From a virus, in IMG/VR virus record IMGVR_UViG_3300035212_003113, positions 307,676 to 371,675 of that record: a stretch of DNA of 64,000 nucleotides; one strand, written 5' to 3'. The notes beneath the pieces were generated by a model, which searched no databases, had not been told where the DNA came from, and saw only the letters and a list, made by a program, of their open reading frames with translations. This document shows positions 1-64,000 of this stretch, in pieces (within the stretch, counting starts at the first letter, position 1; each line of letters begins with the position of its first letter). Position numbers and translations under genes: made by a program.

Positions 1-1
1 G

Positions 2-403
2 CCTGCTGTTTTAGGAACCATTGCAGTAAGGCGCGCAATCTTCTCAGGTACTCCATTGGAGTCATTTGAGTACGCTGGCGTCTGGCCGGGAACTCTCAGT
101 GACCCTGCATATCCCGATACCTTTACTGGCTTCTTGTCGCCTTCCAACGCGACGCCACTGGAGTCGTTTGAGTACGCGGGCAACTGGCCTGGGACAATCT
201 CCGACCCTGCATATCCCTCAACGTTCACCGGCTTCGCCACGCCGTCAGACACGACGCCGTTAGAATCATTTGAGTATGTGGGCGGCTGGCCGGGAGCTCT
301 CAACGACCCTGCGTATCCCGATACCTTTACTGGTTTCTTGTCGCCGTCAGATGCGACACCGCTGGAGTCTTTTGAGGCCGCAGGGAGCTGGCCGGGGACC
401 TGA
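2..403 (+). CDS. C-terminal part of a virion/fibre-like protein with 34-residue repeats
   Basis: The frame is open from the first bases of the window, so the gene starts upstream and only its last 133 codons are seen. It holds three full copies and one short copy of a 34-residue repeat (102-nt period, repeats starting at 53, 155, 257 and 359). Each repeat opens PLESFEYAG, followed by WPG, DPAYP and FTGF. The last copy ends after WPGT at the stop. Place next to fibre and baseplate-like genes suggests a virion surface protein; no enzymatic motif is visible. Confidence 0.75.
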   Translation, partial: PAVLGTIAVRRAIFSGTPLESFEYAGVWPGTLSDPAYPDTFTGFLSPSNATPLESFEYAGNWPGTISDPAYPSTFTGFATPSDTTPLESFEYVGGWPGALNDPAYPDTFTGFLSPSDATPLESFEAAGSWPGT

Positions 404-447
404 TATCAACTGATGTACGGAATACGCAGACGTACTAGGAGGCTACG

Positions 448-1125
448 ATGTCTTTTGCAGATTGGACTTTTGTAACAAACGGGCTTGCCAGTAACGCGGA
501 GCCTTATGCTCCGAGCGGTGTGATACCTGCGCCTAGCATCGCGTCAGGTTCGTATGCCCGAATCATAAACGGAGATGGAAGCTCGTCGTCTTACGCTGGT
601 TTCGTGCCATCGAACGCATCATTTACCGGCGTTCCGGCGACGAAGGCGATTCGTATTCAAGCGTTCATCCGCTTGAACGGGAGCGTCGGGCAGTTTCTTA
701 TGGCTGCAAAATACACCCCGGCTGGTTTCAATAGTATTAGCGGCTACGCGCTAGGCACAAACAGATCATCTGCCCCTTCTTTGTTTTTTAGAACCCCTGG
801 CAGCCAGACAACATTGATAAACAGCATTTCTATCGATGTTTGGTACAGCTTCCGCATGACGGTGTATCCCATTTCTCCGACGGTAGACCGCATAATCTGC
901 GAGCAAGAGTCTTCTCCGGGGAGCGGTGTATGGTCATCAACATTCGCAGACGGCAATGGAGATATCACCATTGACCAAAGCATTACTCCTTCGCAGTACG
1001 TCGCATGGGGAGGATCGACGAACAATGGTGTATTTGGCGCAGGCGGCTACCTCGGTAGCCCCGGAAACACCATCATTGATATGATGCAAGTGTCGTTGGC
1101 AACAGTGCCTGTGCCAATTCCGTGA
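448..1125 (+). CDS. Probable virion surface protein, possibly LamG-like fold
   Basis: This 225-residue protein starts at an ATG with a strong AGGAGG site 6 nt upstream. It is rich in Ser, Gly, Ala and Asn with alternating hydrophobic strands and no cysteine-rich or catalytic motif. The pattern (AFIRLNG, then VWYSFRMTVYP) resembles the jelly-roll of concanavalin-like or LamG domains that also appear in the next gene. Role as a tail or fibre component is inferred from composition and position. Confidence 0.6.
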   Translation: MSFADWTFVTNGLASNAEPYAPSGVIPAPSIASGSYARIINGDGSSSSYAGFVPSNASFTGVPATKAIRIQAFIRLNGSVGQFLMAAKYTPAGFNSISGYALGTNRSSAPSLFFRTPGSQTTLINSISIDVWYSFRMTVYPISPTVDRIICEQESSPGSGVWSSTFADGNGDITIDQSITPSQYVAWGGSTNNGVFGAGGYLGSPGNTIIDMMQVSLATVPVPIP

Positions 1126-1484
1126 TACTCTGATGAGTATGTTGTCCGGCCCTGGCTACAGCCTGCTTGCTATCTAGCCAAGGGAGCTGTTATTGAGTAT
1201 GGGTCACTTGTTCGCCCAAAGTGCGCTTACTCTCCCAGATCGACATCGGCATATAGCTCGGTACCGAGTGCAGCTCCAAATAGTGATTTTTATTTCTAGT
1301 GGGCTGCCTACCTGAGATCTTTACCAGTTTTTGACTAAACTTTATTACTAGGCCAATGGCCTTGTAATGGCCTAATAGGCCATGCAAATGTAATAATAAA
1401 CAGACAACTCATGAGAGCATGCTGCCACTAGTCATGCAAGCAAATACTTGGTTATTACTCGAATCGGAATAACCAGAGGTAGAC
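1126..1484. other. Intergenic region with several small hairpins
   Basis: No convincing gene is seen in these 359 bases. Right after the preceding stop is a short hairpin (ATACTC, loop TGAT, GAGTAT), then a longer imperfect one (CCCTGGCTA with TAGCCAAGGG); neither has a T run. Two back-to-back palindromes, AGGCC-AAT-GGCCT (1350-1362) and GGCCT-AAT-AGGCC (1369-1381), lie in an AT-rich stretch. GGTTATT (1450-1456) can pair with AATAACC (1468-1474) just before the next ribosome site. A regulatory or transcription-boundary role is plausible but unproven. Confidence 0.45.
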
Positions 1485-3446
1485 GTGATAGGACCTAATC
1501 AATTAGCTATTCGAGCCGCGCCGCCTATTGACCTGCAGTCAATAGACTGTTATCGCGTTATTCTTGAGAAGAAAGCAGTATTCTCAGGCACTTCATTTGA
1601 TTTTGGAACAGGCTCCTTTTCAGGCTCCGGGCCAATTTTTGGAACATTCGCGGCACTGCCTCAGCCATCAAACAGCATAAATGGCAAAAAACTAGTAATT
1701 ACTCTGGATGGCACAAATCTGGGTATCGGCAGTCATACGGTTACTATAACCGGAACCTCATATAGCTCGGCAACCACAGAGACGATCACCTTTGCCTCAT
1801 CCGGTGTACAGCAGACTGTCGAATTCTGGAAAACAATTGATTCAATAGATATTTCGGTAGAAGTAGACGATCCAGTGTATCCAGCTGCCGCCATTCAGAT
1901 TGTCGAGGCAGTACCGCTCACCCAGTCTGAAAATGATGGGATTAATGCCGAAGTCTATTCCTATGATAACGGCGTCATTACGTTCCGCATTGCAGGTACA
2001 GATAACGACTTTATACTTTCCTCTGGATATTATCTTCTTGACTATCCATCGCCTATTTCTATTCAGATGGCTGACAAAGGCCGTCTTATTATAGGCGCAG
2101 ATGTCTCCGGCGTATATCGCGGTGAGGCAATTATCGAGGCACCATCTTTTTATTCTTCGACTCTAGAAGATGTGCGCATAGGCGAGAGCAGTGATATCCT
2201 TAATCAAACCCTGCTTCATAATTCTCCATTCCCTCCGGCTAAGATGCCAGAGGCGACCCTGCTCCTCGATTTTGATGAGCACGTAAAGGATATAACAGGA
2301 ATCTATCCAGCATTCCTCAGTCAATTCAAAACCGCATCCAGATCCCTGAACTCTGCCTTTGAAGATGCACTTTATGTTGATCGCAGGATCGTACTGGATA
2401 ATGCTAGAGAGCTAGTAGGTCCGCGGCGTGGTACAATAGAATTTTTTCTATCGCCGCTTTTAGATACATACTATGATGAGAACGAATACAGATTCATCAT
2501 GGATATTACGTCTCTTAAAAGCATTGATACCGTTAGCACAACCTCTAATACCATTATACTGCCATTTAAAGCCAGAAGCGTAAACCGCGTATACCTAAAA
2601 GGCGATGACACGCGAGAAAATCTTCTTGGACCGCGTAGTCTGCTTTCCGATGGACGTACCATTCGTCTGCCAAGCAGGCTGCCTGCTCAAAGAACAGCTG
2701 TTACCGTAGAATACACGCCAATAGACTTCGAGGGTGATCGCATATCGCTTTATCTCGACGGCTACAACAATGTTAATTTTGCTATAACGGCCAACAATAT
2801 TACTCGGGTGATCTCTAGAGAGATCGACTGGAAGCGAGACAGCTGGCATCGTATAATGGCCACTTGGGATGTTTCAAACATAGACAACTTCGACCAGATG
2901 CGGCTATTCCTTGATGGCACAGAAAATAACATAGTTACGTGGGGCAGTCCCGGCTTTATCTGGGGGGGCGGACATGTATGGGGAACATCTGCCACAGGTG
3001 TAACCGGCAGCCAGGCCTTAATTGACGATATAAACCTAGTTGACGAGTTCAGTGTAATAAATATTGGCTCTGATTTTTCTGGCTCGCAGCAATATTTGAT
3101 GAAAATGGATAACTTAAGATTTAGCTCTATTGCTCGCCAGCCTGTGCGCATTGGTGCGCTTGATTATGACTTAGTATGGAATGACAACCTAGGTGCAGTA
3201 TCTCCTGTTATACCCGATGCTTTTACAAAAGGTTTATTTGACTTCAATCGATCTGACTCTGAGAGCGACCGCTTGGCAAATCTTATCAGCACAGAGGGCT
3301 CGCTGTATTCAATCGGCGTAGAGATTGATGACGGATTTAACAAAATACTTTCGTCTGAGCGCAGTCGAGAGGCCCTGCTAAGCATCTATCAAAAAATAAA
3401 GCCGGCACATATGCGCCTGTTCTCAAAGTTTAAGCAAGAGATCTGA
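1485..3446 (+). CDS. Virion structural protein with concanavalin/LamG-like domain
   Basis: The 653-residue protein starts at GTG after an AGAGGT site. The first 250 residues are beta-rich. The middle to C-terminal part (about 300-560) has the layout of a LamG/concanavalin-like domain: GTIEFFLSP, ISLYLDGYNN, WHRIMATWD, MRLFLDGTEN and MDNLRFSS. Such domains bind glycans or act as spacers in phage fibres. The neighbours are other structural genes and the next gene follows after 9 nt. The role in the virion is inferred. Confidence 0.7.
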   Translation: MIGPNQLAIRAAPPIDLQSIDCYRVILEKKAVFSGTSFDFGTGSFSGSGPIFGTFAALPQPSNSINGKKLVITLDGTNLGIGSHTVTITGTSYSSATTETITFASSGVQQTVEFWKTIDSIDISVEVDDPVYPAAAIQIVEAVPLTQSENDGINAEVYSYDNGVITFRIAGTDNDFILSSGYYLLDYPSPISIQMADKGRLIIGADVSGVYRGEAIIEAPSFYSSTLEDVRIGESSDILNQTLLHNSPFPPAKMPEATLLLDFDEHVKDITGIYPAFLSQFKTASRSLNSAFEDALYVDRRIVLDNARELVGPRRGTIEFFLSPLLDTYYDENEYRFIMDITSLKSIDTVSTTSNTIILPFKARSVNRVYLKGDDTRENLLGPRSLLSDGRTIRLPSRLPAQRTAVTVEYTPIDFEGDRISLYLDGYNNVNFAITANNITRVISREIDWKRDSWHRIMATWDVSNIDNFDQMRLFLDGTENNIVTWGSPGFIWGGGHVWGTSATGVTGSQALIDDINLVDEFSVINIGSDFSGSQQYLMKMDNLRFSSIARQPVRIGALDYDLVWNDNLGAVSPVIPDAFTKGLFDFNRSDSESDRLANLISTEGSLYSIGVEIDDGFNKILSSERSREALLSIYQKIKPAHMRLFSKFKQEI

Positions 3447-3455
3447 GGAAATAAA

Positions 3456-6290
3456 ATGACTCAAAAACGCCCGCATTGGTTTGATTTTCAGAAGGTCACT
3501 ACAAATGATCTTAAGGCAGAGCAGGATGCTTGGCTTAGCGCCGTAGGCGGTGCCACTACCGGTGCATCAGGGACTGGCGTTCAGCTTGATAGTCCGCTAG
3601 AATCAGTTGTACTCGACACAGGAAGCCTAAATACTACCCAATCGGCGTGGGTAGCTACAGATTCTTTTGACGGTCGTGGCGTTCTGCTGGAAGAGTACGC
3701 CTGCAAGGATATCGTAAATGGCAATCAAATTTCGGTAACGCTTACGGACACAGCCGTTAGCGAGCGCGTTCCGCTGATACTAACTGTTATTGGAACGGAT
3801 TTTGATGATAATCCATATTACGAACATGTGCGTTGCCCGGTAAATGGACGCTATCATACGTATGGCCACTTTAAGATTGTCAAGAATATAATGTTTCAAA
3901 ACATGTTTGGCAATACCGATGCGCGGATTGACGGTCGCGGTTGCCTAGCACTTGGTGCTAATGGTGGTCGCGCAGTTGTGTCAGAGGCCAGCTCAATGCT
4001 GCCAGCTGCAGATACAATTGTTGAATCACAGTCCAAAACGCCTGACATTGTTTTTGCTGACTACAAGCTATACGATAGCGGCAAGACGCTTGATCAGGTG
4101 CTTGCTGAATCACTTGGATCAGAATACAGCGTAGATCAGCTTAACGTCAATACATCTATTTCTGAAACAAAACTTTTTAGTGCCGGCGCCTCTTCCGAGG
4201 TTACATATGGTCAGAAATTCAGGATGCGTGGTAACAATATCCAGAAGATCCAGCTGCTGCTTGCACTGGACTCTGGATCTTCTTGGTCTGGAGAGATTGC
4301 GGTAGGGCTTAAAAAGCTACTTAACCGTGAGACCTTTTCATCTGCAACGCGCTACCTGCCTGATACGCTTATTGACTTTGATCCAGAGACAGAGTTTCTC
4401 GCAGAGACGAGTCTTAGCCAGGCGGACCTAGAAGAGCAAGGAGTTGTCCTAGGACCTGATCACCAGCCAGTAGATTTTGTATTTTCTGAAACATCTATAG
4501 GCAATTCAAATCTGTCTGAGCTCGAGAATGATGCTTGGTATGTACTTGTTGTACGCCGGACCGGGTCGTCTACGACCGGAACCCTTAGTATACCAGTAGT
4601 ACCGGTATATACCGGTATAGACCCGTATACTAAGAGAGAAGATGAGGACTTTACTTCGGGGACGGGTCGTTTCACTGTATTCTCGGGCGGAATTTGGACA
4701 GACATCCAAGATCGCACTACCTGGTACAGGGTTTGCGGAGATGCATTCCGTGCTGCCTCTGGCACAATTGTCGATGACGGTGCTCGTGTAACAAGCCAGA
4801 AAACTACCGTTAATGACAAAGGCGTCAAGACTCAGCGACTAGAGCGCGGTATTGCTTTTGCCAACTCCACCGTTGATGCTGATAACTATTTTATCGCGCA
4901 GTCAGCAACACAGCTGACAGATATTATTACGCATCCTGCCACGGGTGATGATCAGGCCTCACGCGAGATAGATGTTCCAGACCTGGCCAGCCTAAGGCTG
5001 TCTGAAGTAGAAGACCTGCTTGTCACAAAGCCAAATCTCATTTGCTTGGCAGTAGGCACTGATGCAAATCCGCGTGCAAATCCGGTAATCACGGGAACTA
5101 TTTACCATCCTGGCTTATTTAGAAATAATATTCTTGACATTCCCAATCCACCGACAGATCTGATTAACAAGAATGTTGTTGGCAGTATCATAACTCCAAA
5201 TATTTTGAAGCCTTCGATCCGTTATCGCATCATTAGCCAGCAGCGCTTTGTCGATGGCTATGGTGACATGGATAGCAATGGTGAGCTAAATATATCCGAC
5301 CTGCTGCTGCTAGAGGCTTTTGACGGCTACAGCACTACGCTTGCAACTACATCAACGTACACTTCTGCACAGCAGATTGCCACTGTTGCCTCGGAAGAAA
5401 CACCAATGGTTTCTATACTCAAGGCAAATCTAGATACCGATTCCGAAGTGGGTACGGCTGATATCGCTGCTCTAAATGATTACCTGGTAAATGGCACGGG
5501 CTTCCCAAATGGCCAGGGCCAGTTCAATCGCGTGCGCCTGCATGTTGAGCCGCTCACTGACGGCTTGGACTTCCTGGACGACTTCGGCGCGTCTACGCTG
5601 GCCATTCACACGGCAGACACCAACCTCCTGTCAACTTTCTCGGCGCCTATAAACTGGTCGATTGCGCCGGTACGTGTTTGGTATGAGAGCTCAGTACAGG
5701 TAGTAGACATTAGGCGTTTTGCCATTTCTGCAAGCACGGATTTCTCGAGCGCAGATCTACGCTCTACTCCTCCATCCGGCGGGACAAATAGTCTTATTCT
5801 GCCAGGCGACCTATACCTGAGTGGCAATATTAAGACTCTAGAAGGCGACTACCATCGGCTTGATTACGAGCGCACGATTGTAGAACTAGAGCTACCTGAT
5901 GGTACTTCAGAGAAGGAGATAAATATATTTAATCTCTTTGTAAAGAACAAGATGCGCTTCAGCGATGGCGCTCTTGTGACGACTGAGGCCTTGGCATCTG
6001 GCCAGGTATTCTTCGAGGTCCAAGTCAGCTCGTTTGCAAAGAATATTGGATTTGCAGTTGATGGCTTTGTTGATTATTCCGATGTCGGAGATAGCGCCGA
6101 TGAAGCAATAGGCACGTACATCGATCAGGATACTGGTCTGATGAGAATACGCGCCTACAATATAGTCAACAACGACATACGCCCGGAAGTGCGCACACGC
6201 ATCTACGTAATTGTAAACATAAAGAAGGCTGGATGGCGTAATCCACCTCGAAAAGTAACTAGTGCGGAGCTTATTGCGCTTTGGAGTTAG
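3456..6290 (+). CDS. Large virion/baseplate-like protein with dockerin-like calcium loops
   Basis: This 944-residue protein has a GGA-type site a few bases before its ATG. Around residues 606-625 and 665-685 are two dockerin-like EF-hand loops (DMDSNGELNISDLLLLEAF and NLDTDSEVGTADIAALNDYL), with D-x-D/N-x-N/D spacing of calcium ligands. The rest is beta-rich and repetitive without enzyme motifs. Position between fibre-like genes and a surface-sugar cluster suggests a tail or baseplate component. Calcium binding is inferred from the loops. Confidence 0.65.
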   Translation: MTQKRPHWFDFQKVTTNDLKAEQDAWLSAVGGATTGASGTGVQLDSPLESVVLDTGSLNTTQSAWVATDSFDGRGVLLEEYACKDIVNGNQISVTLTDTAVSERVPLILTVIGTDFDDNPYYEHVRCPVNGRYHTYGHFKIVKNIMFQNMFGNTDARIDGRGCLALGANGGRAVVSEASSMLPAADTIVESQSKTPDIVFADYKLYDSGKTLDQVLAESLGSEYSVDQLNVNTSISETKLFSAGASSEVTYGQKFRMRGNNIQKIQLLLALDSGSSWSGEIAVGLKKLLNRETFSSATRYLPDTLIDFDPETEFLAETSLSQADLEEQGVVLGPDHQPVDFVFSETSIGNSNLSELENDAWYVLVVRRTGSSTTGTLSIPVVPVYTGIDPYTKREDEDFTSGTGRFTVFSGGIWTDIQDRTTWYRVCGDAFRAASGTIVDDGARVTSQKTTVNDKGVKTQRLERGIAFANSTVDADNYFIAQSATQLTDIITHPATGDDQASREIDVPDLASLRLSEVEDLLVTKPNLICLAVGTDANPRANPVITGTIYHPGLFRNNILDIPNPPTDLINKNVVGSIITPNILKPSIRYRIISQQRFVDGYGDMDSNGELNISDLLLLEAFDGYSTTLATTSTYTSAQQIATVASEETPMVSILKANLDTDSEVGTADIAALNDYLVNGTGFPNGQGQFNRVRLHVEPLTDGLDFLDDFGASTLAIHTADTNLLSTFSAPINWSIAPVRVWYESSVQVVDIRRFAISASTDFSSADLRSTPPSGGTNSLILPGDLYLSGNIKTLEGDYHRLDYERTIVELELPDGTSEKEINIFNLFVKNKMRFSDGALVTTEALASGQVFFEVQVSSFAKNIGFAVDGFVDYSDVGDSADEAIGTYIDQDTGLMRIRAYNIVNNDIRPEVRTRIYVIVNIKKAGWRNPPRKVTSAELIALWS

Positions 6291-6295
6291 CGCCC

Positions 6296-6313
6296 GGGCT
6301 CCGAAAGGAGCCC
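6296..6313 (+). promoter_or_regulatory. Hairpin enclosing the ribosome site of the glycosyltransferase gene
   Basis: GGGCTCC (6296-6302), a GAAA tetraloop and GGAGCCC (6307-6313) form a perfect 7-bp hairpin 1 nt before the ATG at 6315. The GGAG ribosome site lies in the 3' arm, so the fold would hide it. There is no T run, so this is a poor terminator. Confidence 0.6.
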
Positions 6314-6314
6314 G

Positions 6315-7478
6315 ATGTTTATTAGGAGCTTTACCTGGGGAAAAGCTGATCTGTCATGGAGCCCAGTCATGGAGCGCTTGTTGCGCGCGGCCGAAGGTCG
6401 TGGTCACAAGGTAAGTCTTTTGTCGACAAATGGCTATGATGGCATGGACTACTGGACTGCCGAGAGGTCTGCAGCTGCTGCAGCAGAAATTGATGCAGCT
6501 CGTGCCAGCGCCCCGTTCGATATAGATATTACTTATACAATTCCTTTTAACTTTCCGCAGAGGTTTTTGTCAGATAGCCGAGTGAAGATCGGTCGCTTTG
6601 ACTATGAGAGCAGCGTCCTGCCAAAGTTTTTCCGTCAGAATATAAATTTCCCTGATTACGTTGTAGGCAGCAGCAGATTTGTTGCCGATGTATTTTGTAA
6701 TGCAGGTGCCCATCCTGACAAGGTCAAGATCATACATTCTGGCGTGGATCGTTCTATCTTCAATGAAGACGTCCCGCCGCTAGATGTACAGAAACTCGGC
6801 ATAAGCGGCAAGCCCTTTGTATTCCTTGCAGTTGCTGAGCCGCATTATCGCAAGCAGCTAGATCGGCTCCTAAAGATCTATTGTGAGCGGTTTAGTGCAA
6901 GCGATGATGTAGTGCTGATTATAAAGACAAAGCTATTTGCGCCTGGTGACAAGCGCCAGGGCTTTGAGCAGGATATTCGCCCACATCTCGCCGCTCTTAA
7001 ATCAAAATATGGTGCAGCTATGCCACAGATCCGTATTCTAGGTAAGCGCTTGCCTAGTCTGGCAGCACTATACCGAGCTGCACACGCTTTCTGTTTACCA
7101 ACTGCTGGAGAGGGCTGGGGCATGCCATTCCTAGAGGCCATGAGCTGCGGTGCCCTCGTCATTGCTCCAGAATACGGAGGCCAGGTCGACTTCCTTAATC
7201 ACAATAATGCGATGTTGTGTCCTGTAAAGATACTTCCTGCTCTGCCGCAGGAGCAGTATGGTACTCACCCTGCTGCCCAACTAAACTGGAAAAATATATT
7301 AGATATGCCGAAGGGCGTAGTAGGGCGTCCGGATGAAGCTGTATTTGGAGATATGATGCGCCGGGCATATGAGAGCTATGACTCTTGCATAGATCCACTT
7401 AGGGTTAATATGCGCGCAACCGCCGACCGATTCACCTGGGACGCAGCTGCTCAACAGATGCTGGAGCTCGCCAAATGA
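6315..7478 (+). CDS. GT4-type glycosyltransferase
   Basis: This 387-residue protein has the GT-B, GT4-like layout. The N-terminal half ends in PDKVKIIHSGVD (about 137-148). The C-terminal half carries FLAVAEPHYRKQLDRLL, a sequence RILGKRLP, and the signature GEGWGMPFLEAMSCG (about 264-278), with the E-x7-E pair that holds the nucleotide sugar. It should transfer a sugar from a nucleotide-activated donor. It heads a cluster of sugar-type enzymes and may modify virion, DNA or cell-surface structures; the acceptor is unknown. It overlaps the next gene by 4 nt. Confidence 0.88.
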   Translation: MFIRSFTWGKADLSWSPVMERLLRAAEGRGHKVSLLSTNGYDGMDYWTAERSAAAAAEIDAARASAPFDIDITYTIPFNFPQRFLSDSRVKIGRFDYESSVLPKFFRQNINFPDYVVGSSRFVADVFCNAGAHPDKVKIIHSGVDRSIFNEDVPPLDVQKLGISGKPFVFLAVAEPHYRKQLDRLLKIYCERFSASDDVVLIIKTKLFAPGDKRQGFEQDIRPHLAALKSKYGAAMPQIRILGKRLPSLAALYRAAHAFCLPTAGEGWGMPFLEAMSCGALVIAPEYGGQVDFLNHNNAMLCPVKILPALPQEQYGTHPAAQLNWKNILDMPKGVVGRPDEAVFGDMMRRAYESYDSCIDPLRVNMRATADRFTWDAAAQQMLELAK

Positions 7479-7930
7479 TGCTGCTATCTGCCGATAAGGC
7501 TCCGGACATTTTAACCGCCCTCGCCAGCAGGGCGCTTGTGCTTTCGCTGCACGATGGCGGTACTCTCAGACTTGACCGCGAATCTGTACGCAGTATCACG
7601 CCTTCATCAGGCGTATTTGGATTTCAGACAGATGACGGCAGGATTATAGGGATTACTAGCTATTTGCAATCAGTGCAGCACAGCTCGGTACGCTTTTATG
7701 TGCATTTTGAAACCGATGATCGCAAAGAGATTAAAGAAGGACTGCTGTTGCTGCAAAAACTGGCATCTAGTTCTGGTACGGTGAAGATGAGTATCGTAGC
7801 CTGCCAGGACCAGGACGGCATGACTGATATTGCACGAGAGCTCGGTTTTTTCCCAGAGGTAAAACTGCGACAGCATGTTTATTCAAGAGGGCAATACCTT
7901 GCTGCAACAGAATATGGATGCATACTATGA
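7475..7930 (+). CDS. Degenerate GNAT-like protein
   Basis: The 151-residue protein overlaps the glycosyltransferase stop as ATGA. Its C-terminus (IARELGFFPEVKLRQHVYSR, then GQYLAATEYGCIL) looks like the last strands of a GNAT acetyltransferase, but the acetyl-CoA loop (Q/R-x-x-G-x-G/A) is not visible. It may be an inactive or very diverged acetyltransferase. Coupling suggests it works with the sugar-modifying genes around it. Confidence 0.55.
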   Translation: MMLLSADKAPDILTALASRALVLSLHDGGTLRLDRESVRSITPSSGVFGFQTDDGRIIGITSYLQSVQHSSVRFYVHFETDDRKEIKEGLLLLQKLASSSGTVKMSIVACQDQDGMTDIARELGFFPEVKLRQHVYSRGQYLAATEYGCIL

Positions 7931-8445
7931 TCCCTAATAAAGAGCTAAACATAAAGCTGCGCAATTATCTCGATAGCGATGCTGCTAGCCTTATTGAGAT
8001 TCTTAATTCTGGCAAAGGACTGCTGCTTGGCGCAGCTGGAATTGCAAACTCCAGCAGCTGGGCCACCTTGCGCGGGAGTATGGTTGCCGAACAGGTAATT
8101 GTTGCAGAAAAAAATTTCAAGTCATACTTGATTGGCTATGTGGGCATCACAGCTCACTCAGTAAGTGCTCGTCGTGCAGAATTGTGCCTGTTCTGTATTG
8201 GTCCCGATACATCTAAAACTATTCCTGATCGCAAGACGCTCGACTGTGTTCTGGACTGGTGTTTCAATGTATTAGGGCTAAATAAAATAACCCTAGAAGT
8301 CATTGATGGCAATGCTATAATAGGCATACTGGAGTCTGCTGGCTTTATTTCCGAGGGGCTACGTAAAAGCCAGTATCAGATCGGCCAGAATCGCGCAGAT
8401 TCTGCCATGATGAGTCTGCTGGCCCCAGCCTGGAGGACGCAGTGA
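7927..8445 (+). CDS. GNAT N-acetyltransferase, RimJ/RimL-like
   Basis: I chose the ATG at 7927 because it overlaps the previous stop as ATGA; an in-frame ATG lies at 7918. The 172-residue protein ends with a typical GNAT pattern: CFNVLGLNKITLEVIDGNA, then GILESAGFISEGLRKSQYQ, as in RimJ/RimL-type enzymes. It should move an acetyl group from acetyl-CoA to an amine, perhaps an amino sugar given the neighbouring glycosyltransferase. The substrate is inferred. Confidence 0.72.
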   Translation: MIPNKELNIKLRNYLDSDAASLIEILNSGKGLLLGAAGIANSSSWATLRGSMVAEQVIVAEKNFKSYLIGYVGITAHSVSARRAELCLFCIGPDTSKTIPDRKTLDCVLDWCFNVLGLNKITLEVIDGNAIIGILESAGFISEGLRKSQYQIGQNRADSAMMSLLAPAWRTQ

Positions 8446-8987
8446 ACGTAATTATGCTTCTAGATAATGATCCACTATGGAGGGCTGCAGTAGGAGTAAA
8501 CTCACTAGCCCAGCGCCTTATTGATGCGGCAGTAGGCTGCCGAGGAGTTCAGCGTCTTGTTGTATCTGCACTGCCATCCTGGACAGAGGATCGTCAGTAT
8601 TATAGGGTTGCGCCGTTCCAGCTGCCATCTCCCAAGATCAGGTCATGGATACGGTATTCCAGCTCAGAGCCAGAACAGCAGGTGTACGAAGCTATGCGTG
8701 AGCTCGGATGGGACACTGCATTAGTACTATCTAGTGCAACCCCATGCGTATTTTCGTTTATGCTGGATGAGATATTTTCTGGTCTACCTAATAAAGAATA
8801 TGGATTAAGAGTATTTACTTGGTCAGAGGTGGTTCGTGGAGGTTTTCTAGATACGGCTGGTACGCTTAGCGGCGCTAATCTGTCAGCAGAAGACGTTGAG
8901 TATGCTTATTCAGAAGTAATCAAGGGAGCCGCCTGGGAAGAGGTAATGGAAGAAATAAATGGCGAACAAGGATCTGTATCTATCTAA
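8442..8987 (+). CDS. Protein of unknown function in the sugar cluster, possibly nucleotidyltransferase-like
   Basis: The start is GTG overlapping the previous stop. The 181-residue protein begins MNVIMLLDNDPLWRAAVGVN and later has LGWDTALVLSSATPCVFSF, an alpha/beta pattern loosely like sugar cytidylyl- or nucleotidyltransferases. I see no full catalytic signature. Tight overlap on both sides puts it in the same operon as the glycosyltransferase. Confidence 0.5.
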   Translation: MNVIMLLDNDPLWRAAVGVNSLAQRLIDAAVGCRGVQRLVVSALPSWTEDRQYYRVAPFQLPSPKIRSWIRYSSSEPEQQVYEAMRELGWDTALVLSSATPCVFSFMLDEIFSGLPNKEYGLRVFTWSEVVRGGFLDTAGTLSGANLSAEDVEYAYSEVIKGAAWEEVMEEINGEQGSVSI

Positions 8988-9555
8988 TACGAGTACTAAG
9001 TTCGGGCCCGGAGAGCTTTCAGGCTTTGCTCCGGGTGGGCGTACACTTATACTCGGCAGAGGATTAGATTTAACGTCGCTCGGTGATTTGAAGAACTACT
9101 TCAGCATAATAATCGCCGAAGACCCTTCATACGCCACCGGCCTGGAGTTTCCACCAGACATCACTATTTGGCAACCAGGTAGTCCATATATCTCAGATGT
9201 TTATGCATTTCCTTATTCAAGGGAAACGCTTTTTGTTGTCAATAGGCATACTCTAAAGCGCTTGTTGTACGCTGGTGTTCTAACGGATACCTATAACCTT
9301 GCATATATTCCAGGTGGTGATATTAGCCATGTGCCAGCAGTAGTTGATTATGCGCCTATTGGATTGGATTCTCTTGCCACCGGGCAGCACCTGGCCACTA
9401 TAATGGGCGCAACCTCGTTTTATGATACAGAGGGGCGATCAGGAACAATACCGACAACGCTGCAGAGTCTCACTGAAGCTGTAAACACAAAGGATAAATA
9501 TGGCGTAAGTACATTTTATCTCGAGCGCAGATATTCTCTGATTGATCGGATCTAA
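8959..9555 (+). CDS. Alpha/beta protein of unknown function
   Basis: This 198-residue protein overlaps the previous gene by 29 nt. It opens with LILGRGLDLTSLGDLKNYF followed by FSIIIAED, a Rossmann-like start as in some proteins that handle activated sugars, and later has PIGLDSLATGQHLATIMGA. I do not recognise the family. The operon suggests a part in glycan synthesis or modification. Confidence 0.5.
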   Translation: MANKDLYLSNTSTKFGPGELSGFAPGGRTLILGRGLDLTSLGDLKNYFSIIIAEDPSYATGLEFPPDITIWQPGSPYISDVYAFPYSRETLFVVNRHTLKRLLYAGVLTDTYNLAYIPGGDISHVPAVVDYAPIGLDSLATGQHLATIMGATSFYDTEGRSGTIPTTLQSLTEAVNTKDKYGVSTFYLERRYSLIDRI

Positions 9556-9563
9556 GGAACAAG

Positions 9564-10181
9564 ATGAAGATAGCTGTATGGGGCGCCGACACTTTTGTCG
9601 GCAGTAACATCTGCAACTATATGTTGCAGTATACAAAAAACGATATTTTTGGTGTGTTCGTTGGTCCTCCGCCATATAGGCATATGGAAGGACCGATGCG
9701 CAGTCGTACGAGATTTGATTGGCAGGTGACGACCGATCACCATGATGCTATAGACATGCGCCTCCAGGTCGAGTCGCCGGATCTGATTATCGTCACTACT
9801 CCTGTGCCAGATATGCTTTTCAATCGCTTTGCTACATGCTACGTAGGTCCTGATTTCGAGCAATTGGGGGCATCAAAGATCTTTCTGACGCCAGAACCAT
9901 TTGGTCCTCGTCAGCCGCGTAGCGAGGGTATTGCGAGCATCATCTACTGTGATGATCCACCGGCCGATGCCAGAAAAACAGTAATCTACATAAAGGATCT
10001 GTATGACCAGCTGATGTCTTTTATAGACTCTGGCTCCAAGAATGGCAGCGCAGTCGGCATCGAGACCACCACCAGGGAGCTCTGGAGTATTCCTCGTCTA
10101 GATAAAATTACTGGATCCTCTTTAGAGGCAGCGGTTATTCACACAATCGGGTGGTATTCCTCTAACAAGTGGTTTAAATAA
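9564..10181 (+). CDS. SDR/epimerase-like protein, shortened
   Basis: The 205-residue protein starts MKIAVWGADTFVGSNICNYM, close to the GxxGFVGS dinucleotide-binding start of extended SDR sugar epimerases and dehydratases. It also has the SDR-like VESPDLIIVTTPVPDM. The family is usually near 300 residues, and no Tyr-x3-Lys catalytic pair is clear, so it may bind NAD(P) without the usual chemistry. It is the last gene of the sugar-type cluster; an AAGGAA-like site precedes it. Confidence 0.6.
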   Translation: MKIAVWGADTFVGSNICNYMLQYTKNDIFGVFVGPPPYRHMEGPMRSRTRFDWQVTTDHHDAIDMRLQVESPDLIIVTTPVPDMLFNRFATCYVGPDFEQLGASKIFLTPEPFGPRQPRSEGIASIIYCDDPPADARKTVIYIKDLYDQLMSFIDSGSKNGSAVGIETTTRELWSIPRLDKITGSSLEAAVIHTIGWYSSNKWFK

Positions 10182-11528
10182 ATGGAGATTTCAGTAAAAA
10201 AGAACAAGATGGAGTTTACTAGGAACCCGGACTCAGACGCCGAGTTTCTTGCTGCTCTACAAGCAGATCACGCCGCTAAACGGGGTACTGCAGAAGAAAT
10301 TCCGAAGGAGAAAGCAATGAAGATTGGAACACGCCAGCACGTTAGTCTAAGGTTTGGAGTGGTCGGCAGCGGACAGGCTGGCGGACGCATGGCCGAGGTC
10401 TTTCACAAGTTTGGCTATGATGCATGTGCCATCAATACTGCGAAGCAAGATCTCGATACTCTTGCTATCCCAGAAGCTCGCCGGTTGCTACTAGATTATA
10501 CAATTAGCGGCAGTGGCAAGGATATCGAGATTGGTCAGGCAGCCATCGTAAATAATACCGAGCAAGTTTCTGAGTTTATAGGTCCGGTCCTGGAGAACTG
10601 CGATGTTGCAGTACTGACGCTATCACTAGGTGGCGGTAGCGGCAGTGGTAGCGCCGTACCAATGGTAGAACTACTCGCCGAGCTAGGCAAGCCGCTGCTT
10701 GTGCTTTGTGCGCTACCGGGCAGCTTTGATGACAGTCAGAGCAAATTCAATGCTACTGCTACACTCAGCCGTCTTGCAGAGTTCTCACAGCGTGGCATCG
10801 TAAATAGCCTTATTGTTATCGATAATGCAAAGATTGAGAACTCATTTCCTAGTCTCTCGCCATCGAAGTTCTGGGAAGTCAGTAATCGCAGCTCCATTGA
10901 ACCACTGCATCTTTTTAACACGGTCACTGCTATTCCCTCTGATCTAGAGGTCATGGATGCCATGGATCTAAGTCGCGCTCTCCTTGAGGCCGGCAGCTGC
11001 GCACTCTTTGGGAGCATGAGCATCTCAAAGGAGGAGTATGAACGCGATGACTCTGCTCTGCTCACCTCGATGATTCGCAAGCTGAGCGATGCTCTGCCGG
11101 CCGATGACTTTGACCTAAAGGAGGCGCAGGCCGTAGGTATCCTTGTAACTGCCAAGAAGGAAGTGCTTGATACGATTCCATATGCAAATATCGCGTACCT
11201 CTTTAAGTACGTCTCGGATGAGTTTGATTCATCGCGGTCATTCAAGGGTATCTATTCTGTTAGCCCAGAAGACGATTCAGACGACATCAAGGTCAGCTTT
11301 ATCTTCAGTGGCATGGGCCTTCCTACTCGCCGTATCGATGAGCTAAAGAAAGATGCTGACAAGCATCTCTCAAAGATCGAGGAGAAGCGCAAGAAGACGG
11401 CCGCCGGGATGCAAATGGGCACTGGCAAGACCTCTGTTAGCAAGGCCGATCAGATGATTGCAAAGGCCAAGCAGCAGCAGAGCGCAATTGGTAAGTTGCT
11501 TGGAAACAAGGTAGATCGCAAGCGATAG
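10182..11528 (+). CDS. Tubulin/FtsZ-family GTPase
   Basis: The protein has the nucleotide-binding loops of tubulin/FtsZ proteins in order: VVGSGQAGGRM (about 60-70), AINTAKQDL (83-91, like the FtsZ INTDAQAL loop) and SLGGGSGSGS (148-157, the GGGTGSG-type signature). The C-terminus is Lys-rich and coiled-coil-like. The ATG at 10317 has an AAGGAG site and may be the real start (403 residues); the ATG at 10182 has no clear site. Phage tubulins such as PhuZ and TubZ form filaments that position replicating DNA; a similar role here is inferred. A terminator follows, so it ends a transcription unit. Confidence 0.82.
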   Translation: MEISVKKNKMEFTRNPDSDAEFLAALQADHAAKRGTAEEIPKEKAMKIGTRQHVSLRFGVVGSGQAGGRMAEVFHKFGYDACAINTAKQDLDTLAIPEARRLLLDYTISGSGKDIEIGQAAIVNNTEQVSEFIGPVLENCDVAVLTLSLGGGSGSGSAVPMVELLAELGKPLLVLCALPGSFDDSQSKFNATATLSRLAEFSQRGIVNSLIVIDNAKIENSFPSLSPSKFWEVSNRSSIEPLHLFNTVTAIPSDLEVMDAMDLSRALLEAGSCALFGSMSISKEEYERDDSALLTSMIRKLSDALPADDFDLKEAQAVGILVTAKKEVLDTIPYANIAYLFKYVSDEFDSSRSFKGIYSVSPEDDSDDIKVSFIFSGMGLPTRRIDELKKDADKHLSKIEEKRKKTAAGMQMGTGKTSVSKADQMIAKAKQQQSAIGKLLGNKVDRKR

Positions 11529-11533
11529 AGAAC

Positions 11534-11562
11534 AGGCCGGCTCCCGCCGGCCTTTCTATTTT
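11534..11562 (+). terminator. Rho-independent terminator after the tubulin-like gene
   Basis: AGGCCGGC (11534-11541), loop TCCC and GCCGGCCT (11546-11553) form a perfect 8-bp stem followed by TTCTATTTTT. Confidence 0.9.
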
Positions 11563-11579
11563 TATTAGATAAGTCTTTT

Positions 11580-12038
11580 ATGAAGCTAAGCAAATGGTCG
11601 TTATATTACCAACCACTTGCATTAGATAATTTCGACAGTTTTCGCCAGGAGTTCCGTGACAGTAATCAACTGTTCTACACTCCTCAGTACGACAATGCCC
11701 TGCTCGCTATGTGGACAGCTGCTTGCGAGGCTATGGACAAAATTCAAACAGCCAATATGCAGCGCTGGCTGCCAGCAGACATATACTTCAATATGTCTGC
11801 TTTTTCATCTGTTTGGTTTTTTTCGTTGCACATTAAGCAACCGCTGCTGTCAATGCTAGATATGCGATGCATCCGCTGTTCGGTACCAACTATCCGTGGG
11901 CGAGTGCGGAATGAGCCAACGCCAATAAGCGTGGCGTTATATCTTTCTGGAGTTCAGCCGTCTGATGTTACTCTGCTGCGCCATCTACTTCCAACTGCAC
12001 AGATAGATGGCAATGAGGTTACCATTTACGTAGATTAG
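11580..12038 (+). CDS. MKL-type small protein of unknown function
   Basis: The 152-residue protein starts MKLSKWSLYYQP, the N-terminal signature shared by many small genes between 27.4 and 32.7 kb. Ribosome-site evidence is weak. It is rich in aromatic residues and Leu, with two Cys (RCIRC) but no catalytic motif. It sits between a terminator and the helicase gene. Confidence 0.65.
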   Translation: MKLSKWSLYYQPLALDNFDSFRQEFRDSNQLFYTPQYDNALLAMWTAACEAMDKIQTANMQRWLPADIYFNMSAFSSVWFFSLHIKQPLLSMLDMRCIRCSVPTIRGRVRNEPTPISVALYLSGVQPSDVTLLRHLLPTAQIDGNEVTIYVD

Positions 12039-12060
12039 TAGGTCGGATGTAAAAATCCGT

Positions 12061-13533
12061 ATGCCTAATGTTGAAATAAAAGTATTTAACTGCCACGCAG
12101 AGATTGACGGCGAGCTGCAGCAGGGTGAAATCGATACGCTTGGTCGTGCTCTAAGTTACACCCAGGCAAATTCAAGATACAGCTTTGCATATAAATCTGG
12201 TCATTGGGATGGCCGAGTACGCCTCCTCAATAGACAGCTACAGTTCCCAGCTGGACTGGTGGACGAAGTAGTTAGAGTTCTGGCAGGATTTGGAATTGTA
12301 CCTCAAGTCACCGATTGTCGCAAAGGCATCTCTCACTCTCCTGTCGCGGACTGGCAAGGCCACCCGCTGCGGGACTATCAGCAAAGAGCTGTAGAGCGAG
12401 CACTTGATGTCGGCCGTGGCACAATGAAGATGGCCACTGGCGCCGGCAAGACAACCGTGATCGCCGCACTATGCGGGGCATACAACACTCAGACAGTGGT
12501 GTATGTCGTAAGCCTTGACTTGCTCACACAGGTAAAAGAAACAATCGAGACCTGTCTTGGTATTCCAGTAGGCCTTGTCGGCGGCGGCAATTGCAGTCTT
12601 GAAAAGATTACTGTATGCAGCGTGTGGAGTGCTGCAGCTGCGTATAATACAAAAGACGACGCAGACTCAGAAGAGGACGTAGCAGAGGATAAGTGGAGTC
12701 CTTCTGACGAACAAAAAAAGAATATCCGTGATATGGTCGAGGCAGCCAGACTTGTCATTCTAGACGAATCGCAATTTGCTGCAGCTGCCTCTATCCAAGC
12801 GATAATGAAAAATTCAAAATCTGCCGCTAACCGCTTTGGATTCTCTGGTACGCCATGGCGCAGTGATGGCGCAGATATCCTGCTGACTGCGGCATTTGGC
12901 GGTAACATTGTAGACATTCGTGCTTCTGATCTAATAGAGCTAGGATGGCTTGTTGAGCCACGTATAGCGTTTCGCGACATACCTGCAGACTTCAAGCTGC
13001 CCAAGAAGTGGGCAGATGTCAAAAAAGCATATATAGTTGAGAACGAAGTCAGGAATCATCTGCTTGTGCAGAATACTTGCAAGCTGCTGGATCTAGGTCG
13101 CAAGCCACTGCTGTTGTTCCGAGACATAAAGCACGGTCGCATGCTAGAAGAAATGTTGCCAGATGGTATCCGCTACGAGATGGTAACTGGAGCTCTTGCG
13201 ATGGATGAGCGCGAGCGTATCAAATCCCAGTTCAAAGCCGGCAAAATAGACTTGGTACTTGCTTCATCTGTATTTGACCAGGGCATCGACTTGCCTGCGC
13301 TTGATGCACTTGTGCTTGCTGGTGGTGGCAAGTCTACGGCAAAAGCACTGCAGCGTATTGGCCGAGTAATACGGGCTGCACCAGGCAAGACAGACGCACT
13401 TGTGCTAGAGACCTGGGATCAGTCGCATTTTGTCAAGAAGCATTCGTCTGCCAGATATGAGGCGTATCGTCTTGAGAGTAGGTTCAAGATCTCTGCTGGG
13501 CCTGAGATGCAGGCTACAATAGGAAAGAAATGA
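12061..13533 (+). CDS. uvsW: UvsW-like superfamily 2 DNA helicase
   Basis: This 490-residue helicase has the UvsW-type N-terminal domain (AYKSGHWDGRVRLL, about 43-56). The SF2 motifs follow: Q-motif-like RDYQQRAVERAL, Walker A MATGAGKTT (about 125-133), VILDESQF (DEAH-type with Ser-Gln), FGFSGTPWRSDG, and motifs V-VI VFDQGIDLPALD and ALQRIGRVIRAAPG. UvsW of T4 unwinds branched DNA and R-loops and helps switch from origin- to recombination-dependent replication. Its four-nucleotide overlap with the next gene starts the replication operon. Confidence 0.88.
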   Translation: MPNVEIKVFNCHAEIDGELQQGEIDTLGRALSYTQANSRYSFAYKSGHWDGRVRLLNRQLQFPAGLVDEVVRVLAGFGIVPQVTDCRKGISHSPVADWQGHPLRDYQQRAVERALDVGRGTMKMATGAGKTTVIAALCGAYNTQTVVYVVSLDLLTQVKETIETCLGIPVGLVGGGNCSLEKITVCSVWSAAAAYNTKDDADSEEDVAEDKWSPSDEQKKNIRDMVEAARLVILDESQFAAAASIQAIMKNSKSAANRFGFSGTPWRSDGADILLTAAFGGNIVDIRASDLIELGWLVEPRIAFRDIPADFKLPKKWADVKKAYIVENEVRNHLLVQNTCKLLDLGRKPLLLFRDIKHGRMLEEMLPDGIRYEMVTGALAMDERERIKSQFKAGKIDLVLASSVFDQGIDLPALDALVLAGGGKSTAKALQRIGRVIRAAPGKTDALVLETWDQSHFVKKHSSARYEAYRLESRFKISAGPEMQATIGKK

Positions 13534-14240
13534 AAAAACAAGATTTTGGAATTCATGCGCCCAAGACCTGTGGTGGCGCGCTTGTTGCTGCATTTACAGA
13601 AAACAATTTGCCATACCTGGAGTGTGATCGCTGTAGTCATCGCATAGATGACTGGATTCGCTGGGCAGAAAAATACTCTGTAATGTGGCAGGACACAGAG
13701 GCTTGGAATGACTCCAAGAACCACATCTCGTGCCTGCTTGGCTATTTTTGTCACAAATACCAAGAATCATATGGCATGCCATATACCCTCAGCCTTTCTC
13801 CACAGGGCTTGTTCCGCGGCTCTGAGGCAGTCTTCTGTCGTCGGCTACTCGCTAGCTTTGCTAATTCTGTTACAGAGGCCCGCGACTATGTCGACTGGTA
13901 CTTTGTCAACAAGGTGCAGTCTCGGAAGAAGAAGGTTACAAGCATGAGCGTGCTGCTTGTGCCGAATGTTATCGGCCTATTCAAGCACCAGGCTGCCAAG
14001 AAGCAGCGCATTACGCGATCCACTCCGGTGCCGCTAAAGATGTTAGACTGGATTAAAGACAATGCCCCTACTGTTCTCTCTATGACGCAGCTCATTGACT
14101 TTGGCGATTTGCAGCAGCTACTACGTGCAGCTCCTAATCGTCGTGCAGCCAGCGAGGACCTGGATCGCTTTATCCAAGAGCTGTACAAGAAGAAGCTAAT
14201 AGACAATGACCTAAATATTCAGGGTTTGGAAGCAGAATGA
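13530..14240 (+). CDS. Replication-operon protein of unknown function
   Basis: This 236-residue protein overlaps the helicase stop and the next start. It has an N-terminal Cys cluster (CGG at 14-16, CDRC at 32-35) that may hold a zinc ion, then a mostly helical body with a basic stretch (KVQSRKKKVTS). I do not recognise the family. Its place between the two helicases and the loader suggests a DNA-replication role. Confidence 0.65.
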   Translation: MKKQDFGIHAPKTCGGALVAAFTENNLPYLECDRCSHRIDDWIRWAEKYSVMWQDTEAWNDSKNHISCLLGYFCHKYQESYGMPYTLSLSPQGLFRGSEAVFCRRLLASFANSVTEARDYVDWYFVNKVQSRKKKVTSMSVLLVPNVIGLFKHQAAKKQRITRSTPVPLKMLDWIKDNAPTVLSMTQLIDFGDLQQLLRAAPNRRAASEDLDRFIQELYKKKLIDNDLNIQGLEAE

Positions 14241-14920
14241 AAAAAATAGTACTGGATACAAAACGCAATCAGGTGTTTTTTGCCGAGGAGATTCGTCAGG
14301 ATGGCGACTCTGTTGTTGCGGTATGTGGCAGCAAACTGCGCACGATTCAACTGGACAAGATCGCGTACATCGAGGACCTCGGCGATGAGCCTGTCACTAG
14401 AGAGATCGAGCCTCAAGATGAAGATACGGCGGTTACAAAATCGGCTGCTCCGCAGCCTGTTGTCGGCGCTGCACCACAACACATAAAGCTGCCGTCTTCG
14501 TTTGCACAGGCAGTAGAGAAGCGGCTGCGCGATGCCCCTCCGCCTGAACCATTTGATGATCATCCTTCAGTGGATGCCACATCACGCGTAACGGTTGAGC
14601 TAGTCGGTTCTGCATCAGGAGCATATGACGTACTCACTGATGCCGATTCTCTGGCGGCCGAGCACGTAAAGGAGCGGCTTGTCTCGGATATATTTTCAAA
14701 TGCCGTGCTAAAGGACAGTTTGCGTTCACACAATGTTGTCGGCATCACTAAGAGCGGTAATACTGTGACGTTGGATTGCAGGCAGAAGCCACCGATTCAG
14801 CCGCCAGCAGTAAGTGCGTCAGTAGCCAGTCTGGTGAATAATATCGTAGGTCTAGTTACCCCATCAGTAAAACTACCGGATCTTCCGTTACAGGTACCAA
14901 ATGAGGATAACCAAAAATAA
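14237..14920 (+). CDS. Acidic replication-operon protein of unknown function
   Basis: The 227-residue protein has a beta-rich first 50 residues, a long Pro/Ala/Asp-rich middle that is probably disordered, and a short folded C-terminal part (VVGITKSGNTVTLDCRQKPP). It overlaps the previous gene by 4 nt and the AAA+ loader by 20 nt. No known domain is recognised. Confidence 0.6.
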   Translation: MKKIVLDTKRNQVFFAEEIRQDGDSVVAVCGSKLRTIQLDKIAYIEDLGDEPVTREIEPQDEDTAVTKSAAPQPVVGAAPQHIKLPSSFAQAVEKRLRDAPPPEPFDDHPSVDATSRVTVELVGSASGAYDVLTDADSLAAEHVKERLVSDIFSNAVLKDSLRSHNVVGITKSGNTVTLDCRQKPPIQPPAVSASVASLVNNIVGLVTPSVKLPDLPLQVPNEDNQK

Positions 14921-15548
14921 AGCACGGGCATTCATGGATCAGCACCGGCTCACGATGCAGCAGCACCAGTTCGTCGATGCTATGGCAGACTCCAATATTC
15001 CAGTGGCGTACTGGCTGCTCCCGATGAGCAGCTTTGTTGGTTCAGAGGATATAAAGCGCACAGTCTTGCAGTATGTGCAAGAACTAAAGGGCAACTACAA
15101 TGATGGTCGCGGTTTTATCTTTGCCGGTCCGTATGGCGTAGGAAAGACTTATGGCATGTGCAGCGTCCTGAAGACTGCTCTACGTGCCGGTTACTCGACG
15201 TACTATACATCTATGACTGATATGTCGTTGTATGTCGGCTCACGAGCAACCCGCGACGAATACCTTAAGCTGTGCACCAAGTCAGATTTTCTTGCATTTG
15301 ACGAGCTTGATAGCCGGCACATCCCTACCTCTGATGAGGCCCGGGCATTCTTCGGGTCTGCGGTAGAGAAGATTATTCGTGAGCGTGTACAGAACAAACT
15401 ACCTACTCTGTTTGCAACAAATCACGAGTCACTTAAGCCGGTATTTGATGGCCAGTATGGTCGCGCTATTTTGAGCCTACTTGCTCCTGTGAGCGAGACG
15501 ATTACCGCACTCGGGCTAGACTTTAGGCAGGGACGAGGACGTCAGTGA
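14901..15548 (+). CDS. DnaC/IstB-like AAA+ ATPase, probable helicase loader
   Basis: The 215-residue protein carries a Walker A motif in FIFAGPYGVGKTYGM (about 70-84), a Walker B motif in SDFLAFDELDS (about 130-140) and a sensor-I-like TLFATNHES. This order and size fit the DnaC/IstB clade that loads the replicative helicase. It lies one gene upstream of the DnaB-like helicase, which supports that role. Confidence 0.82.
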   Translation: MRITKNKARAFMDQHRLTMQQHQFVDAMADSNIPVAYWLLPMSSFVGSEDIKRTVLQYVQELKGNYNDGRGFIFAGPYGVGKTYGMCSVLKTALRAGYSTYYTSMTDMSLYVGSRATRDEYLKLCTKSDFLAFDELDSRHIPTSDEARAFFGSAVEKIIRERVQNKLPTLFATNHESLKPVFDGQYGRAILSLLAPVSETITALGLDFRQGRGRQ

Positions 15549-15961
15549 AGAGCGGTAGAGATATGCTACGCCGGCTACGGCATCGCGCCCTGGCCAGGGG
15601 GATCGGTTTTTCACTTTCTAGACCTGTGCTCAAAAAGATGCTTAAATGTGTTAACTGCCCGATATGCGGAGTAGCTTTCGTAAACGAGCAGAACCACGAG
15701 TACGAGATATCTATAGATCGCATTGTCCCTGCTCTTGGATATACAGATGCCAACACTGCTGCGATATGCAGAACGTGCAATGGCCTAAAGGCAGACCTTG
15801 ATCCAGAGCGTCTGGATGCAAAAGGCCACGGATACATTGCTACATGGGTGCGGGACACAGCTGCTGCGCGCGGCTTGCCACTGCGACTGACTCTAGCTGT
15901 TCGTACCCGCCGGGCACTTGCTCATTTTTTAAGACAGTTTGCTTCAAAGATAGAGGGCTAA
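15545..15961 (+). CDS. HNH/endonuclease VII-like protein
   Basis: This 138-residue protein starts at GTG inside the loader's stop. It has CVNCPICG (about 35-42) and CRTCN (about 77-81), which look like a zinc-binding Cys4 set, with ISIDRIVPALGYTDAN between them as in HNH nucleases. The first His of the HNH motif is replaced by Arg in DRI, as in some phage HNH proteins. It could be a junction or repair nuclease in the replication operon, or a homing nuclease. Confidence 0.7.
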   Translation: MKSGRDMLRRLRHRALARGIGFSLSRPVLKKMLKCVNCPICGVAFVNEQNHEYEISIDRIVPALGYTDANTAAICRTCNGLKADLDPERLDAKGHGYIATWVRDTAAARGLPLRLTLAVRTRRALAHFLRQFASKIEG

Positions 15962-15962
15962 G

Positions 15963-17513
15963 ATGAAAGTAGAAAAGATTGATGGCATCATGCTAAAGTA
16001 TGCCTTTAGCGGACGCCGGTACATGCTTGATATGATCAATCGTGGTATTCGCAGCGAGTACTTTGCTCCAGGTGCTGATGCAGTATTCCGCATTCTTTTT
16101 GAGATCTTCACTGATCCCACTGTCAACTCAGTCATCTCACAGGAAGCTTTCACTGAGCACTGCAACCGCCTGAGGCTGACAGAGACTGCGGCGTTCGCTG
16201 AGTCGATGTTCAAGAAGATGACCTCTCTCAATACAAGTGACACAGACTTCCCATTCTATATGAAGGAGTTCCGTGATCGCCATAACCTGGTTGTTGCGCG
16301 CAAGTATATAGATTCTATCTCTGAGGCATTGGGCTCTGGTGCAAAGGCAGATGATCTAAATGAGATGTATCACAAGGCTTGGAATGAGATCGCTGCACTT
16401 AACCGTGTAGAGGTCTTTGACGAAGGTAGCCTTGGTAATGATATGACTAATATGCGGGCGGAGTACGAGGCTGTGAGAAAGGATCCTCATGGCTACCGCG
16501 GCGTCACGGTAGGACTACCTAGCCTTGACAATCTTACCAACGGCTTTCAGCCATCAGAGCTCATTATTGTGGCAGGTATGGAGGGCACCGGCAAGAGCCT
16601 TGTCATGATGAACATGGGCATTAATGCCTGGCTTGGCACAAATCGGATTGGTCGCGAGATCCTGCCGACTGGCAAGAATGTCCTGTACTTTACCCTGGAA
16701 ATGCCGCGCAGCAATCGTGGAAAGTTCGGTACTGCTGGTTATTTGAATCGCCGCATCCTGAGTTCTGTTGCTGAGGTGCCCTTTAGTAGTTTACGCAAGT
16801 CGCAGTTGAATCCAACAGAAGAGAAAAAACTGATGGACGCAATCGACTTTATTGCGGAATACGATAAGCATAATAAGTTCTATGTAGTCGACATCCCGCG
16901 TGGCGCTACTGTAGAGGATATCGAGATTAAATTCCAGGAGCTGCGTGAGAAGTTCCCGGTGCACCTAGTCATCATAGATTACATGGGTATTATGGCCGGC
17001 TCCACTACTGGTAAAGGCGATGATGCAGACTGGCAGGCACAGGGACAAATTGCCTCGGGTCTCCATGAGTTCGCCCGGTCGTTTTCTGTTCCGGTAATTA
17101 CTGGCGTCCAGGTAAACCGTCCACAGGGCAAGAATAACTCCCTAAAGGACCAGAATTACAATACTACTCGTATTGCCCGTTCTGCCCAGATCAGCCAGAA
17201 TGCTAACATCGTAATGCAGATCGGTTGTCGCGACCAGGAAGAAAATTACATGGATATGCCCATGTACCTGACCAAGATGCGCGATGGCAACAAAGGGCTG
17301 CTAACTTTTACAAAGGGCTTTGACAAGATGCGCATATATGACGGGGCGCCCTCTACCCCCGCCGAGCTGGATCGCTTTGAGGATGCGCTACCTGCCCCAT
17401 CACCCATTTCGGCCACGCCGCAGGACCTGGGCGAGTATGAGATTAGTAGTTCGCCGAAGTTGGATTTTGGCGATGGTGATGGAGAGTTTAATTACTCTGA
17501 AGCAGATTTTTGA
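15963..17513 (+). CDS. DnaB-like replicative helicase
   Basis: The 516-residue protein fits superfamily 4 helicases such as DnaB and T4 gp41. Motifs are GLPSLDNLTNGF, Walker A VAGMEGTGKS (about 200-209), VLYFTLEMPR, Walker B HLVIIDYMGIM, VPVITGVQVNRP and the final TTRIARSAQISQNANIVMQI. It should be the ring helicase that unwinds DNA at the phage fork, loaded by the upstream AAA+ protein. The C-terminal 55 residues are acidic and Pro-rich, a likely tail for partner binding. Confidence 0.9.
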   Translation: MKVEKIDGIMLKYAFSGRRYMLDMINRGIRSEYFAPGADAVFRILFEIFTDPTVNSVISQEAFTEHCNRLRLTETAAFAESMFKKMTSLNTSDTDFPFYMKEFRDRHNLVVARKYIDSISEALGSGAKADDLNEMYHKAWNEIAALNRVEVFDEGSLGNDMTNMRAEYEAVRKDPHGYRGVTVGLPSLDNLTNGFQPSELIIVAGMEGTGKSLVMMNMGINAWLGTNRIGREILPTGKNVLYFTLEMPRSNRGKFGTAGYLNRRILSSVAEVPFSSLRKSQLNPTEEKKLMDAIDFIAEYDKHNKFYVVDIPRGATVEDIEIKFQELREKFPVHLVIIDYMGIMAGSTTGKGDDADWQAQGQIASGLHEFARSFSVPVITGVQVNRPQGKNNSLKDQNYNTTRIARSAQISQNANIVMQIGCRDQEENYMDMPMYLTKMRDGNKGLLTFTKGFDKMRIYDGAPSTPAELDRFEDALPAPSPISATPQDLGEYEISSSPKLDFGDGDGEFNYSEADF

Positions 17514-17559
17514 CTCTAATAATTGTAATGCAAGTGATGTGGGAGTTATCCCGCCATAA

Positions 17560-17913
17560 ATGACAAAAGAATTTAACGAAATACTCGTTGTCGACCGAAA
17601 TGACCTGGCTCAAGTAGTCAGTGATCATCGTCGCCGGTGGGTTTTTCGCATTTTGGGGCGCAGCGGCGTAGATATAGCGGCTGCCAAGTCATTGTACCCA
17701 GAAACCGAGGAGATAGTATTAAGAGCTTGGTCGGATTTCCTAATAAGGTACGACTTAGAGCTCTTTTACTACATAAAGGAGCAGGAGCTGCGGCTTTGGA
17801 ATGCGGCATCCAGCAGAGTTCTAGGCTTTTGGCGCGAGCCAAAGCCTGTGAGGAGTAAGGCTCATAGACCTGATCAGAGTGTAGTTTTGTTTACGTATTC
17901 TGAGCCAGTTTAG
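17560..17913 (+). CDS. Small protein of unknown function
   Basis: The 117-residue protein has a GGGAG site about 14 nt upstream, partly inside a short GGGA-GTTA-TCCC hairpin. The body is helical, with many aromatic and charged residues (FYYIKEQELRLWNA). No family is recognised. It lies between the DnaB-like helicase and PhoH. Confidence 0.6.
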   Translation: MTKEFNEILVVDRNDLAQVVSDHRRRWVFRILGRSGVDIAAAKSLYPETEEIVLRAWSDFLIRYDLELFYYIKEQELRLWNAASSRVLGFWREPKPVRSKAHRPDQSVVLFTYSEPV

Positions 17914-17925
17914 CCGGAGAATAAT

Positions 17926-19173
17926 TTGAAATACTTGGTTGATACTAACATCTTGCTGTCTTATCCTGAATTCGTTACGCAGCCATCCATTGAGGTAATT
18001 CTAACCTATAGCGTTATTTGCGAGCTAGATAAGAAAAAGTATGAGCCGGGTACTATTGGCCTTGCTAGCAGGCAGGTCAGCAAGTGGCTGGACCGCGCCA
18101 GGACCGAGGGCGACCTTGCTGCTGGAGTAGATACAGAGTACGGCAACAAAGCTTATGTCATAATGGATCAGGAGCTCGGCCTGCCAACTGACGATGCTCT
18201 GGTGGCTATCGGAAGCCAGCTGTGCGAGGCTGGTGCCGACTTTGTGCTGCTTAGCAATGATATAAATGTACGCATCAAGGCAGCTCTGTCGGGGGTAAAG
18301 ACGGCAGGCTGGGGTTCTGGTCTGGCCTCCAAGGTAGAGTATCAGGCGATCCGCGAGATCATGGTTTCGGATGACATAATTAATCTTTTTTATGCGAATG
18401 GTCGTCTGGACCCACTAGAGGGATGGGATATAGTAAAAAATAGCTATGTCATGTTGCGCTCAGAGATCCGCACGACTACCACTGCTATTGGCTTTTTCAA
18501 CGGCCAGGACATGCAGGTAATTACCGGCAAGAATGGCATGTTTGGGATCAAGCACAAGAACGTAGATCAGATGTGCGCTATCGACGCGCTGGGCCGCGAG
18601 AACGTCCCGCTGGTTACGCTTGTGGGTAAAGCAGGCAGCGGCAAGACGCTGCTTGCCATAGCTGCAGCTCTTGATGCAATGCTTGAAAAGCGCAGCGTAG
18701 AGAAGATCATGCTTGTTCGTCCACCTATTCCCATGGGCAAAGATATCGGCTACTTGCCGGGTTCCGAGGCCGAAAAAATGGCAGCCTGGGCTGGTCCACT
18801 TTACGACAACCTTGACGTCATGATGAAGGGCAAGGGCAAGAATCTCGAGATGTATATCGAGAGTGGCGCTATCGAAGTGGTTCCGCCAACCTTCATGCGC
18901 GGTCGTTCTCTTAACAAGACTTTCGTCATTCTTGATGAAGGCCAATCTCTAACCCGTCACGAGATGAAGACGATTGCAACCCGCATTGGCGAGGGCTCTA
19001 GGCTTGTTGTAACAGGAGACCTTGAGCAGATCGACAATCCGCGCGTAAGCGCAACAGACAACGGTCTTGCGGTATTGGTCGAAACCTTCAGAGGTACGCA
19101 GTGGGGCATCTGCCTCAACCTAGTCAAGGGCGAGCGCAGCGACTTCGCAGCTGCAGCAGCAGAATTGATGTGA
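17926..19173 (+). CDS. phoH: PhoH-family ATPase with N-terminal PIN domain
   Basis: The start is TTG after a CGGAGA site. Residues 1-120 form a PIN ribonuclease-like domain (YLVDTNILLSYPE, VICELDKKKYE, TDDALVAIG and LLSNDINVRIKA carry the acidic residues). The PhoH domain follows: Walker A VGKAGSGKTLLA (about 234-245), IMLVRPPIPMGKDIGYLPG, NKTFVILDEGQSL and RLVVTGDLEQID. PIN-PhoH proteins are nucleic-acid-dependent ATPases linked to RNA handling, and PhoH is common in phages. Its job here is unknown. Confidence 0.9.
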   Translation: MKYLVDTNILLSYPEFVTQPSIEVILTYSVICELDKKKYEPGTIGLASRQVSKWLDRARTEGDLAAGVDTEYGNKAYVIMDQELGLPTDDALVAIGSQLCEAGADFVLLSNDINVRIKAALSGVKTAGWGSGLASKVEYQAIREIMVSDDIINLFYANGRLDPLEGWDIVKNSYVMLRSEIRTTTTAIGFFNGQDMQVITGKNGMFGIKHKNVDQMCAIDALGRENVPLVTLVGKAGSGKTLLAIAAALDAMLEKRSVEKIMLVRPPIPMGKDIGYLPGSEAEKMAAWAGPLYDNLDVMMKGKGKNLEMYIESGAIEVVPPTFMRGRSLNKTFVILDEGQSLTRHEMKTIATRIGEGSRLVVTGDLEQIDNPRVSATDNGLAVLVETFRGTQWGICLNLVKGERSDFAAAAAELM

Positions 19174-19189
19174 AAGATTGAGCCTTTAA

Positions 19190-19621
19190 ATGAAGCTAGA
19201 TAGTTATGGGATATACTTCCTAGGCCAAGCAGCAATGCGAAGGATGCCCGTCTCTCATCTAATAGATTCATTTAAAGGCTCATCTTTGGGCTGGGATCGC
19301 GAGCAAGCTATTCGCCTTGAATGGCTAAAAAAGCAATATCCCGAGTACCACAAACTGGTGACGACAGGAGACATAGATGGTTCTATGTTATTCCTGTCTT
19401 CTTCCAATATAGAAGACAGTAGCATAAAAGAAGGTCAGCGCTGCGCTGTATGGGTAAATGGTCACAGAGCTGGCACTGCTGAATATCAGCAAGGACGGGA
19501 ATACAGCAAGATCATAGTGTCCTTGTTTGTCGATATGCGATGGGCAGAGGGAATTCTGGTTTCAGAATATCCGCAGTTTAAATCTAATCTTGGTAAGCTG
19601 ACCTGGGTCAGGCGGCACTGA
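19190..19621 (+). CDS. MKL-type small protein of unknown function
   Basis: The 143-residue protein begins MKLDSYGIYFLGQ, the shared small-gene N-terminus. No catalytic motif is visible. It is 16 nt after phoH and so is probably in the same transcript. Confidence 0.62.
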   Translation: MKLDSYGIYFLGQAAMRRMPVSHLIDSFKGSSLGWDREQAIRLEWLKKQYPEYHKLVTTGDIDGSMLFLSSSNIEDSSIKEGQRCAVWVNGHRAGTAEYQQGREYSKIIVSLFVDMRWAEGILVSEYPQFKSNLGKLTWVRRH

Positions 19622-19630
19622 AGGGCAAAA

Positions 19631-19987
19631 ATGAATATAGGGAATCTCTCAATCTCGCCCACCGGTCATGTGTTTTATGGCATAGAGCTAATTGGCACAG
19701 TGGTGCACTTTGACTTTCGTTGTGCTGGTCCAGTTCGCTCCGGTAATTTGTCAATTCGTCCGTGTGAGTGCAATCTGGAGCACTTGGCCCTGGCTACGCA
19801 TCTTGCGCACAATGGCATATCTCTATCGGTTGACATTTTCGCCGAGTTCTGGCCTAACTCATATGTTCGAGATGGTTACTGGTATTTCGAGGCATCGCCT
19901 GGCGACAGCATCCCGCTGAACATAGCTAGTCAGAAACCCCAGGAAGAGGAAGATGATTTTGACATCTGCTTAACAGGCGTTTACTGA
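19631..19987 (+). CDS. Small protein of unknown function
   Basis: The 118-residue protein starts MNIGNLSISPTGHVF and ends in an acidic tail (PQEEEDDFDICLTG). It is 9 nt after the previous gene, and its end overlaps the end of the reverse-strand amidase by 7 nt. No family is recognised. Confidence 0.6.
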   Translation: MNIGNLSISPTGHVFYGIELIGTVVHFDFRCAGPVRSGNLSIRPCECNLEHLALATHLAHNGISLSVDIFAEFWPNSYVRDGYWYFEASPGDSIPLNIASQKPQEEEDDFDICLTGVY

Positions 19988-20685
19988 AGCCGGCTCCAAT
20001 CGAAGTTCGGGGCTAGATCCAGTTTCTCGCGTCGAAAGTTCACATGAGACACGACGCCCGCTGCGCCAGCGAGCACCTTTCCCGGCACGGTCTCGAAGCG
20101 CACGCTTTCTGGCAACAGTGTATTGGGTATAGAATACTTGCCACTCAGATCAGCAACGAGGCGCTTCAGGGTGCTGTACTGCTCTGTAGTATAGCTGGCA
20201 AAGTACTCATATCCACGATAGGAGACTGCAGCATATGCCTCTGTTGTGCTAGTACTGCAATAATCTTTCCCGTATATGTCGACCAAGCGGTCGCCGTTCT
20301 TTTTAAGAGGCCCAATGTTACTTATCTCTATGCCAATGCTGGAGAAGGACGCCTCACTATTGCGGTAGCCTTCGCCAATTCCCAGGTGATAAGCCGAGTA
20401 ATCAGGATGGAAAAGCTGATATGCAGTGCCATCGCGTGCAAGCACAAATGCAGTGCTAACCGTATTTTCAGTTAAGGTTGCAATGTCTCCGGTCAGTACG
20501 CCGCATGTGTTGTGACAAACAATAAACTTTTTCTTCAGCTTTTTATCCAGGTAGTGAGTGGTTTTTGGAGCCTGTAGCCCGATCACATATGGAAATACTC
20601 CTTCCACCTGTTTAAACTTTTTGCCGCCAGCAATAAGAGTTTGCTTGAAACCACTTTCTATTCCTGGAATTTTGCCGTATCTCAT
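19981..20685 (-). CDS. N-acetylmuramoyl-L-alanine amidase, probable endolysin
   Basis: The 234-residue protein has the amidase_2 layout: FIVCHNTCG (His 58, a likely zinc ligand), DGTAYQLFHPDYSAYHLG, SIGIEISNIGPL, and near the end VSHVNFRREKLDLAPNFDW, with the second His and a downstream acidic residue. It should cut the amide bond between muramic acid and the peptide stem at the end of infection. No signal peptide or membrane segment is visible. It is the only reverse gene in this part and is convergent with the preceding gene. Confidence 0.85.
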   Translation of the reverse strand: MRYGKIPGIESGFKQTLIAGGKKFKQVEGVFPYVIGLQAPKTTHYLDKKLKKKFIVCHNTCGVLTGDIATLTENTVSTAFVLARDGTAYQLFHPDYSAYHLGIGEGYRNSEASFSSIGIEISNIGPLKKNGDRLVDIYGKDYCSTSTTEAYAAVSYRGYEYFASYTTEQYSTLKRLVADLSGKYSIPNTLLPESVRFETVPGKVLAGAAGVVSHVNFRREKLDLAPNFDWSRLQ

Positions 20686-20752
20686 GTTTATGGGCTATCA
20701 AATTAGTACACTTAATGTATGTTGCATCAAGATGTCGCAGTCCACGGATTAC

Positions 20753-20781
20753 TTGACGTCTTCGCAAAATTCCGTTGTACA
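20753..20781 (+). promoter_or_regulatory. Candidate sigma70-like promoter
   Basis: TTGACG (20753-20758) and TGTACA (20776-20781) are 17 bp apart in the divergent gap between the amidase and HNH genes. The -10 match is modest, so this is tentative. Confidence 0.3.
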
Positions 20782-20828
20782 TCGCTGCTAGTGAGCCGCA
20801 ATGCGCGGCCAGAAGTAACGGAATGCAA

Positions 20829-21323
20829 ATGATCGAGAGAGTATTACTCCTTACGCAGTCTTACCAGCCGATCTCGGCAGTATCCTGGCGCAAGTGCGCA
20901 GACCTTGTTATCTTCAGGGAAAAAGCCGAGGTAGTTGCGTATTATGCTGATGGCAAGCCTGCAGCAATCCGTCTACTGGTGCGAACGCCAGATCCACATC
21001 GCTGGTTACGTAAGGCCGAGAACACCCGATATGTAAAGAGCAATGTATTTATGCGCGATGATTTCACATGCGTGTATTGCGGCTACCGCTCTGCTACTGG
21101 AAAAAATCTAACGATTGACCATGTGATTCCACGAAGTCGCGGTGGTGGGTCTACCTATAAGAACTGCGTCACTGCCTGCAAGACCTGTAACAACTTCAAG
21201 GATTGCTATACTCCGGAAGAAGCCGGCATGAAAATGCTGTACCAAACAAGGTGCCATAACGTGGAGTCGCTGTACTTCATAAGAGAAGTTCCTGAAGAGT
21301 GGAAGGTGTTTCTAGGCATATAG
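20829..21323 (+). CDS. HNH endonuclease
   Basis: I chose the ATG at 20829, 6 nt after AACGGA; an in-frame ATG sits at 20823. The protein (about 164 residues) starts MIERVLLLTQSYQPISAVSW, typical of the standalone HNH family, and carries CVYCGYRS, the HNH core LTIDHVIPRSRGG, and CKTCNNFKD. The paired CxxC motifs bind zinc and the His is the catalytic base. It may be a homing or DNA-processing nuclease. It lies alone between the divergent amidase and the next transcription unit. Confidence 0.85.
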   Translation: MIERVLLLTQSYQPISAVSWRKCADLVIFREKAEVVAYYADGKPAAIRLLVRTPDPHRWLRKAENTRYVKSNVFMRDDFTCVYCGYRSATGKNLTIDHVIPRSRGGGSTYKNCVTACKTCNNFKDCYTPEEAGMKMLYQTRCHNVESLYFIREVPEEWKVFLGI

Positions 21324-21341
21324 TGCTTTGCTTGTAAGAGT

Positions 21342-21360
21342 ACATCGGAGGTTCCGATGT
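21342..21360 (+). promoter_or_regulatory. Hairpin enclosing a ribosome site and start codon
   Basis: ACATCGGA (21342-21349), loop GGT and TCCGATGT (21353-21360) form a perfect 8-bp hairpin. It contains the GGAGG site and the ATG at 21357, so translation of the next gene could be blocked until the stem is opened. Confidence 0.55.
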
Positions 21361-21581
21361 TTGACAAGAGCATTCAGACCGGTGATGGCGGGCTGCTAAA
21401 GATTAGTACAAGACTGGTTGGAGCAGAGGAGCGTGTATTGCTAACTCTTTCCGGCAAGTCAGGTGTATACGTTGTTGACGCAAATACGCTCTTAACAGAA
21501 GGCGCAGTTCGCGAGATAGTTGATGCTTTAAATGATGCCCTATTGTCACGCCGGCTCTCGCCCCCAGCGGAGAAAAAGTAA
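21357..21581 (+). CDS. Small protein of unknown function
   Basis: The 74-residue protein has a GGAGG site inside a start-codon hairpin. It has beta strands (ERVLLTLSGKSGVYVV) followed by a helix (VREIVDALNDALLS). Its stop TAA shares an A with the ATG of the FAD-enzyme gene, so the two are translationally coupled. Confidence 0.65.
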   Translation: MFDKSIQTGDGGLLKISTRLVGAEERVLLTLSGKSGVYVVDANTLLTEGAVREIVDALNDALLSRRLSPPAEKK

Positions 21582-22882
21582 TGGATATAGTTTACGATGT
21601 GATAATCATTGGCGGCGGTGCCGCAGGTGTGCTTGCAGCAGTGGAGCTAGCAAGCTCTACGAATCTAACAGTTGCTCTGCTGGAAAAAGCACGACGCCTG
21701 AATGATGCTCGAAATATCGGCTATTGCTGGCTTGGTGCGTCGGCACGCAGCAGTGCTCGTTTATTCAAGGATCCAGCAGTTGGCGGCTCAGGCTTTTCGT
21801 CAGAGGAGTGGACTCAGTTCGCCGAGCACATGCGCCACTATTATGGCTCGCCCCTTAAATTCAAGAAGCCAAAGCTTGGCAAGCGTACTCAAAAAGAAAT
21901 AGAGGACAATGGCTTTGCTGTTGCCGGCCATGAGATGTGCACTCTATCAGAGGAGCAGTTCATCCGCTGTGCGGATCGCATGCACATGGTTCTCAAGAGG
22001 AATATAAACATAATTCACAAGTGCGACATTGCATCAATTACAAAGGTGCCAGCGGGTCAAGACCTCCCCGAGCATTTCCTTATAGAGACGGATGATTTCC
22101 CATACCGCGCCAAGCAGGTACTGCTATCGACCGGTCGCTCGTCGCAGCAGTGGTGGGAGGACCTCCCTAAGAACTTCTCTGTTCCATTCTCGGCTGACTC
22201 ATTCAACATCGGCTTGCGCGTCGAGATCCCAACGCATCACATCGATTCGGCACTGACAAAAGACTTTGAGCACAAGCTATACTGGGATAAGTGGCGTACA
22301 TCAATGCCGATTCGTCGCATGAATGTAGAGACCGAAGAGGTCGGGCAGCTCAAGATATCCAATTCACGGCAGTGTCACAACGGCAAGAAGACGTACAGCA
22401 GCCTTTCGATCTCATGTGATCATGCCTCAGGTTCTGCGGCTCAGTCACAGCAGCGTCTAGTGGCGCTTAGCAACGTACTAAGCGACTTCCAGTTGAGCAG
22501 AGAGCCTGCCTCAAAACTGGTTTCTGGCGACTCTGTACTAAGTCCTATTCCAGAATATTCTGCATTTGCTCTTGCCCTAAAAGATCTTGCGCGTATTATA
22601 CCCAATATAATAGAGCGTGGCATGATATTCAGCCCTGAGGCAAATCTAAATGTTCGGAAGTACGCTCTATCCCCCGATGGTCATAGTCCGACGTCTGGGT
22701 TTTATATGATGGGAGATATAACAGGTCATCAAACTAGTTTTGTTCAGGCGGCAATAAGCGGACTTCGCACAGCGAATGGAATTATTGCACAGACGTCGAA
22801 GAACAAACTCAAGAAGAAAGAGGAGTTAGATTATGCAACTATCGAATCAGCCAGCAGAAAAAAAGCTAAGAAAGAAGATTAA
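21581..22882 (+). CDS. FAD-dependent oxidoreductase
   Basis: The 433-residue protein begins YDVIIIGGGAAGVLAAVEL, a clear GxGxxG dinucleotide-binding fold, with the acidic end of strand 2 at ALLEKARR. A second FAD-contact region near the C-terminus reads GFYMMGDITGHQTSFVQAA. It resembles uncharacterised FAD-dependent dehydrogenases rather than thioredoxin reductase, as no CxxC is seen. Its neighbours are co-chaperonin and ribonucleotide reductase genes, so a redox role near nucleotide synthesis is possible. The last 50 nt overlap the next gene. Confidence 0.78.
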   Translation: MDIVYDVIIIGGGAAGVLAAVELASSTNLTVALLEKARRLNDARNIGYCWLGASARSSARLFKDPAVGGSGFSSEEWTQFAEHMRHYYGSPLKFKKPKLGKRTQKEIEDNGFAVAGHEMCTLSEEQFIRCADRMHMVLKRNINIIHKCDIASITKVPAGQDLPEHFLIETDDFPYRAKQVLLSTGRSSQQWWEDLPKNFSVPFSADSFNIGLRVEIPTHHIDSALTKDFEHKLYWDKWRTSMPIRRMNVETEEVGQLKISNSRQCHNGKKTYSSLSISCDHASGSAAQSQQRLVALSNVLSDFQLSREPASKLVSGDSVLSPIPEYSAFALALKDLARIIPNIIERGMIFSPEANLNVRKYALSPDGHSPTSGFYMMGDITGHQTSFVQAAISGLRTANGIIAQTSKNKLKKKEELDYATIESASRKKAKKED

Positions 22883-23222
22883 GCCATTGTTTGATCGCGT
22901 ACTGCTGGAGCCACTGCTGCAGAAGCAGGCCGGCAAGATTCTTGTTCATGATGACCTAGCTAAGCAGTCCCTGTCGCTTGCGCGTGTAGTTGCGTGCGGG
23001 CCAGGCAAGCTGCGTGCTGATACCAATGACTATCTCGTATGCCAACTGCAGCCAGGTGATCTTGTCTATATCAACCCAATGCTCGGTAACCGCGTTCGTT
23101 GTCCGTCGGATATGGAGTTCGTGGTAGAGGGAGCAGCAGAGAACGGTGGCGACCTCCTCCTTGAGGGTGGCAAGGACTATCATCTCCAGACTGAAGATTC
23201 CATCTATATGCGAATCGTTTGA
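22833..23222 (+). CDS. GroES-like co-chaperonin
   Basis: The 129-residue protein has the GroES fold markers: PLFDRVLLEPLLQ (about 14-26), GKILVHDDLAKQ, RVVACGPGKLR and LQPGDLVYINPM. It lacks the exact GroES mobile loop but has a loop of similar size. T4 gp31 and related phage proteins replace host GroES so that GroEL can fold the capsid protein; the same role is likely here. No GroEL is seen in the window, so it would need host GroEL. Confidence 0.8.
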   Translation: MQLSNQPAEKKLRKKIKPLFDRVLLEPLLQKQAGKILVHDDLAKQSLSLARVVACGPGKLRADTNDYLVCQLQPGDLVYINPMLGNRVRCPSDMEFVVEGAAENGGDLLLEGGKDYHLQTEDSIYMRIV

Positions 23223-23237
23223 AGGGCGGTTACTAGA

Positions 23238-23528
23238 GTGAACGACAACGATAATGTTTTTGAAGAGTCAGAGTTTGTAAAGGTAGTCCCAACTGATGAG
23301 GACTTTGATTCCGGCCTAGAGGGGCGCAATGGGCCAATGTACCATGTGCGCTTTTGTAAGACGGATGTCAAGGTGCTAATTGACACAAAGATTGTCGCGG
23401 AAGTCGATTACGGCGACCTGCTCCCTGGCTTTGATCGTTCAGACTACAAAGTAGTGATGACAATGGTCAAGGATATTAAGGAGATGTCGCTTGATGCCTG
23501 GCTGAAGAAGTACAAAACTGTAAAGTGA
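23238..23528 (+). CDS. Small acidic protein of unknown function
   Basis: The start is GTG. The 96-residue protein is acidic in its first third (NDNDNVFEESEFVKVVPTDE) and ends in a Lys-rich helix (LDAWLKKYKTVK). It follows the co-chaperonin by 15 nt and is probably co-transcribed. No family is recognised. Confidence 0.6.
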   Translation: MNDNDNVFEESEFVKVVPTDEDFDSGLEGRNGPMYHVRFCKTDVKVLIDTKIVAEVDYGDLLPGFDRSDYKVVMTMVKDIKEMSLDAWLKKYKTVK

Positions 23529-23531
23529 AGA

Positions 23532-23753
23532 ATGACAAGAAAAGAGAAGAAAGACTATCGCAGCCAACCTCCAACGCAGCTATATATAGTATGGGTTGAT
23601 GGCAAGTGGCGCTTCTATAAAAACTCTGCACAGGCATCGCGGCGCTTTATCGAGGCCGCAGATGCAGACAGTAGAGCGCAGCTGATCCGATACGAAGCAG
23701 TAGAAATTGTTGGCGAAGCCAATATTGATAGACAAATAAAAGCATCGCAGTAG
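23532..23753 (+). CDS. Small basic protein of unknown function
   Basis: The 73-residue protein starts MTRKEKKDYRSQPPTQLYIV and contains WVDGKWRFYKNSAQASRRF. It is basic and compact and could bind nucleic acid. It lies 3 nt after the previous gene. Confidence 0.6.
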   Translation: MTRKEKKDYRSQPPTQLYIVWVDGKWRFYKNSAQASRRFIEAADADSRAQLIRYEAVEIVGEANIDRQIKASQ

Positions 23754-23778
23754 AATTTCGTTATATAGTGTTATAGAG

Positions 23779-23812
23779 AATGGGCCGCACCAGCTGCCCA
23801 TTTTCGCTTTCT
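23779..23812 (+). terminator. Probable terminator
   Basis: AATGGGC (23779-23785) pairs with GCCCATT (23796-23802), followed by TTCGCTTTC. It closes the unit that starts at 21357. Confidence 0.65.
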
Positions 23813-23936
23813 ATAGCGGTTTTTTTACCGATCAATAAGCATAGCGAACTTTACCCTTTCTTCGGTGACGACGTCGGCAGACGTAGTCTGGTAGATAAGC
23901 CCAGCGCCATATAGGTTGATGATTAGTGAGGATTAT

Positions 23937-24917
23937 ATGACAGACTCGCCTCGTTTAATGACAAAAACAGAGAGCTTTGTGGTGGAGTATCCACAGGCCG
24001 TAGACTTTGCAAACAAGCAACTTAAGATATTTTGGCTGCCGGATGAGATCAAGGTAGAGAAGGATGTGCAGGATATCCTGGTTAATATGACGCCTGCAGA
24101 AAAGCATGGCGTAATTACGACCTTACGCCTGTTTACGCTTTATGAGCTAAAGGCCGGAGCAGAGTACTGGGGCGGTCGTTTTATGCGTCTGTTTCCTCGA
24201 CCTGAACTAATGCGCATGGCAAGCGCATTCAGTATGTTTGAGCTGGCAGTGCACAAGCCATTCTATAACAAGATCAATGAGCTACTGCATCTAAATACAG
24301 ATGAGTTTTATCTGTCTTACGCAGCAGACCCTGTGCTCGCAGAGCGCATGGCGTTCATCGATCAGATTGTCAGTGGAGATGATCCGCTGCTATCGCTGGC
24401 CGGCTTTTCAATGGTAGAAGGAGCTGTGCTTTATAGCTCTTTTGCGTTCCTAAAGCATTTCCAGTCAAAGGGCAAGAACAAGCTCAACAACGTAGTACGC
24501 GGCATTAACTTTAGTGTTCGCGATGAGAACCTGCATAGCATGGGCGGCGCCTGGGCATTTAAGCAGCTGCTGGAGGAGATGGCTCCTGATCAGGGCGCAC
24601 TCAAGGAGCTCGAGAGCAAGATATTTGCTATCGCTAATACCCTGTGTGAGCACGAGCATCGCATCGTAGAGATGATTTTTGAAAAAGGCGACATAGAGGG
24701 CATTTCAAAAGAACAGATGCAGATCTTTGTCAAGAGCCGTGTAAACGTGTGCCTGTCGCAACTGGGCTTTGCACCGCTCTTCAAGGTAGATCCAGAAGAA
24801 GATCGTGTGTCTGCTTGGTTCTACCGCGGTATAAATAACTACGGCTACAATGATTTTTTTGCCGGGGCGGGTAAAGAGTATAACCGCAACTGGGATGAGT
24901 TCGGATTTACTTGGTGA
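23937..24917 (+). CDS. nrdB: Ribonucleotide reductase class I, beta (small) subunit
   Basis: I chose the ATG at 23937 because GAGGA lies just upstream; TTG and ATG codons in frame occur at 23916 and 23919. The protein (about 326 residues) houses the metal site and radical: MFELAVHKPFY, GFSMVEGAVLYSSF and NFSVRDENLHSMGG. The Tyr 4 residues after the first His matches the radical Tyr of class Ia. The first Glu is 4 residues before that His; classic R2 proteins have 3. The enzyme makes dNTPs for phage DNA synthesis with NrdA, which follows by 8 nt. Confidence 0.92.
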   Translation: MTDSPRLMTKTESFVVEYPQAVDFANKQLKIFWLPDEIKVEKDVQDILVNMTPAEKHGVITTLRLFTLYELKAGAEYWGGRFMRLFPRPELMRMASAFSMFELAVHKPFYNKINELLHLNTDEFYLSYAADPVLAERMAFIDQIVSGDDPLLSLAGFSMVEGAVLYSSFAFLKHFQSKGKNKLNNVVRGINFSVRDENLHSMGGAWAFKQLLEEMAPDQGALKELESKIFAIANTLCEHEHRIVEMIFEKGDIEGISKEQMQIFVKSRVNVCLSQLGFAPLFKVDPEEDRVSAWFYRGINNYGYNDFFAGAGKEYNRNWDEFGFTW

Positions 24918-24925
24918 GGCATATT

Positions 24926-26620
24926 ATGGATCTTTATGAAAAACTATCTACTGAGCGCAAAGAGCTACAGGCCCAGGGCCTGATACCTGAATGGTACAGC
25001 ACTGCCGGATGGCAGATGTTCAAGGAGCGCTATCTTAGTGGCACAGATCGCGCAGTACGCGGTCAGTTCGAGCGCATTGCGGCAACGGCCGCTCGTCATT
25101 TGCGCAGCATTGGCAAAGAGGAAGAGGCTCGGGAGAAGTTCTTCCAGATGCTTTGGGACGGATGGCTAAGCCCTAGCACTCCAGTCCTGTCTAACATGGG
25201 CACAAACAAGGGCATGCCCATCAGCTGCAGTGGCACATACGTAGGCGACGAGATCGACCAATTTTATGGAGTACGGCACGAGACTGCCATGCTTACCAAG
25301 AATGGCTTCGGTACTGCAGCCTATCTCGGCGACATTCGTCCTCGCGGTAGCAAGATTAGCCGGGGCGGCAAGGCGTCCGGAGTTCTGCCTGTTTTCAAGG
25401 GCTTTGTACAGGATTCGCGAGACGTAAGCCAGGGCACCCGTCGTGGCGCATGGGCAGGGTACCTGCCAATTGATCATGGCGACTTTGACGAGCTTGCTGA
25501 CTATGTAATGGCAGAAGTCGATGACTGCAACGTTGGCTGGAATGTTAGCGATGCCTTTATCGCAAAGCTCGATGCTGGCGACCCAGAGGCTGTGCGACGC
25601 TACCAGAAAGCCATGAAGATGAAGATGGTAACCGGTCGCGGATACTTCTTCTTTCCAGACAAGGCAAATAAAAAGCGTCCCAAGATGTATGTCGAGCGCG
25701 GTCTTGATGTCAAGGCACCGCAGCTGTGCAACGAGATCATGCTTCATTCGAGCAAGGAATTCACGTATACCTGTGTACTGTCAAATATGAACCTCGCTCA
25801 CTATGATGCGTGGAAAGACACAGATGCAGTATTCTGGGCTACAGTATTCTTGGACTGCGTTATTTCCGAGTTCCTCGAGAAAGCAGAGAGCGAGCCAATG
25901 CTTGGCAAGGCTGTTCGTTTTACGAAGGCCGGTCGTGCTCTTGGCCTGGGCGTTTGCGGCTTCCATTCATATCTTCAGGAAAAGCGCTTGGCGTACGAGA
26001 GTCTTGATGCACACTTCAAGAACATGGAAATCTTTAAGCATCTGCATGATGAGTCCAAGCGCGCTTCGGCGTGGCTGGCGCAGCAGCTCGGCGAGCCTGA
26101 GTGGTGTGTAGGACATGGTGTGAGAAATACCCACAATATCGCACTTCCTCCCACCAAGTCAACGGCGCTACTTATGGGCGGCGTTTCAGAGGGAATCTCT
26201 CCTGATCCTGCCATGACATATACCCAGACTTCTGCTGCAGGCGAAGTGGACCGAATCGTAGTTCCTCTACTGAAGCTCATGAAGGAGCGCGGAGTGTATA
26301 CGGATGCTGTGATCAATGACCTTGTTGATCATCAAGGTTCCGTTCAGCATGTAGCTTGGCTAACTGATGACGAGAAGGCCGTCTTTAAGACTGCGTTTGA
26401 AATCAATCAAAAGACTGTGCTGCGCATGGCTGCTGCCCGTGCTAAGCATATCGACCAATGGCAAAGTCTTAATCTTTTCTTTGCTGCAGACGAGGATCCT
26501 GCGTGGATTTCGGAATGCCACAAGGTAGCTTTCCATGACCCCGACATCCTTGGGCTGTACTATATCTATACCCAGGCTGGAGTTCAGGCCAGCAAGGGCG
26601 AGTGCGAGGCCTGCCAGTAA
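24926..26620 (+). CDS. nrdA: Ribonucleotide reductase class I, alpha (large) subunit
   Basis: I chose the ATG at 24926 after a GTGAGG site. The protein (564 residues) is shorter than E. coli NrdA (761) and appears to lack the N-terminal ATP-cone. Catalytic features are SCSGTYV (first redox Cys), APQLCNEI (thiyl Cys and Glu), TCVLSNMNL (second redox Cys), LYYIYTQAG (the Tyr pair) and a C-terminal CEACQ. The usual Asn of the N-L-C-x-E motif is Gln here. Missing the cone suggests loss of dATP feedback control. Confidence 0.92.
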   Translation: MDLYEKLSTERKELQAQGLIPEWYSTAGWQMFKERYLSGTDRAVRGQFERIAATAARHLRSIGKEEEAREKFFQMLWDGWLSPSTPVLSNMGTNKGMPISCSGTYVGDEIDQFYGVRHETAMLTKNGFGTAAYLGDIRPRGSKISRGGKASGVLPVFKGFVQDSRDVSQGTRRGAWAGYLPIDHGDFDELADYVMAEVDDCNVGWNVSDAFIAKLDAGDPEAVRRYQKAMKMKMVTGRGYFFFPDKANKKRPKMYVERGLDVKAPQLCNEIMLHSSKEFTYTCVLSNMNLAHYDAWKDTDAVFWATVFLDCVISEFLEKAESEPMLGKAVRFTKAGRALGLGVCGFHSYLQEKRLAYESLDAHFKNMEIFKHLHDESKRASAWLAQQLGEPEWCVGHGVRNTHNIALPPTKSTALLMGGVSEGISPDPAMTYTQTSAAGEVDRIVVPLLKLMKERGVYTDAVINDLVDHQGSVQHVAWLTDDEKAVFKTAFEINQKTVLRMAAARAKHIDQWQSLNLFFAADEDPAWISECHKVAFHDPDILGLYYIYTQAGVQASKGECEACQ

Positions 26621-26665
26621 TTAAAATGTATAATGGTAGGCCACTGCCCGCGGCTGTGGTCGGAG

Positions 26666-26702
26666 CAAGCCGGGACTTGGTTCTCGGCTTGTTTCTTTTT
26701 TA
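26666..26702 (+). terminator. Rho-independent terminator after nrdA
   Basis: CAAGCCGGGA (26666-26675) pairs with TCTCGGCTTG (26682-26691) with one G-U pair, followed by TTTCTTTTTT. Confidence 0.85.
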
Positions 26703-26734
26703 TATTACTTAGCCCTCAGTTCTATGAGGTGTCT

Positions 26735-27187
26735 ATGGGACGCGTAATTGCTGGCGTGTTGGCATTGTTCTTGAGTTCATGCATTGGACATGTGGAACCT
26801 GCTGTGCAGCCGACTGCGGTGGCGCCGGTAGCGTCTGCCGCAGCAGATGAAAAGACTGCTTTTTGCAGCATGGCACAGCAGCAGATGGCCCACAATGAAA
26901 CGGTCTCTAGAGCCAAAGCCGCTGAGGGCGGACTCGACCTAAAAATAAAGATTACGGAGTGCGACCTGGTAGGTAATTCTGCAGGTCGCATTTATTATAC
27001 CCTGAACACGACCATGGGCGAGCAGCCTGTTCTCACGGTTGACTCTGTTGCAATAATTATGCGTATCGATGGCACATGGACGATAGTGAAAGATTCGCCG
27101 ATCTATGTAATAAATCATGTACTAGGGGAGTTCTCTTGGTTCGTTAATGAACCGCTCACTGATGACGACCGAGGGCAGGATATATAG
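26735..27187 (+). CDS. Small lipoprotein
   Basis: I chose the ATG at 26735 after TGAGGTG. The 150-residue protein has a lipoprotein signal: MGRVIAGVLALFLSSC, with lipobox LSSC and Cys 16 as the lipidated residue. The mature part begins with a Pro/Ala/Val linker and then has a small folded domain. It should sit on the outer face of the inner membrane or in the outer membrane. Possible roles are lysis (spanin-like) or exclusion of other phages; no Rz-like partner is seen nearby. Confidence 0.72.
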   Translation: MGRVIAGVLALFLSSCIGHVEPAVQPTAVAPVASAAADEKTAFCSMAQQQMAHNETVSRAKAAEGGLDLKIKITECDLVGNSAGRIYYTLNTTMGEQPVLTVDSVAIIMRIDGTWTIVKDSPIYVINHVLGEFSWFVNEPLTDDDRGQDI

Positions 27188-27196
27188 GAGAGTGAA

Positions 27197-27466
27197 ATGG
27201 CCATTACACCAGATATTGCACTTGAGCTAACAGATGATCAGCTGATCACAATAGCAGATGTTCAAGCTGAAGTGGATCTGTACCTGGCCAATGAATACTC
27301 CGATGGCCGCAGCGTAGAGGTGCGTCACGCGCTTCTTGCGCCGCTATTTGCGTACGAAGAAAAAGTACTTGATGCGTTTGTGTTGATGTATCAGGCCGCC
27401 GGCTGGACGGTGGTCCGCTACCCTGACAAGCGTCAGGGCGATTGGCTCTCTTTTTCTAGAACCTGA
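27197..27466 (+). CDS. Small protein of unknown function
   Basis: The 89-residue protein has a GGAGAG site 7-8 nt before its ATG. It is acidic and helical and ends WTVVRYPDKRQGDWLSFSRT. Its end overlaps the convergent reverse-strand operon by 34 nt. No family is recognised. Confidence 0.6.
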   Translation: MAITPDIALELTDDQLITIADVQAEVDLYLANEYSDGRSVEVRHALLAPLFAYEEKVLDAFVLMYQAAGWTVVRYPDKRQGDWLSFSRT

Positions 27467-27819
27467 TCCACCCACCAGTTTATTGCCCCGGCTATAAAAG
27501 CTGATTGCTCTGCAGATATCCGCGCAACCAGTGCATCTCTGATCGCAAGCAGTTTTTTGGTAGCTGGTAGTCTCGAGAAACCCGGGCAATCTACGATCAC
27601 TGGCAACAGGTCCCTGCGTTTAAAAGGCGCCGGGCTGCCGGTCACCAATAGATGCGACAGCATATCGTCTTCTGGCTCAAGTACAAAACCCCATGCCGAT
27701 GAAGACAACACATAGCTGGGTCGACCACTGAAGTGCAGCTTAGTGGGGCGATTGGGAGAGGGCGCCTCTGCAGGTTCGTCATCGACCGTAAAGCGCACGC
27801 CGAGGTTTGCCAGCTTCAA
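27433..27819 (-). CDS. MKL-type small protein of unknown function
   Basis: The 128-residue protein starts MKLANLGVRFTVDDEPAEA. It is the last gene of a four-gene reverse operon and overlaps the gene before it as ATGA. No motif is recognised beyond the shared N-terminus. Confidence 0.6.
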   Translation of the reverse strand: MKLANLGVRFTVDDEPAEAPSPNRPTKLHFSGRPSYVLSSSAWGFVLEPEDDMLSHLLVTGSPAPFKRRDLLPVIVDCPGFSRLPATKKLLAIRDALVARISAEQSAFIAGAINWWVDQVLEKESQSP

Positions 27820-28061
27820 TAGAGCTCCAGGTATATCGCGACAATTTCTACGCCAAAGAGTCGCGACATTCGTTCTGCACTAAGTGGTGGGATCTGTTCC
27901 CGTCCTATCTCCCGGAAATCACCCAGCATGGTCATGTGCATTATGTCTGACGGAATGCTGTACTCCGCCATGACCTTTACATCACCGCTGGTGACGTCCT
28001 CTACACCAAGCAGGGAGTCGGAGATTATTACGTATTGAAACCGAATATCATCTAGTTTCAT
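27816..28061 (-). CDS. MKL-type small protein of unknown function
   Basis: The 81-residue protein starts MKLDDIRFQYVIISDSLLGV and is third in the reverse operon. It overlaps both neighbours by 4 nt. It ends LFGVEIVAIYLELY, a hydrophobic strand or helix. Confidence 0.6.
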   Translation of the reverse strand: MKLDDIRFQYVIISDSLLGVEDVTSGDVKVMAEYSIPSDIMHMTMLGDFREIGREQIPPLSAERMSRLFGVEIVAIYLELY

Positions 28062-28390
28062 AGTCCGCCTGAGTATGATCGGAACCAGCGAATACGTTCA
28101 AGAGAATCTGCGTCAAACAGATCTGCGTTGCTATCTAGATGGTTCGCAAGAGGAGCTCTGCAGTCTCCAGAACGGATGATGTCCGGCTTATACTCACTCC
28201 TATAGGTAGTGCGCTCGTAGTCATTCAAAGTAATCTTTTCTTCCCAGACGGAAATCAGCCCAATTCTGCGCCTTAGCCAGATCTCTATTATGTCATAGGA
28301 CGAGCCGATTACTAGTAGTGATACTGGCTGCAGGGCTCCTATTTCACGCCCACCGGTTTTAAAGTATGGGAAGAACCTGGATAATTTCAA
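28058..28390 (-). CDS. MKL-type small protein with TTG start
   Basis: I start this gene at the TTG at 28390, which overlaps the previous stop as TTGA and gives the N-terminus MKLSRFFPYFKTGG shared with the other small genes. Reading further upstream would only re-read the neighbour in another frame. The 110-residue product has strands such as ALQPVSLLVIGSSYDIIEIW. Function is unknown. Confidence 0.58.
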   Translation of the reverse strand: MKLSRFFPYFKTGGREIGALQPVSLLVIGSSYDIIEIWLRRRIGLISVWEEKITLNDYERTTYRSEYKPDIIRSGDCRAPLANHLDSNADLFDADSLERIRWFRSYSGGL

Positions 28391-28974
28391 GGGGTTGCTA
28401 TACTGGCTGCCCGTCGCGCGAGCTCGGCATCGAGAGCATCTGCCTCTGCAAAAAGACCTTCTGCATCTAGTCGCTCGGCAAGTGCTGCCAACTCTGTAGA
28501 CCGCAGCTCGCTGAGCGTCTCTGTATCGGCGCCTGCCAGGCGGACTATGCCTTCGAAAAGGGGCAGTAGAGTGGCGCGTGCTTTTTTCTTTTTCTTGGCC
28601 TTGGCATCTGCAGCATCCATCTGGCGCACGATTTTGCGAGCCCAAGCATAGCCGGGCTGGCCGCCCCAAATAGCGCCCGCAATATAGCCGCGATCAGTTT
28701 GAGGAGTTTTACCGGGATCGACCTTGATATTTTTCTCATGCCGCATGAAAAAACGCAACATGCGACGTACGGTTGATGGATTAAGAGTGTTGCGGTTCTT
28801 AAGGTTTACTGCGCGCTGAACACCAGATCCAACGCCTTCTTTCTTGGCCTGACTGGTAGTAAGTCCACCCTTGTGGCTTTTCTTGGCTTTTTGGCGCAGC
28901 TCAAGGCCGCGAGCCGCCGCATCGGCAACGCTCTTCGGCGGTTTAAAGTCTATGTGATCGTATTTGCCGGCCAT
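28387..28974 (-). CDS. Basic protein of a conserved phage type, function unknown
   Basis: The 195-residue protein begins MAGKYDHIDFKPPKSVADAA and is Lys-rich. Its core, NPSTVRRMLRFFMRHEKN followed by GYIAGAIWGGQPGYAWARKI, resembles a conserved domain found in many large-phage genomes next to head or replication proteins. The C-terminus is a helical acidic region. It is the first gene of the reverse operon. Confidence 0.62.
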   Translation of the reverse strand: MAGKYDHIDFKPPKSVADAAARGLELRQKAKKSHKGGLTTSQAKKEGVGSGVQRAVNLKNRNTLNPSTVRRMLRFFMRHEKNIKVDPGKTPQTDRGYIAGAIWGGQPGYAWARKIVRQMDAADAKAKKKKKARATLLPLFEGIVRLAGADTETLSELRSTELAALAERLDAEGLFAEADALDAELARRAASIATP

Positions 28975-28994
28975 TGTTCACCTCTTTTTTACTA

Positions 28995-29028
28995 GCGGAA
29001 ATATCCTATGAATAGATATATTTTCCGC
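28995..29028. promoter_or_regulatory. Imperfect inverted repeat in a divergent gap
   Basis: GCGGAAATATC (28995-29005) faces GATATATTTTCCGC (29015-29028) between two divergent operons. It is AT-rich and symmetric, so it could hold operator or promoter elements for both directions. Confidence 0.4.
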
Positions 29029-29086
29029 ACTGTTATTTGGCGCAGCAAGCGCGCTGATTCGCATCTCCTGTAAGAATATTTGCAAA

Positions 29087-29437
29087 ATGAAGCTGGCTAA
29101 TTTCTTTTACCTTCTTAGCGATGAACAAGTCTTCACCATATTCCGAGCCGTGTATCGTCCATCGGTGTCCGATGCCGCAATTACAGAGCTTGTTCAGCTA
29201 TGTCTGAGTTCAATACCCGACGACATCATAATCTCCGAGTGGTTTCTTTTTGAAGAGCTGCGACTAACAAGACGAAACAATAGACAATTGCCTGCGAAAA
29301 CATTTTACCTTATGTCATCAGATGATAAAAAACAGTACTTCATCCGTCATAGCGGCAATCGTCGCCGCCCTCTTTCGCATATCGGCTTTGCCGCTATTGC
29401 ATACCCGCTCAACATGCGGCTACTGGTAAAGCTATGA
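29087..29437 (+). CDS. MKL-type small protein of unknown function
   Basis: The 116-residue protein starts MKLANFFYLLSDEQVFTIFR. It is the first of twelve forward genes that nearly all overlap by a few bases. It is basic in the middle (LRLTRRNNRQLP) with no known motif. Confidence 0.6.
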   Translation: MKLANFFYLLSDEQVFTIFRAVYRPSVSDAAITELVQLCLSSIPDDIIISEWFLFEELRLTRRNNRQLPAKTFYLMSSDDKKQYFIRHSGNRRRPLSHIGFAAIAYPLNMRLLVKL

Positions 29438-29796
29438 AGCTGGATTCACTCTCGCTTGCTTTTGGTGGGCCAGCGGCAATATCGGCATTTATAGCGAAAT
29501 GCATGTTCCCATATAGGCTGCATTCAGAGGACATGTCTGCTGTCGTCTCAAAGGTACTGGATGAGCAAGGCTACATTCTGTATTCCCCGCGCTACTCTGT
29601 CTCTATATGGGATACTGCTTGGCCGCACCGGGTATGGATGTTTAGCAAAGATTATCAGGCATTTAATCGAGCAGAGGATGAGCCTACGTGCGGGCATTAT
29701 GTGCAGCCGATACTGCAGATATCTGCTCAGCGCAGCAGGGGAGAGTTACAGGCATCTGTAATAAAGCATGTGCTGAAGAGGCCGGTAGAAAAATGA
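29434..29796 (+). CDS. MKL-type small protein of unknown function
   Basis: The 120-residue protein starts MKLDSLSLAFGGPAAISAFI, close in pattern to other MKLD proteins of the group. It overlaps the previous stop as ATGA. Function is unknown. Confidence 0.6.
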   Translation: MKLDSLSLAFGGPAAISAFIAKCMFPYRLHSEDMSAVVSKVLDEQGYILYSPRYSVSIWDTAWPHRVWMFSKDYQAFNRAEDEPTCGHYVQPILQISAQRSRGELQASVIKHVLKRPVEK

Positions 29797-30032
29797 AAAC
29801 AGAGTCGTACATACTTCGATTCGGCGACGCGGCACAAATACGGGAACTTGCACGCGATACCCTTGATAACGCCGGAATAGTATGTGATGCAGAGGCAGAT
29901 GCTTTTGTAATTAAAGCCGGCTATGCTCAGCAAATGGCGGCTTCCGCAGGGTCTGCTTGTATGTCTGTGAAGATCATAAATAAAAAGTTGTACATCAGTG
30001 GCGAAGCTAACGGCCTAATGTTCACCATATGA
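29793..30032 (+). CDS. MKL-group small protein (MKTES start)
   Basis: The ATG at 29793 overlaps the previous stop as ATGA; upstream in-frame sequence belongs to another frame of the neighbour. The 79-residue product starts MKTESYILRFGDAAQIRELA, which follows the same pattern as the MKLD proteins with Leu 3 replaced. Function is unknown. Confidence 0.58.
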   Translation: MKTESYILRFGDAAQIRELARDTLDNAGIVCDAEADAFVIKAGYAQQMAASAGSACMSVKIINKKLYISGEANGLMFTI

Positions 30033-30463
30033 AACTAGATACCTGGGCTTTTAATAATCTGAGTAGCCACGAGCTGCTACAATATCTATTTATCACAGGA
30101 TGTCCACCGCTAGATAAGAACGGTGTTGATGCCATCATATCACTACTAGACTCATTCTGTAGGCGGCGCTCTACAGCAGGAAAGCACCACAAGCTCCTTT
30201 GGGCAACTGTATCTCAAACAGGCGGTCGATATCTGCATTACTATTCATCAAGGATCTTCTCCAGGTATCCACGGTATACCGTCAAGTACCATGTATTATC
30301 CTCTCCTCCTCCGGCACCAGACTGGGTCCTGCTGCAATGGATTGATGGCAGCGGGTTCTCCCGTGAAGCGATGCGCAGGCTGAACATCTGCATCCGCCCG
30401 TCTGCGCTTAACGCCTCTGGGCATCCGATACCACGAAGGAGCAGCAAATATGAAGATGCATAA
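30029..30463 (+). CDS. MKL-type small protein of unknown function
   Basis: The 144-residue protein starts MKLDTWAFNNLSSHELLQYL and overlaps its upstream neighbour by 4 nt. The C-terminus is basic. No known domain is recognised. Confidence 0.6.
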   Translation: MKLDTWAFNNLSSHELLQYLFITGCPPLDKNGVDAIISLLDSFCRRRSTAGKHHKLLWATVSQTGGRYLHYYSSRIFSRYPRYTVKYHVLSSPPPAPDWVLLQWIDGSGFSREAMRRLNICIRPSALNASGHPIPRRSSKYEDA

Positions 30464-30719
30464 TTGGATTTTTAAGAATGGTTCGGCCCTGGAGATCGCT
30501 CAAGAGTTGTCTCGCCTTACCCGTTACTCCCCTGAGCGCCTGGCCGAGGCCGCTGCATTTATCGCCTCCTTTCGCCCAAGCGACATTCGCTTTGCCCTTG
30601 GTTCAGCCGTATGGGCAGATGGAACCTTTACAGAAGTAGACTGTGAAGAGCCAGCGGCTCGCCTAGAGGTATGGATGTCTACAGAGTTTGGCGACCACAT
30701 GATTACAGTCGACATCTGA
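30450..30719 (+). CDS. MKL-group small protein (MKM start)
   Basis: The 89-residue protein starts MKMHNWIFKNGSALEIAQEL, which lines up well with the N-terminus of the gene before it (W, F, N/K and a following amphipathic helix). It overlaps that gene by 14 nt. The two look like diverged tandem copies. Confidence 0.6.
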   Translation: MKMHNWIFKNGSALEIAQELSRLTRYSPERLAEAAAFIASFRPSDIRFALGSAVWADGTFTEVDCEEPAARLEVWMSTEFGDHMITVDI

Positions 30720-30746
30720 TTATGGATAATGCAGCAATAGTTCGGG

Positions 30747-31037
30747 ATGAAACTGCTGCCATTTTCATACAAATTACATCCCGGACCAGAAACGCAAATA
30801 GGCTATTGCGGATACATGATGTTTATCCGCGCAACATCCACACTAGGAAAGCCTGTTGCATTTGCAGTTTATTATGACAACAATCTGTACGTCTGGCATG
30901 TTTCTCCACTCGCATATGGAGAGCTAGAGCTTCCGGACGCGTCGGATCTATGTGATGCGATCTACGCTGCCAGGAAAACAGAGATAGTTCTGCTGCTCGC
31001 AGAAGCAAGGTGCAAGAATGAAGCTAAGAACACTTGA
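30747..31037 (+). CDS. MKL-type small protein of unknown function
   Basis: The 96-residue protein starts MKLLPFSYKLHPGPETQIGY. It belongs to a sub-group of five tandem genes with an E/S-Y strand, a middle strand block and a final helix of about 20 residues. It overlaps the next gene by 20 nt. Confidence 0.58.
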   Translation: MKLLPFSYKLHPGPETQIGYCGYMMFIRATSTLGKPVAFAVYYDNNLYVWHVSPLAYGELELPDASDLCDAIYAARKTEIVLLLAEARCKNEAKNT

Positions 31038-31296
31038 ATATCGGATCGAGTCACAGAAGGCTGGCGAGGTTGGCCTAACAGTAACAGCTTCTCATCCGGA
31101 TGGTGAGGTCCACCAGTTTCATGTATGCCCGGTCGGCAGCGGCCAGATTGGCTTTATTTCACGTGACATTATAACGCGGATGCGCGCCGGTGACTCTGCC
31201 GGGGCCAGGAGTCTATCAGATCTTTATCGCGCTATCTTTGCGGTTCATGCCTCTGGTATTGAAGCCGAGCCTAGTTATCGCTTTTCAGGTTTGTGA
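31018..31296 (+). CDS. MKL-EY sub-family protein
   Basis: The 92-residue protein starts MKLRTLEYRI and has SHPDGEVHQFHVCPVGSGQI. The HPDGE-x-H motif recurs in the next two genes, so these are tandem paralogs. The C-terminal helix reads ARSLSDLYRAIFAVHASGIE. Function is unknown. Confidence 0.62.
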   Translation: MKLRTLEYRIESQKAGEVGLTVTASHPDGEVHQFHVCPVGSGQIGFISRDIITRMRAGDSAGARSLSDLYRAIFAVHASGIEAEPSYRFSGL

Positions 31297-31297
31297 A

Positions 31298-31564
31298 GTG
31301 AAGCTGCGGGATTTTGAATATGAGATTGTGCTATCGCGTATTTACTCATGGTCATCTTATTCTACAACGGTGCACGCGGTACTGGTCCATCCTGACGGCG
31401 AAGAGCATCACATTTATTTCTATGAGCATGAGCCACCAGGCCCAGGTAAAGCCTTTTGGTCCGTAGGCGGCACGAATAATACTAATTATGCTGAGCTGCA
31501 GGAGATGCAGCGTTTTTATCATCGCATCTATGCTACCAGGCTTGCCGACATGTTGAAGAAATGA
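31298..31564 (+). CDS. MKL-EY sub-family protein with GTG start
   Basis: I chose GTG at 31298 because it gives MKLRDFEYEIVLS in line with the paralogs and lies 1 nt after the previous stop. The 88-residue product has HPDGEEHHIYFYEHEPPG and a final helix (EMQRFYHRIYATRLADML). Function is unknown. Confidence 0.6.
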   Translation: MKLRDFEYEIVLSRIYSWSSYSTTVHAVLVHPDGEEHHIYFYEHEPPGPGKAFWSVGGTNNTNYAELQEMQRFYHRIYATRLADMLKK

Positions 31565-31851
31565 AGTTACAATACTTTGAATACGAGGTTCATGTTGTTG
31601 ATGACGCTGCAGCGCCGCCAGATCTCGCTTCGCGTTCTGCAATGACACTGCGAATAACACACCCGTCTGGAGAGAATCATATATTTTATATATATCCTAC
31701 GGGGTTAGGCTGGAATGACCCTGCAGTTTGGTCTCCGGATATCGTGCGACTATTACAGGAGTCGCGTACAGTAGAGGCAAGTTCGCTATATCATCTGCTC
31801 AAGACACTGGTCCGCTTGAACGCTAGAAAGATCCTAGGTGATCGCCAATGA
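31561..31851 (+). CDS. MKL-EY sub-family protein
   Basis: The 96-residue protein starts MKLQYFEYEVHVV and has THPSGENHIFYIYPTGLG, the same block as its two upstream neighbours. The final helix is ASSLYHLLKTLVRLNARKI. It overlaps both neighbours by 4 nt. Confidence 0.62.
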   Translation: MKLQYFEYEVHVVDDAAAPPDLASRSAMTLRITHPSGENHIFYIYPTGLGWNDPAVWSPDIVRLLQESRTVEASSLYHLLKTLVRLNARKILGDRQ

Positions 31852-32135
31852 AGCTAGAGGCACTTGAATACCGAATAACTGCAATAGAGTCGGTCGTTGC
31901 CGGAGTCGCAGAGATAACCGCACAACACTCCGAGCGGGAGCTGCAGTTTCAAATAATAACATATACTGAAAAGCCAATGGCTCTGTCGCATCACATACTC
32001 AGTGCCATTGAGGCAAATAACATGGCTCAGGTCCATGCCTTTTCCTCACTATTCCTTTCGATCTATTCTCTCAATAAAGAGCAGATCGATGGCTTCTTGC
32101 GGGAGAAATATGAAGCTAGAAAACTTCCAGTATAA
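31848..32135 (+). CDS. MKL-EY sub-family protein
   Basis: The 95-residue protein starts MKLEALEYRITAIESVVAG. The HPDGE block is reduced to HSERELQFQI, but the closing helix (FSSLFLSIYSLNKEQIDGFL) keeps the family pattern. Its end overlaps the next gene by 26 nt. Confidence 0.6.
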   Translation: MKLEALEYRITAIESVVAGVAEITAQHSERELQFQIITYTEKPMALSHHILSAIEANNMAQVHAFSSLFLSIYSLNKEQIDGFLREKYEARKLPV

Positions 32136-32400
32136 GATTTATGCTGCCAGAGAAAACAACTACTACCGGATAAGAGCGATCTCCCCGAGCGCCTGCCACG
32201 ATTTTAATGTGCACCACTCGCTGACCCTTAAGTATACCGTAGTGGTTTCAGATGAGATATCTGCTCTGCTAGAAGATCGCTTTGCAGATGAGGCGATTGC
32301 CTTGCGTGCCAGACTCACTTCGCTTTTTATGACGCACCAGGCTGCAATAGATGCCGCTACGGAGCGCTGCGCTGAATTTGTAGAGGTGTATTGCCCATGA
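32110..32400 (+). CDS. MKL-EY sub-family protein
   Basis: I chose the ATG at 32110, which gives MKLENFQYKIYAAR after GGGAGAAAT. The 96-residue product follows the family layout, ending ALRARLTSLFMTHQAAIDAA. It overlaps the next start as ATGA. Confidence 0.6.
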   Translation: MKLENFQYKIYAARENNYYRIRAISPSACHDFNVHHSLTLKYTVVVSDEISALLEDRFADEAIALRARLTSLFMTHQAAIDAATERCAEFVEVYCP

Positions 32401-32651
32401 AGCTAGCAGATATACCAAGAAAATATCCGGAGATATTTGTAGAGCTGCCGTTGCTGCAACAGGCTGCCGCCCTGGAGGAGTCTGGCTATATTGTAAAGCT
32501 GGATACCAGACTGACTGAATTCTCTATAAGTGAGTCGCAGCAGTATGAAGATATATATAGTTTTTCTGGATTTGCTGCTAGAGAGCTGCGGGCCGTGTCC
32601 CGCACAATTACCTATCGCGGCGGCGGGGTCACGCTGATAATCGACTGCTAG
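32397..32651 (+). CDS. MKL-type small protein of unknown function
   Basis: The ATG at 32397 overlaps the previous stop. The 84-residue product starts MKLADIPRKYPEIFVELPLL and is the last of the tandem set. Its stop overlaps the end of the convergent reverse gene by 4 nt. Confidence 0.6.
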   Translation: MKLADIPRKYPEIFVELPLLQQAAALEESGYIVKLDTRLTEFSISESQQYEDIYSFSGFAARELRAVSRTITYRGGGVTLIIDC

Positions 32652-33811
32652 CCGGTTCTTATGCCATCCAGCCAGTATTCTGTACTGCCATCGCTCCATA
32701 TGATAGCCGGTCCGCCTTCTCTATGAAGCACGCCGTGGCGGTGCCAGAACCGTGATCCGTCTTCCTGCATATAGGAGGGCGTATCGTTCCAGCTATGCAG
32801 TAGACCACGGTTATACCAGCATTTTGCACCACGGGCAGTTACTACTGCTGGGACAATTAACCCTCCTAGATCGCTATGCAGCAGCCCGCGCTCATCGAGC
32901 ACAATGCGCTTCGCACTGCTCCATGTCCATTCCCCAACACTGCGTATTCTTTTTGCCGCATAGCGCTCATGACGTAAGTGCTTGCGTAGCATGCTATGCA
33001 GCCCTTGTACGAGCACCGGATCTATACAAGTGTTATTTGTATAATCTTTAAACTGGCGCGAGCCGTATTCAAACTGATAGATGCCCCCAGTTCGACGGTT
33101 CATGAATACAAATAGCACAAAGCCGGCATCTGGATTATGGTACTTCTCGAAATAATTCTTCTCCATGCCACTGAGGGATGTGCACCAGAATGTGCCATTA
33201 CCCCAATACTTTGCCGCCTCGCTACTTAGAGGGACTACGATGTCCCATTCGGCCTCGTCTATCCATTCGCCGGTACGGTCTTCTCCACCAATCCACCCTG
33301 GCGGTCCTGCCGGGCCGCCTTTCACGTATTCGGTTTCCCGGCGCGCAGCTGCCTGCAGTGCTACCCAGCGTCCTTTTGCTCGCGCCTTTGCCTCAGCAGC
33401 ACCGGCTCGCCGCCATCCGCGGCTAATTGCTCCACGCAAACCGTTATAATCTAGCAGATGAATATTCCTGTCACCCGTGTCTAGCCAACGGTGTATTCTG
33501 TGATAAAGCTCGAGCAGGCGGGGCGCTTCTCTCATTCCACTGTACACTAGTTTTCCTGTCCATGACATGGTCGTTACAAGGCGCTTGCGTAGCCATATTA
33601 TGACTTCACCCATGAACTCGTCTGCAACGTCTGTGGGAAGCAGGCGGCATAGCATTGTAGCAAATTCTTCTCGCAGGTCTATATCACCTGGATCAGCGCC
33701 TATTAGCGCCCATACCTGCCCTCGCAGCCGCCGCCGCCAGCGCTCATCAAACAGATAGCGCAGCTCTTCGCCAGTGCGACTGTTCTCGGAAATACGGGTA
33801 CGCCAGTCCAT
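32648..33811 (-). CDS. Protein with a WCT-type domain and MORN-like C-terminal repeats
   Basis: The 387-residue protein has a helical N-terminal half, then a block WDIVVPLSSEAAKYWGNGTF, WCTSLSG, YFEKYHNPDAGFVLFVF and GGIYQFEYGSRQFKDYTNN. This resembles a domain seen in PcfJ-like and other phage proteins, in which a WCT motif precedes a Y-F/Q-x-F block. The last 70 residues hold repeats of the type W-x2-G-LLH and DGSRFWHRHGVLHREGGPAI, similar to MORN-like surface repeats. Function is unknown. Confidence 0.6.
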   Translation of the reverse strand: MDWRTRISENSRTGEELRYLFDERWRRRLRGQVWALIGADPGDIDLREEFATMLCRLLPTDVADEFMGEVIIWLRKRLVTTMSWTGKLVYSGMREAPRLLELYHRIHRWLDTGDRNIHLLDYNGLRGAISRGWRRAGAAEAKARAKGRWVALQAAARRETEYVKGGPAGPPGWIGGEDRTGEWIDEAEWDIVVPLSSEAAKYWGNGTFWCTSLSGMEKNYFEKYHNPDAGFVLFVFMNRRTGGIYQFEYGSRQFKDYTNNTCIDPVLVQGLHSMLRKHLRHERYAAKRIRSVGEWTWSSAKRIVLDERGLLHSDLGGLIVPAVVTARGAKCWYNRGLLHSWNDTPSYMQEDGSRFWHRHGVLHREGGPAIIWSDGSTEYWLDGIRTG

Positions 33812-33900
33812 GCACTACACCTGTTTAATTAGATTGCACTGCATTGACTCTATTTTTAATATTACTGAGTGATGGAAACCCTGCTCAACAAGAGGAAAAG

Positions 33901-36900
33901 ATGCCAAAGAAGCCTTTTACACTGCCATTTATAACGCTTAGAGGAAAGTATTCTGACATGTCGCCTGTTGACAGTCAGCCAGGTCAATTTATACTGTACT
34001 TTAACAAAGAGGATGGCAAAATCCTTTTCAGCTCTGATGGAAATCCATATGAGCCACTGGACCAGAGCATTCGTGATGACATAGTAATTGATGCGGATGG
34101 CGTCCTTCTGGGGATTGGTACGCCTGGCGTAAAAGTTGATAACTCTAACATCACCATTGATCTAGGTGGCAGGATCCAGGGAATCGGAACACCGGGTATA
34201 AAAGTCAATAACGAAAAGGTATTCGAAGACCCCAGGTTCGTAGTTATAGAGCAGAAGGTTCTTGATCTTGAGCCCGCTGCAGATAATACAATAGAGCTAA
34301 AGGCTAGCAAGATATTTTTTAAGTACGACGGCGACAATCGCCCTGTTCCTGGGCAGCAGATCGAGATAGAATTCATTAAGGGTGCTGCGCTATCCGGAAC
34401 TCCGATTATCGAGATACTACCTAGCGATAAGGGCATTGATCTGCTCGAGGCTGAGCCCGGCAAGTATACTCTTTATGTATCAGAATTCAACAAGGCTCAG
34501 GCAGATAGCATCGACGTAAAGGCAACCTTTGCTAGCTCCTCAGGTGTTCTTACCGACTCGGTTACCATATACAAGGCCCGAGATGGCATGAATTCCCTTG
34601 TAGGCGGCTTAACAAATCCATTTGTTGCAGTACAGGTAAATGGCAGCGGCGTAGTAGATGGCAGCCTTCAAAGCATACTTAATTCTGCCGGAGGTGTATT
34701 TACCGTACTGAAAGGAACGGAAAATCTTACTGGCGACAGCAGTCGCATATCTTACTCAATAGAAAGCACTCCCGAGGCCTTTTTGGGCAGTGATGGCGAA
34801 CCAACCGTTGCCATCAGCAACAGTGGCGCTTACTCATTTACTGACTTTGATATCAATGAGCTCATAGGAGAACTAACCTTTGTTGCCACGGATCTGTTAA
34901 CAGGCCAGGAGCTGCGCTCAAAGTTTACAATGGTAGTGGTTCGGCAGGGCGAAGATGGCTTGCCAGGCGCTACTGGCGTTAGCTCAAGAACAGTAAAGCT
35001 TACTGCAGATGACTCCCAGATAGCTTATCGATCCGATGATCAGCTGCTTGATCCGGCTACAATTACTGTTCAGGCTGCGCAGCAGAATCATGATGGAACC
35101 GTATTTTATGAATTCATTGTTTCAGAAGGACTAAGTGGCACAGAAATAATTCTTTGTAATTCAACATCAGAGACAATCATCCTCACGGATGATTTAAAGA
35201 ATTATGGCTCGGGGCTTTCGTACACATTTATAGAAGCCAGTAAGACTGCATTTGGCAAGAGCAAGACGCTCAAGGTGCGCACACGAGAAGGCAGCGCTAC
35301 CGCTGCCGTTAAGGCCGAGGACGCTATAACGATAATCGCCACCAAGGATGGCAGCGACGCGCTTGAGGTTGTTTTTGAAAATAGCAATCATTCATTCGTA
35401 GCCAATGCCGCAGGTCTGGTGTCGGATTACGCCGGCGGCGGATCGATTGTAGAGGCATATATAGGCAATGAGCAGCTAAATGCCAAAGCCTCTGGTATCC
35501 CTGGAAACGGAGAATTCGTTGTCAGCATAAATACCCAGGTCGATATTACAAGTGGTCCACCGGCAGTGGACAGCGAGAATGCCAAGCGGATTATAATTGG
35601 CGACCCAACCGGCATGCCCAATGGCAAGGATACTGCAAGCGTCACTTATACTATAACCGGCAAAAGTTCTGCCGGGGTACAGAAGACGCAGAGCATAAAG
35701 GCCAGCTTTAGCAAGTCAAAGCAGGGCGTGACCGGTAGCAATGGCGTTGGAGCCAGGAGCGTAGAGCTGGTATCTAGCGCCTATCAGTTCAACTATGACA
35801 ATCTGAACCAGGTTTCTCCGGCTAGCTTTACACTAACCGCTACTGCTCGAGGAACTACCAGTACAAACATAAAGTACAAGTTTTACAAGGATGGCGTCGT
35901 ACTAGACAGCCCGTCACAGCCGCAGACATCAAATACACTTGGACCGATAAGCAGTGTGCCCAGTGCCAACTCTCTTGCTGGATACTCAGTAGAGCTTATT
36001 GAGGATGACGTAGTAAAGGCCACGGACTCCCTGTCTATTTATGGCACAAAAGACGGCAGTGACGGCATAACGCTAATTGTTCCAAATGATAACCACACGG
36101 TCACTACTGATGGCAATGGATCGCCTGCTACCCTCGCGGGCTCTGGCACAAAGATAAATCTTCTCATTGGAAGTCAACCGTTAACTGCAACGGCAAGCGC
36201 CACCTTGTTGCCCGGGAGATTCCGTGCATCACTGGCTGCGACCGGCATCGAGTTCCCAGATCCAGAAATAACTGTATTTGACACAAATACCTTGATACTT
36301 GGTGAAGCGACTGCTTTTGCTGCTGACGCCGGTATTGGCACCTTGACGGTCGAATTCATGCGGCCGAATGCTTCTGTATCCGAGACGATAACGCGCAACC
36401 TGTCGTACTCCAAGAGCAAGCAGGGCGCGCAAGGCCTGGCAGGCAGCAATGGCGTCGGCGCGCGCTCCGTAGAACTAGTGTCTAACTACTACCAGTTCAA
36501 CTACAATAGTAGCGACGAAGTATTCCCTGCAGAGTTTTTGCTTACTGCGACCCCGCGAGGGACAAGCAGCAGCGACATAAAATACAAATTTTACAAAGAC
36601 GGCGCTCTCATAACAAGCCCTACGCAGCCGCAAACATCGAACACACTAGGCCCAATTACCGAAGTGCCCGCATCTGACTCTGGTACCGGGTATTCGGTAG
36701 AGATGCTCGAAGACGGAGTAGTAAAGGCTACCGACTCTATATCGATATATGGTACCAAGGACGGCAGCGATGGAGTTACCCTTGTTGTTCCAAATGACAA
36801 CCATACGGTGACCACTGATAGCGATGGCGTTCCGAGTACGCTTGCATCTTCTGGAAGCATAATTCGTCTTTTGGTCGGGAGCTTGGCTTTAACAGCAACA

Positions 36901-39900
36901 ACTGCTTTAGAGTCACAGGCTGGTGAGTTCAGAGCATCTATAGTGCCCACTGGTATATCTTTCCCAGGCACAGCCATAACTCTTTCAAATTCAACAACAC
37001 TGCAGCTAGCAGATGCAACTGCATTCGGTTCAGATTCTGCATCAGCTGTTCTGACTGTAGAGTTTGTGCGCCCTGGCAATACAGTAAAAGAAACAATTAC
37101 AAGAAGCCTGTCCTATTCCAAGAGCAAGCGCGGCATCCAGGGCCTTACCGGAAGCACCGGCGTAGGTGCTCGCTCAGTAGAGCTGGTATCTAATTCTTAT
37201 CAGTTTAACTACAATGCTGCTAACCAGGCAAGTCCGTCCAACTTTAGCCTTTCTGCTACCGCACGAGGCACGACAAGTTCAAACGTAAAGTATAAGTTTT
37301 ACAAAGATGGGGTTGCCGTAACAAGTCCGCCTCAGCCCCAGATATCTGACACTCTGGGTCCGATCTCCGCGCTTCCTACAGTGAATGCAACGGTCGGATA
37401 CTCCGTAGAGCTGCTGGAAGATGATGTGGTAAAGGCTACGGATTCTATATCCGTCTATGGGACAAAAGACGGCAGTGATGCCATAACCCTTGTTGTTCCT
37501 AACGATAGCCATACTGTGACCACTGATAGCGCTGGCGCGCCACTGACGCTTGTTGGTTCGGGCTCTGCAATAAAGTTGCTGATTGGCAGCCAAGCCCTTG
37601 ATGCAGTTGTCGGCTCAAGCATTGCTGCCGGACAATTCAGGGTCTCTGGACTTACTCCTACCGGAATCACGTTTCATTCGACCGGGTCTCCGCCTATTTT
37701 CACAACGCTACTAGACTCAACCACCCTAAAGCTAAATGATGCTTCTGTCTTTGCCGCAGACTCTGCCACAGCAGTACTGGAGGTTTCTTTTATACGACCC
37801 GGCGGATCGGAGACCGAAACAATAATACGAAATCTATCATACTCCAAGAGCAAGCAGGGTGCAGATGGCGAGGATGCTGTCACGATAGAGATTCCCAATA
37901 CTAATCACACGTTCCCGGCGGACTCTGGCGGTGTGATATCGACCTCTGCTCCGGACAATTATCTTGATTCTGGAACAACCATACAGGCGCTAGTCGGCGG
38001 AACTCCTCTGGCATATGTTAGCAGTATTACTGCCGCAGGACAATTTACAGTGACCTCGTCAGTAAGCCCGGTTGGCGGCATAACTGTTCCAGCTCCAACT
38101 GGAACAGGCACACCGACCGCGACAATAGGAGCGCTTTCCGCTTTCTCCAGCTCTGTGGATGTGGCCACGGTAACGTACACGATAACACTGCGGCGCCAGG
38201 GCTCCTCTGTAGATGAAACATTTACAAGAGTAGGGACCTATACCAAGGCCAAGGGCGGTAGCAATGGCGTTGGGGCTCGCTCAATAGAGCTGGTATCCAA
38301 TGCTTACCAGTTTAACTATAACAGCAGCAATCAGTCTTCTCCGGCAAACTTTACTCTGACGGCAACGGCCAGAGGAACCACTGATGCAGTAGTAAAGTAC
38401 AAATTCTACAAGAATGGAGTGGTACTCACAAGCCCCGTACAGCCTCAGGATTCCGGTACACTGGGTCCGCTTACTGACTTGCCAGCAGCAAATGCACTAG
38501 TTGGTTATTCCGTTGAGCTCCTTGAGGGCGCCACGAGCGGAAGTCTTGCAGTCAAGGCAACCGACTCTGTATCGATATATGGCACAAGGGACGGCAGCGA
38601 TGGCGTAACACTGATTGTTCCTAATGATAATCACACCGTTACCACTGACAGCAATGGCGCACCAATAGCTCTCACTGGATCAGGCTCCGCTATACAGCTC
38701 ATAGTCGGAAGCCAGGGCTTGCTTGCTACGACCGGTACGCTGTCAGCGGGCAGGTTCAAGGCTTCTATTTCTGGCGCAACCGGGATTACATTCGCAGCAT
38801 CTCCGATGAGTGTTTCGGGTGCAGATGCTACTGGAAAAACGCTGCTGCTTGCGGATGCCACTGCTTTCTCGGGCGACTCTGGCACGGCCACGCTTACTGT
38901 CGAGTTTATCAGATCAGGAGGCTCAGCCACTGAATCCGTTGTTCGTACGCTGTCATACTCAAAGAGCCGGCAGGGCGCTACAGGTGCTACAGGTGCTGCC
39001 GGCGCTACAGGCGCAACAGGCGCTACAGGTGCTGTCGGCGCAACAGGCGCCACCGGTGCGCAAGGCATACAGGGGCCTGATGGGCCCGAGGGTGGAAATC
39101 CCGAAGACATCGGCTTCTTCTCCTCGATATACATAAAAGACGGAGTCAAATACCCATGGGGTTGGGGCAGAACCAGTAGTATTAGCTCTACCGTGCAAAC
39201 CGTGCTGAATAGCGGCACCAGCGCACCTATCGAAGAGGCGCTGGTGTATGACCCAGACCTAGTGAGCTCTGTACAGGGCAGTACGCTTTCAACAAAAGGC
39301 GGATATGTCTTCCTGCCGCAAAACGGCCTATCGGTCAGCACAAGCGCATTTTGCTATAGCAGACCAATACCAATAGATACCGATTACAGATCCAAGTTAA
39401 GATTTCAACTGGCCAGGGAATCCGCAACAGGCTATGGCACAGTAACTATCGGTGCTTTCTTTCTTGGCTCAAATTTACAAAAACTTGTGGCTAGCGATGG
39501 CAACACCCTGCATGTCCGAGCAGTCTATGCAAATGATCAATCGCTAATAACAACGAGCCTGCGAACAGTTACATTCAACTTTTCTCCAAGTGCCACGGCT
39601 GCCGTGAGTTACTCGCCTGCCGGGCAAGGAACCAAGTCTGACAATCTGACGCCCATCAACGGTGCTCTCTATAGCGACATAAGCAACATATCTGTTCCAA
39701 CAGATGCCAGATATGCCGTGCCATTTATACACATAGCGGGCGCAACGAACAGCAGACTGACCGTGGCCACTGCCAGGTGGTGGGCCTTTAATCCAGCTCA
39801 AGTGGTGAACGGCGAATCAATAGTTATTTCTACCTCGGATTACTCAGATATCTTCGCCCGCCCCGAAAGACTTTTCGTAATTGGAAGTACGGCGGTAGCG

Positions 39901-41037
39901 GGCTCTGTTGGCGTAGAGACTGGGTCCGGCGTAGCCCTATATGCCGGCCCATCTTTTGCAGGCAGAGAGTTTGAGGTAACCGGCCTCGGCATGATAACTG
40001 GCAGAGCTATAACACTGAGCGGGACAAATACTTCGAGTTTCGCCGGAGCCGTGAACATTACCGGGAATACAACGATTGCTGGCACGCTAGATGTTAATTC
40101 TACATCCACCTCCTCGATAAAAAAACTGCAGGTCGGCGATCCTGGAGATATCACAAATCAACTACAGGTATACGGTTCTGCCACATTTAATCGCGGAGTG
40201 GATATACTAACTATCGGGCCCAGATTAAACACTGTGCCGCTGCAAGTAGCCGGCGCGGGCACATTTTCCACCGCCGATGGCGATATAATCATTAAGCAGC
40301 CAGCACTAAACAATCAAGCAACAGATGCCTCAGGAAATGCAAATACAAACGCCGGAATTGTGCTGGAACCAGCCGGCAGCACAAATCGCTGGCGTATGTT
40401 CGTAAATGATGGAAACTCATTTGTTTGGTCTTACGATGGCGGACAAAAAGCGTATCTTAATGAAGCGGTCGCAACCGGCACAAATCAAATAAATTTCACC
40501 GGACAACACCGATCTCGTCAGGCTGACCCAGCTACAGACTTCTCGGATAAAACCGGGCTAATCGTCGTCTCTGTCGGAGAGTACCTGTCGACCGACGGGA
40601 ATAGTATAACCATTAACGAGTCCCTACCCAAGGTGGCTCTAAGCTCAACAAGAAACCAAAAAGCCGTGTTTGGCGTGGTCTCTGACCGGGAAGATACAAA
40701 CTCTACAGTCAGAGAATATACATTTGGGCACTTTGTCAGTGTACACGAAAAAGCACCGGACGACACTCGCCTAGTCATCAACTCCCTAGGCGAAGGCGCC
40801 ATCTGGGTAACCAACGTAAACGGCAACCTGCAAAACGGCGACTATATAACAACCTGCGAAATTCCCGGATATGGTATGCGCCAGGACGATGACCTGCTGC
40901 ATAACTATACCGTAGCGAAAATTACCTGCGATTGCGATTTCGACCTAAACAGTCCGATTTATATCTGCGAGGAATTTACCTTTAATGGGCAGACGTACCG
41001 CAGGGCGTTTGTAGGCTGTACGTACCACTGCGGATAG
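33901..41037 (+). CDS. Giant tail-fibre protein with Ig-like and collagen-like repeats
   Basis: I start at the ATG at 33901, directly after GAGGAAAAG; the product is about 2,378 residues. After an N-terminal region of about 600 residues come large Ig-like units of about 235 residues. Each unit opens GARSVELVS and continues through YKFYKDGV, VKATDSISIYGTKDGSD and VPNDNHTVTTD; unit starts lie near 35749, 36457, 37162 and 38269. A collagen-like run of Gly-Ala-Thr triplets is at 38976-39085. The C-terminal part ends NGDYITTCEIPGYGMRQDDD, a distal-tip-like domain. It is probably the host-binding fibre. Confidence 0.85.
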   Translation: MPKKPFTLPFITLRGKYSDMSPVDSQPGQFILYFNKEDGKILFSSDGNPYEPLDQSIRDDIVIDADGVLLGIGTPGVKVDNSNITIDLGGRIQGIGTPGIKVNNEKVFEDPRFVVIEQKVLDLEPAADNTIELKASKIFFKYDGDNRPVPGQQIEIEFIKGAALSGTPIIEILPSDKGIDLLEAEPGKYTLYVSEFNKAQADSIDVKATFASSSGVLTDSVTIYKARDGMNSLVGGLTNPFVAVQVNGSGVVDGSLQSILNSAGGVFTVLKGTENLTGDSSRISYSIESTPEAFLGSDGEPTVAISNSGAYSFTDFDINELIGELTFVATDLLTGQELRSKFTMVVVRQGEDGLPGATGVSSRTVKLTADDSQIAYRSDDQLLDPATITVQAAQQNHDGTVFYEFIVSEGLSGTEIILCNSTSETIILTDDLKNYGSGLSYTFIEASKTAFGKSKTLKVRTREGSATAAVKAEDAITIIATKDGSDALEVVFENSNHSFVANAAGLVSDYAGGGSIVEAYIGNEQLNAKASGIPGNGEFVVSINTQVDITSGPPAVDSENAKRIIIGDPTGMPNGKDTASVTYTITGKSSAGVQKTQSIKASFSKSKQGVTGSNGVGARSVELVSSAYQFNYDNLNQVSPASFTLTATARGTTSTNIKYKFYKDGVVLDSPSQPQTSNTLGPISSVPSANSLAGYSVELIEDDVVKATDSLSIYGTKDGSDGITLIVPNDNHTVTTDGNGSPATLAGSGTKINLLIGSQPLTATASATLLPGRFRASLAATGIEFPDPEITVFDTNTLILGEATAFAADAGIGTLTVEFMRPNASVSETITRNLSYSKSKQGAQGLAGSNGVGARSVELVSNYYQFNYNSSDEVFPAEFLLTATPRGTSSSDIKYKFYKDGALITSPTQPQTSNTLGPITEVPASDSGTGYSVEMLEDGVVKATDSISIYGTKDGSDGVTLVVPNDNHTVTTDSDGVPSTLASSGSIIRLLVGSLALTATTALESQAGEFRASIVPTGISFPGTAITLSNSTTLQLADATAFGSDSASAVLTVEFVRPGNTVKETITRSLSYSKSKRGIQGLTGSTGVGARSVELVSNSYQFNYNAANQASPSNFSLSATARGTTSSNVKYKFYKDGVAVTSPPQPQISDTLGPISALPTVNATVGYSVELLEDDVVKATDSISVYGTKDGSDAITLVVPNDSHTVTTDSAGAPLTLVGSGSAIKLLIGSQALDAVVGSSIAAGQFRVSGLTPTGITFHSTGSPPIFTTLLDSTTLKLNDASVFAADSATAVLEVSFIRPGGSETETIIRNLSYSKSKQGADGEDAVTIEIPNTNHTFPADSGGVISTSAPDNYLDSGTTIQALVGGTPLAYVSSITAAGQFTVTSSVSPVGGITVPAPTGTGTPTATIGALSAFSSSVDVATVTYTITLRRQGSSVDETFTRVGTYTKAKGGSNGVGARSIELVSNAYQFNYNSSNQSSPANFTLTATARGTTDAVVKYKFYKNGVVLTSPVQPQDSGTLGPLTDLPAANALVGYSVELLEGATSGSLAVKATDSVSIYGTRDGSDGVTLIVPNDNHTVTTDSNGAPIALTGSGSAIQLIVGSQGLLATTGTLSAGRFKASISGATGITFAASPMSVSGADATGKTLLLADATAFSGDSGTATLTVEFIRSGGSATESVVRTLSYSKSRQGATGATGAAGATGATGATGAVGATGATGAQGIQGPDGPEGGNPEDIGFFSSIYIKDGVKYPWGWGRTSSISSTVQTVLNSGTSAPIEEALVYDPDLVSSVQGSTLSTKGGYVFLPQNGLSVSTSAFCYSRPIPIDTDYRSKLRFQLARESATGYGTVTIGAFFLGSNLQKLVASDGNTLHVRAVYANDQSLITTSLRTVTFNFSPSATAAVSYSPAGQGTKSDNLTPINGALYSDISNISVPTDARYAVPFIHIAGATNSRLTVATARWWAFNPAQVVNGESIVISTSDYSDIFARPERLFVIGSTAVAGSVGVETGSGVALYAGPSFAGREFEVTGLGMITGRAITLSGTNTSSFAGAVNITGNTTIAGTLDVNSTSTSSIKKLQVGDPGDITNQLQVYGSATFNRGVDILTIGPRLNTVPLQVAGAGTFSTADGDIIIKQPALNNQATDASGNANTNAGIVLEPAGSTNRWRMFVNDGNSFVWSYDGGQKAYLNEAVATGTNQINFTGQHRSRQADPATDFSDKTGLIVVSVGEYLSTDGNSITINESLPKVALSSTRNQKAVFGVVSDREDTNSTVREYTFGHFVSVHEKAPDDTRLVINSLGEGAIWVTNVNGNLQNGDYITTCEIPGYGMRQDDDLLHNYTVAKITCDCDFDLNSPIYICEEFTFNGQTYRRAFVGCTYHCG
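35749..38970 (+). repeat. Coding tandem repeats of Ig-like units in the fibre gene
   Basis: Four copies of the GARS[VI]ELVS unit start near 35749, 36457, 37162 and 38269, spaced 708, 705 and 1,107 nt. The longer third gap contains an additional partial unit (EDAVTIEIPNTNHTFPADSG). Copies are alike in protein but differ at many silent positions, so the duplications are old. Confidence 0.8.
38976..39085 (+). repeat. Collagen-like Gly-x-y triplet tract
   Basis: Repeated GCTACAGGT and GCAACAGGC-type units encode Gly-Ala-Thr and then Gly-Ala-Gln, Gly-Ile-Gln and Gly-Pro-Asp triplets. Such tracts trimerise in phage fibres and vary in length by slippage. Confidence 0.85.
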
Positions 41038-41056
41038 TTCACGAACAAGCAAGAAT

Positions 41057-41090
41057 AAAAAAACCGGATGCGCAACATCCGGTTTTTCTT
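41057..41090. terminator. Bidirectional terminator between fibre and kinase genes
   Basis: An A run, CCGGATG (41064-41070), loop CGCAA, CATCCGG (41076-41082) and a T run form a symmetric terminator that serves both convergent genes. Confidence 0.92.
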
Positions 41091-42125
41091 TCACTCGTCT
41101 TCATTCATAAATCGGTATAGGCCATAGTCAATCAGTACCCACTCGCCAGTCCCGGGCCGTTCCATGATATTATCTTCATGAATATCGCCGCTCAACACCC
41201 CGCCCTCTCGCATCCAGTCCAGGGTCTCACGCAGCGACCGACGGTCACTGTCCGAATCCAGCGCCTCCGTACTCCGGCTCAGAGTCTCGTACGGCCCTAC
41301 CACATCATCCCCTGCCCGCCCAGGGTGGAACTTTGGCAGCCAGCCTGCTCGCACTATCGCAAAAACGAGCTCTGGGTATTTGCCCTCTAGCAAACGAGCT
41401 GCAACTCGTGCCCGGCCACTCAGTGCAGACCGTACCCGCCCGCCCAGCAGAGATGCAATGTCGCCAACACTCGCCCGCCCGCCACGGCCAAATTCCCCGC
41501 CCAGCGAAACCAGGACGCCAGTAATCGCCCTCTCTAGATCAGTACGAAAAGAATTTAAACCGCCCCTATCACCGCCGAAGACAGCCGCAGCCGCCCTGCC
41601 GTTACGCCCAAACCACTCCGCAAACGCTCCTGCCACTAACCCCGCGTCCAGCAGCTTCTCCCCGCTGCTCCCGCCCACAAGAACCGCATGCTGCACGTCC
41701 GCTATGCCGCTCACGTCCGCGTCCAGCCGGAAGCGCAAGCCTTTCACCCCCGACTCCACGTCAGCGCTCCAATCTGTACCTACTAAGTCCCGCGCGATCC
41801 CACGATCCAAAGGACGTAGAATTTCCATAACATAATAACAGAAAGCCCCGCCGCAGCCTACTCGATACACCACCGGCACATGACGCTTTATAGCACCCGG
41901 AGCACCGGCACGCATCGTCCGTAGTCGATCAAGCACAGCATACTCGGCAGAACCACTCTCCCGCCCCTCGATCTTGATCGCCACCGGTCGACCTTCCGCC
42001 ACACCAAAGTAAACCCGGCCATATGCGCCCTCACCAGCAGGCACATCGCCGGTTACCCCGTACTCGCCCAGTAGCGCACGCAGCTCTTCGTCCTCATCCC
42101 CGGCCATCCGAAATAAAGCAAACAT
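41091..42125 (-). CDS. Protein-kinase-like protein
   Basis: I chose the ATG at 42125 because GGAGG lies 7 nt upstream; longer open sequence before it is Gly/Trp/Cys-rich and looks untranslated. The 344-residue product has the kinase features in order: glycine loop AGEGAYGRVYFG (about 30-41), VAIKIEG with the ATP-binding Lys, VMEILRPLDRG at the hinge, a long insert, then catalytic GDIHEDNIM (Asp and Asn kept) and VLIDYG (DFG-type Asp). It is likely active and may phosphorylate host proteins, as T7 gp0.7 does. The insert of about 150 residues is unusual. Confidence 0.75.
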   Translation of the reverse strand: MFALFRMAGDEDEELRALLGEYGVTGDVPAGEGAYGRVYFGVAEGRPVAIKIEGRESGSAEYAVLDRLRTMRAGAPGAIKRHVPVVYRVGCGGAFCYYVMEILRPLDRGIARDLVGTDWSADVESGVKGLRFRLDADVSGIADVQHAVLVGGSSGEKLLDAGLVAGAFAEWFGRNGRAAAAVFGGDRGGLNSFRTDLERAITGVLVSLGGEFGRGGRASVGDIASLLGGRVRSALSGRARVAARLLEGKYPELVFAIVRAGWLPKFHPGRAGDDVVGPYETLSRSTEALDSDSDRRSLRETLDWMREGGVLSGDIHEDNIMERPGTGEWVLIDYGLYRFMNEDE

Positions 42126-42467
42126 AAATCCTCCAAGTCTCCAGCAAAGCCTCCTATAAAAATAGACCGACAGGAATAAAACGCAACTCCCGCCCACAAA
42201 AGGCCCCCTCCTCACCCGGGCCCCCTCCCATTTATCCACAGTTTTCTTTGACCACTCTACTAAACCACGAATCCTACTTTTCACTACACCACACCACCAA
42301 CCACAATCACCGCCCCAGTAAACTACCGCAAAGCCGCATCCCACCGCCAAAAAACCGCCTGCCGCAACGCACCGCGTTACCAACAGAAACCCCCTAAAAT
42401 AACCCCCACCGCATCCGGAAGCCGCCCCCGCCCAGTACCAACAAAAACAACCCGCAACCGGATCCAC

Positions 42468-42487
42468 CCGCCCGCTATAATAAAAGC
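42468..42487 (+). repeat. Direct repeat, left copy, with TATAATA box
   Basis: CCGCCCGCTATAATAAAAGC is repeated with three bases removed at 43065-43081. The TATAAT inside could be a host -10 box, but no good -35 box is seen. Confidence 0.45.
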
Positions 42488-42662
42488 ATCAAGGTTCTAA
42501 TCCGCCCCCGCCCTATAAGAAAAACACAAGGAATACACCCACGCTTCTGCACTCAAAGCGCCCCCGCTATATAGAGAAAACACTAGAGAATATACCAGAA
42601 GGAGTCCGTGGCACACAAGGAGGCGTCCCCTCAATAGATAACCTATCGATAATCGGTAGATG

Positions 42663-42947
42663 TCTGCACGTAGTACAGCCCCTGTCCCGTAGAAAATACC
42701 AAAAGATATACCCGGGAGATGCCGGGAGATGCTTGGAGAATACCGGGAGGTACTTGCGCGTAGAGCAGGCCTTGCCCAGTAGAAAATACCAGAAGATATA
42801 CCCGGCATTTGCCGGGAGAATACCGGGAGGTGCTTGCACGTAGTGCAGGCCTTGTCCAGTAGAAAATACCAGAAGATATACCCGGTAGATACCTGGAGAA
42901 TACCGGGAGATATCTGGAGATATCTGGAGATATCTGCACGTAGTGCA
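42663..42947. repeat. Tandem 80-100 bp repeats with internal palindromes
   Basis: Units start at 42663, 42753, 42833 and 42933 (spacing 90, 80 and 100). Each opens with the palindrome-like TGCACGTAGTGCA, or a close variant, and continues with CAGTAGAAAATACCAGAAG and ATATACCCGG. Shorter GGAGATATCT and GGGAGATGC units repeat between them. The array ends in the AT-rich GAAATTTGCAAATTTTC. Iteron-like repeats next to an AT-rich block recall a replication origin; this is inference. Confidence 0.7.
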
Positions 42948-43064
42948 GGCCCCCTGAAATTTGCAAATTTTCCTAGCGTGCAATCCGCGTGCCACGCTAC
43001 CCCTCCGCCCCTATAACCCGCCAACCCCCGCCCAGGGGTTGCTTTCCTGTAAACGGCCAGGCAG

Positions 43065-43081
43065 CCGCCCGTAATAAAAGC
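43065..43081 (+). repeat. Direct repeat, right copy
   Basis: CCGCCCGTAATAAAAGC matches the left copy at 42468-42487 apart from the loss of CTA. It lies 36 nt before the first 29-bp promoter-like element. Confidence 0.45.
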
Positions 43082-43116
43082 GGCACAAATCTTGCCTATT
43101 ACTTTCCATTCCTTTC

Positions 43117-43145
43117 GGTCCTAAAGACATTCTTTCCTGATCCTG
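43117..43145 (+). promoter_or_regulatory. Bipartite promoter-like element, copy 1
   Basis: GGTCCT at 43117 and GATCCT at 43139, spacer AAAGACATTCTTTCCT. It is the first copy in the window and lies 56 nt before the gene at 43202. Confidence 0.8.
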
Positions 43146-43152
43146 ACGCGTG

Positions 43153-43189
43153 AGACAGGGACCCGTCCGTCAACCCCTTCCCCCTGTCT
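43153..43189 (+). promoter_or_regulatory. 5' leader hairpin, AGACAGGG family
   Basis: AGACAGGG (43153-43160) pairs with CCCTGTCT (43182-43189) in the transcript leader, ahead of GTGAGG. The same arms recur in the leaders at 43723, 44214 and 45194. Confidence 0.65.
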
Positions 43190-43201
43190 GTGAGGTAAGT
43201 C

Positions 43202-43612
43202 ATGACCACCACCATCACAGCCCGCGCCGCCTACGTTGCTACCGTAACCAAGACCGCGCTGGCGCTGGCCATCATGGCTCAAGAAGAATATCGCAAGGCG
43301 GTAGTGGAGGCGTTTGCCGCCTATGACGGCGGGCGCCCCGGCGCGGCGGCCGTCGCCGCCTTGCGGCGCGTGGCAGTCCGGCCCGCCACCGCCATTGAAA
43401 GCCGCCGCCCGGCGACGGAGACCGCCGCCCTTCTCGTGAACGCCTATGACGGCGGATACGACGCGGCGGAACGAGCCGCACGCCGTTGGGACATTGACGC
43501 CGTCGAGGGCGTCCCCTTCGCCGACCGGGTTGATGCCCGCCCATGGTTCCTTAATGTCATGCCTGATGGGACTGAGATGTGGCAGACGATTCCCGATGAC
43601 GTCGAGTTCTGA
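43202..43612 (+). CDS. Small Ala/Arg-rich protein of unknown function
   Basis: The 136-residue protein starts MTTTITARAAYVATVTKTAL after GTGAGG. It is helical and Ala-rich, with GGxxAAERAARRWDIDAVEG and a Trp-rich acidic end (EMWQTIPDDVEF). It is the first unit of the one-promoter, one-gene array. Confidence 0.7.
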   Translation: MTTTITARAAYVATVTKTALALAIMAQEEYRKAVVEAFAAYDGGRPGAAAVAALRRVAVRPATAIESRRPATETAALLVNAYDGGYDAAERAARRWDIDAVEGVPFADRVDARPWFLNVMPDGTEMWQTIPDDVEF

Positions 43613-43638
43613 TGGCCGGGGCCGACCCTGCCCTGTCT

Positions 43639-43665
43639 GCCCCGGCTAGCCCGGGGCTTTTCTTT
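43639..43665 (+). terminator. Rho-independent terminator
   Basis: GCCCCGG (43639-43645) and CCGGGGC (43651-43657), then TTTTCTTT. Confidence 0.85.
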
Positions 43666-43686
43666 CACCGGGTTTCGAGCCGGGCC

Positions 43687-43715
43687 GGTCCTAAAAACAT
43701 TATCTTTTGATCCTG
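43687..43715 (+). promoter_or_regulatory. Bipartite promoter-like element, copy 2
   Basis: GGTCCT at 43687 and GATCCT at 43709 with an A-then-T-rich spacer. The leader to 43772 is 56 nt, the same length as copy 1. Confidence 0.8.
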
Positions 43716-43722
43716 ACGCGTG

Positions 43723-43759
43723 AGACAGGGATCAGTCCATCAACCCCTTCCCCCTGTCT
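43723..43759 (+). promoter_or_regulatory. 5' leader hairpin, AGACAGGG family
   Basis: AGACAGGG (43723-43730) pairs with CCCTGTCT (43752-43759). The whole leader, down to the ATGACCACC start, nearly repeats that of the gene at 43202. Confidence 0.65.
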
Positions 43760-43771
43760 GTGAGGTAAGTC

Positions 43772-44005
43772 ATGACCACCGCCGCCGTCACCACCGCCGC
43801 CCTCGCCGTCAACGCCCTCGCCGCCGCCCTCGATGCCGTCCGCGCCGCTCACGCCGCGTCACCGTCCTGCCCGGCGGCGGCCGCCGCGTTGGCGGTTACG
43901 GAGGCCGCGCTGGAACTCGCAAACCAAGGGCTCGACTCCGCCATCGGGGCGGATTCCATCGACTGGCGCCCGGGGCTTTGCGAGAGTCTCGTCGCCGGGG
44001 AATGA
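43772..44005 (+). CDS. Small Ala-rich protein of unknown function
   Basis: The 77-residue protein starts MTTAAVTTAALAVNALAAAL and is largely one Ala-rich helical stretch. It shares leader and first codons with the gene at 43202, so the two may be a diverged duplication. Confidence 0.65.
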   Translation: MTTAAVTTAALAVNALAAALDAVRAAHAASPSCPAAAAALAVTEAALELANQGLDSAIGADSIDWRPGLCESLVAGE

Positions 44006-44032
44006 CCCCGGCCTTCCCTCTCACCCTTCCGA

Positions 44033-44060
44033 CCCCGGCCACGCGCCGGGGTTTTTTTAT
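44033..44060 (+). terminator. Rho-independent terminator
   Basis: CCCCGG (44033-44038) and CCGGGG (44046-44051) are followed by seven T. Confidence 0.88.
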
Positions 44061-44126
44061 TTTCTGTCCGCCGTCGTCGCACGCCTATGTCACGGTCAAG
44101 GTCTAGGGCGGGGCGTCCCCGGCGCC

Positions 44127-44156
44127 AGCCCCGGCACGGGCCGGGGCTTTTCTTTT
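44127..44156 (+). terminator. Rho-independent terminator
   Basis: AGCCCCGG (44127-44134) and CCGGGGCT (44141-44148), then TTTCTTTT. It is the second terminator in tandem before the next unit; the 66 nt between the two hairpins hold no evident gene. Confidence 0.85.
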
Positions 44157-44177
44157 GCCCGGTCTCGAACCAGGCGA

Positions 44178-44206
44178 AATCCTAAAGACATTATCTTTTG
44201 ATCCTG
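44178..44206 (+). promoter_or_regulatory. Bipartite promoter-like element, copy 3
   Basis: The left half is AATCCT at 44178 (GG changed to AA) and the right half GATCCT at 44200. It lies 55 nt before 44262. Confidence 0.75.
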
Positions 44207-44213
44207 TATGTCG

Positions 44214-44250
44214 AGACAGGGATCAGTCCATCAACCCCTTCCCCCTGTCT
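44214..44250 (+). promoter_or_regulatory. 5' leader hairpin, AGACAGGG family
   Basis: AGACAGGG (44214-44221) pairs with CCCTGTCT (44243-44250), just before GTGAGG. Confidence 0.65.
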
Positions 44251-44261
44251 GTGAGGCCGTC

Positions 44262-44696
44262 ATGACCGCTTTCAATGACACGTTCCCCATCGTCGGCATG
44301 ACTGCCAAGTCCGTTGGACTCTGTAAGGACAAAGACGGCGGGGACGCCGTCCGATTCACGTTCGCGGACGGCAGCGAGTGGTTGATGCACCACTCGCGCA
44401 GCTGCTGCGAGTATGTTGGCCTCACGCAGGTCGACGGCGACCTGTGCGACCTTGTTAACTCCCCGCTCGTCATGGCGGAGTGCGCGGGCGAGATTGTCGA
44501 CGACATCGACGAGGACGGCCACTCGCTCGGAACAAGCGGTTGGACGTTCTACCGCTTCGCCACGGGGAAGGGCTACGTCACCCTGCGCTGGCAAGGCAAT
44601 AGCAACGGGTATTATTCAGTCGAGGTCTCTTTCTATCAGACGAAAGAGTCCGCGTCGATATCGTTCTATGATAACGACGACGACGACAACTACTAA
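44262..44696 (+). CDS. Widespread phage protein of unknown function (DUF7448-like)
   Basis: The start is the ATG at 44262 after GTGAGGCCGTC; an upstream in-frame ATG lies in the leader hairpin and is unlikely. The 144-residue protein has VRFTFADGSEWLMHHSRSCCEYVG, QVDGDLCDLVNSPLVMAE and GWTFYRFATGKGYVTLRW with NSNGYYS, which together match a family found in many phages with no known role. It ends in an Asp-rich tail. Confidence 0.75.
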   Translation: MTAFNDTFPIVGMTAKSVGLCKDKDGGDAVRFTFADGSEWLMHHSRSCCEYVGLTQVDGDLCDLVNSPLVMAECAGEIVDDIDEDGHSLGTSGWTFYRFATGKGYVTLRWQGNSNGYYSVEVSFYQTKESASISFYDNDDDDNY

Positions 44697-44709
44697 CCCG
44701 TAGTGAATC

Positions 44710-44738
44710 GCCCCGGCCCTGCCGGGGCTTTCGCTTTT
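44710..44738 (+). terminator. Rho-independent terminator
   Basis: GCCCCGGC (44710-44717), loop CCT, GCCGGGGC (44721-44728), then TTTCGCTTTT. Confidence 0.85.
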
Positions 44739-44763
44739 CCGGGTTTCTTTCCCGGCCCCGGCC

Positions 44764-44792
44764 GGTCCTAAAGACATTATCTTTTGATCCTG
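44764..44792 (+). promoter_or_regulatory. Bipartite promoter-like element, copy 4
   Basis: GGTCCT at 44764 and GATCCT at 44786; 36 nt to the GTG at 44829. Confidence 0.8.
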
Positions 44793-44797
44793 ATGCG

Positions 44798-44815
44798 CGG
44801 GACAATCCAGTCCCG
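44798..44815 (+). promoter_or_regulatory. 5' leader hairpin
   Basis: CGGGAC (44798-44803), loop AATCCA, GTCCCG (44810-44815), just before the GGAGG site. The sequence differs from the AGACAGGG family but the position is the same. Confidence 0.55.
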
Positions 44816-44828
44816 TTTGGAGGCCGCC

Positions 44829-45089
44829 GTGACCATCCGCCGCACTGCTACCATCGTTGATGCCACCGCCGTCCGCACGGCGGTCATCGCCGCCCGTCTG
44901 CGGGCCGCCTACAGCGAGGCCGGTGACGCTGAGGCGGCCCGCATTCATCGGGGGCAGCTCGACGACGGTACGGTGGTGGTGGGGGTGCTTGACGCCCCTC
45001 CGCCCCCGCCGACGGAAGCGGAGTTGGTAGCGGAGCGCATCCGGGCGATGCGCGCCCGTATGGGTGGCGCGGCCCGCCCGCTCCGGTGA
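44829..45089 (+). CDS. Small protein of unknown function, GTG start
   Basis: I chose GTG at 44829 because GGAGG is 5 nt upstream; the ATG further up lies inside the promoter-like element. The 86-residue product starts MTIRRTATIVDATAVRTAV and has a Pro run (DAPPPPPTEAELVAERIRAM). Confidence 0.65.
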   Translation: MTIRRTATIVDATAVRTAVIAARLRAAYSEAGDAEAARIHRGQLDDGTVVVGVLDAPPPPPTEAELVAERIRAMRARMGGAARPLR

Positions 45090-45111
45090 ACCCGGCCCGC
45101 CGCTTCTCTCG

Positions 45112-45137
45112 CCCCGGCCCTGCCGGGGTTTTCTTTT
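45112..45137 (+). terminator. Rho-independent terminator
   Basis: CCCCGGC (45112-45118), loop CCT, GCCGGGG (45122-45128), then TTTTCTTTT. Confidence 0.85.
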
Positions 45138-45157
45138 GCCCGGTCTCGAGCCTGGCC

Positions 45158-45186
45158 CGTCCTAAAAACATTTCTTTTTGATCTTG
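45158..45186 (+). promoter_or_regulatory. Bipartite promoter-like element, copy 5
   Basis: CGTCCT at 45158 and GATCTT at 45180; 55 nt to 45242. Confidence 0.75.
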
Positions 45187-45193
45187 TATGTCG

Positions 45194-45230
45194 AGACAGG
45201 GTCCAGTCCGTCAACCCCTTCCCCCTGTCT
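45194..45230 (+). promoter_or_regulatory. 5' leader hairpin, AGACAGGG family
   Basis: AGACAGGG (45194-45201) pairs with CCCTGTCT (45223-45230). This is the fourth copy of this leader. Confidence 0.65.
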
Positions 45231-45241
45231 GTGAGGCAACC

Positions 45242-45604
45242 ATGAAGACCACCCGCGCCACCACCGCCGCCGTCAACGCCGCCATCGGGCGCGCCCACGC
45301 CCTCCTCTCCTTCGCCGCGCAAGCGGCTGAAGACGCCGACCTCGCCGCCACCACCGCCGCCGCCTACGGTGACGGCGGCGAAGCAGCCGCCTACGGAGCC
45401 GCCGCCGCCGCATGGGCGGCCAGCGGCGACGCCGCCGCCCGAAAGGGGGCAATCCTCGCCCCCCTCGTCGAGGGGGGGCGCATCACCCCCGCCCGCGCGG
45501 AGGAGGTGGTCAACGACCCCGCTTACTATCCCCTGGGGGACGAGGTCCTCCAAGACGAAGACGGAGTTTCCTACTCCGTCTGGGGGCACCCGGTTTACTG
45601 GTGA
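45242..45604 (+). CDS. Small Ala-rich protein of unknown function
   Basis: The 120-residue protein starts MKTTRATTAAVNAAIGRAHA after GTGAGGCAACC. It is Ala/Asp-rich and helical and ends PAYYPLGDEVLQDEDGVSYS. An in-frame ATG within the leader hairpin is an unlikely start. Confidence 0.65.
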   Translation: MKTTRATTAAVNAAIGRAHALLSFAAQAAEDADLAATTAAAYGDGGEAAAYGAAAAAWAASGDAAARKGAILAPLVEGGRITPARAEEVVNDPAYYPLGDEVLQDEDGVSYSVWGHPVYW

Positions 45605-45619
45605 CCCCCGCCCCCCCGA

Positions 45620-45643
45620 CCCCGCCCTAACCCGGCGGGGTTT
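45620..45643 (+). terminator. Terminator-like hairpin
   Basis: CCCCGCC (45620-45626) and GGCGGGG (45634-45640), then TTTCCGCTTTTCC. Confidence 0.75.
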
Positions 45644-45676
45644 CCGCTTTTCCGCTTTTCTTTCCCGGCCCCGGCC

Positions 45677-45705
45677 GGTCCTAAAAACATTTCTTTTTGA
45701 TCCTG
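45677..45705 (+). promoter_or_regulatory. Bipartite promoter-like element, copy 6
   Basis: GGTCCT at 45677 and GATCCT at 45699; 37 nt to 45743. The leader (TCAGAACAACCCGCAACACC) is shared with copy 7. Confidence 0.8.
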
Positions 45706-45742
45706 TTAGATGTCAGAACAACCCGCAACACCCGGAGGCAGT

Positions 45743-45952
45743 ATGTCTAGCTATGACTGCATGTTTGAGCGCCTGAGCGCGGCTTCGGCCGCCGACAAGG
45801 CCGAGACCCCCACCGCCACCACTCCCGAGTGGCGCCTGCGGCCCACCCCGGGCCGGGACATCTGCTACTACTGCGGGACCGACAATGGCCCGCTTAGCGG
45901 GGAGTGCAGCTCCCGGCAAGGGCACGATTGCTATCACTGCGGCGGGAACTAA
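45743..45952 (+). CDS. Small zinc-ribbon-like protein
   Basis: I chose the ATG at 45743 after CGGAGG. The 69-residue product ends with two Cys pairs (CYYCG at about 46-50 and HDCYHCGG near the end) that could hold one zinc ion, a typical small nucleic-acid or protein binder. The target is unknown. Confidence 0.65.
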   Translation: MSSYDCMFERLSAASAADKAETPTATTPEWRLRPTPGRDICYYCGTDNGPLSGECSSRQGHDCYHCGGN

Positions 45953-45970
45953 CTCCCGCCCATCGCCCCG

Positions 45971-45989
45971 CCCCGCCAGCAAGGCGGGG
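45971..45989 (+). terminator. Terminator-like hairpin
   Basis: CCCCGCC (45971-45977), loop AGCAA, GGCGGGG (45983-45989); the T run is interrupted. Confidence 0.65.
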
Positions 45990-46026
45990 CCTTGCCGTTT
46001 TCTGCGTTTCTTTCCCGGCCCCGGCC

Positions 46027-46055
46027 GGTCCTAAAGACATTCTCTCTTGATCCTG
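46027..46055 (+). promoter_or_regulatory. Bipartite promoter-like element, copy 7
   Basis: GGTCCT at 46027 and GATCCT at 46049; 37 nt to 46093. Confidence 0.8.
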
Positions 46056-46092
46056 TTAGGCGTCAGAACAACCCGCAACACCCGAGGCTCGC

Positions 46093-46425
46093 ATGGCGTT
46101 TGTGAACTTGACCCCCCACACCATCACCGTCGTCGACCAAGCGGGCGCGCCCGCGCTCGTCCTGCCCGCCGACGGGACCGTCGCCCGCGTGGCGACAAAG
46201 ACGGCCGTGGCCGCCGTCGTCGACGGCGTGGAGATTTTCGAAACCTCTTTCGGGGAGGTCGTCGGCCTCCCCGCGCCGGCCCCCGGCGTGACGTGGGTTG
46301 TCTCCGGCCTCGTCGCCGGACACCCGGCGGTGCGGGGCCGTACCGACGTCCTTTCCCCCGGGGCGCTTGTGCGCGGCCCCGATGGTCAGCCGGTTGGCTG
46401 CCGGGGCTTGAGCCGTCCCGCGTGA
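46093..46425 (+). CDS. Conserved small protein of the N-L-T-P-H type
   Basis: The 110-residue protein starts MAFVNLTPHTITVVDQAG and has DGTVARVATKT, FGEVVGLPAPAPGVTWVVSG, RTDVLSPGALVRG and GQPVGCRGLSRP. This order matches a small family common in phages and bacteria with no known role. It has its own promoter-like element. Confidence 0.72.
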   Translation: MAFVNLTPHTITVVDQAGAPALVLPADGTVARVATKTAVAAVVDGVEIFETSFGEVVGLPAPAPGVTWVVSGLVAGHPAVRGRTDVLSPGALVRGPDGQPVGCRGLSRPA

Positions 46426-46467
46426 GCGGCTCCCCGGTCAATCGACCGGGCTGCCCGGCTCGTCACC

Positions 46468-46496
46468 CGTCCTAAAAACATTATCTTTTGATCCTG
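46468..46496 (+). promoter_or_regulatory. Bipartite promoter-like element, copy 8
   Basis: CGTCCT at 46468 and GATCCT at 46490; 43 nt to 46540. Confidence 0.78.
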
Positions 46497-46506
46497 TTAG
46501 ACAGAA

Positions 46507-46527
46507 GCCGGAACGAAACAAACCGGC
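46507..46527 (+). promoter_or_regulatory. 5' leader hairpin, ACGAAAC-loop family
   Basis: GCCGG (46507-46511), loop AACGAAACAAA, CCGGC (46523-46527), ahead of CGGAGG. Confidence 0.6.
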
Positions 46528-46539
46528 ACGGAGGATACG

Positions 46540-47007
46540 ATGAAGACCCTGACGATTATGCGTGGCGTCCCCGGTAGCGGCAAGAGCACCCTTGCCAAGG
46601 TGCTCGCCAACGTCCCGGGCGTCGAGACGGCTCCCGTGTTTTCCACAGATGATTTTTTCATGGTCGATGGCGAGTACCGCTTCGACGGGTCGAAGCTCGG
46701 GGCCCACCACGCGGCCAACCTCCGCCGCACGGCGGAGGCGATGGAAGCCGGTGTTACCCACGTCATCGTGGACAACACTATGACTCAAGGATGGGAGGCG
46801 CGGGAATATGTCCGCGCCGCGACCTTCCACGGATACAGGGTGCAGTTCGTCGAGCCGCGCACGCCGTGGGGGCGGGACGCGGCGGAGTGCGCCGCCCGTA
46901 ACTCTCACGGGGTTCCCCTCGCCGCAATCGAGGGGATGCTGGCCCGGTGGGAGCCGGACCTCACCCCGGAAGCGTGCTTGAACGCCCGCGCCCCGTGGGA
47001 GGGGTGA
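46540..47007 (+). CDS. P-loop kinase-like ATPase (AAA_33 type)
   Basis: The 155-residue protein starts MKTLTIMRGVPGSGKSTLAK (Walker A GVPGSGKST, about 9-17), followed by STDDFF, VIVDNTMTQGWEAREYVRAA and VQFVEPRTPWG. This matches small kinases related to polynucleotide kinase and NEDD4-binding-protein ATPases. It may phosphorylate a nucleic-acid end or a small molecule. It is the only clear enzyme in the small-gene array. Confidence 0.8.
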   Translation: MKTLTIMRGVPGSGKSTLAKVLANVPGVETAPVFSTDDFFMVDGEYRFDGSKLGAHHAANLRRTAEAMEAGVTHVIVDNTMTQGWEAREYVRAATFHGYRVQFVEPRTPWGRDAAECAARNSHGVPLAAIEGMLARWEPDLTPEACLNARAPWEG

Positions 47008-47043
47008 GAGATGCCCGGCGCCGGCCGGGCTCTTTCCCCGGCC

Positions 47044-47072
47044 GGTCCTAAAAACAGAAAGTTTTGATCCTG
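47044..47072 (+). promoter_or_regulatory. Bipartite promoter-like element, copy 9
   Basis: GGTCCT at 47044 and GATCCT at 47066; 38 nt to 47111. A GCCCGGC-type hairpin precedes it. Confidence 0.8.
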
Positions 47073-47081
47073 ATAGGCAGA

Positions 47082-47100
47082 GCGGCAAACAACACGCCGC
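47082..47100 (+). promoter_or_regulatory. 5' leader hairpin
   Basis: GCGGC (47082-47086), loop AAACAACAC, GCCGC (47096-47100), immediately before AGGAGG. Confidence 0.6.
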
Positions 47101-47110
47101 AGGAGGCAAC

Positions 47111-47425
47111 ATGCGTACCGAAACGACCCTCTCTGTTCGCATTGGAATCGTAAATGCCATGGCCCGCCGGGCCGGGGACGCGGGCCTGGCTGCCCGTGCA
47201 GATCAGGTCACGGATCTCGCCTTTGCCTTGCTCGCCATCGGCGGCGACGCCGGGCCGGTGGTGGAGGCACTGGCCAACCTCGCCGGAGAGTTGGAAACGG
47301 CGATGGTACGCCGTGGCTTCAACCGCCGCGAGATTCCGGCGGTTATCCGCCGGGACTGCGAAGCTGCCGGGCTGCCGGTGGCCGATGCCACGGTCACGGT
47401 CCGCAAGCCGGGGGTGGGGCTGTGA
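47111..47425 (+). CDS. Small helical protein of unknown function
   Basis: The 104-residue protein starts MRTETTLSVRIGIVNAMARR after AGGAGG. It is helical, with RRGFNRREIPAVIRRDC. It overlaps the next small gene as GTGA, so this unit has two genes. Confidence 0.68.
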   Translation: MRTETTLSVRIGIVNAMARRAGDAGLAARADQVTDLAFALLAIGGDAGPVVEALANLAGELETAMVRRGFNRREIPAVIRRDCEAAGLPVADATVTVRKPGVGL

Positions 47426-47568
47426 AGCCGTGGAACATCCCTGACGACGAAACCGATAACCGCCCCGCCCGCATGGGCCGGGGCCGCCCGGCGGGTGAGT
47501 CGCCCCGCCCGACAAAGGGTCGTCCCCGCTCGTGGGATGCCCGCCGAAGGGAAAAGCGCCGCGACTAG
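47422..47568 (+). CDS. Very small basic protein with AT-hook-like motifs
   Basis: The GTG at 47422 overlaps the previous stop as GTGA. The 48-residue product starts MKPWNIPDDETDNRPARMGR and has GRGRPAGESPRP and KGRPRSWDARRREKRRD. The two R/K-G-R-P cores resemble AT-hooks that bind the minor groove of DNA. It would be a fitting host-targeting peptide; the function is inferred. Confidence 0.6.
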   Translation: MKPWNIPDDETDNRPARMGRGRPAGESPRPTKGRPRSWDARRREKRRD

Positions 47569-47604
47569 CGGACCGGGGGAGCAATCCCCCGCCCGCCTTC
47601 CGCC

Positions 47605-47633
47605 GGTCCTAAAAACATTCTTTTTTGATCTTG
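47605..47633 (+). promoter_or_regulatory. Bipartite promoter-like element, copy 10
   Basis: GGTCCT at 47605 and GATCTT at 47627 with the spacer AAAAACATTCTTTTTT; only 17 nt to 47651, so transcription must start within those 17 nt. Confidence 0.8.
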
Positions 47634-47650
47634 ATAGGCAAGAGGTGAGT

Positions 47651-47749
47651 ATGACCCGCCGCGATGCTGCCGATGCGTTTTTCTTCCTTGCCGGTATGTT
47701 TGTTCTCGTGTTCGTCTATCCCGTCTTGTTCTACGGGATGGCGGGTTAG
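47651..47749 (+). CDS. Tiny membrane protein
   Basis: The 32-residue product starts MTRRDAADAFFFLAGMFVLV after GAGGTGAG and is mostly one membrane-spanning segment with a basic start. It could insert in the host inner membrane. It is supported by its own promoter-like element and ribosome site. Confidence 0.6.
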   Translation: MTRRDAADAFFFLAGMFVLVFVYPVLFYGMAG

Positions 47750-47778
47750 TCTCCGGGGCCGGTGCCCCCTTTCTCGCC

Positions 47779-47807
47779 GGTCCTAAAAACATTCTTTCCT
47801 GATCCTG
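47779..47807 (+). promoter_or_regulatory. Bipartite promoter-like element, copy 11
   Basis: GGTCCT at 47779 and GATCCT at 47801; 18 nt to 47826, with a CGGAGG site in that gap. Confidence 0.8.
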
Positions 47808-47825
47808 TTAGTCACGGAGGCAGCG

Positions 47826-48038
47826 ATGAAAGACAAGGCTGGCAAGATGACGGTGACCTTTCCCGACGGCAGCAAGCTGACGGCCATGGCTCCGATGGGG
47901 CTCCCCGGTACGCTGGCCACGGTCGGATGGGAGGCCCACCGCGCCCGGGCGGCGATAGCCGAGATGGACATGACAAGTATTCAAAGGCTCCTGCGCCACT
48001 CCGATGCGCTGCGGGCGCTCCGGCAAGCGGGCTACTGA
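47826..48038 (+). CDS. Small protein of unknown function
   Basis: The 70-residue protein starts MKDKAGKMTVTFPDGSKLTA and ends in a helix (SIQRLLRHSDALRALRQAG). It has its own promoter-like element and a CCGGGGC-TTG-TCCCCGG hairpin downstream. Confidence 0.68.
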   Translation: MKDKAGKMTVTFPDGSKLTAMAPMGLPGTLATVGWEAHRARAAIAEMDMTSIQRLLRHSDALRALRQAGY

Positions 48039-48081
48039 TAAGGAATCGGGCCGGGGCTTGTCCCCGGTGCCGAGCCGGACC

Positions 48082-48110
48082 GGTCCTAAAAACATTCTTT
48101 TCTGATCCTA
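48082..48110 (+). promoter_or_regulatory. Bipartite promoter-like element, copy 12
   Basis: GGTCCT at 48082 and GATCCT at 48104, with A instead of G at the last base; 16 nt to 48127. Confidence 0.78.
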
Positions 48111-48126
48111 ATAGGCGGAGGTCAGC

Positions 48127-48291
48127 ATGGCTCAATCGGTTCGGATTCGCATCGCTGGAAACTTCGGGCACGCGCTTTGCCTGTGCCCGGGGTGTTGTCC
48201 CCGTGGCGGCGGGGGCAAGGCGGCCGTCAAGCGCAAGACGGCGCGGGCCGTCCGGCGTTCCGAGCGCCGGGAGATCGAGACGGAGGATTAG
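48127..48291 (+). CDS. Small Cys-cluster basic protein
   Basis: The 54-residue product starts MAQSVRIRIAGNFGHALCLC and has CLCPGCCPRGGGGKAAVKRK, a tight Cys cluster that may bind zinc, followed by an Arg-rich helix. It is too short for typical gene calls but has its own promoter-like element and a GGAGG site. Confidence 0.6.
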   Translation: MAQSVRIRIAGNFGHALCLCPGCCPRGGGGKAAVKRKTARAVRRSERREIETED

Positions 48292-48335
48292 CCGTCCCGG
48301 CCCGGGGAGTCGCATCCCCGGTCCCGAACCTGCCC

Positions 48336-48364
48336 GGTCCTAAAAACATTATCTTTTGATCTTG
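48336..48364 (+). promoter_or_regulatory. Bipartite promoter-like element, copy 13
   Basis: GGTCCT at 48336 and GATCTT at 48358. The ATG at 48371 is only 6 nt beyond the element, the shortest gap seen. Confidence 0.78.
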
Positions 48365-48370
48365 ATAAGC

Positions 48371-48628
48371 ATGAACAACAACGACAGCCTCACTGCCCGA
48401 TCCAACATCGTCGCGCTCCGGCGCGCCGACCGCGATGCGGCTGCCGCGCGCCGCGCGGGCTACGGAACTGACCGCGCCGCTTGGTGCGGCGTCGATGCCG
48501 GCCTTGCCAAGCTCATGACGGAGGCGGGCCTTTTCGCCCGCCTGCCCGCTGAGGCCCGCGAGCAGTGGGACGCCGGTTGTCTTTCCGCGTCGGAAGCTTT
48601 CGCTATCATCGGCGACGAACTATTTTAG
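48371..48628 (+). CDS. Small protein of unknown function, possibly leaderless
   Basis: The 85-residue product starts MNNNDSLTARSNIVALRRAD. The ATG lies 6 nt after the promoter-like element with no ribosome site, so the mRNA may start at or near the AUG. An ATG at 48356 is inside the element and is unlikely. The protein is helical and Ala-rich. Confidence 0.62.
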   Translation: MNNNDSLTARSNIVALRRADRDAAAARRAGYGTDRAAWCGVDAGLAKLMTEAGLFARLPAEAREQWDAGCLSASEAFAIIGDELF

Positions 48629-48649
48629 TTCGCCGCCCACCCTTCCACC

Positions 48650-48677
48650 GCCCCGGCCCCGCCGGGGCTTTTCTTTT
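48650..48677 (+). terminator. Rho-independent terminator
   Basis: GCCCCGGC (48650-48657), loop CCC, GCCGGGGC (48661-48668), then TTTTCTTTT. Confidence 0.85.
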
Positions 48678-48699
48678 GCCAGGTCTCGAACCTGGCAGC

Positions 48700-48728
48700 G
48701 GTCCTAAAAACAGATATTTCTGATCCTG
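48700..48728 (+). promoter_or_regulatory. Bipartite promoter-like element, copy 14
   Basis: GGTCCT at 48700 and GATCCT at 48722; 44 nt to 48773. Confidence 0.8.
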
Positions 48729-48743
48729 TTAGACATCGGAACG

Positions 48744-48757
48744 GCGGCACGGGCCGC
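48744..48757 (+). promoter_or_regulatory. 5' leader hairpin
   Basis: GCGGC (48744-48748) and GCCGC (48753-48757) with a 4-nt loop, before CGGAGG. Confidence 0.5.
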
Positions 48758-48772
48758 ACAACGGAGGATAGC

Positions 48773-49183
48773 ATGGCTTCGCAAAAGCGCTCTCTCGCCC
48801 TTGACATTCGTCTCGCTGGCATCGATTTCCCGTCGGACGTGGGCCGGGCGTTGGAGTTCTACGTTAACGGCAAGCTCCTGTTTCGTGGGGACCGTGCGGG
48901 ATTCGAGCGGCTCTGGGCCGCTCTCCCAAATATCCATGCCGCTTTCGGCGGGATGGAGTCTGAAGGCGTGCGCCCCTTCCGCACGGGGACCGTGCGCTTT
49001 CAGCCGGGCCGCAACCCGCAAGTCGGATACGTCTACACGTTGGAGGACGTGGCCGCCTGCATGCTGTTCCGTCATGAAGTCGAGGAAGCTCTTGACGGGC
49101 GCGGGGCGTTCCTGCCGGACGACGTGCTCGAAGATACTCACTCCTGCGCAGGGTGGGGATGTGTTTGTCACAGTGAGAGCTAG
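48773..49183 (+). CDS. Protein of unknown function
   Basis: The 136-residue protein starts MASQKRSLALDIRLAGIDFP after CGGAGG. It has a beta-rich middle and ends with Cys-containing THSCAGWGCVCHSES, which could bind a metal. No family is recognised. Confidence 0.68.
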   Translation: MASQKRSLALDIRLAGIDFPSDVGRALEFYVNGKLLFRGDRAGFERLWAALPNIHAAFGGMESEGVRPFRTGTVRFQPGRNPQVGYVYTLEDVAACMLFRHEVEEALDGRGAFLPDDVLEDTHSCAGWGCVCHSES

Positions 49184-49205
49184 CCTCACAGCGGGCCTCG
49201 CCCGG

Positions 49206-49233
49206 CCCCGGCCTAATCAGCCGGGGTTTTTTT
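49206..49233 (+). terminator. Rho-independent terminator
   Basis: CCCCGGC (49206-49212) and GCCGGGG (49220-49226), then seven T and a second T run. Confidence 0.9.
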
Positions 49234-49255
49234 GTCTTTTTTTGCGGGCGTCATC

Positions 49256-49284
49256 GGTCCTAAAAACATAACTTTTTGATCCTG
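49256..49284 (+). promoter_or_regulatory. Bipartite promoter-like element, copy 15
   Basis: GGTCCT at 49256 and GATCCT at 49278; 55 nt to 49340. Confidence 0.8.
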
Positions 49285-49339
49285 ATAGGTGTCCAGCGGT
49301 TCCCGGCGCTCCTGCCGGCCCGCCCTGCCCGAGGTTAGC

Positions 49340-49648
49340 ATGACCAACGTCATCGGCATTATTCTCTCTACCGACTACGGCACCCTCGAAATCGAGGGGG
49401 TGGAGGCCGGCGCTCTTGCCCGCCTGCGCCGTGACCCGGTACTGGTCGCGGCCGTGGAGGCGGCCGACGACGACGCCTTTGCGGCTCGTCTCATCGACCT
49501 CCACCCGGAAGTGGCGGACTATGAGGTCCCGTCAACCGACTTCCTGCGGGTGACGCGCCTGCCCGCCGGCACCCGGTACGGGATTGTCATGGGCGACGGG
49601 GATACCGAAGCGCTCGTCTCGGAGCTTGACCTTACCGAGACGGCATGA
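49340..49648 (+). CDS. Small acidic protein of unknown function
   Basis: The 102-residue protein starts MTNVIGIILSTDYGTLEIEG after a GAGGTTAGC site. It is acidic (VEAADDDAFAARLIDLHPEV), a common trait of phage inhibitors that mimic nucleic acid, but nothing more specific is seen. Confidence 0.68.
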   Translation: MTNVIGIILSTDYGTLEIEGVEAGALARLRRDPVLVAAVEAADDDAFAARLIDLHPEVADYEVPSTDFLRVTRLPAGTRYGIVMGDGDTEALVSELDLTETA

Positions 49649-49696
49649 CCGTCCGGGCGGGGGCCGGGTTCACCCGGCTCCGCCCCTCTCCTCCCC

Positions 49697-49725
49697 GGTC
49701 CTAAAAACAGATTCTTTTGATCCTG
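49697..49725 (+). promoter_or_regulatory. Bipartite promoter-like element, copy 16
   Basis: GGTCCT at 49697 and GATCCT at 49719; 18 nt to 49744. Confidence 0.8.
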
Positions 49726-49743
49726 TTAGACATGGAGGCCACG

Positions 49744-50010
49744 ATGAAGCTGACAAAGAAGGAAGCTCGCAACGTTCGCGTTCTCGCCGCGCAGCACGAC
49801 GGGTTGGACGTGCTCGCCAGTGCGGCGGGCATCGCCCGGGGCGACCGCTCGGTCGCTTACCCGGTGGAGAACCGGGGCCGGGTGGGTTGGTTCAAGCAGG
49901 TGTGCCACCTCGCCGGCCGCGAGACGGGTCGCAACCACTGGGTTGCGGCGGTGGTCCGCGCCAACCGTCCCGCTAACGCGGTGGCGATTCTCCGGGCGCT
50001 CGAAGACTAG
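49744..50010 (+). CDS. Small basic protein of unknown function
   Basis: I chose the ATG at 49744 after GGAGG; the ATG at 49717 is inside the promoter-like element. The 88-residue product starts MKLTKKEARNVRVLAAQHDG and contains RDRSVAYPVENRG-like basic and strand segments. It begins MKL, but the rest does not match the 27-33 kb group. Confidence 0.66.
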   Translation: MKLTKKEARNVRVLAAQHDGLDVLASAAGIARGDRSVAYPVENRGRVGWFKQVCHLAGRETGRNHWVAAVVRANRPANAVAILRALED

Positions 50011-50053
50011 CGGGTGACGGGCCGGGGCGCGTAGCCCCGGACCCGAGCCTACC

Positions 50054-50082
50054 GGTCCTAAAAACAGATTCTTTTGATCCTG
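50054..50082 (+). promoter_or_regulatory. Bipartite promoter-like element, copy 17
   Basis: GGTCCT at 50054 and GATCCT at 50076. It drives the first of the three MSLIK paralogs through a 110-nt structured leader. Confidence 0.8.
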
Positions 50083-50094
50083 TTAGACAGAACG

Positions 50095-50122
50095 GCGGCG
50101 ACGAAACGATACGATGCGCCGC
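50095..50122 (+). promoter_or_regulatory. MSLIK leader hairpin I, copy A
   Basis: GCGGCG (50095-50100) pairs with CGCCGC (50117-50122) across a 16-nt loop that starts ACGAAAC. An AUG in the loop opens a four-codon frame (MRRT). Confidence 0.55.
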
Positions 50123-50137
50123 ACATAACGGGTTAAA

Positions 50138-50162
50138 CGTAGCGCCGGTGGTCGGCGGTACG
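50138..50162 (+). promoter_or_regulatory. MSLIK leader hairpin II, copy A (GTGGT loop)
   Basis: CGTA-G-CGCCG (50138-50147), loop GTGGT, CGGCG-G-TACG (50153-50162): nine pairs with one G-G mismatch. Matching hairpins with other stem sequences occur at 53400 and 54820. The loop GTG is in frame with the gene and could be an alternative start. Confidence 0.65.
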
Positions 50163-50192
50163 CTAGGCCCTAGAAACAAAAGGGAAAGCACA

Positions 50193-50705
50193 ATGTCGCT
50201 CATCAAGTTTGGTTCCAACACCGGCAACTCTGGCAACACCCTTGCTCTCCCCGCTCCCCGTGTGACGGCGCCCGCCCCTATGGCGCCGATGCCTCTCCCG
50301 GCGCCGGTCGCTGCGACGAGCACGAGCCCGGACATTGCGGCTCTTATGGCGAGGCTTGCGGCGGCCGAGGCGGGGCTCGCTACAGAGAAGGCCCGGGCCG
50401 ATGCGGCCGAGGCTGCCCGTGCGGCGAGTGGCGGTAGCCGTGGATACAGCATGAAGGCGTCGGAGAAGGGCGCTATCTCGATCTACGGCGTCTCTACCAA
50501 GTTCCCGGTGACGCTCTACGCTCCCCACCTCGTGGGAATCATCCGTGATCTGGTTATGACCGGCAAGGCGTCGGCGTTCCTCCGGGAGAATGCGGCGAAG
50601 CTTTCGGTCAAGGTCGACGGCACGGGCCAGGCGGGCACGGGTGCTTCGGAATCGGCAGTGCGCAGCCTTGCCGATGAGCTTGATCGGGTCACCCGCAAGG
50701 CGTGA
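50193..50705 (+). CDS. MSLIK-family protein, paralog 1
   Basis: The 170-residue product starts MSLIKFGSNTGNSGNTLALP. A coiled-coil-like Ala/Glu helix (about 60-84) leads into the conserved core: KASEKGAISIYGVSTKFPVT, LYAPHLVGI and FLRENAAKLSVKVDGTGQAG. The SIYG-x(3-4)-FPVTLY core resembles a small domain found in many phages and viruses whose function I do not know. Paralogs lie at 53453 and 54870. An in-frame GTG at 50148 would add 15 residues. Confidence 0.75.
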   Translation: MSLIKFGSNTGNSGNTLALPAPRVTAPAPMAPMPLPAPVAATSTSPDIAALMARLAAAEAGLATEKARADAAEAARAASGGSRGYSMKASEKGAISIYGVSTKFPVTLYAPHLVGIIRDLVMTGKASAFLRENAAKLSVKVDGTGQAGTGASESAVRSLADELDRVTRKA

Positions 50706-50717
50706 ACGGTAGGAAGG

Positions 50718-50742
50718 GGGCCGGGTTCGCCCGGCCCTTTCC
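50718..50742 (+). terminator. Terminator with TTCG loop
   Basis: GGGCCGGG (50718-50725), loop TTCG, CCCGGCCC (50730-50737), then TTTCC. Confidence 0.75.
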
Positions 50743-50751
50743 TTCCCCGCC

Positions 50752-50780
50752 GGTCCTAAAAACAGATTCTTTTGATCCTG
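50752..50780 (+). promoter_or_regulatory. Bipartite promoter-like element, copy 18
   Basis: GGTCCT at 50752 and GATCCT at 50774; 46 nt to 50827. Confidence 0.8.
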
Positions 50781-50788
50781 TTAGACAA

Positions 50789-50813
50789 GCGGCGACGACG
50801 AAACAAACGCCGC
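50789..50813 (+). promoter_or_regulatory. 5' leader hairpin, ACGAAAC-loop family
   Basis: GCGGCG (50789-50794), loop ACGACGAAACAAA, CGCCGC (50808-50813). Confidence 0.6.
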
Positions 50814-50826
50814 GAATGGAGACGCG

Positions 50827-51219
50827 ATGCGCAAGCAGTCTGCTCGTTCCCTCACCCTTGCTCTTTCCCGTGCCGCTGCTGACGTGCTTGTCGGCAAGCT
50901 GTCAAGCCTTAACTATGGGAATACCACCACGCCGGGGCCGCGTCAAACGGCCATCCTCGCAGATATTGCCCGCCGCAAGGCAACCCGGCGCGGGCGTCGG
51001 GCTGCTACTGCCGCTGAGATTGCGGAAACGCAAGGCATCCCGGTCTCCAACGTGGAGCGGGCGCTGTCCTGTCTCCGGTGCCGTGGCCTTGTCGACCGCC
51101 GGGGCACCCGGTTCGGCCTTACCATCCGGGGGACGGAAGCTGCCGCCCTGTTCTCCGGGGTGCAGGTGCCCGACGGCATCGGGCTGGTCCTGACTGGTCA
51201 TGCTATCCGCAAGGTGTGA
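50827..51219 (+). CDS. Winged-helix DNA-binding protein, candidate regulator
   Basis: The 130-residue protein starts MRKQSARSLTLALSRAAADV. Residues 60-105 read ATAAEIAETQGIPVSNVERA, then LSCLRCRGLVDRRGTRFGLT, a helix-turn-helix plus wing as in MarR-like regulators. It may bind the repeated promoter-like elements or host promoters; the target is not known. Confidence 0.7.
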   Translation: MRKQSARSLTLALSRAAADVLVGKLSSLNYGNTTTPGPRQTAILADIARRKATRRGRRAATAAEIAETQGIPVSNVERALSCLRCRGLVDRRGTRFGLTIRGTEAAALFSGVQVPDGIGLVLTGHAIRKV

Positions 51220-51234
51220 CCGTCCGGGGCGGGT

Positions 51235-51258
51235 CGGGGGAGAAATCCCCCGGCCTTT
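51235..51258 (+). terminator. Terminator-like hairpin with GAAA loop
   Basis: CGGGGGA (51235-51241), loop GAAA, TCCCCCG (51246-51252), then GCCTTTCC. Confidence 0.7.
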
Positions 51259-51270
51259 CCTTCCGGCCCC

Positions 51271-51299
51271 GGTCCTAAAGACATACTTACCTGATCCTG
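51271..51299 (+). promoter_or_regulatory. Bipartite promoter-like element, copy 19
   Basis: GGTCCT at 51271 and GATCCT at 51293; 21 nt to 51321. It serves two genes. Confidence 0.8.
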
Positions 51300-51320
51300 A
51301 TAAGCACAACGGAGGCCGGT

Positions 51321-51515
51321 ATGAAAAGCAAGTTTTCTTGCCCTACTTGTAAGCAACGCCCTGCGTGTGACTGTGCACCCCCGGACTATGCCCGGATGCG
51401 CCGGGAAAGCGAGCATGCACCGTCGACTGCCGTCTATGTTGCCGCCCTGCAACGTGCATGGGAGCACCGTGCGATGATGCTCGAAGCGGACGAGACCCGC
51501 GACCACCGCGATTAG
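51321..51515 (+). CDS. Small Cys-motif protein
   Basis: The 64-residue product starts MKSKFSCPTCKQRPACDCAP, with CPTC and CDC that may hold zinc, followed by a helix. It shares a transcript with the next gene (18 nt gap). Confidence 0.65.
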   Translation: MKSKFSCPTCKQRPACDCAPPDYARMRRESEHAPSTAVYVAALQRAWEHRAMMLEADETRDHRD

Positions 51516-51533
51516 CGGGTAGGAGGACTGCGC

Positions 51534-51716
51534 ATGAAAGAGCTTTTCTTTTGCATTGATCAGGAACACGTTGATGCCGGGGAGTTCCTGCCCGGCGAGA
51601 TCGGGCACTGGGCAGTGCGCGGACTCCCCGGCGGGGTGCTCGTATTCAACAACCGCTATCTAGCCGAACTGGTGTGGGCGGGTATCGCACCTCACCACGG
51701 CTACGCTCACAACTAG
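51534..51716 (+). CDS. Small protein of unknown function
   Basis: The 60-residue product starts MKELFFCIDQEHVDAGEFLP after AGGAGG. It is mostly strand-forming and ends AGIAPHHGYAHN. It is the second gene of its unit. Confidence 0.62.
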   Translation: MKELFFCIDQEHVDAGEFLPGEIGHWAVRGLPGGVLVFNNRYLAELVWAGIAPHHGYAHN

Positions 51717-51750
51717 GGGATCGGGGCGGACACCTGCCCCTTTCCTTCCC

Positions 51751-51779
51751 GGTCCTAAAAGCATACCGGGCCGATCTTG
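51751..51779 (+). promoter_or_regulatory. Bipartite promoter-like element, copy 20
   Basis: GGTCCT at 51751 and GATCTT at 51773, spacer AAAAGCATACCGGGCC; 16 nt to 51796. Confidence 0.75.
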
Positions 51780-51795
51780 ATAGCCGGGAGGCACG

Positions 51796-51987
51796 ATGGA
51801 ACGGCTCCGACAAACGCTCCGGGCGTTGTTCGCCCCGCCGCATTATCCGCCCGGCTATGCGCCGGTGTCCGGTCATGCGGTGCATTCATACGAGAAAAAC
51901 TATTTTCTGGCGGACACGCGCCGCCGTGCGAGGGTAGCCTATGAAGCCGCGAAACGCAATCTTGTTGCAGATGATCCTAACCCGTAA
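51796..51987 (+). CDS. Small protein of unknown function
   Basis: The 63-residue product starts MERLRQTLRALFAPPHYPPG after GGGAGG. A basic helix (TRRRARVAYEAAKRN) ends the protein. A smaller basic frame overlaps its 3' end. Confidence 0.62.
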   Translation: MERLRQTLRALFAPPHYPPGYAPVSGHAVHSYEKNYFLADTRRRARVAYEAAKRNLVADDPNP

Positions 51988-52072
51988 AGGCGGGGTCATG
52001 CGCGACCGCAAGGCGGAATCGAAACGCCGGGCGTGCCGGGGGCGAGTCCGCCGGGACCGCGACGACGAGTGA
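51971..52072 (+). CDS. Possible very small Arg-rich peptide
   Basis: The 33-residue frame reads MILTRKGGVMRDRKAESKRR then ACRGRVRRDRDDE. It overlaps the previous gene by 17 nt; an internal ATG at 51998 gives 24 residues. The composition recalls the basic peptide at 47422. Ribosome-site support is weak. Confidence 0.35.
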   Translation: MILTRKGGVMRDRKAESKRRACRGRVRRDRDDE

Positions 52073-52107
52073 CCGGCTGGGGCGCCAGCCCCACCTGGCT
52101 CGCGACC

Positions 52108-52136
52108 GGTCCTAAAAACATACTCCTCTGATCCTG
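52108..52136 (+). promoter_or_regulatory. Bipartite promoter-like element, copy 21
   Basis: GGTCCT at 52108 and GATCCT at 52130; 42 nt to 52179. The leader keeps the AGAAGCCGGAACGAAAC block seen at 46503, but its 3' arm is changed. Confidence 0.78.
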
Positions 52137-52178
52137 TATAGCAGAAGCCGGAACGAAACCAACTAGCAGGAGGCAGCT

Positions 52179-52472
52179 ATGTCCAAGGTTCACTTCAACA
52201 CCGGTCGTCTTTATGGTCCCCATGGTCAACGCATCGTGGCTATGCAGTGCCCTTCCGGCGAAGTTGTGTTCGTTGACCGGGACCGGGGCATCCTAGGTGC
52301 CTTGACTGAAAAGTCGGGGGAGATGGGCGCCAACACCGGAGGCGTCAAGGTGTTCCCGCCGTTGACGGCGGCGCAGGTACAGGCGGAAGTCAGTCGCCGC
52401 TATGTCGGCAGCTACGCTTATCAAAGCAGCTCACTGGCCTACCAGTTTGAGGCGCAGCTTCTCGCGGACTGA
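52179..52472 (+). CDS. Small protein of unknown function
   Basis: The 97-residue product starts MSKVHFNTGRLYGPHGQRIV after AGGAGG. The first part is strand-rich (GEVVFVDRDRG); the last is helical. No family is recognised. Confidence 0.67.
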   Translation: MSKVHFNTGRLYGPHGQRIVAMQCPSGEVVFVDRDRGILGALTEKSGEMGANTGGVKVFPPLTAAQVQAEVSRRYVGSYAYQSSSLAYQFEAQLLAD

Positions 52473-52509
52473 GGTCCGGCCCCGCACGCGCGGGGTTCTT
52501 TGCTGAGCC

Positions 52510-52538
52510 GGTCCTAAAAACAGATTCTTTTGATCTTG
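52510..52538 (+). promoter_or_regulatory. Bipartite promoter-like element, copy 22
   Basis: GGTCCT at 52510 and GATCTT at 52532; 18 nt to 52557. Confidence 0.8.
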
Positions 52539-52556
52539 TTAGACACGGAGGCGACG

Positions 52557-52850
52557 ATGCGCAGCAGCGAGCAGGTTTTCGTGGCAGTCGTTTCAACCTC
52601 CCGCCACTTTGGCGGGCATGAGGAAGGCGGCTGGTGGTTCGACTGGTCGAATGTAGAAAAGGCGTGGTCTTTTGACAACCCGCGCCGGGCGCGCCGGTTT
52701 GCCCGGCGGCTGGAACGCGAGGAAGCGCATTACGCGCCGCGTCATGACCGCTTCTCGGTTCTCGGCGGGACCGATGTAGAAGTCCGCCGCACGCGGGACC
52801 CGGAAGCACTCGCCGAATGGCAGAGCCGGCAGCGCCCGCGATACGAGTGA
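52557..52850 (+). CDS. Small basic protein of unknown function
   Basis: I chose the ATG at 52557 after CGGAGG. The 97-residue product has WWFDWSNVEKAWSF and an Arg-rich helix NPRRARRFARRLEREEAHYA, a pattern seen in small phage proteins of unknown role. Confidence 0.67.
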   Translation: MRSSEQVFVAVVSTSRHFGGHEEGGWWFDWSNVEKAWSFDNPRRARRFARRLEREEAHYAPRHDRFSVLGGTDVEVRRTRDPEALAEWQSRQRPRYE

Positions 52851-52893
52851 GCGGACAACGGACCGGGGCCTAGCTCCGGTCCCGAGTCCGGCC

Positions 52894-52922
52894 GGTCCTA
52901 AAAACATAAACTTTTGATCCTG
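52894..52922 (+). promoter_or_regulatory. Bipartite promoter-like element, copy 23
   Basis: GGTCCT at 52894 and GATCCT at 52916; 23 nt to 52946. Confidence 0.8.
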
Positions 52923-52945
52923 ATAGGTGCCACAACGGAGGCTGC

Positions 52946-53146
52946 ATGCAGGTGACGGAGATTGCGATTGACGGCAACGGCAACGCGACGGTGAACGCCC
53001 GCGAGGGCGGGATGGAAGCGGCGCTCGCCCGCGCCCCGTGGGCGCTGCGGGGATGGGCGGCGGAACGCTGCAATCTGGAAATGACGGGGCGGGAGTACCT
53101 GACCCGCCGCGCCGAGATGCTGCGGGCGCTGGCGGACGTCCGCTAG
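52946..53146 (+). CDS. Small protein of unknown function
   Basis: The 66-residue product starts MQVTEIAIDGNGNATVNARE after CGGAGG and has two short strands followed by an Arg/Ala-rich helix. No family is recognised. Confidence 0.65.
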   Translation: MQVTEIAIDGNGNATVNAREGGMEAALARAPWALRGWAAERCNLEMTGREYLTRRAEMLRALADVR

Positions 53147-53182
53147 GGGACGGGGTGCCGGGGGGGCACCTGACTCCGGACC

Positions 53183-53211
53183 GGGCCTAAAAACATACTC
53201 CTCTGATCTTG
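53183..53211 (+). promoter_or_regulatory. Bipartite promoter-like element, copy 24
   Basis: GGGCCT at 53183 and GATCTT at 53205. The only frame with a ribosome site downstream is the three-codon ATG-CGG-GGC-TAA at 53236-53247, after GGGAGG. Confidence 0.7.
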
Positions 53212-53328
53212 TCCCGCATACGTGGGAGGTGTGCCATGCGGGGCTAAAAGATTGCAAAACTTATCTGCAAGGGCCAACGGCGAGTCCGGGGGCGGGCGTC
53301 CTATTGTCCGAAAAGCGCGGTCGCCACC

Positions 53329-53357
53329 GGTCCTAAAAACAGCTTCCCCTGATCTTG
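53329..53357 (+). promoter_or_regulatory. Bipartite promoter-like element, copy 25
   Basis: GGTCCT at 53329 and GATCTT at 53351; 95 nt to the second MSLIK paralog. Confidence 0.78.
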
Positions 53358-53367
53358 TAGGGTGTCC

Positions 53368-53381
53368 CGGCGACGACGCCG
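53368..53381 (+). promoter_or_regulatory. MSLIK leader hairpin I, copy B
   Basis: CGGCG (53368-53372), loop ACGA, CGCCG (53377-53381), in the same place as hairpin I of copies A and C. Confidence 0.5.
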
Positions 53382-53399
53382 CGACGCAGCGCCGATGAC

Positions 53400-53424
53400 G
53401 CAGCGCCCGATGGTCGGGGGTTGC
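53400..53424 (+). promoter_or_regulatory. MSLIK leader hairpin II, copy B (ATGGT loop)
   Basis: The arms 53400-53409 and 53415-53424 pair around ATGGT with one G-G mismatch and one G-U pair. The frame from the loop ATG stops after six codons, so here the loop start cannot extend the gene. Confidence 0.6.
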
Positions 53425-53452
53425 GGATAGGCTAGAACGCAGGATACAAGCC

Positions 53453-53896
53453 ATGTCGCTTATCAAGCTCCCCGCCCCTGTCGCCGCCACCGTTGCCACG
53501 CCCGTCACGGCGCCGTCTCTGTCTCCTGACATTGCCGCGCTCATGGCCCGCCTCGCAGCGGCGGAAGCTGCGGTCGCGACGGAAAAGGCCCGCGCCGACG
53601 CCGCTGAAAAGGTCAAGGCGGAGTCGCGGGGTTATTCTGCGAAGGCATCGGAAAAGGGCGCGGTTTCCATCTACGGGGTTAGCGCCCGCTTCCCTGTCAC
53701 GCTGTATGCCCCGCACTTTGTCGGGGTGTGCCTTGACCTTATCATGACGGATAAGGGGGTCAACTTCCTGCGTGAAAACGCGGATAAGTTGTCTGTCAAG
53801 GTGGACGGCACCGGGCAGGCCGGGACGGAGGCGAGCCGGGCGGAAGTGCTGCGCCTCGCAGACCGGCTGGCCGGTGCGGTTGCCCGCCTGAAGTGA
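53453..53896 (+). CDS. MSLIK-family protein, paralog 2
   Basis: The 147-residue product starts MSLIKLPAPVAATVATPVTA. The Ala/Glu helix and the core KASEKGAVSIYGVSARFPVT, YAPHFVGVCLDLIMTDKG and FLRENADKLSVKVDG match the paralogs at 50193 and 54870. The spacer after MSLIK is shorter than in paralog 1. Confidence 0.75.
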   Translation: MSLIKLPAPVAATVATPVTAPSLSPDIAALMARLAAAEAAVATEKARADAAEKVKAESRGYSAKASEKGAVSIYGVSARFPVTLYAPHFVGVCLDLIMTDKGVNFLRENADKLSVKVDGTGQAGTEASRAEVLRLADRLAGAVARLK

Positions 53897-53978
53897 GGCG
53901 GGCCGGGGGTGGGCGGGGCGACCCGCCTGCCCCTTTTCCGGCGACCGGCGCCCGGCCGGACCCGCCGGGTTCGCCACC

Positions 53979-54007
53979 GGCCCTAAAAACATACTCGCCT
54001 GATCCTG
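53979..54007 (+). promoter_or_regulatory. Bipartite promoter-like element, copy 26 (no gene)
   Basis: GGCCCT at 53979 and GATCCT at 54001. The downstream stretch ends in CCTTTTTTTATT without a frame. Confidence 0.72.
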
Positions 54008-54086
54008 TAGGACGTACTCTGGTGACAAACCGGGGCGGGCGAACTATTCCTTTTTTTATTGCCCGGCGCGGGGCAGTCCGGTCGTC

Positions 54087-54115
54087 GGTCCTAAAAACAT
54101 ACGCCGACGATCCTG
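54087..54115 (+). promoter_or_regulatory. Bipartite promoter-like element, copy 27 (no gene)
   Basis: GGTCCT at 54087 and GATCCT at 54109. The shared 24-nt block follows 8 nt later. It faces the reverse copy at 54188. Confidence 0.72.
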
Positions 54116-54123
54116 ACAGACGG

Positions 54124-54216
54124 GTCAACGGGACAACCGGGGGCGGGATAGGTGCGTCGATTGCAAGAAAAAACCGGGGAACAATAACAGGATCGGGAAA
54201 GCCCGTTTTTAGGACC
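54124..54216 (+). ncRNA. Candidate short non-coding RNA from copy 27
   Basis: This frame-free stretch begins with the repeated 24-nt block and runs into an oppositely oriented promoter-like element. The 3' end is not known; existence is inferred from the element only. Confidence 0.35.
54188..54216 (-). promoter_or_regulatory. Bipartite promoter-like element, copy 28, reverse strand
   Basis: On the reverse strand GGTCCT lies at 54216-54211 and GATCCT at 54194-54189, with the spacer AAAAACGGGCTTTCCC. It is the only reverse copy seen and would transcribe against copy 27. Confidence 0.75.
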
Positions 54217-54255
54217 GGGATTGCCTGCAAAGTTTATGCCCCTTTTTATTGTGCC

Positions 54256-54284
54256 GGTCCTAAAAACAGCTTCTCCCGATCCTG
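54256..54284 (+). promoter_or_regulatory. Bipartite promoter-like element, copy 29 (no gene)
   Basis: GGTCCT at 54256 and GATCCT at 54278. The shared 24-nt block follows at 54291. Confidence 0.72.
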
Positions 54285-54290
54285 TTACGC

Positions 54291-54396
54291 GTCAACGCTA
54301 TAGTCGGGGGCGGGGAGAGGTGTATCCGGTGGATTAGTTATGTGGACAAAAGATCCGTTTTGTTTTTGCGTTTTATGATAGCTGACAGGGGCCGGC
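54291..54396 (+). ncRNA. Candidate short non-coding RNA from copy 29
   Basis: It begins with the shared 24-nt block and is followed by AT-rich DNA with a T run (CGTTTTGTTTTTGCG). The only small frame has 12 codons without a clear ribosome site. Confidence 0.35.
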
Positions 54397-54425
54397 GGTC
54401 CTAAAGACGGAGTCCGCCGATCCTG
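54397..54425 (+). promoter_or_regulatory. Bipartite promoter-like element, copy 30 (no gene)
   Basis: GGTCCT at 54397 and GATCCT at 54419, with the GC spacer AAAGACGGAGTCCGCC. Confidence 0.72.
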
Positions 54426-54433
54426 TAACCTGC

Positions 54434-54536
54434 GTCAACGGGACAACCGGGGACGGGTGCGGTGTGCCTAGTGGCTTTGTAATGCTGATGCAATGTTTGC
54501 AGGATCTTTTCTATCTGTTATTAGGATTGCGGCTTC
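54434..54536 (+). ncRNA. Candidate short non-coding RNA from copy 30
   Basis: It begins with the shared 24-nt block (20 or more bases identical to the copy at 54124) and has no frame with a ribosome site before the next element. Confidence 0.35.
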
Positions 54537-54565
54537 AGTCCTAAAGACGGTGTTGTGTGATCCTG
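54537..54565 (+). promoter_or_regulatory. Bipartite promoter-like element, copy 31 (no gene)
   Basis: AGTCCT at 54537 and GATCCT at 54559. The 180 nt after it are AT-rich and hold no supported gene. Confidence 0.7.
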
Positions 54566-54744
54566 TTGTGCTTTTACTGATTCTGGCTTTCCCTAACGGT
54601 AGAGAGCTGGGAGATAACTTTATAATCTTTAGCAGGCCGCCCGGGCTTGCTGGATAGCTATTGTCTCGCGCGCGTTGATAGGGATGCTTGGTAGGTTGCT
54701 AGATAGTACCTGCTAGAAAGCAGTTTTTCTTGACAGGGGGCGGC

Positions 54745-54773
54745 GGTCCTAAAGTCGGGGTCCGCCGATCCTG
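54745..54773 (+). promoter_or_regulatory. Bipartite promoter-like element, copy 32
   Basis: GGTCCT at 54745 and GATCCT at 54767, with the GC spacer AAAGTCGGGGTCCGCC; 96 nt to the third MSLIK paralog. Confidence 0.78.
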
Positions 54774-54785
54774 TAGAGCAGAACG

Positions 54786-54805
54786 GCGGCCCACTACATA
54801 GCCGC
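54786..54805 (+). promoter_or_regulatory. MSLIK leader hairpin I, copy C
   Basis: GCGGC (54786-54790), loop CCACTACATA, GCCGC (54801-54805). Confidence 0.55.
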
Positions 54806-54819
54806 AAAGGTGAAGCGTT

Positions 54820-54838
54820 ATACCCGGTGGTCGGGTAT
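54820..54838 (+). promoter_or_regulatory. MSLIK leader hairpin II, copy C (GTGGT loop)
   Basis: ATACCCG (54820-54826), loop GTGGT, CGGGTAT (54832-54838): a perfect 7-bp stem whose outer pairs differ from copies A and B. The loop GTG at 54827 is again in frame with the gene. Confidence 0.65.
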
Positions 54839-54869
54839 CTCGTGGAGCCTAAATACAGGGAGAGCATCA

Positions 54870-55297
54870 TGTCGCTCATCAAGGTCGGAACCCCCGTCGC
54901 CAACAACACCGTCACCTCTGTCAGCCCGGATGTGGCAGCTCTCATGGAGCGTCTCAAGGCTGCCGAGGCTGCGCTGGCAGCAGAGAAGGCCCGTGCCGAT
55001 GCTGCTACCAAGACTAAGGGCGAGGCGCGTGGTTACACCGCCAAGGCCAGCGAGAAGGGTGCTATCAGCATCTACGGTGTGTCCGCTCGCTTTCCTGTCA
55101 CGGTCTACGCTCCCCACTTTGTGGGGATTGCGCTGGACCTCATCATGACCGACAAGGGAGTGGCGTTTCTCCGGGAGAACGCTGATAAGCTCTCTGTCAA
55201 GGTGGATGGTACCGGGACCGCTGGTACCGAGGCTAGCCGTGCCGAGGTTCTCCGGCTGGCTGACCGTCTCGCTGAAGCTGTCGCCAAGCTGAAGTGA
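54870..55297 (+). CDS. MSLIK-family protein, paralog 3
   Basis: The 142-residue product starts MSLIKVGTPVANNTVTSVSP, has the Ala/Glu helix (MERLKAAEAALAAEKARADA) and the core KASEKGAISIYGVSARFPVT, VYAPHFVGIALDLIMTDKG and FLRENADKLSVKVDG, ending RADRL-type helix. It is very close to paralog 2 in the core. A start at GTG 54827 would add VGYLVEPKYRESI-like residues that resemble the extension of paralog 1. Confidence 0.75.
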
Positions 55298-55309
55298 GGC
55301 AGGCAGGTG

Positions 55310-55338
55310 GGGGCCGGGATAACCCGGCTCCCTTTCCT
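55310..55338 (+). terminator. Terminator-like hairpin
   Basis: GGGGCCGGG (55310-55318), loop ATAA, CCCGGCTCC (55323-55331), then CTTTCC. The CCTGTTAGA just after it may be a remnant right half of a promoter-like element. Confidence 0.65.
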
Positions 55339-55375
55339 GTTAGAATGACAGCTTACCCCTACACAGGTGGCAATA

Positions 55376-55549
55376 ATGCTGCGCTTTTTGGAACTTCCTC
55401 CTAGCCGTCCTGACGTCGAGCCTACGTGGACGGAGTGTATTGCGATGGCCTTTCAATGTGCCCGCTTTGCGCCGCTCGAAGCGGACAGGGCACGGGCCAT
55501 GCATGCTGCCTGTAGCTGGTTAGAAAAAGGCTTGTTTTGGCTTGATTGA
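55376..55549 (+). CDS. Small protein of unknown function
   Basis: I chose the ATG at 55376 after AGGTGG; a GTG lies at 55367. The 57-residue product starts MLRFLELPPSRPDVEPTWTE and is helical with three Cys. It is the only gene between the third MSLIK paralog and the tandem promoter-like array. Confidence 0.58.
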   Translation: MLRFLELPPSRPDVEPTWTECIAMAFQCARFAPLEADRARAMHAACSWLEKGLFWLD

Positions 55550-55658
55550 AGCCACTACCGGGGAGGGGCGACTCTCCCCGGTACCTACAACCTGCAACAC
55601 ACCTGCCAACGGGACAACCGGGGGCGGGCGATCTATTCGCGCGCGCGTTGTGTGCTCC

Positions 55659-55687
55659 GGTCCTAAAAACAGCGATTTCTGATCCTG
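55659..55687 (+). promoter_or_regulatory. Bipartite promoter-like element, copy 33 (no gene)
   Basis: GGTCCT at 55659 and GATCCT at 55681. Its transcript would include the left arm of the 15-bp inverted repeat at 55708-55722. Confidence 0.72.
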
Positions 55688-55707
55688 ATACAGTTGCCCC
55701 TCTGTCA

Positions 55708-64000: not shown

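Follow-up and report, generated by a model that had tools for sequence, protein, structure and literature searches.

The leaders of the four MSLIK paralogs of a virus that we take to be a jumbo tailed phage carry an interrupted hairpin (hairpin II) that has very probably been kept by selection as an RNA structure, with a RUGGU loop constant in 4/4 copies on stems that have been rewritten from copy to copy. The element may serve as a translational operator for the MSLIK protein, a reading that we hold tentatively, as plausible but short of probable.

The window, i.e., the whole stretch of DNA analyzed, was 64,000 nt long and ran from base 307,676 to the last base, 371,675, of the virus record. 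The assignment to the jumbo tailed phages was made because the window encodes a protein with a PhuZ-type tubulin profile match, a DnaB-like helicase, PhoH and a ribonucleotide reductase. The tubulin match is weak and belongs to a 448-aa protein at 10182–11528. A search for the phage RNA polymerase beta subunit (PF00562) did not find it. A 262-aa protein at L084:658–1446 (G000:C1:177957–178745), with weak matches to sigma-70 regions 2 and 4 and a CxxC...CxxC motif, is possibly a phage sigma factor.

MSLIK paralogs, their leaders and a promoter-like element

Three MSLIK genes (A, B, and C) were located in the window. A fourth paralog, D, absent from the sequence-only reading made earlier, was found at 12 kb in the record, the other three lying at 358–363 kb. 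The earlier gene starts at 50193 and 53453 were correct, whereas the third ATG, given as 54870, lies at 54869.

50193..50705, + strand, MSLIK paralog A, 170 aa (ORF, alignment)
53453..53896, + strand, MSLIK paralog B, 147 aa (ORF, alignment)
54869..55297, + strand, MSLIK paralog C, 142 aa (ORF, alignment)
G000:C1:12024–12440 (L003:1483–1899), MSLIK paralog D
50083–50192, leader A, 110 nt
53358–53452, leader B, 95 nt
54774–54868, leader C, 95 nt
G000:C1:11915–12023 (L003:1374–1482), leader D, 109 nt
50057..50082, + strand, promoter-like element before leader A (one of 68 record copies)
53332..53357, + strand, promoter-like element before leader B (pattern match)
54748..54773, + strand, promoter-like element before leader C (pattern match)

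The element preceding these leaders, CCTAAARNC-N10-GATCYTG, has 68 matches across the phage record (67 on the + strand), while the reversed pattern, used as a control, gave 0 matches in the record. It spans the region from 350.8 kb to the record end and then 2.9–123 kb, mostly directly 5′ of genes, and paralog D has its own copy 5′ of its leader. We read the element as a promoter, and infer that transcription starts just 3′ of GATCYTG. Its copies, of fixed spacing, lie in window 43120–63787 and at G000:C1:2944–123262, and come in two flavours, AAACAtt..TGATC and AAGCCGG..CCGATC. Six tandem copies, one every 59–81 bases with no ORF between them, occupy window 55662–56025. The sole minus-strand copy, at window 54217, faces the 3′ end of MSLIK copy B and would direct transcription that way.

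Among the 53 promoter–gene pairs with a plausible start, the four MSLIK leaders (95, 95, 109, and 110 nt) were the longest, the next measuring 85 nt. The leaders of A, B, and C had already been described as unusually long (95–110 nt), and inclusion of D extends that description to the top four places. Neither the MSLIK gene nor the promoter-like element had a close homolog in IMG/VR, GenBank phages, plasmids or species genomes, so that the covariation analysis below rests on four copies from one genome.

Pairing and covariation in hairpin II

The hairpin with an RTGGT loop that had been proposed for leaders A, B, and C was borne out by the sequence, by the predicted folds and by a scan of RTGGT sites.

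50130..50170, + strand, hairpin II of copy A, loop 50148–50152, GGGUU-aaa-CGUA-g-CGCCG-GUGGU-CGGCG-g-UACG-cua-GGCCC (fold, covariation, genome-wide model match)
53391..53432, + strand, hairpin II of copy B, loop 53410–53414, GCC-gauga-CGCAGC-g-CCCG-AUGGU-CGGG-g-GUUGCG-gaua-GGC (fold, covariation, genome-wide model match, RTGGT site scan)
54808..54850, + strand, hairpin II of copy C, loop 54827–54831, AGGU-gaa-GCG-uu-AUACCCG-GUGGU-CGGGUAU-cu-CGU-gga-GCCU (fold, covariation, genome-wide model match, RTGGT site scan)
Hairpin II of copy D, CCCCUA-AUGGU-UAGGGG, with the stem rewritten and the loop type retained

In the four-copy alignment, 8/11 stem pairs were changed on both sides with pairing retained, a number reached in 1/500 shuffles. 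Paired cells amounted to 81.8%, compared to 62.7% in shuffles, and the covariation score was 0.576; for both measures, 0/500 shuffles reached the observed value. When the partner strand was slid by 1–3 columns, only 0–2 double-changed pairs were obtained. The earlier view that stem II differs in its letters and still pairs, as expected of a selected structure, is thus sustained by these controls, as well as by the homologous leader D, which keeps both pairing and loop on a changed stem. An outer stem of 3–5 bp also differs in sequence in each copy (GGGUU/GGCCC, GCC/GGC, AGGU/GCCU, and GACA/UGUC); each is weak alone, and together they give modest support (combined Fisher p 0.008). The internal loops vary in size (3/3, 5/4, 3/3, and 10/9 nt) and sequence. 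Copy B and the outer stems of A and C contain GU pairs, which on the opposite strand would turn into AC mismatches; this favours an RNA of the + strand.

The + strand of the window contains 119 RTGGT sites, of which three were well paired (at least 8/11 positions of the flanks paired, the first four all closed), precisely copies A, B, and C. Given the loop, the chance of such pairing, estimated by shuffling the flanks, was 0.003–0.009 per copy. A covariance model built from A–D matched these four places only in the whole genome. A model of A–C, searched against 3.4 kb around D, had its best match precisely at the D hairpin (15.4 bits, E 0.0064; next match 7.2), although its alignment columns were derived from the model that included D. 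This held-out result supports a selected structure and falls short of proof by itself, because the A–C model missed copy D when the whole genome was searched with default filters.

We consider hairpin II to be very probably a selected RNA structure because its stem pairs are doubly changed, the shuffled and slid controls fail, the model is specific to four places and the leaders are the longest of the set. That chance, or plain shared ancestry of recently duplicated leaders, produced an unselected resemblance is hardly credible: the copies are indeed homologous and number only four, but neither the excess of double changes over the shuffled and slid controls nor the pairing of just 3/119 RTGGT sites would be expected. 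The conserved structure lies upstream of the ribosome-binding site, as in leader operators of the T4 gp43/gp32 type.

A long, structured leader with internal loops could also belong to a riboswitch sensing a metabolite or ion, and a possible short pairing of the 3′ strand of the outer stem with the Shine-Dalgarno region can be seen by eye. That pairing is just 3–4 bp, however, and hairpin II is a single interrupted hairpin with variable internal loops, devoid of a conserved pocket or ligand-binding core. At the gathering threshold, Rfam gave no match in the window, and the relaxed mode returned nothing relevant, only a sub-threshold PrrB_RsmZ at 50615–50744, outside hairpins II. A riboswitch therefore seems very unlikely.

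Hairpin I and the codon in the loop

A further hairpin, hairpin I, occurs in all four MSLIK leaders.

50095..50122, + strand, hairpin I of copy A, GCGGCG/CGCCGC (MFE fold)
53362..53387, + strand, hairpin I of copy B, CGGCG/CGCCG with outer GUGUC/GACGC (fold)
54786..54805, + strand, hairpin I of copy C, GCGGC/GCCGC (fold)

The sequence-only reading had joined both hairpins into one unit. Hairpin I is present as described, but the unit did not stand, the same type of hairpin being found 5′ of many other phage genes: GCGGCG[13 nt]CGCCGC at 50789–50813, before the gene at 50827, GCCGG[11]CCGGC at 46507, and GCGGC[4]GCCGC at 48744. We therefore treat hairpin I as a general 5′ hairpin of the phage transcripts, outside the special element, which perhaps protects mRNA ends. 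Four other leaders (window 43146, 43716, 44207, and 45187) have in common a 5′ hairpin whose loops resemble one another, (A)GACAGGG-(21 nt)-CCCTGTC(T). Kissing between loops I and II was rejected as a candidate, the complementary CCAC occurring in loop I of C only. A third, short hairpin (RAGC...GCUY) can be drawn around the start codon, but covariation is limited to one of its pairs, and no claim is made for it.

The loops read RTG GTY in all four copies, and their GTG or ATG had been suggested as an alternative start, which would give N-terminally extended products from A and C, where the loop frame is open into the gene, and a short upstream peptide from B and D. This suggestion found no backing and is most improbable, since the codon has no Shine-Dalgarno sequence 5′ of it and lies within a stable hairpin, and the frames of B and D stop after 6 and 4 codons, respectively. 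The open frames of A and C are most simply explained by homologous, GC-rich sequences.

A possible translational operator of the MSLIK protein

We prefer to read hairpin II as a cis-acting translational operator whose ligand would be MSLIK itself, with the paralogs in one feedback loop. The transcript would start just 3′ of the promoter-like element, and hairpin II would fold about 20–60 nt upstream of the start codon. Excess MSLIK protein from one or several paralogs would bind the RUGGU loop and stem, and would then hinder the nearby ribosome-binding site and lower translation, so that all four paralogs would share one loop of control. In the predicted folds, the Shine-Dalgarno sequence was only partly exposed, with no clean on/off switch.

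We infer binding of hairpin II by MSLIK, and lowered translation upon binding, from several lines of evidence. The element is common to all four genes, restricted to one family genome-wide, and stays with that family though D sits far away (12 vs. 358–363 kb). The loop is constant while the stem drifts, as in protein-bound hairpins, the weak PC4 and PUR structural neighbours of the protein are nucleic-acid binders, and T4 gp43 and gp32 are precedents for autogenous repression in phages. Alternatively, another phage or host protein could control the four genes as a regulon, with MSLIK not binding at all. The hairpin evidence would be the same, as one factor could recognise the common RUGGU loop, and RNA binding by MSLIK is a weak structural lead only; nevertheless, confinement of the element to one gene family is the simplest sign of self-binding, and we regard such a regulon as unlikely. 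A passive mRNA element, acting without a trans factor on 5′ end stability, RNase steering or, as a standby site or structural insulator, the rate of translation, appears slightly less likely again. It would fit with the frequency of 5′ hairpins in phage leaders and with fold energies that are 1.3–2.4 sd below shuffles for A–C (not for D), but it has no need of a constant loop, and RUGGU is found in 4/4 copies and is absent from the other hairpins.

In alignment, all four paralogs have a coiled coil together with a conserved core whose family signature is KGAxSIYGxxRFPVTLY; annotated members of this core family are listed as ‘hypothetical protein’. The core family was also found in other phage contigs, one plasmid, a 595-kb phage record, and genome contigs of proteobacteria, myxococci and planctomycetes. 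Distant relatives of the MSLIK protein were without such a leader, indicating that the family can do without it. No significant match was found for the MSLIK protein in Pfam, PHROGs, NCBIfam or PDB sequences. In the AlphaFold model (mean pLDDT 89), three strands lead into helices and form a small beta-beta-beta-alpha core, for which Foldseek gave no match under E 0.001 against PDB and viral models. A second look yielded weak structural neighbours, all with VIA Z ≤4.3: PC4 (1pcf, with Z 4.0 and rmsd 3.2 for 48 aligned residues) and, at Z 2.7–3.4, four entries of PUR domains, including 3nm7 (3.4), 8chw (3.1), and 5fgo (3.0). Both domains resemble the MSLIK core in having strands and then a helix, but the structural match is weak and has no counterpart in sequence: PF02229 (PC4) was unlisted for 17/17 family members at E up to 10, and hhalign against PC4 gave unconvincing probabilities of 4.8% and 10.3%. 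Nucleic-acid binding by MSLIK is thus a lead only. A bacterial PUR protein prefers RNA (PMC3764826).

In T4, the nucleic-acid-binding proteins gp43 and gp32 each repress translation of their own mRNA via a structured leader; the T4/RB69 gene 43 operator is a hairpin, some 40 nt 5′ of the start codon, that is recognised chiefly by its loop (PMC3014915). The early gene 43 (DNA polymerase) and the MSLIK genes are alike in a phage leader hairpin with a distinctive loop; they differ in the protein, in the loop (UAAC vs. RUGGU) and in the number of genes (one vs. four paralogs), and the present case is known from sequence only. The gene 32 operator, likewise a structured phage leader, comprises a pseudoknot and an unstructured run, neither of which is evident in the MSLIK leaders. 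In the coat-protein operators of MS2 and Qbeta, stem sequence is tolerated while loop bases and stem interruptions are recognised, features that hairpin II resembles; MS2 and Qbeta are, however, RNA phages, and their operator hairpin contains the start codon.

Leader RNAs of jumbo phages are little described, and hairpin II, linked to a family of hypothetical proteins, offers a defined target whose four copies already supply the compensatory variants. If MSLIK binds it, this would be the family’s first function and would place several paralogs under one RNA-level feedback. The wider proposal that four PC4/PUR-like paralogs cross-regulate via the shared RUGGU hairpin, which would then constitute a novel RNA operator family of phages and the first known RNA target of the KGAxSIYGxxRFPVTLY family, is doubtful at present.

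Pairing of RUGGU with nearby noncoding transcripts was considered and rejected, as only one of these transcripts (56026) contains ACCAY and duplex energies were near those of shuffles. A foldable noncoding motif, GYC-AA-CG(N7)CG-GG-GRC-GGG, is found in five copies at window 53273, 54124, 54291, 54434, and 55605, and elsewhere in the genome as one doubtful two-mismatch match on the opposite strand only. Its Y–R pair varies (U–G, U–A, and C–G), and the copies cluster around MSLIK B and C.
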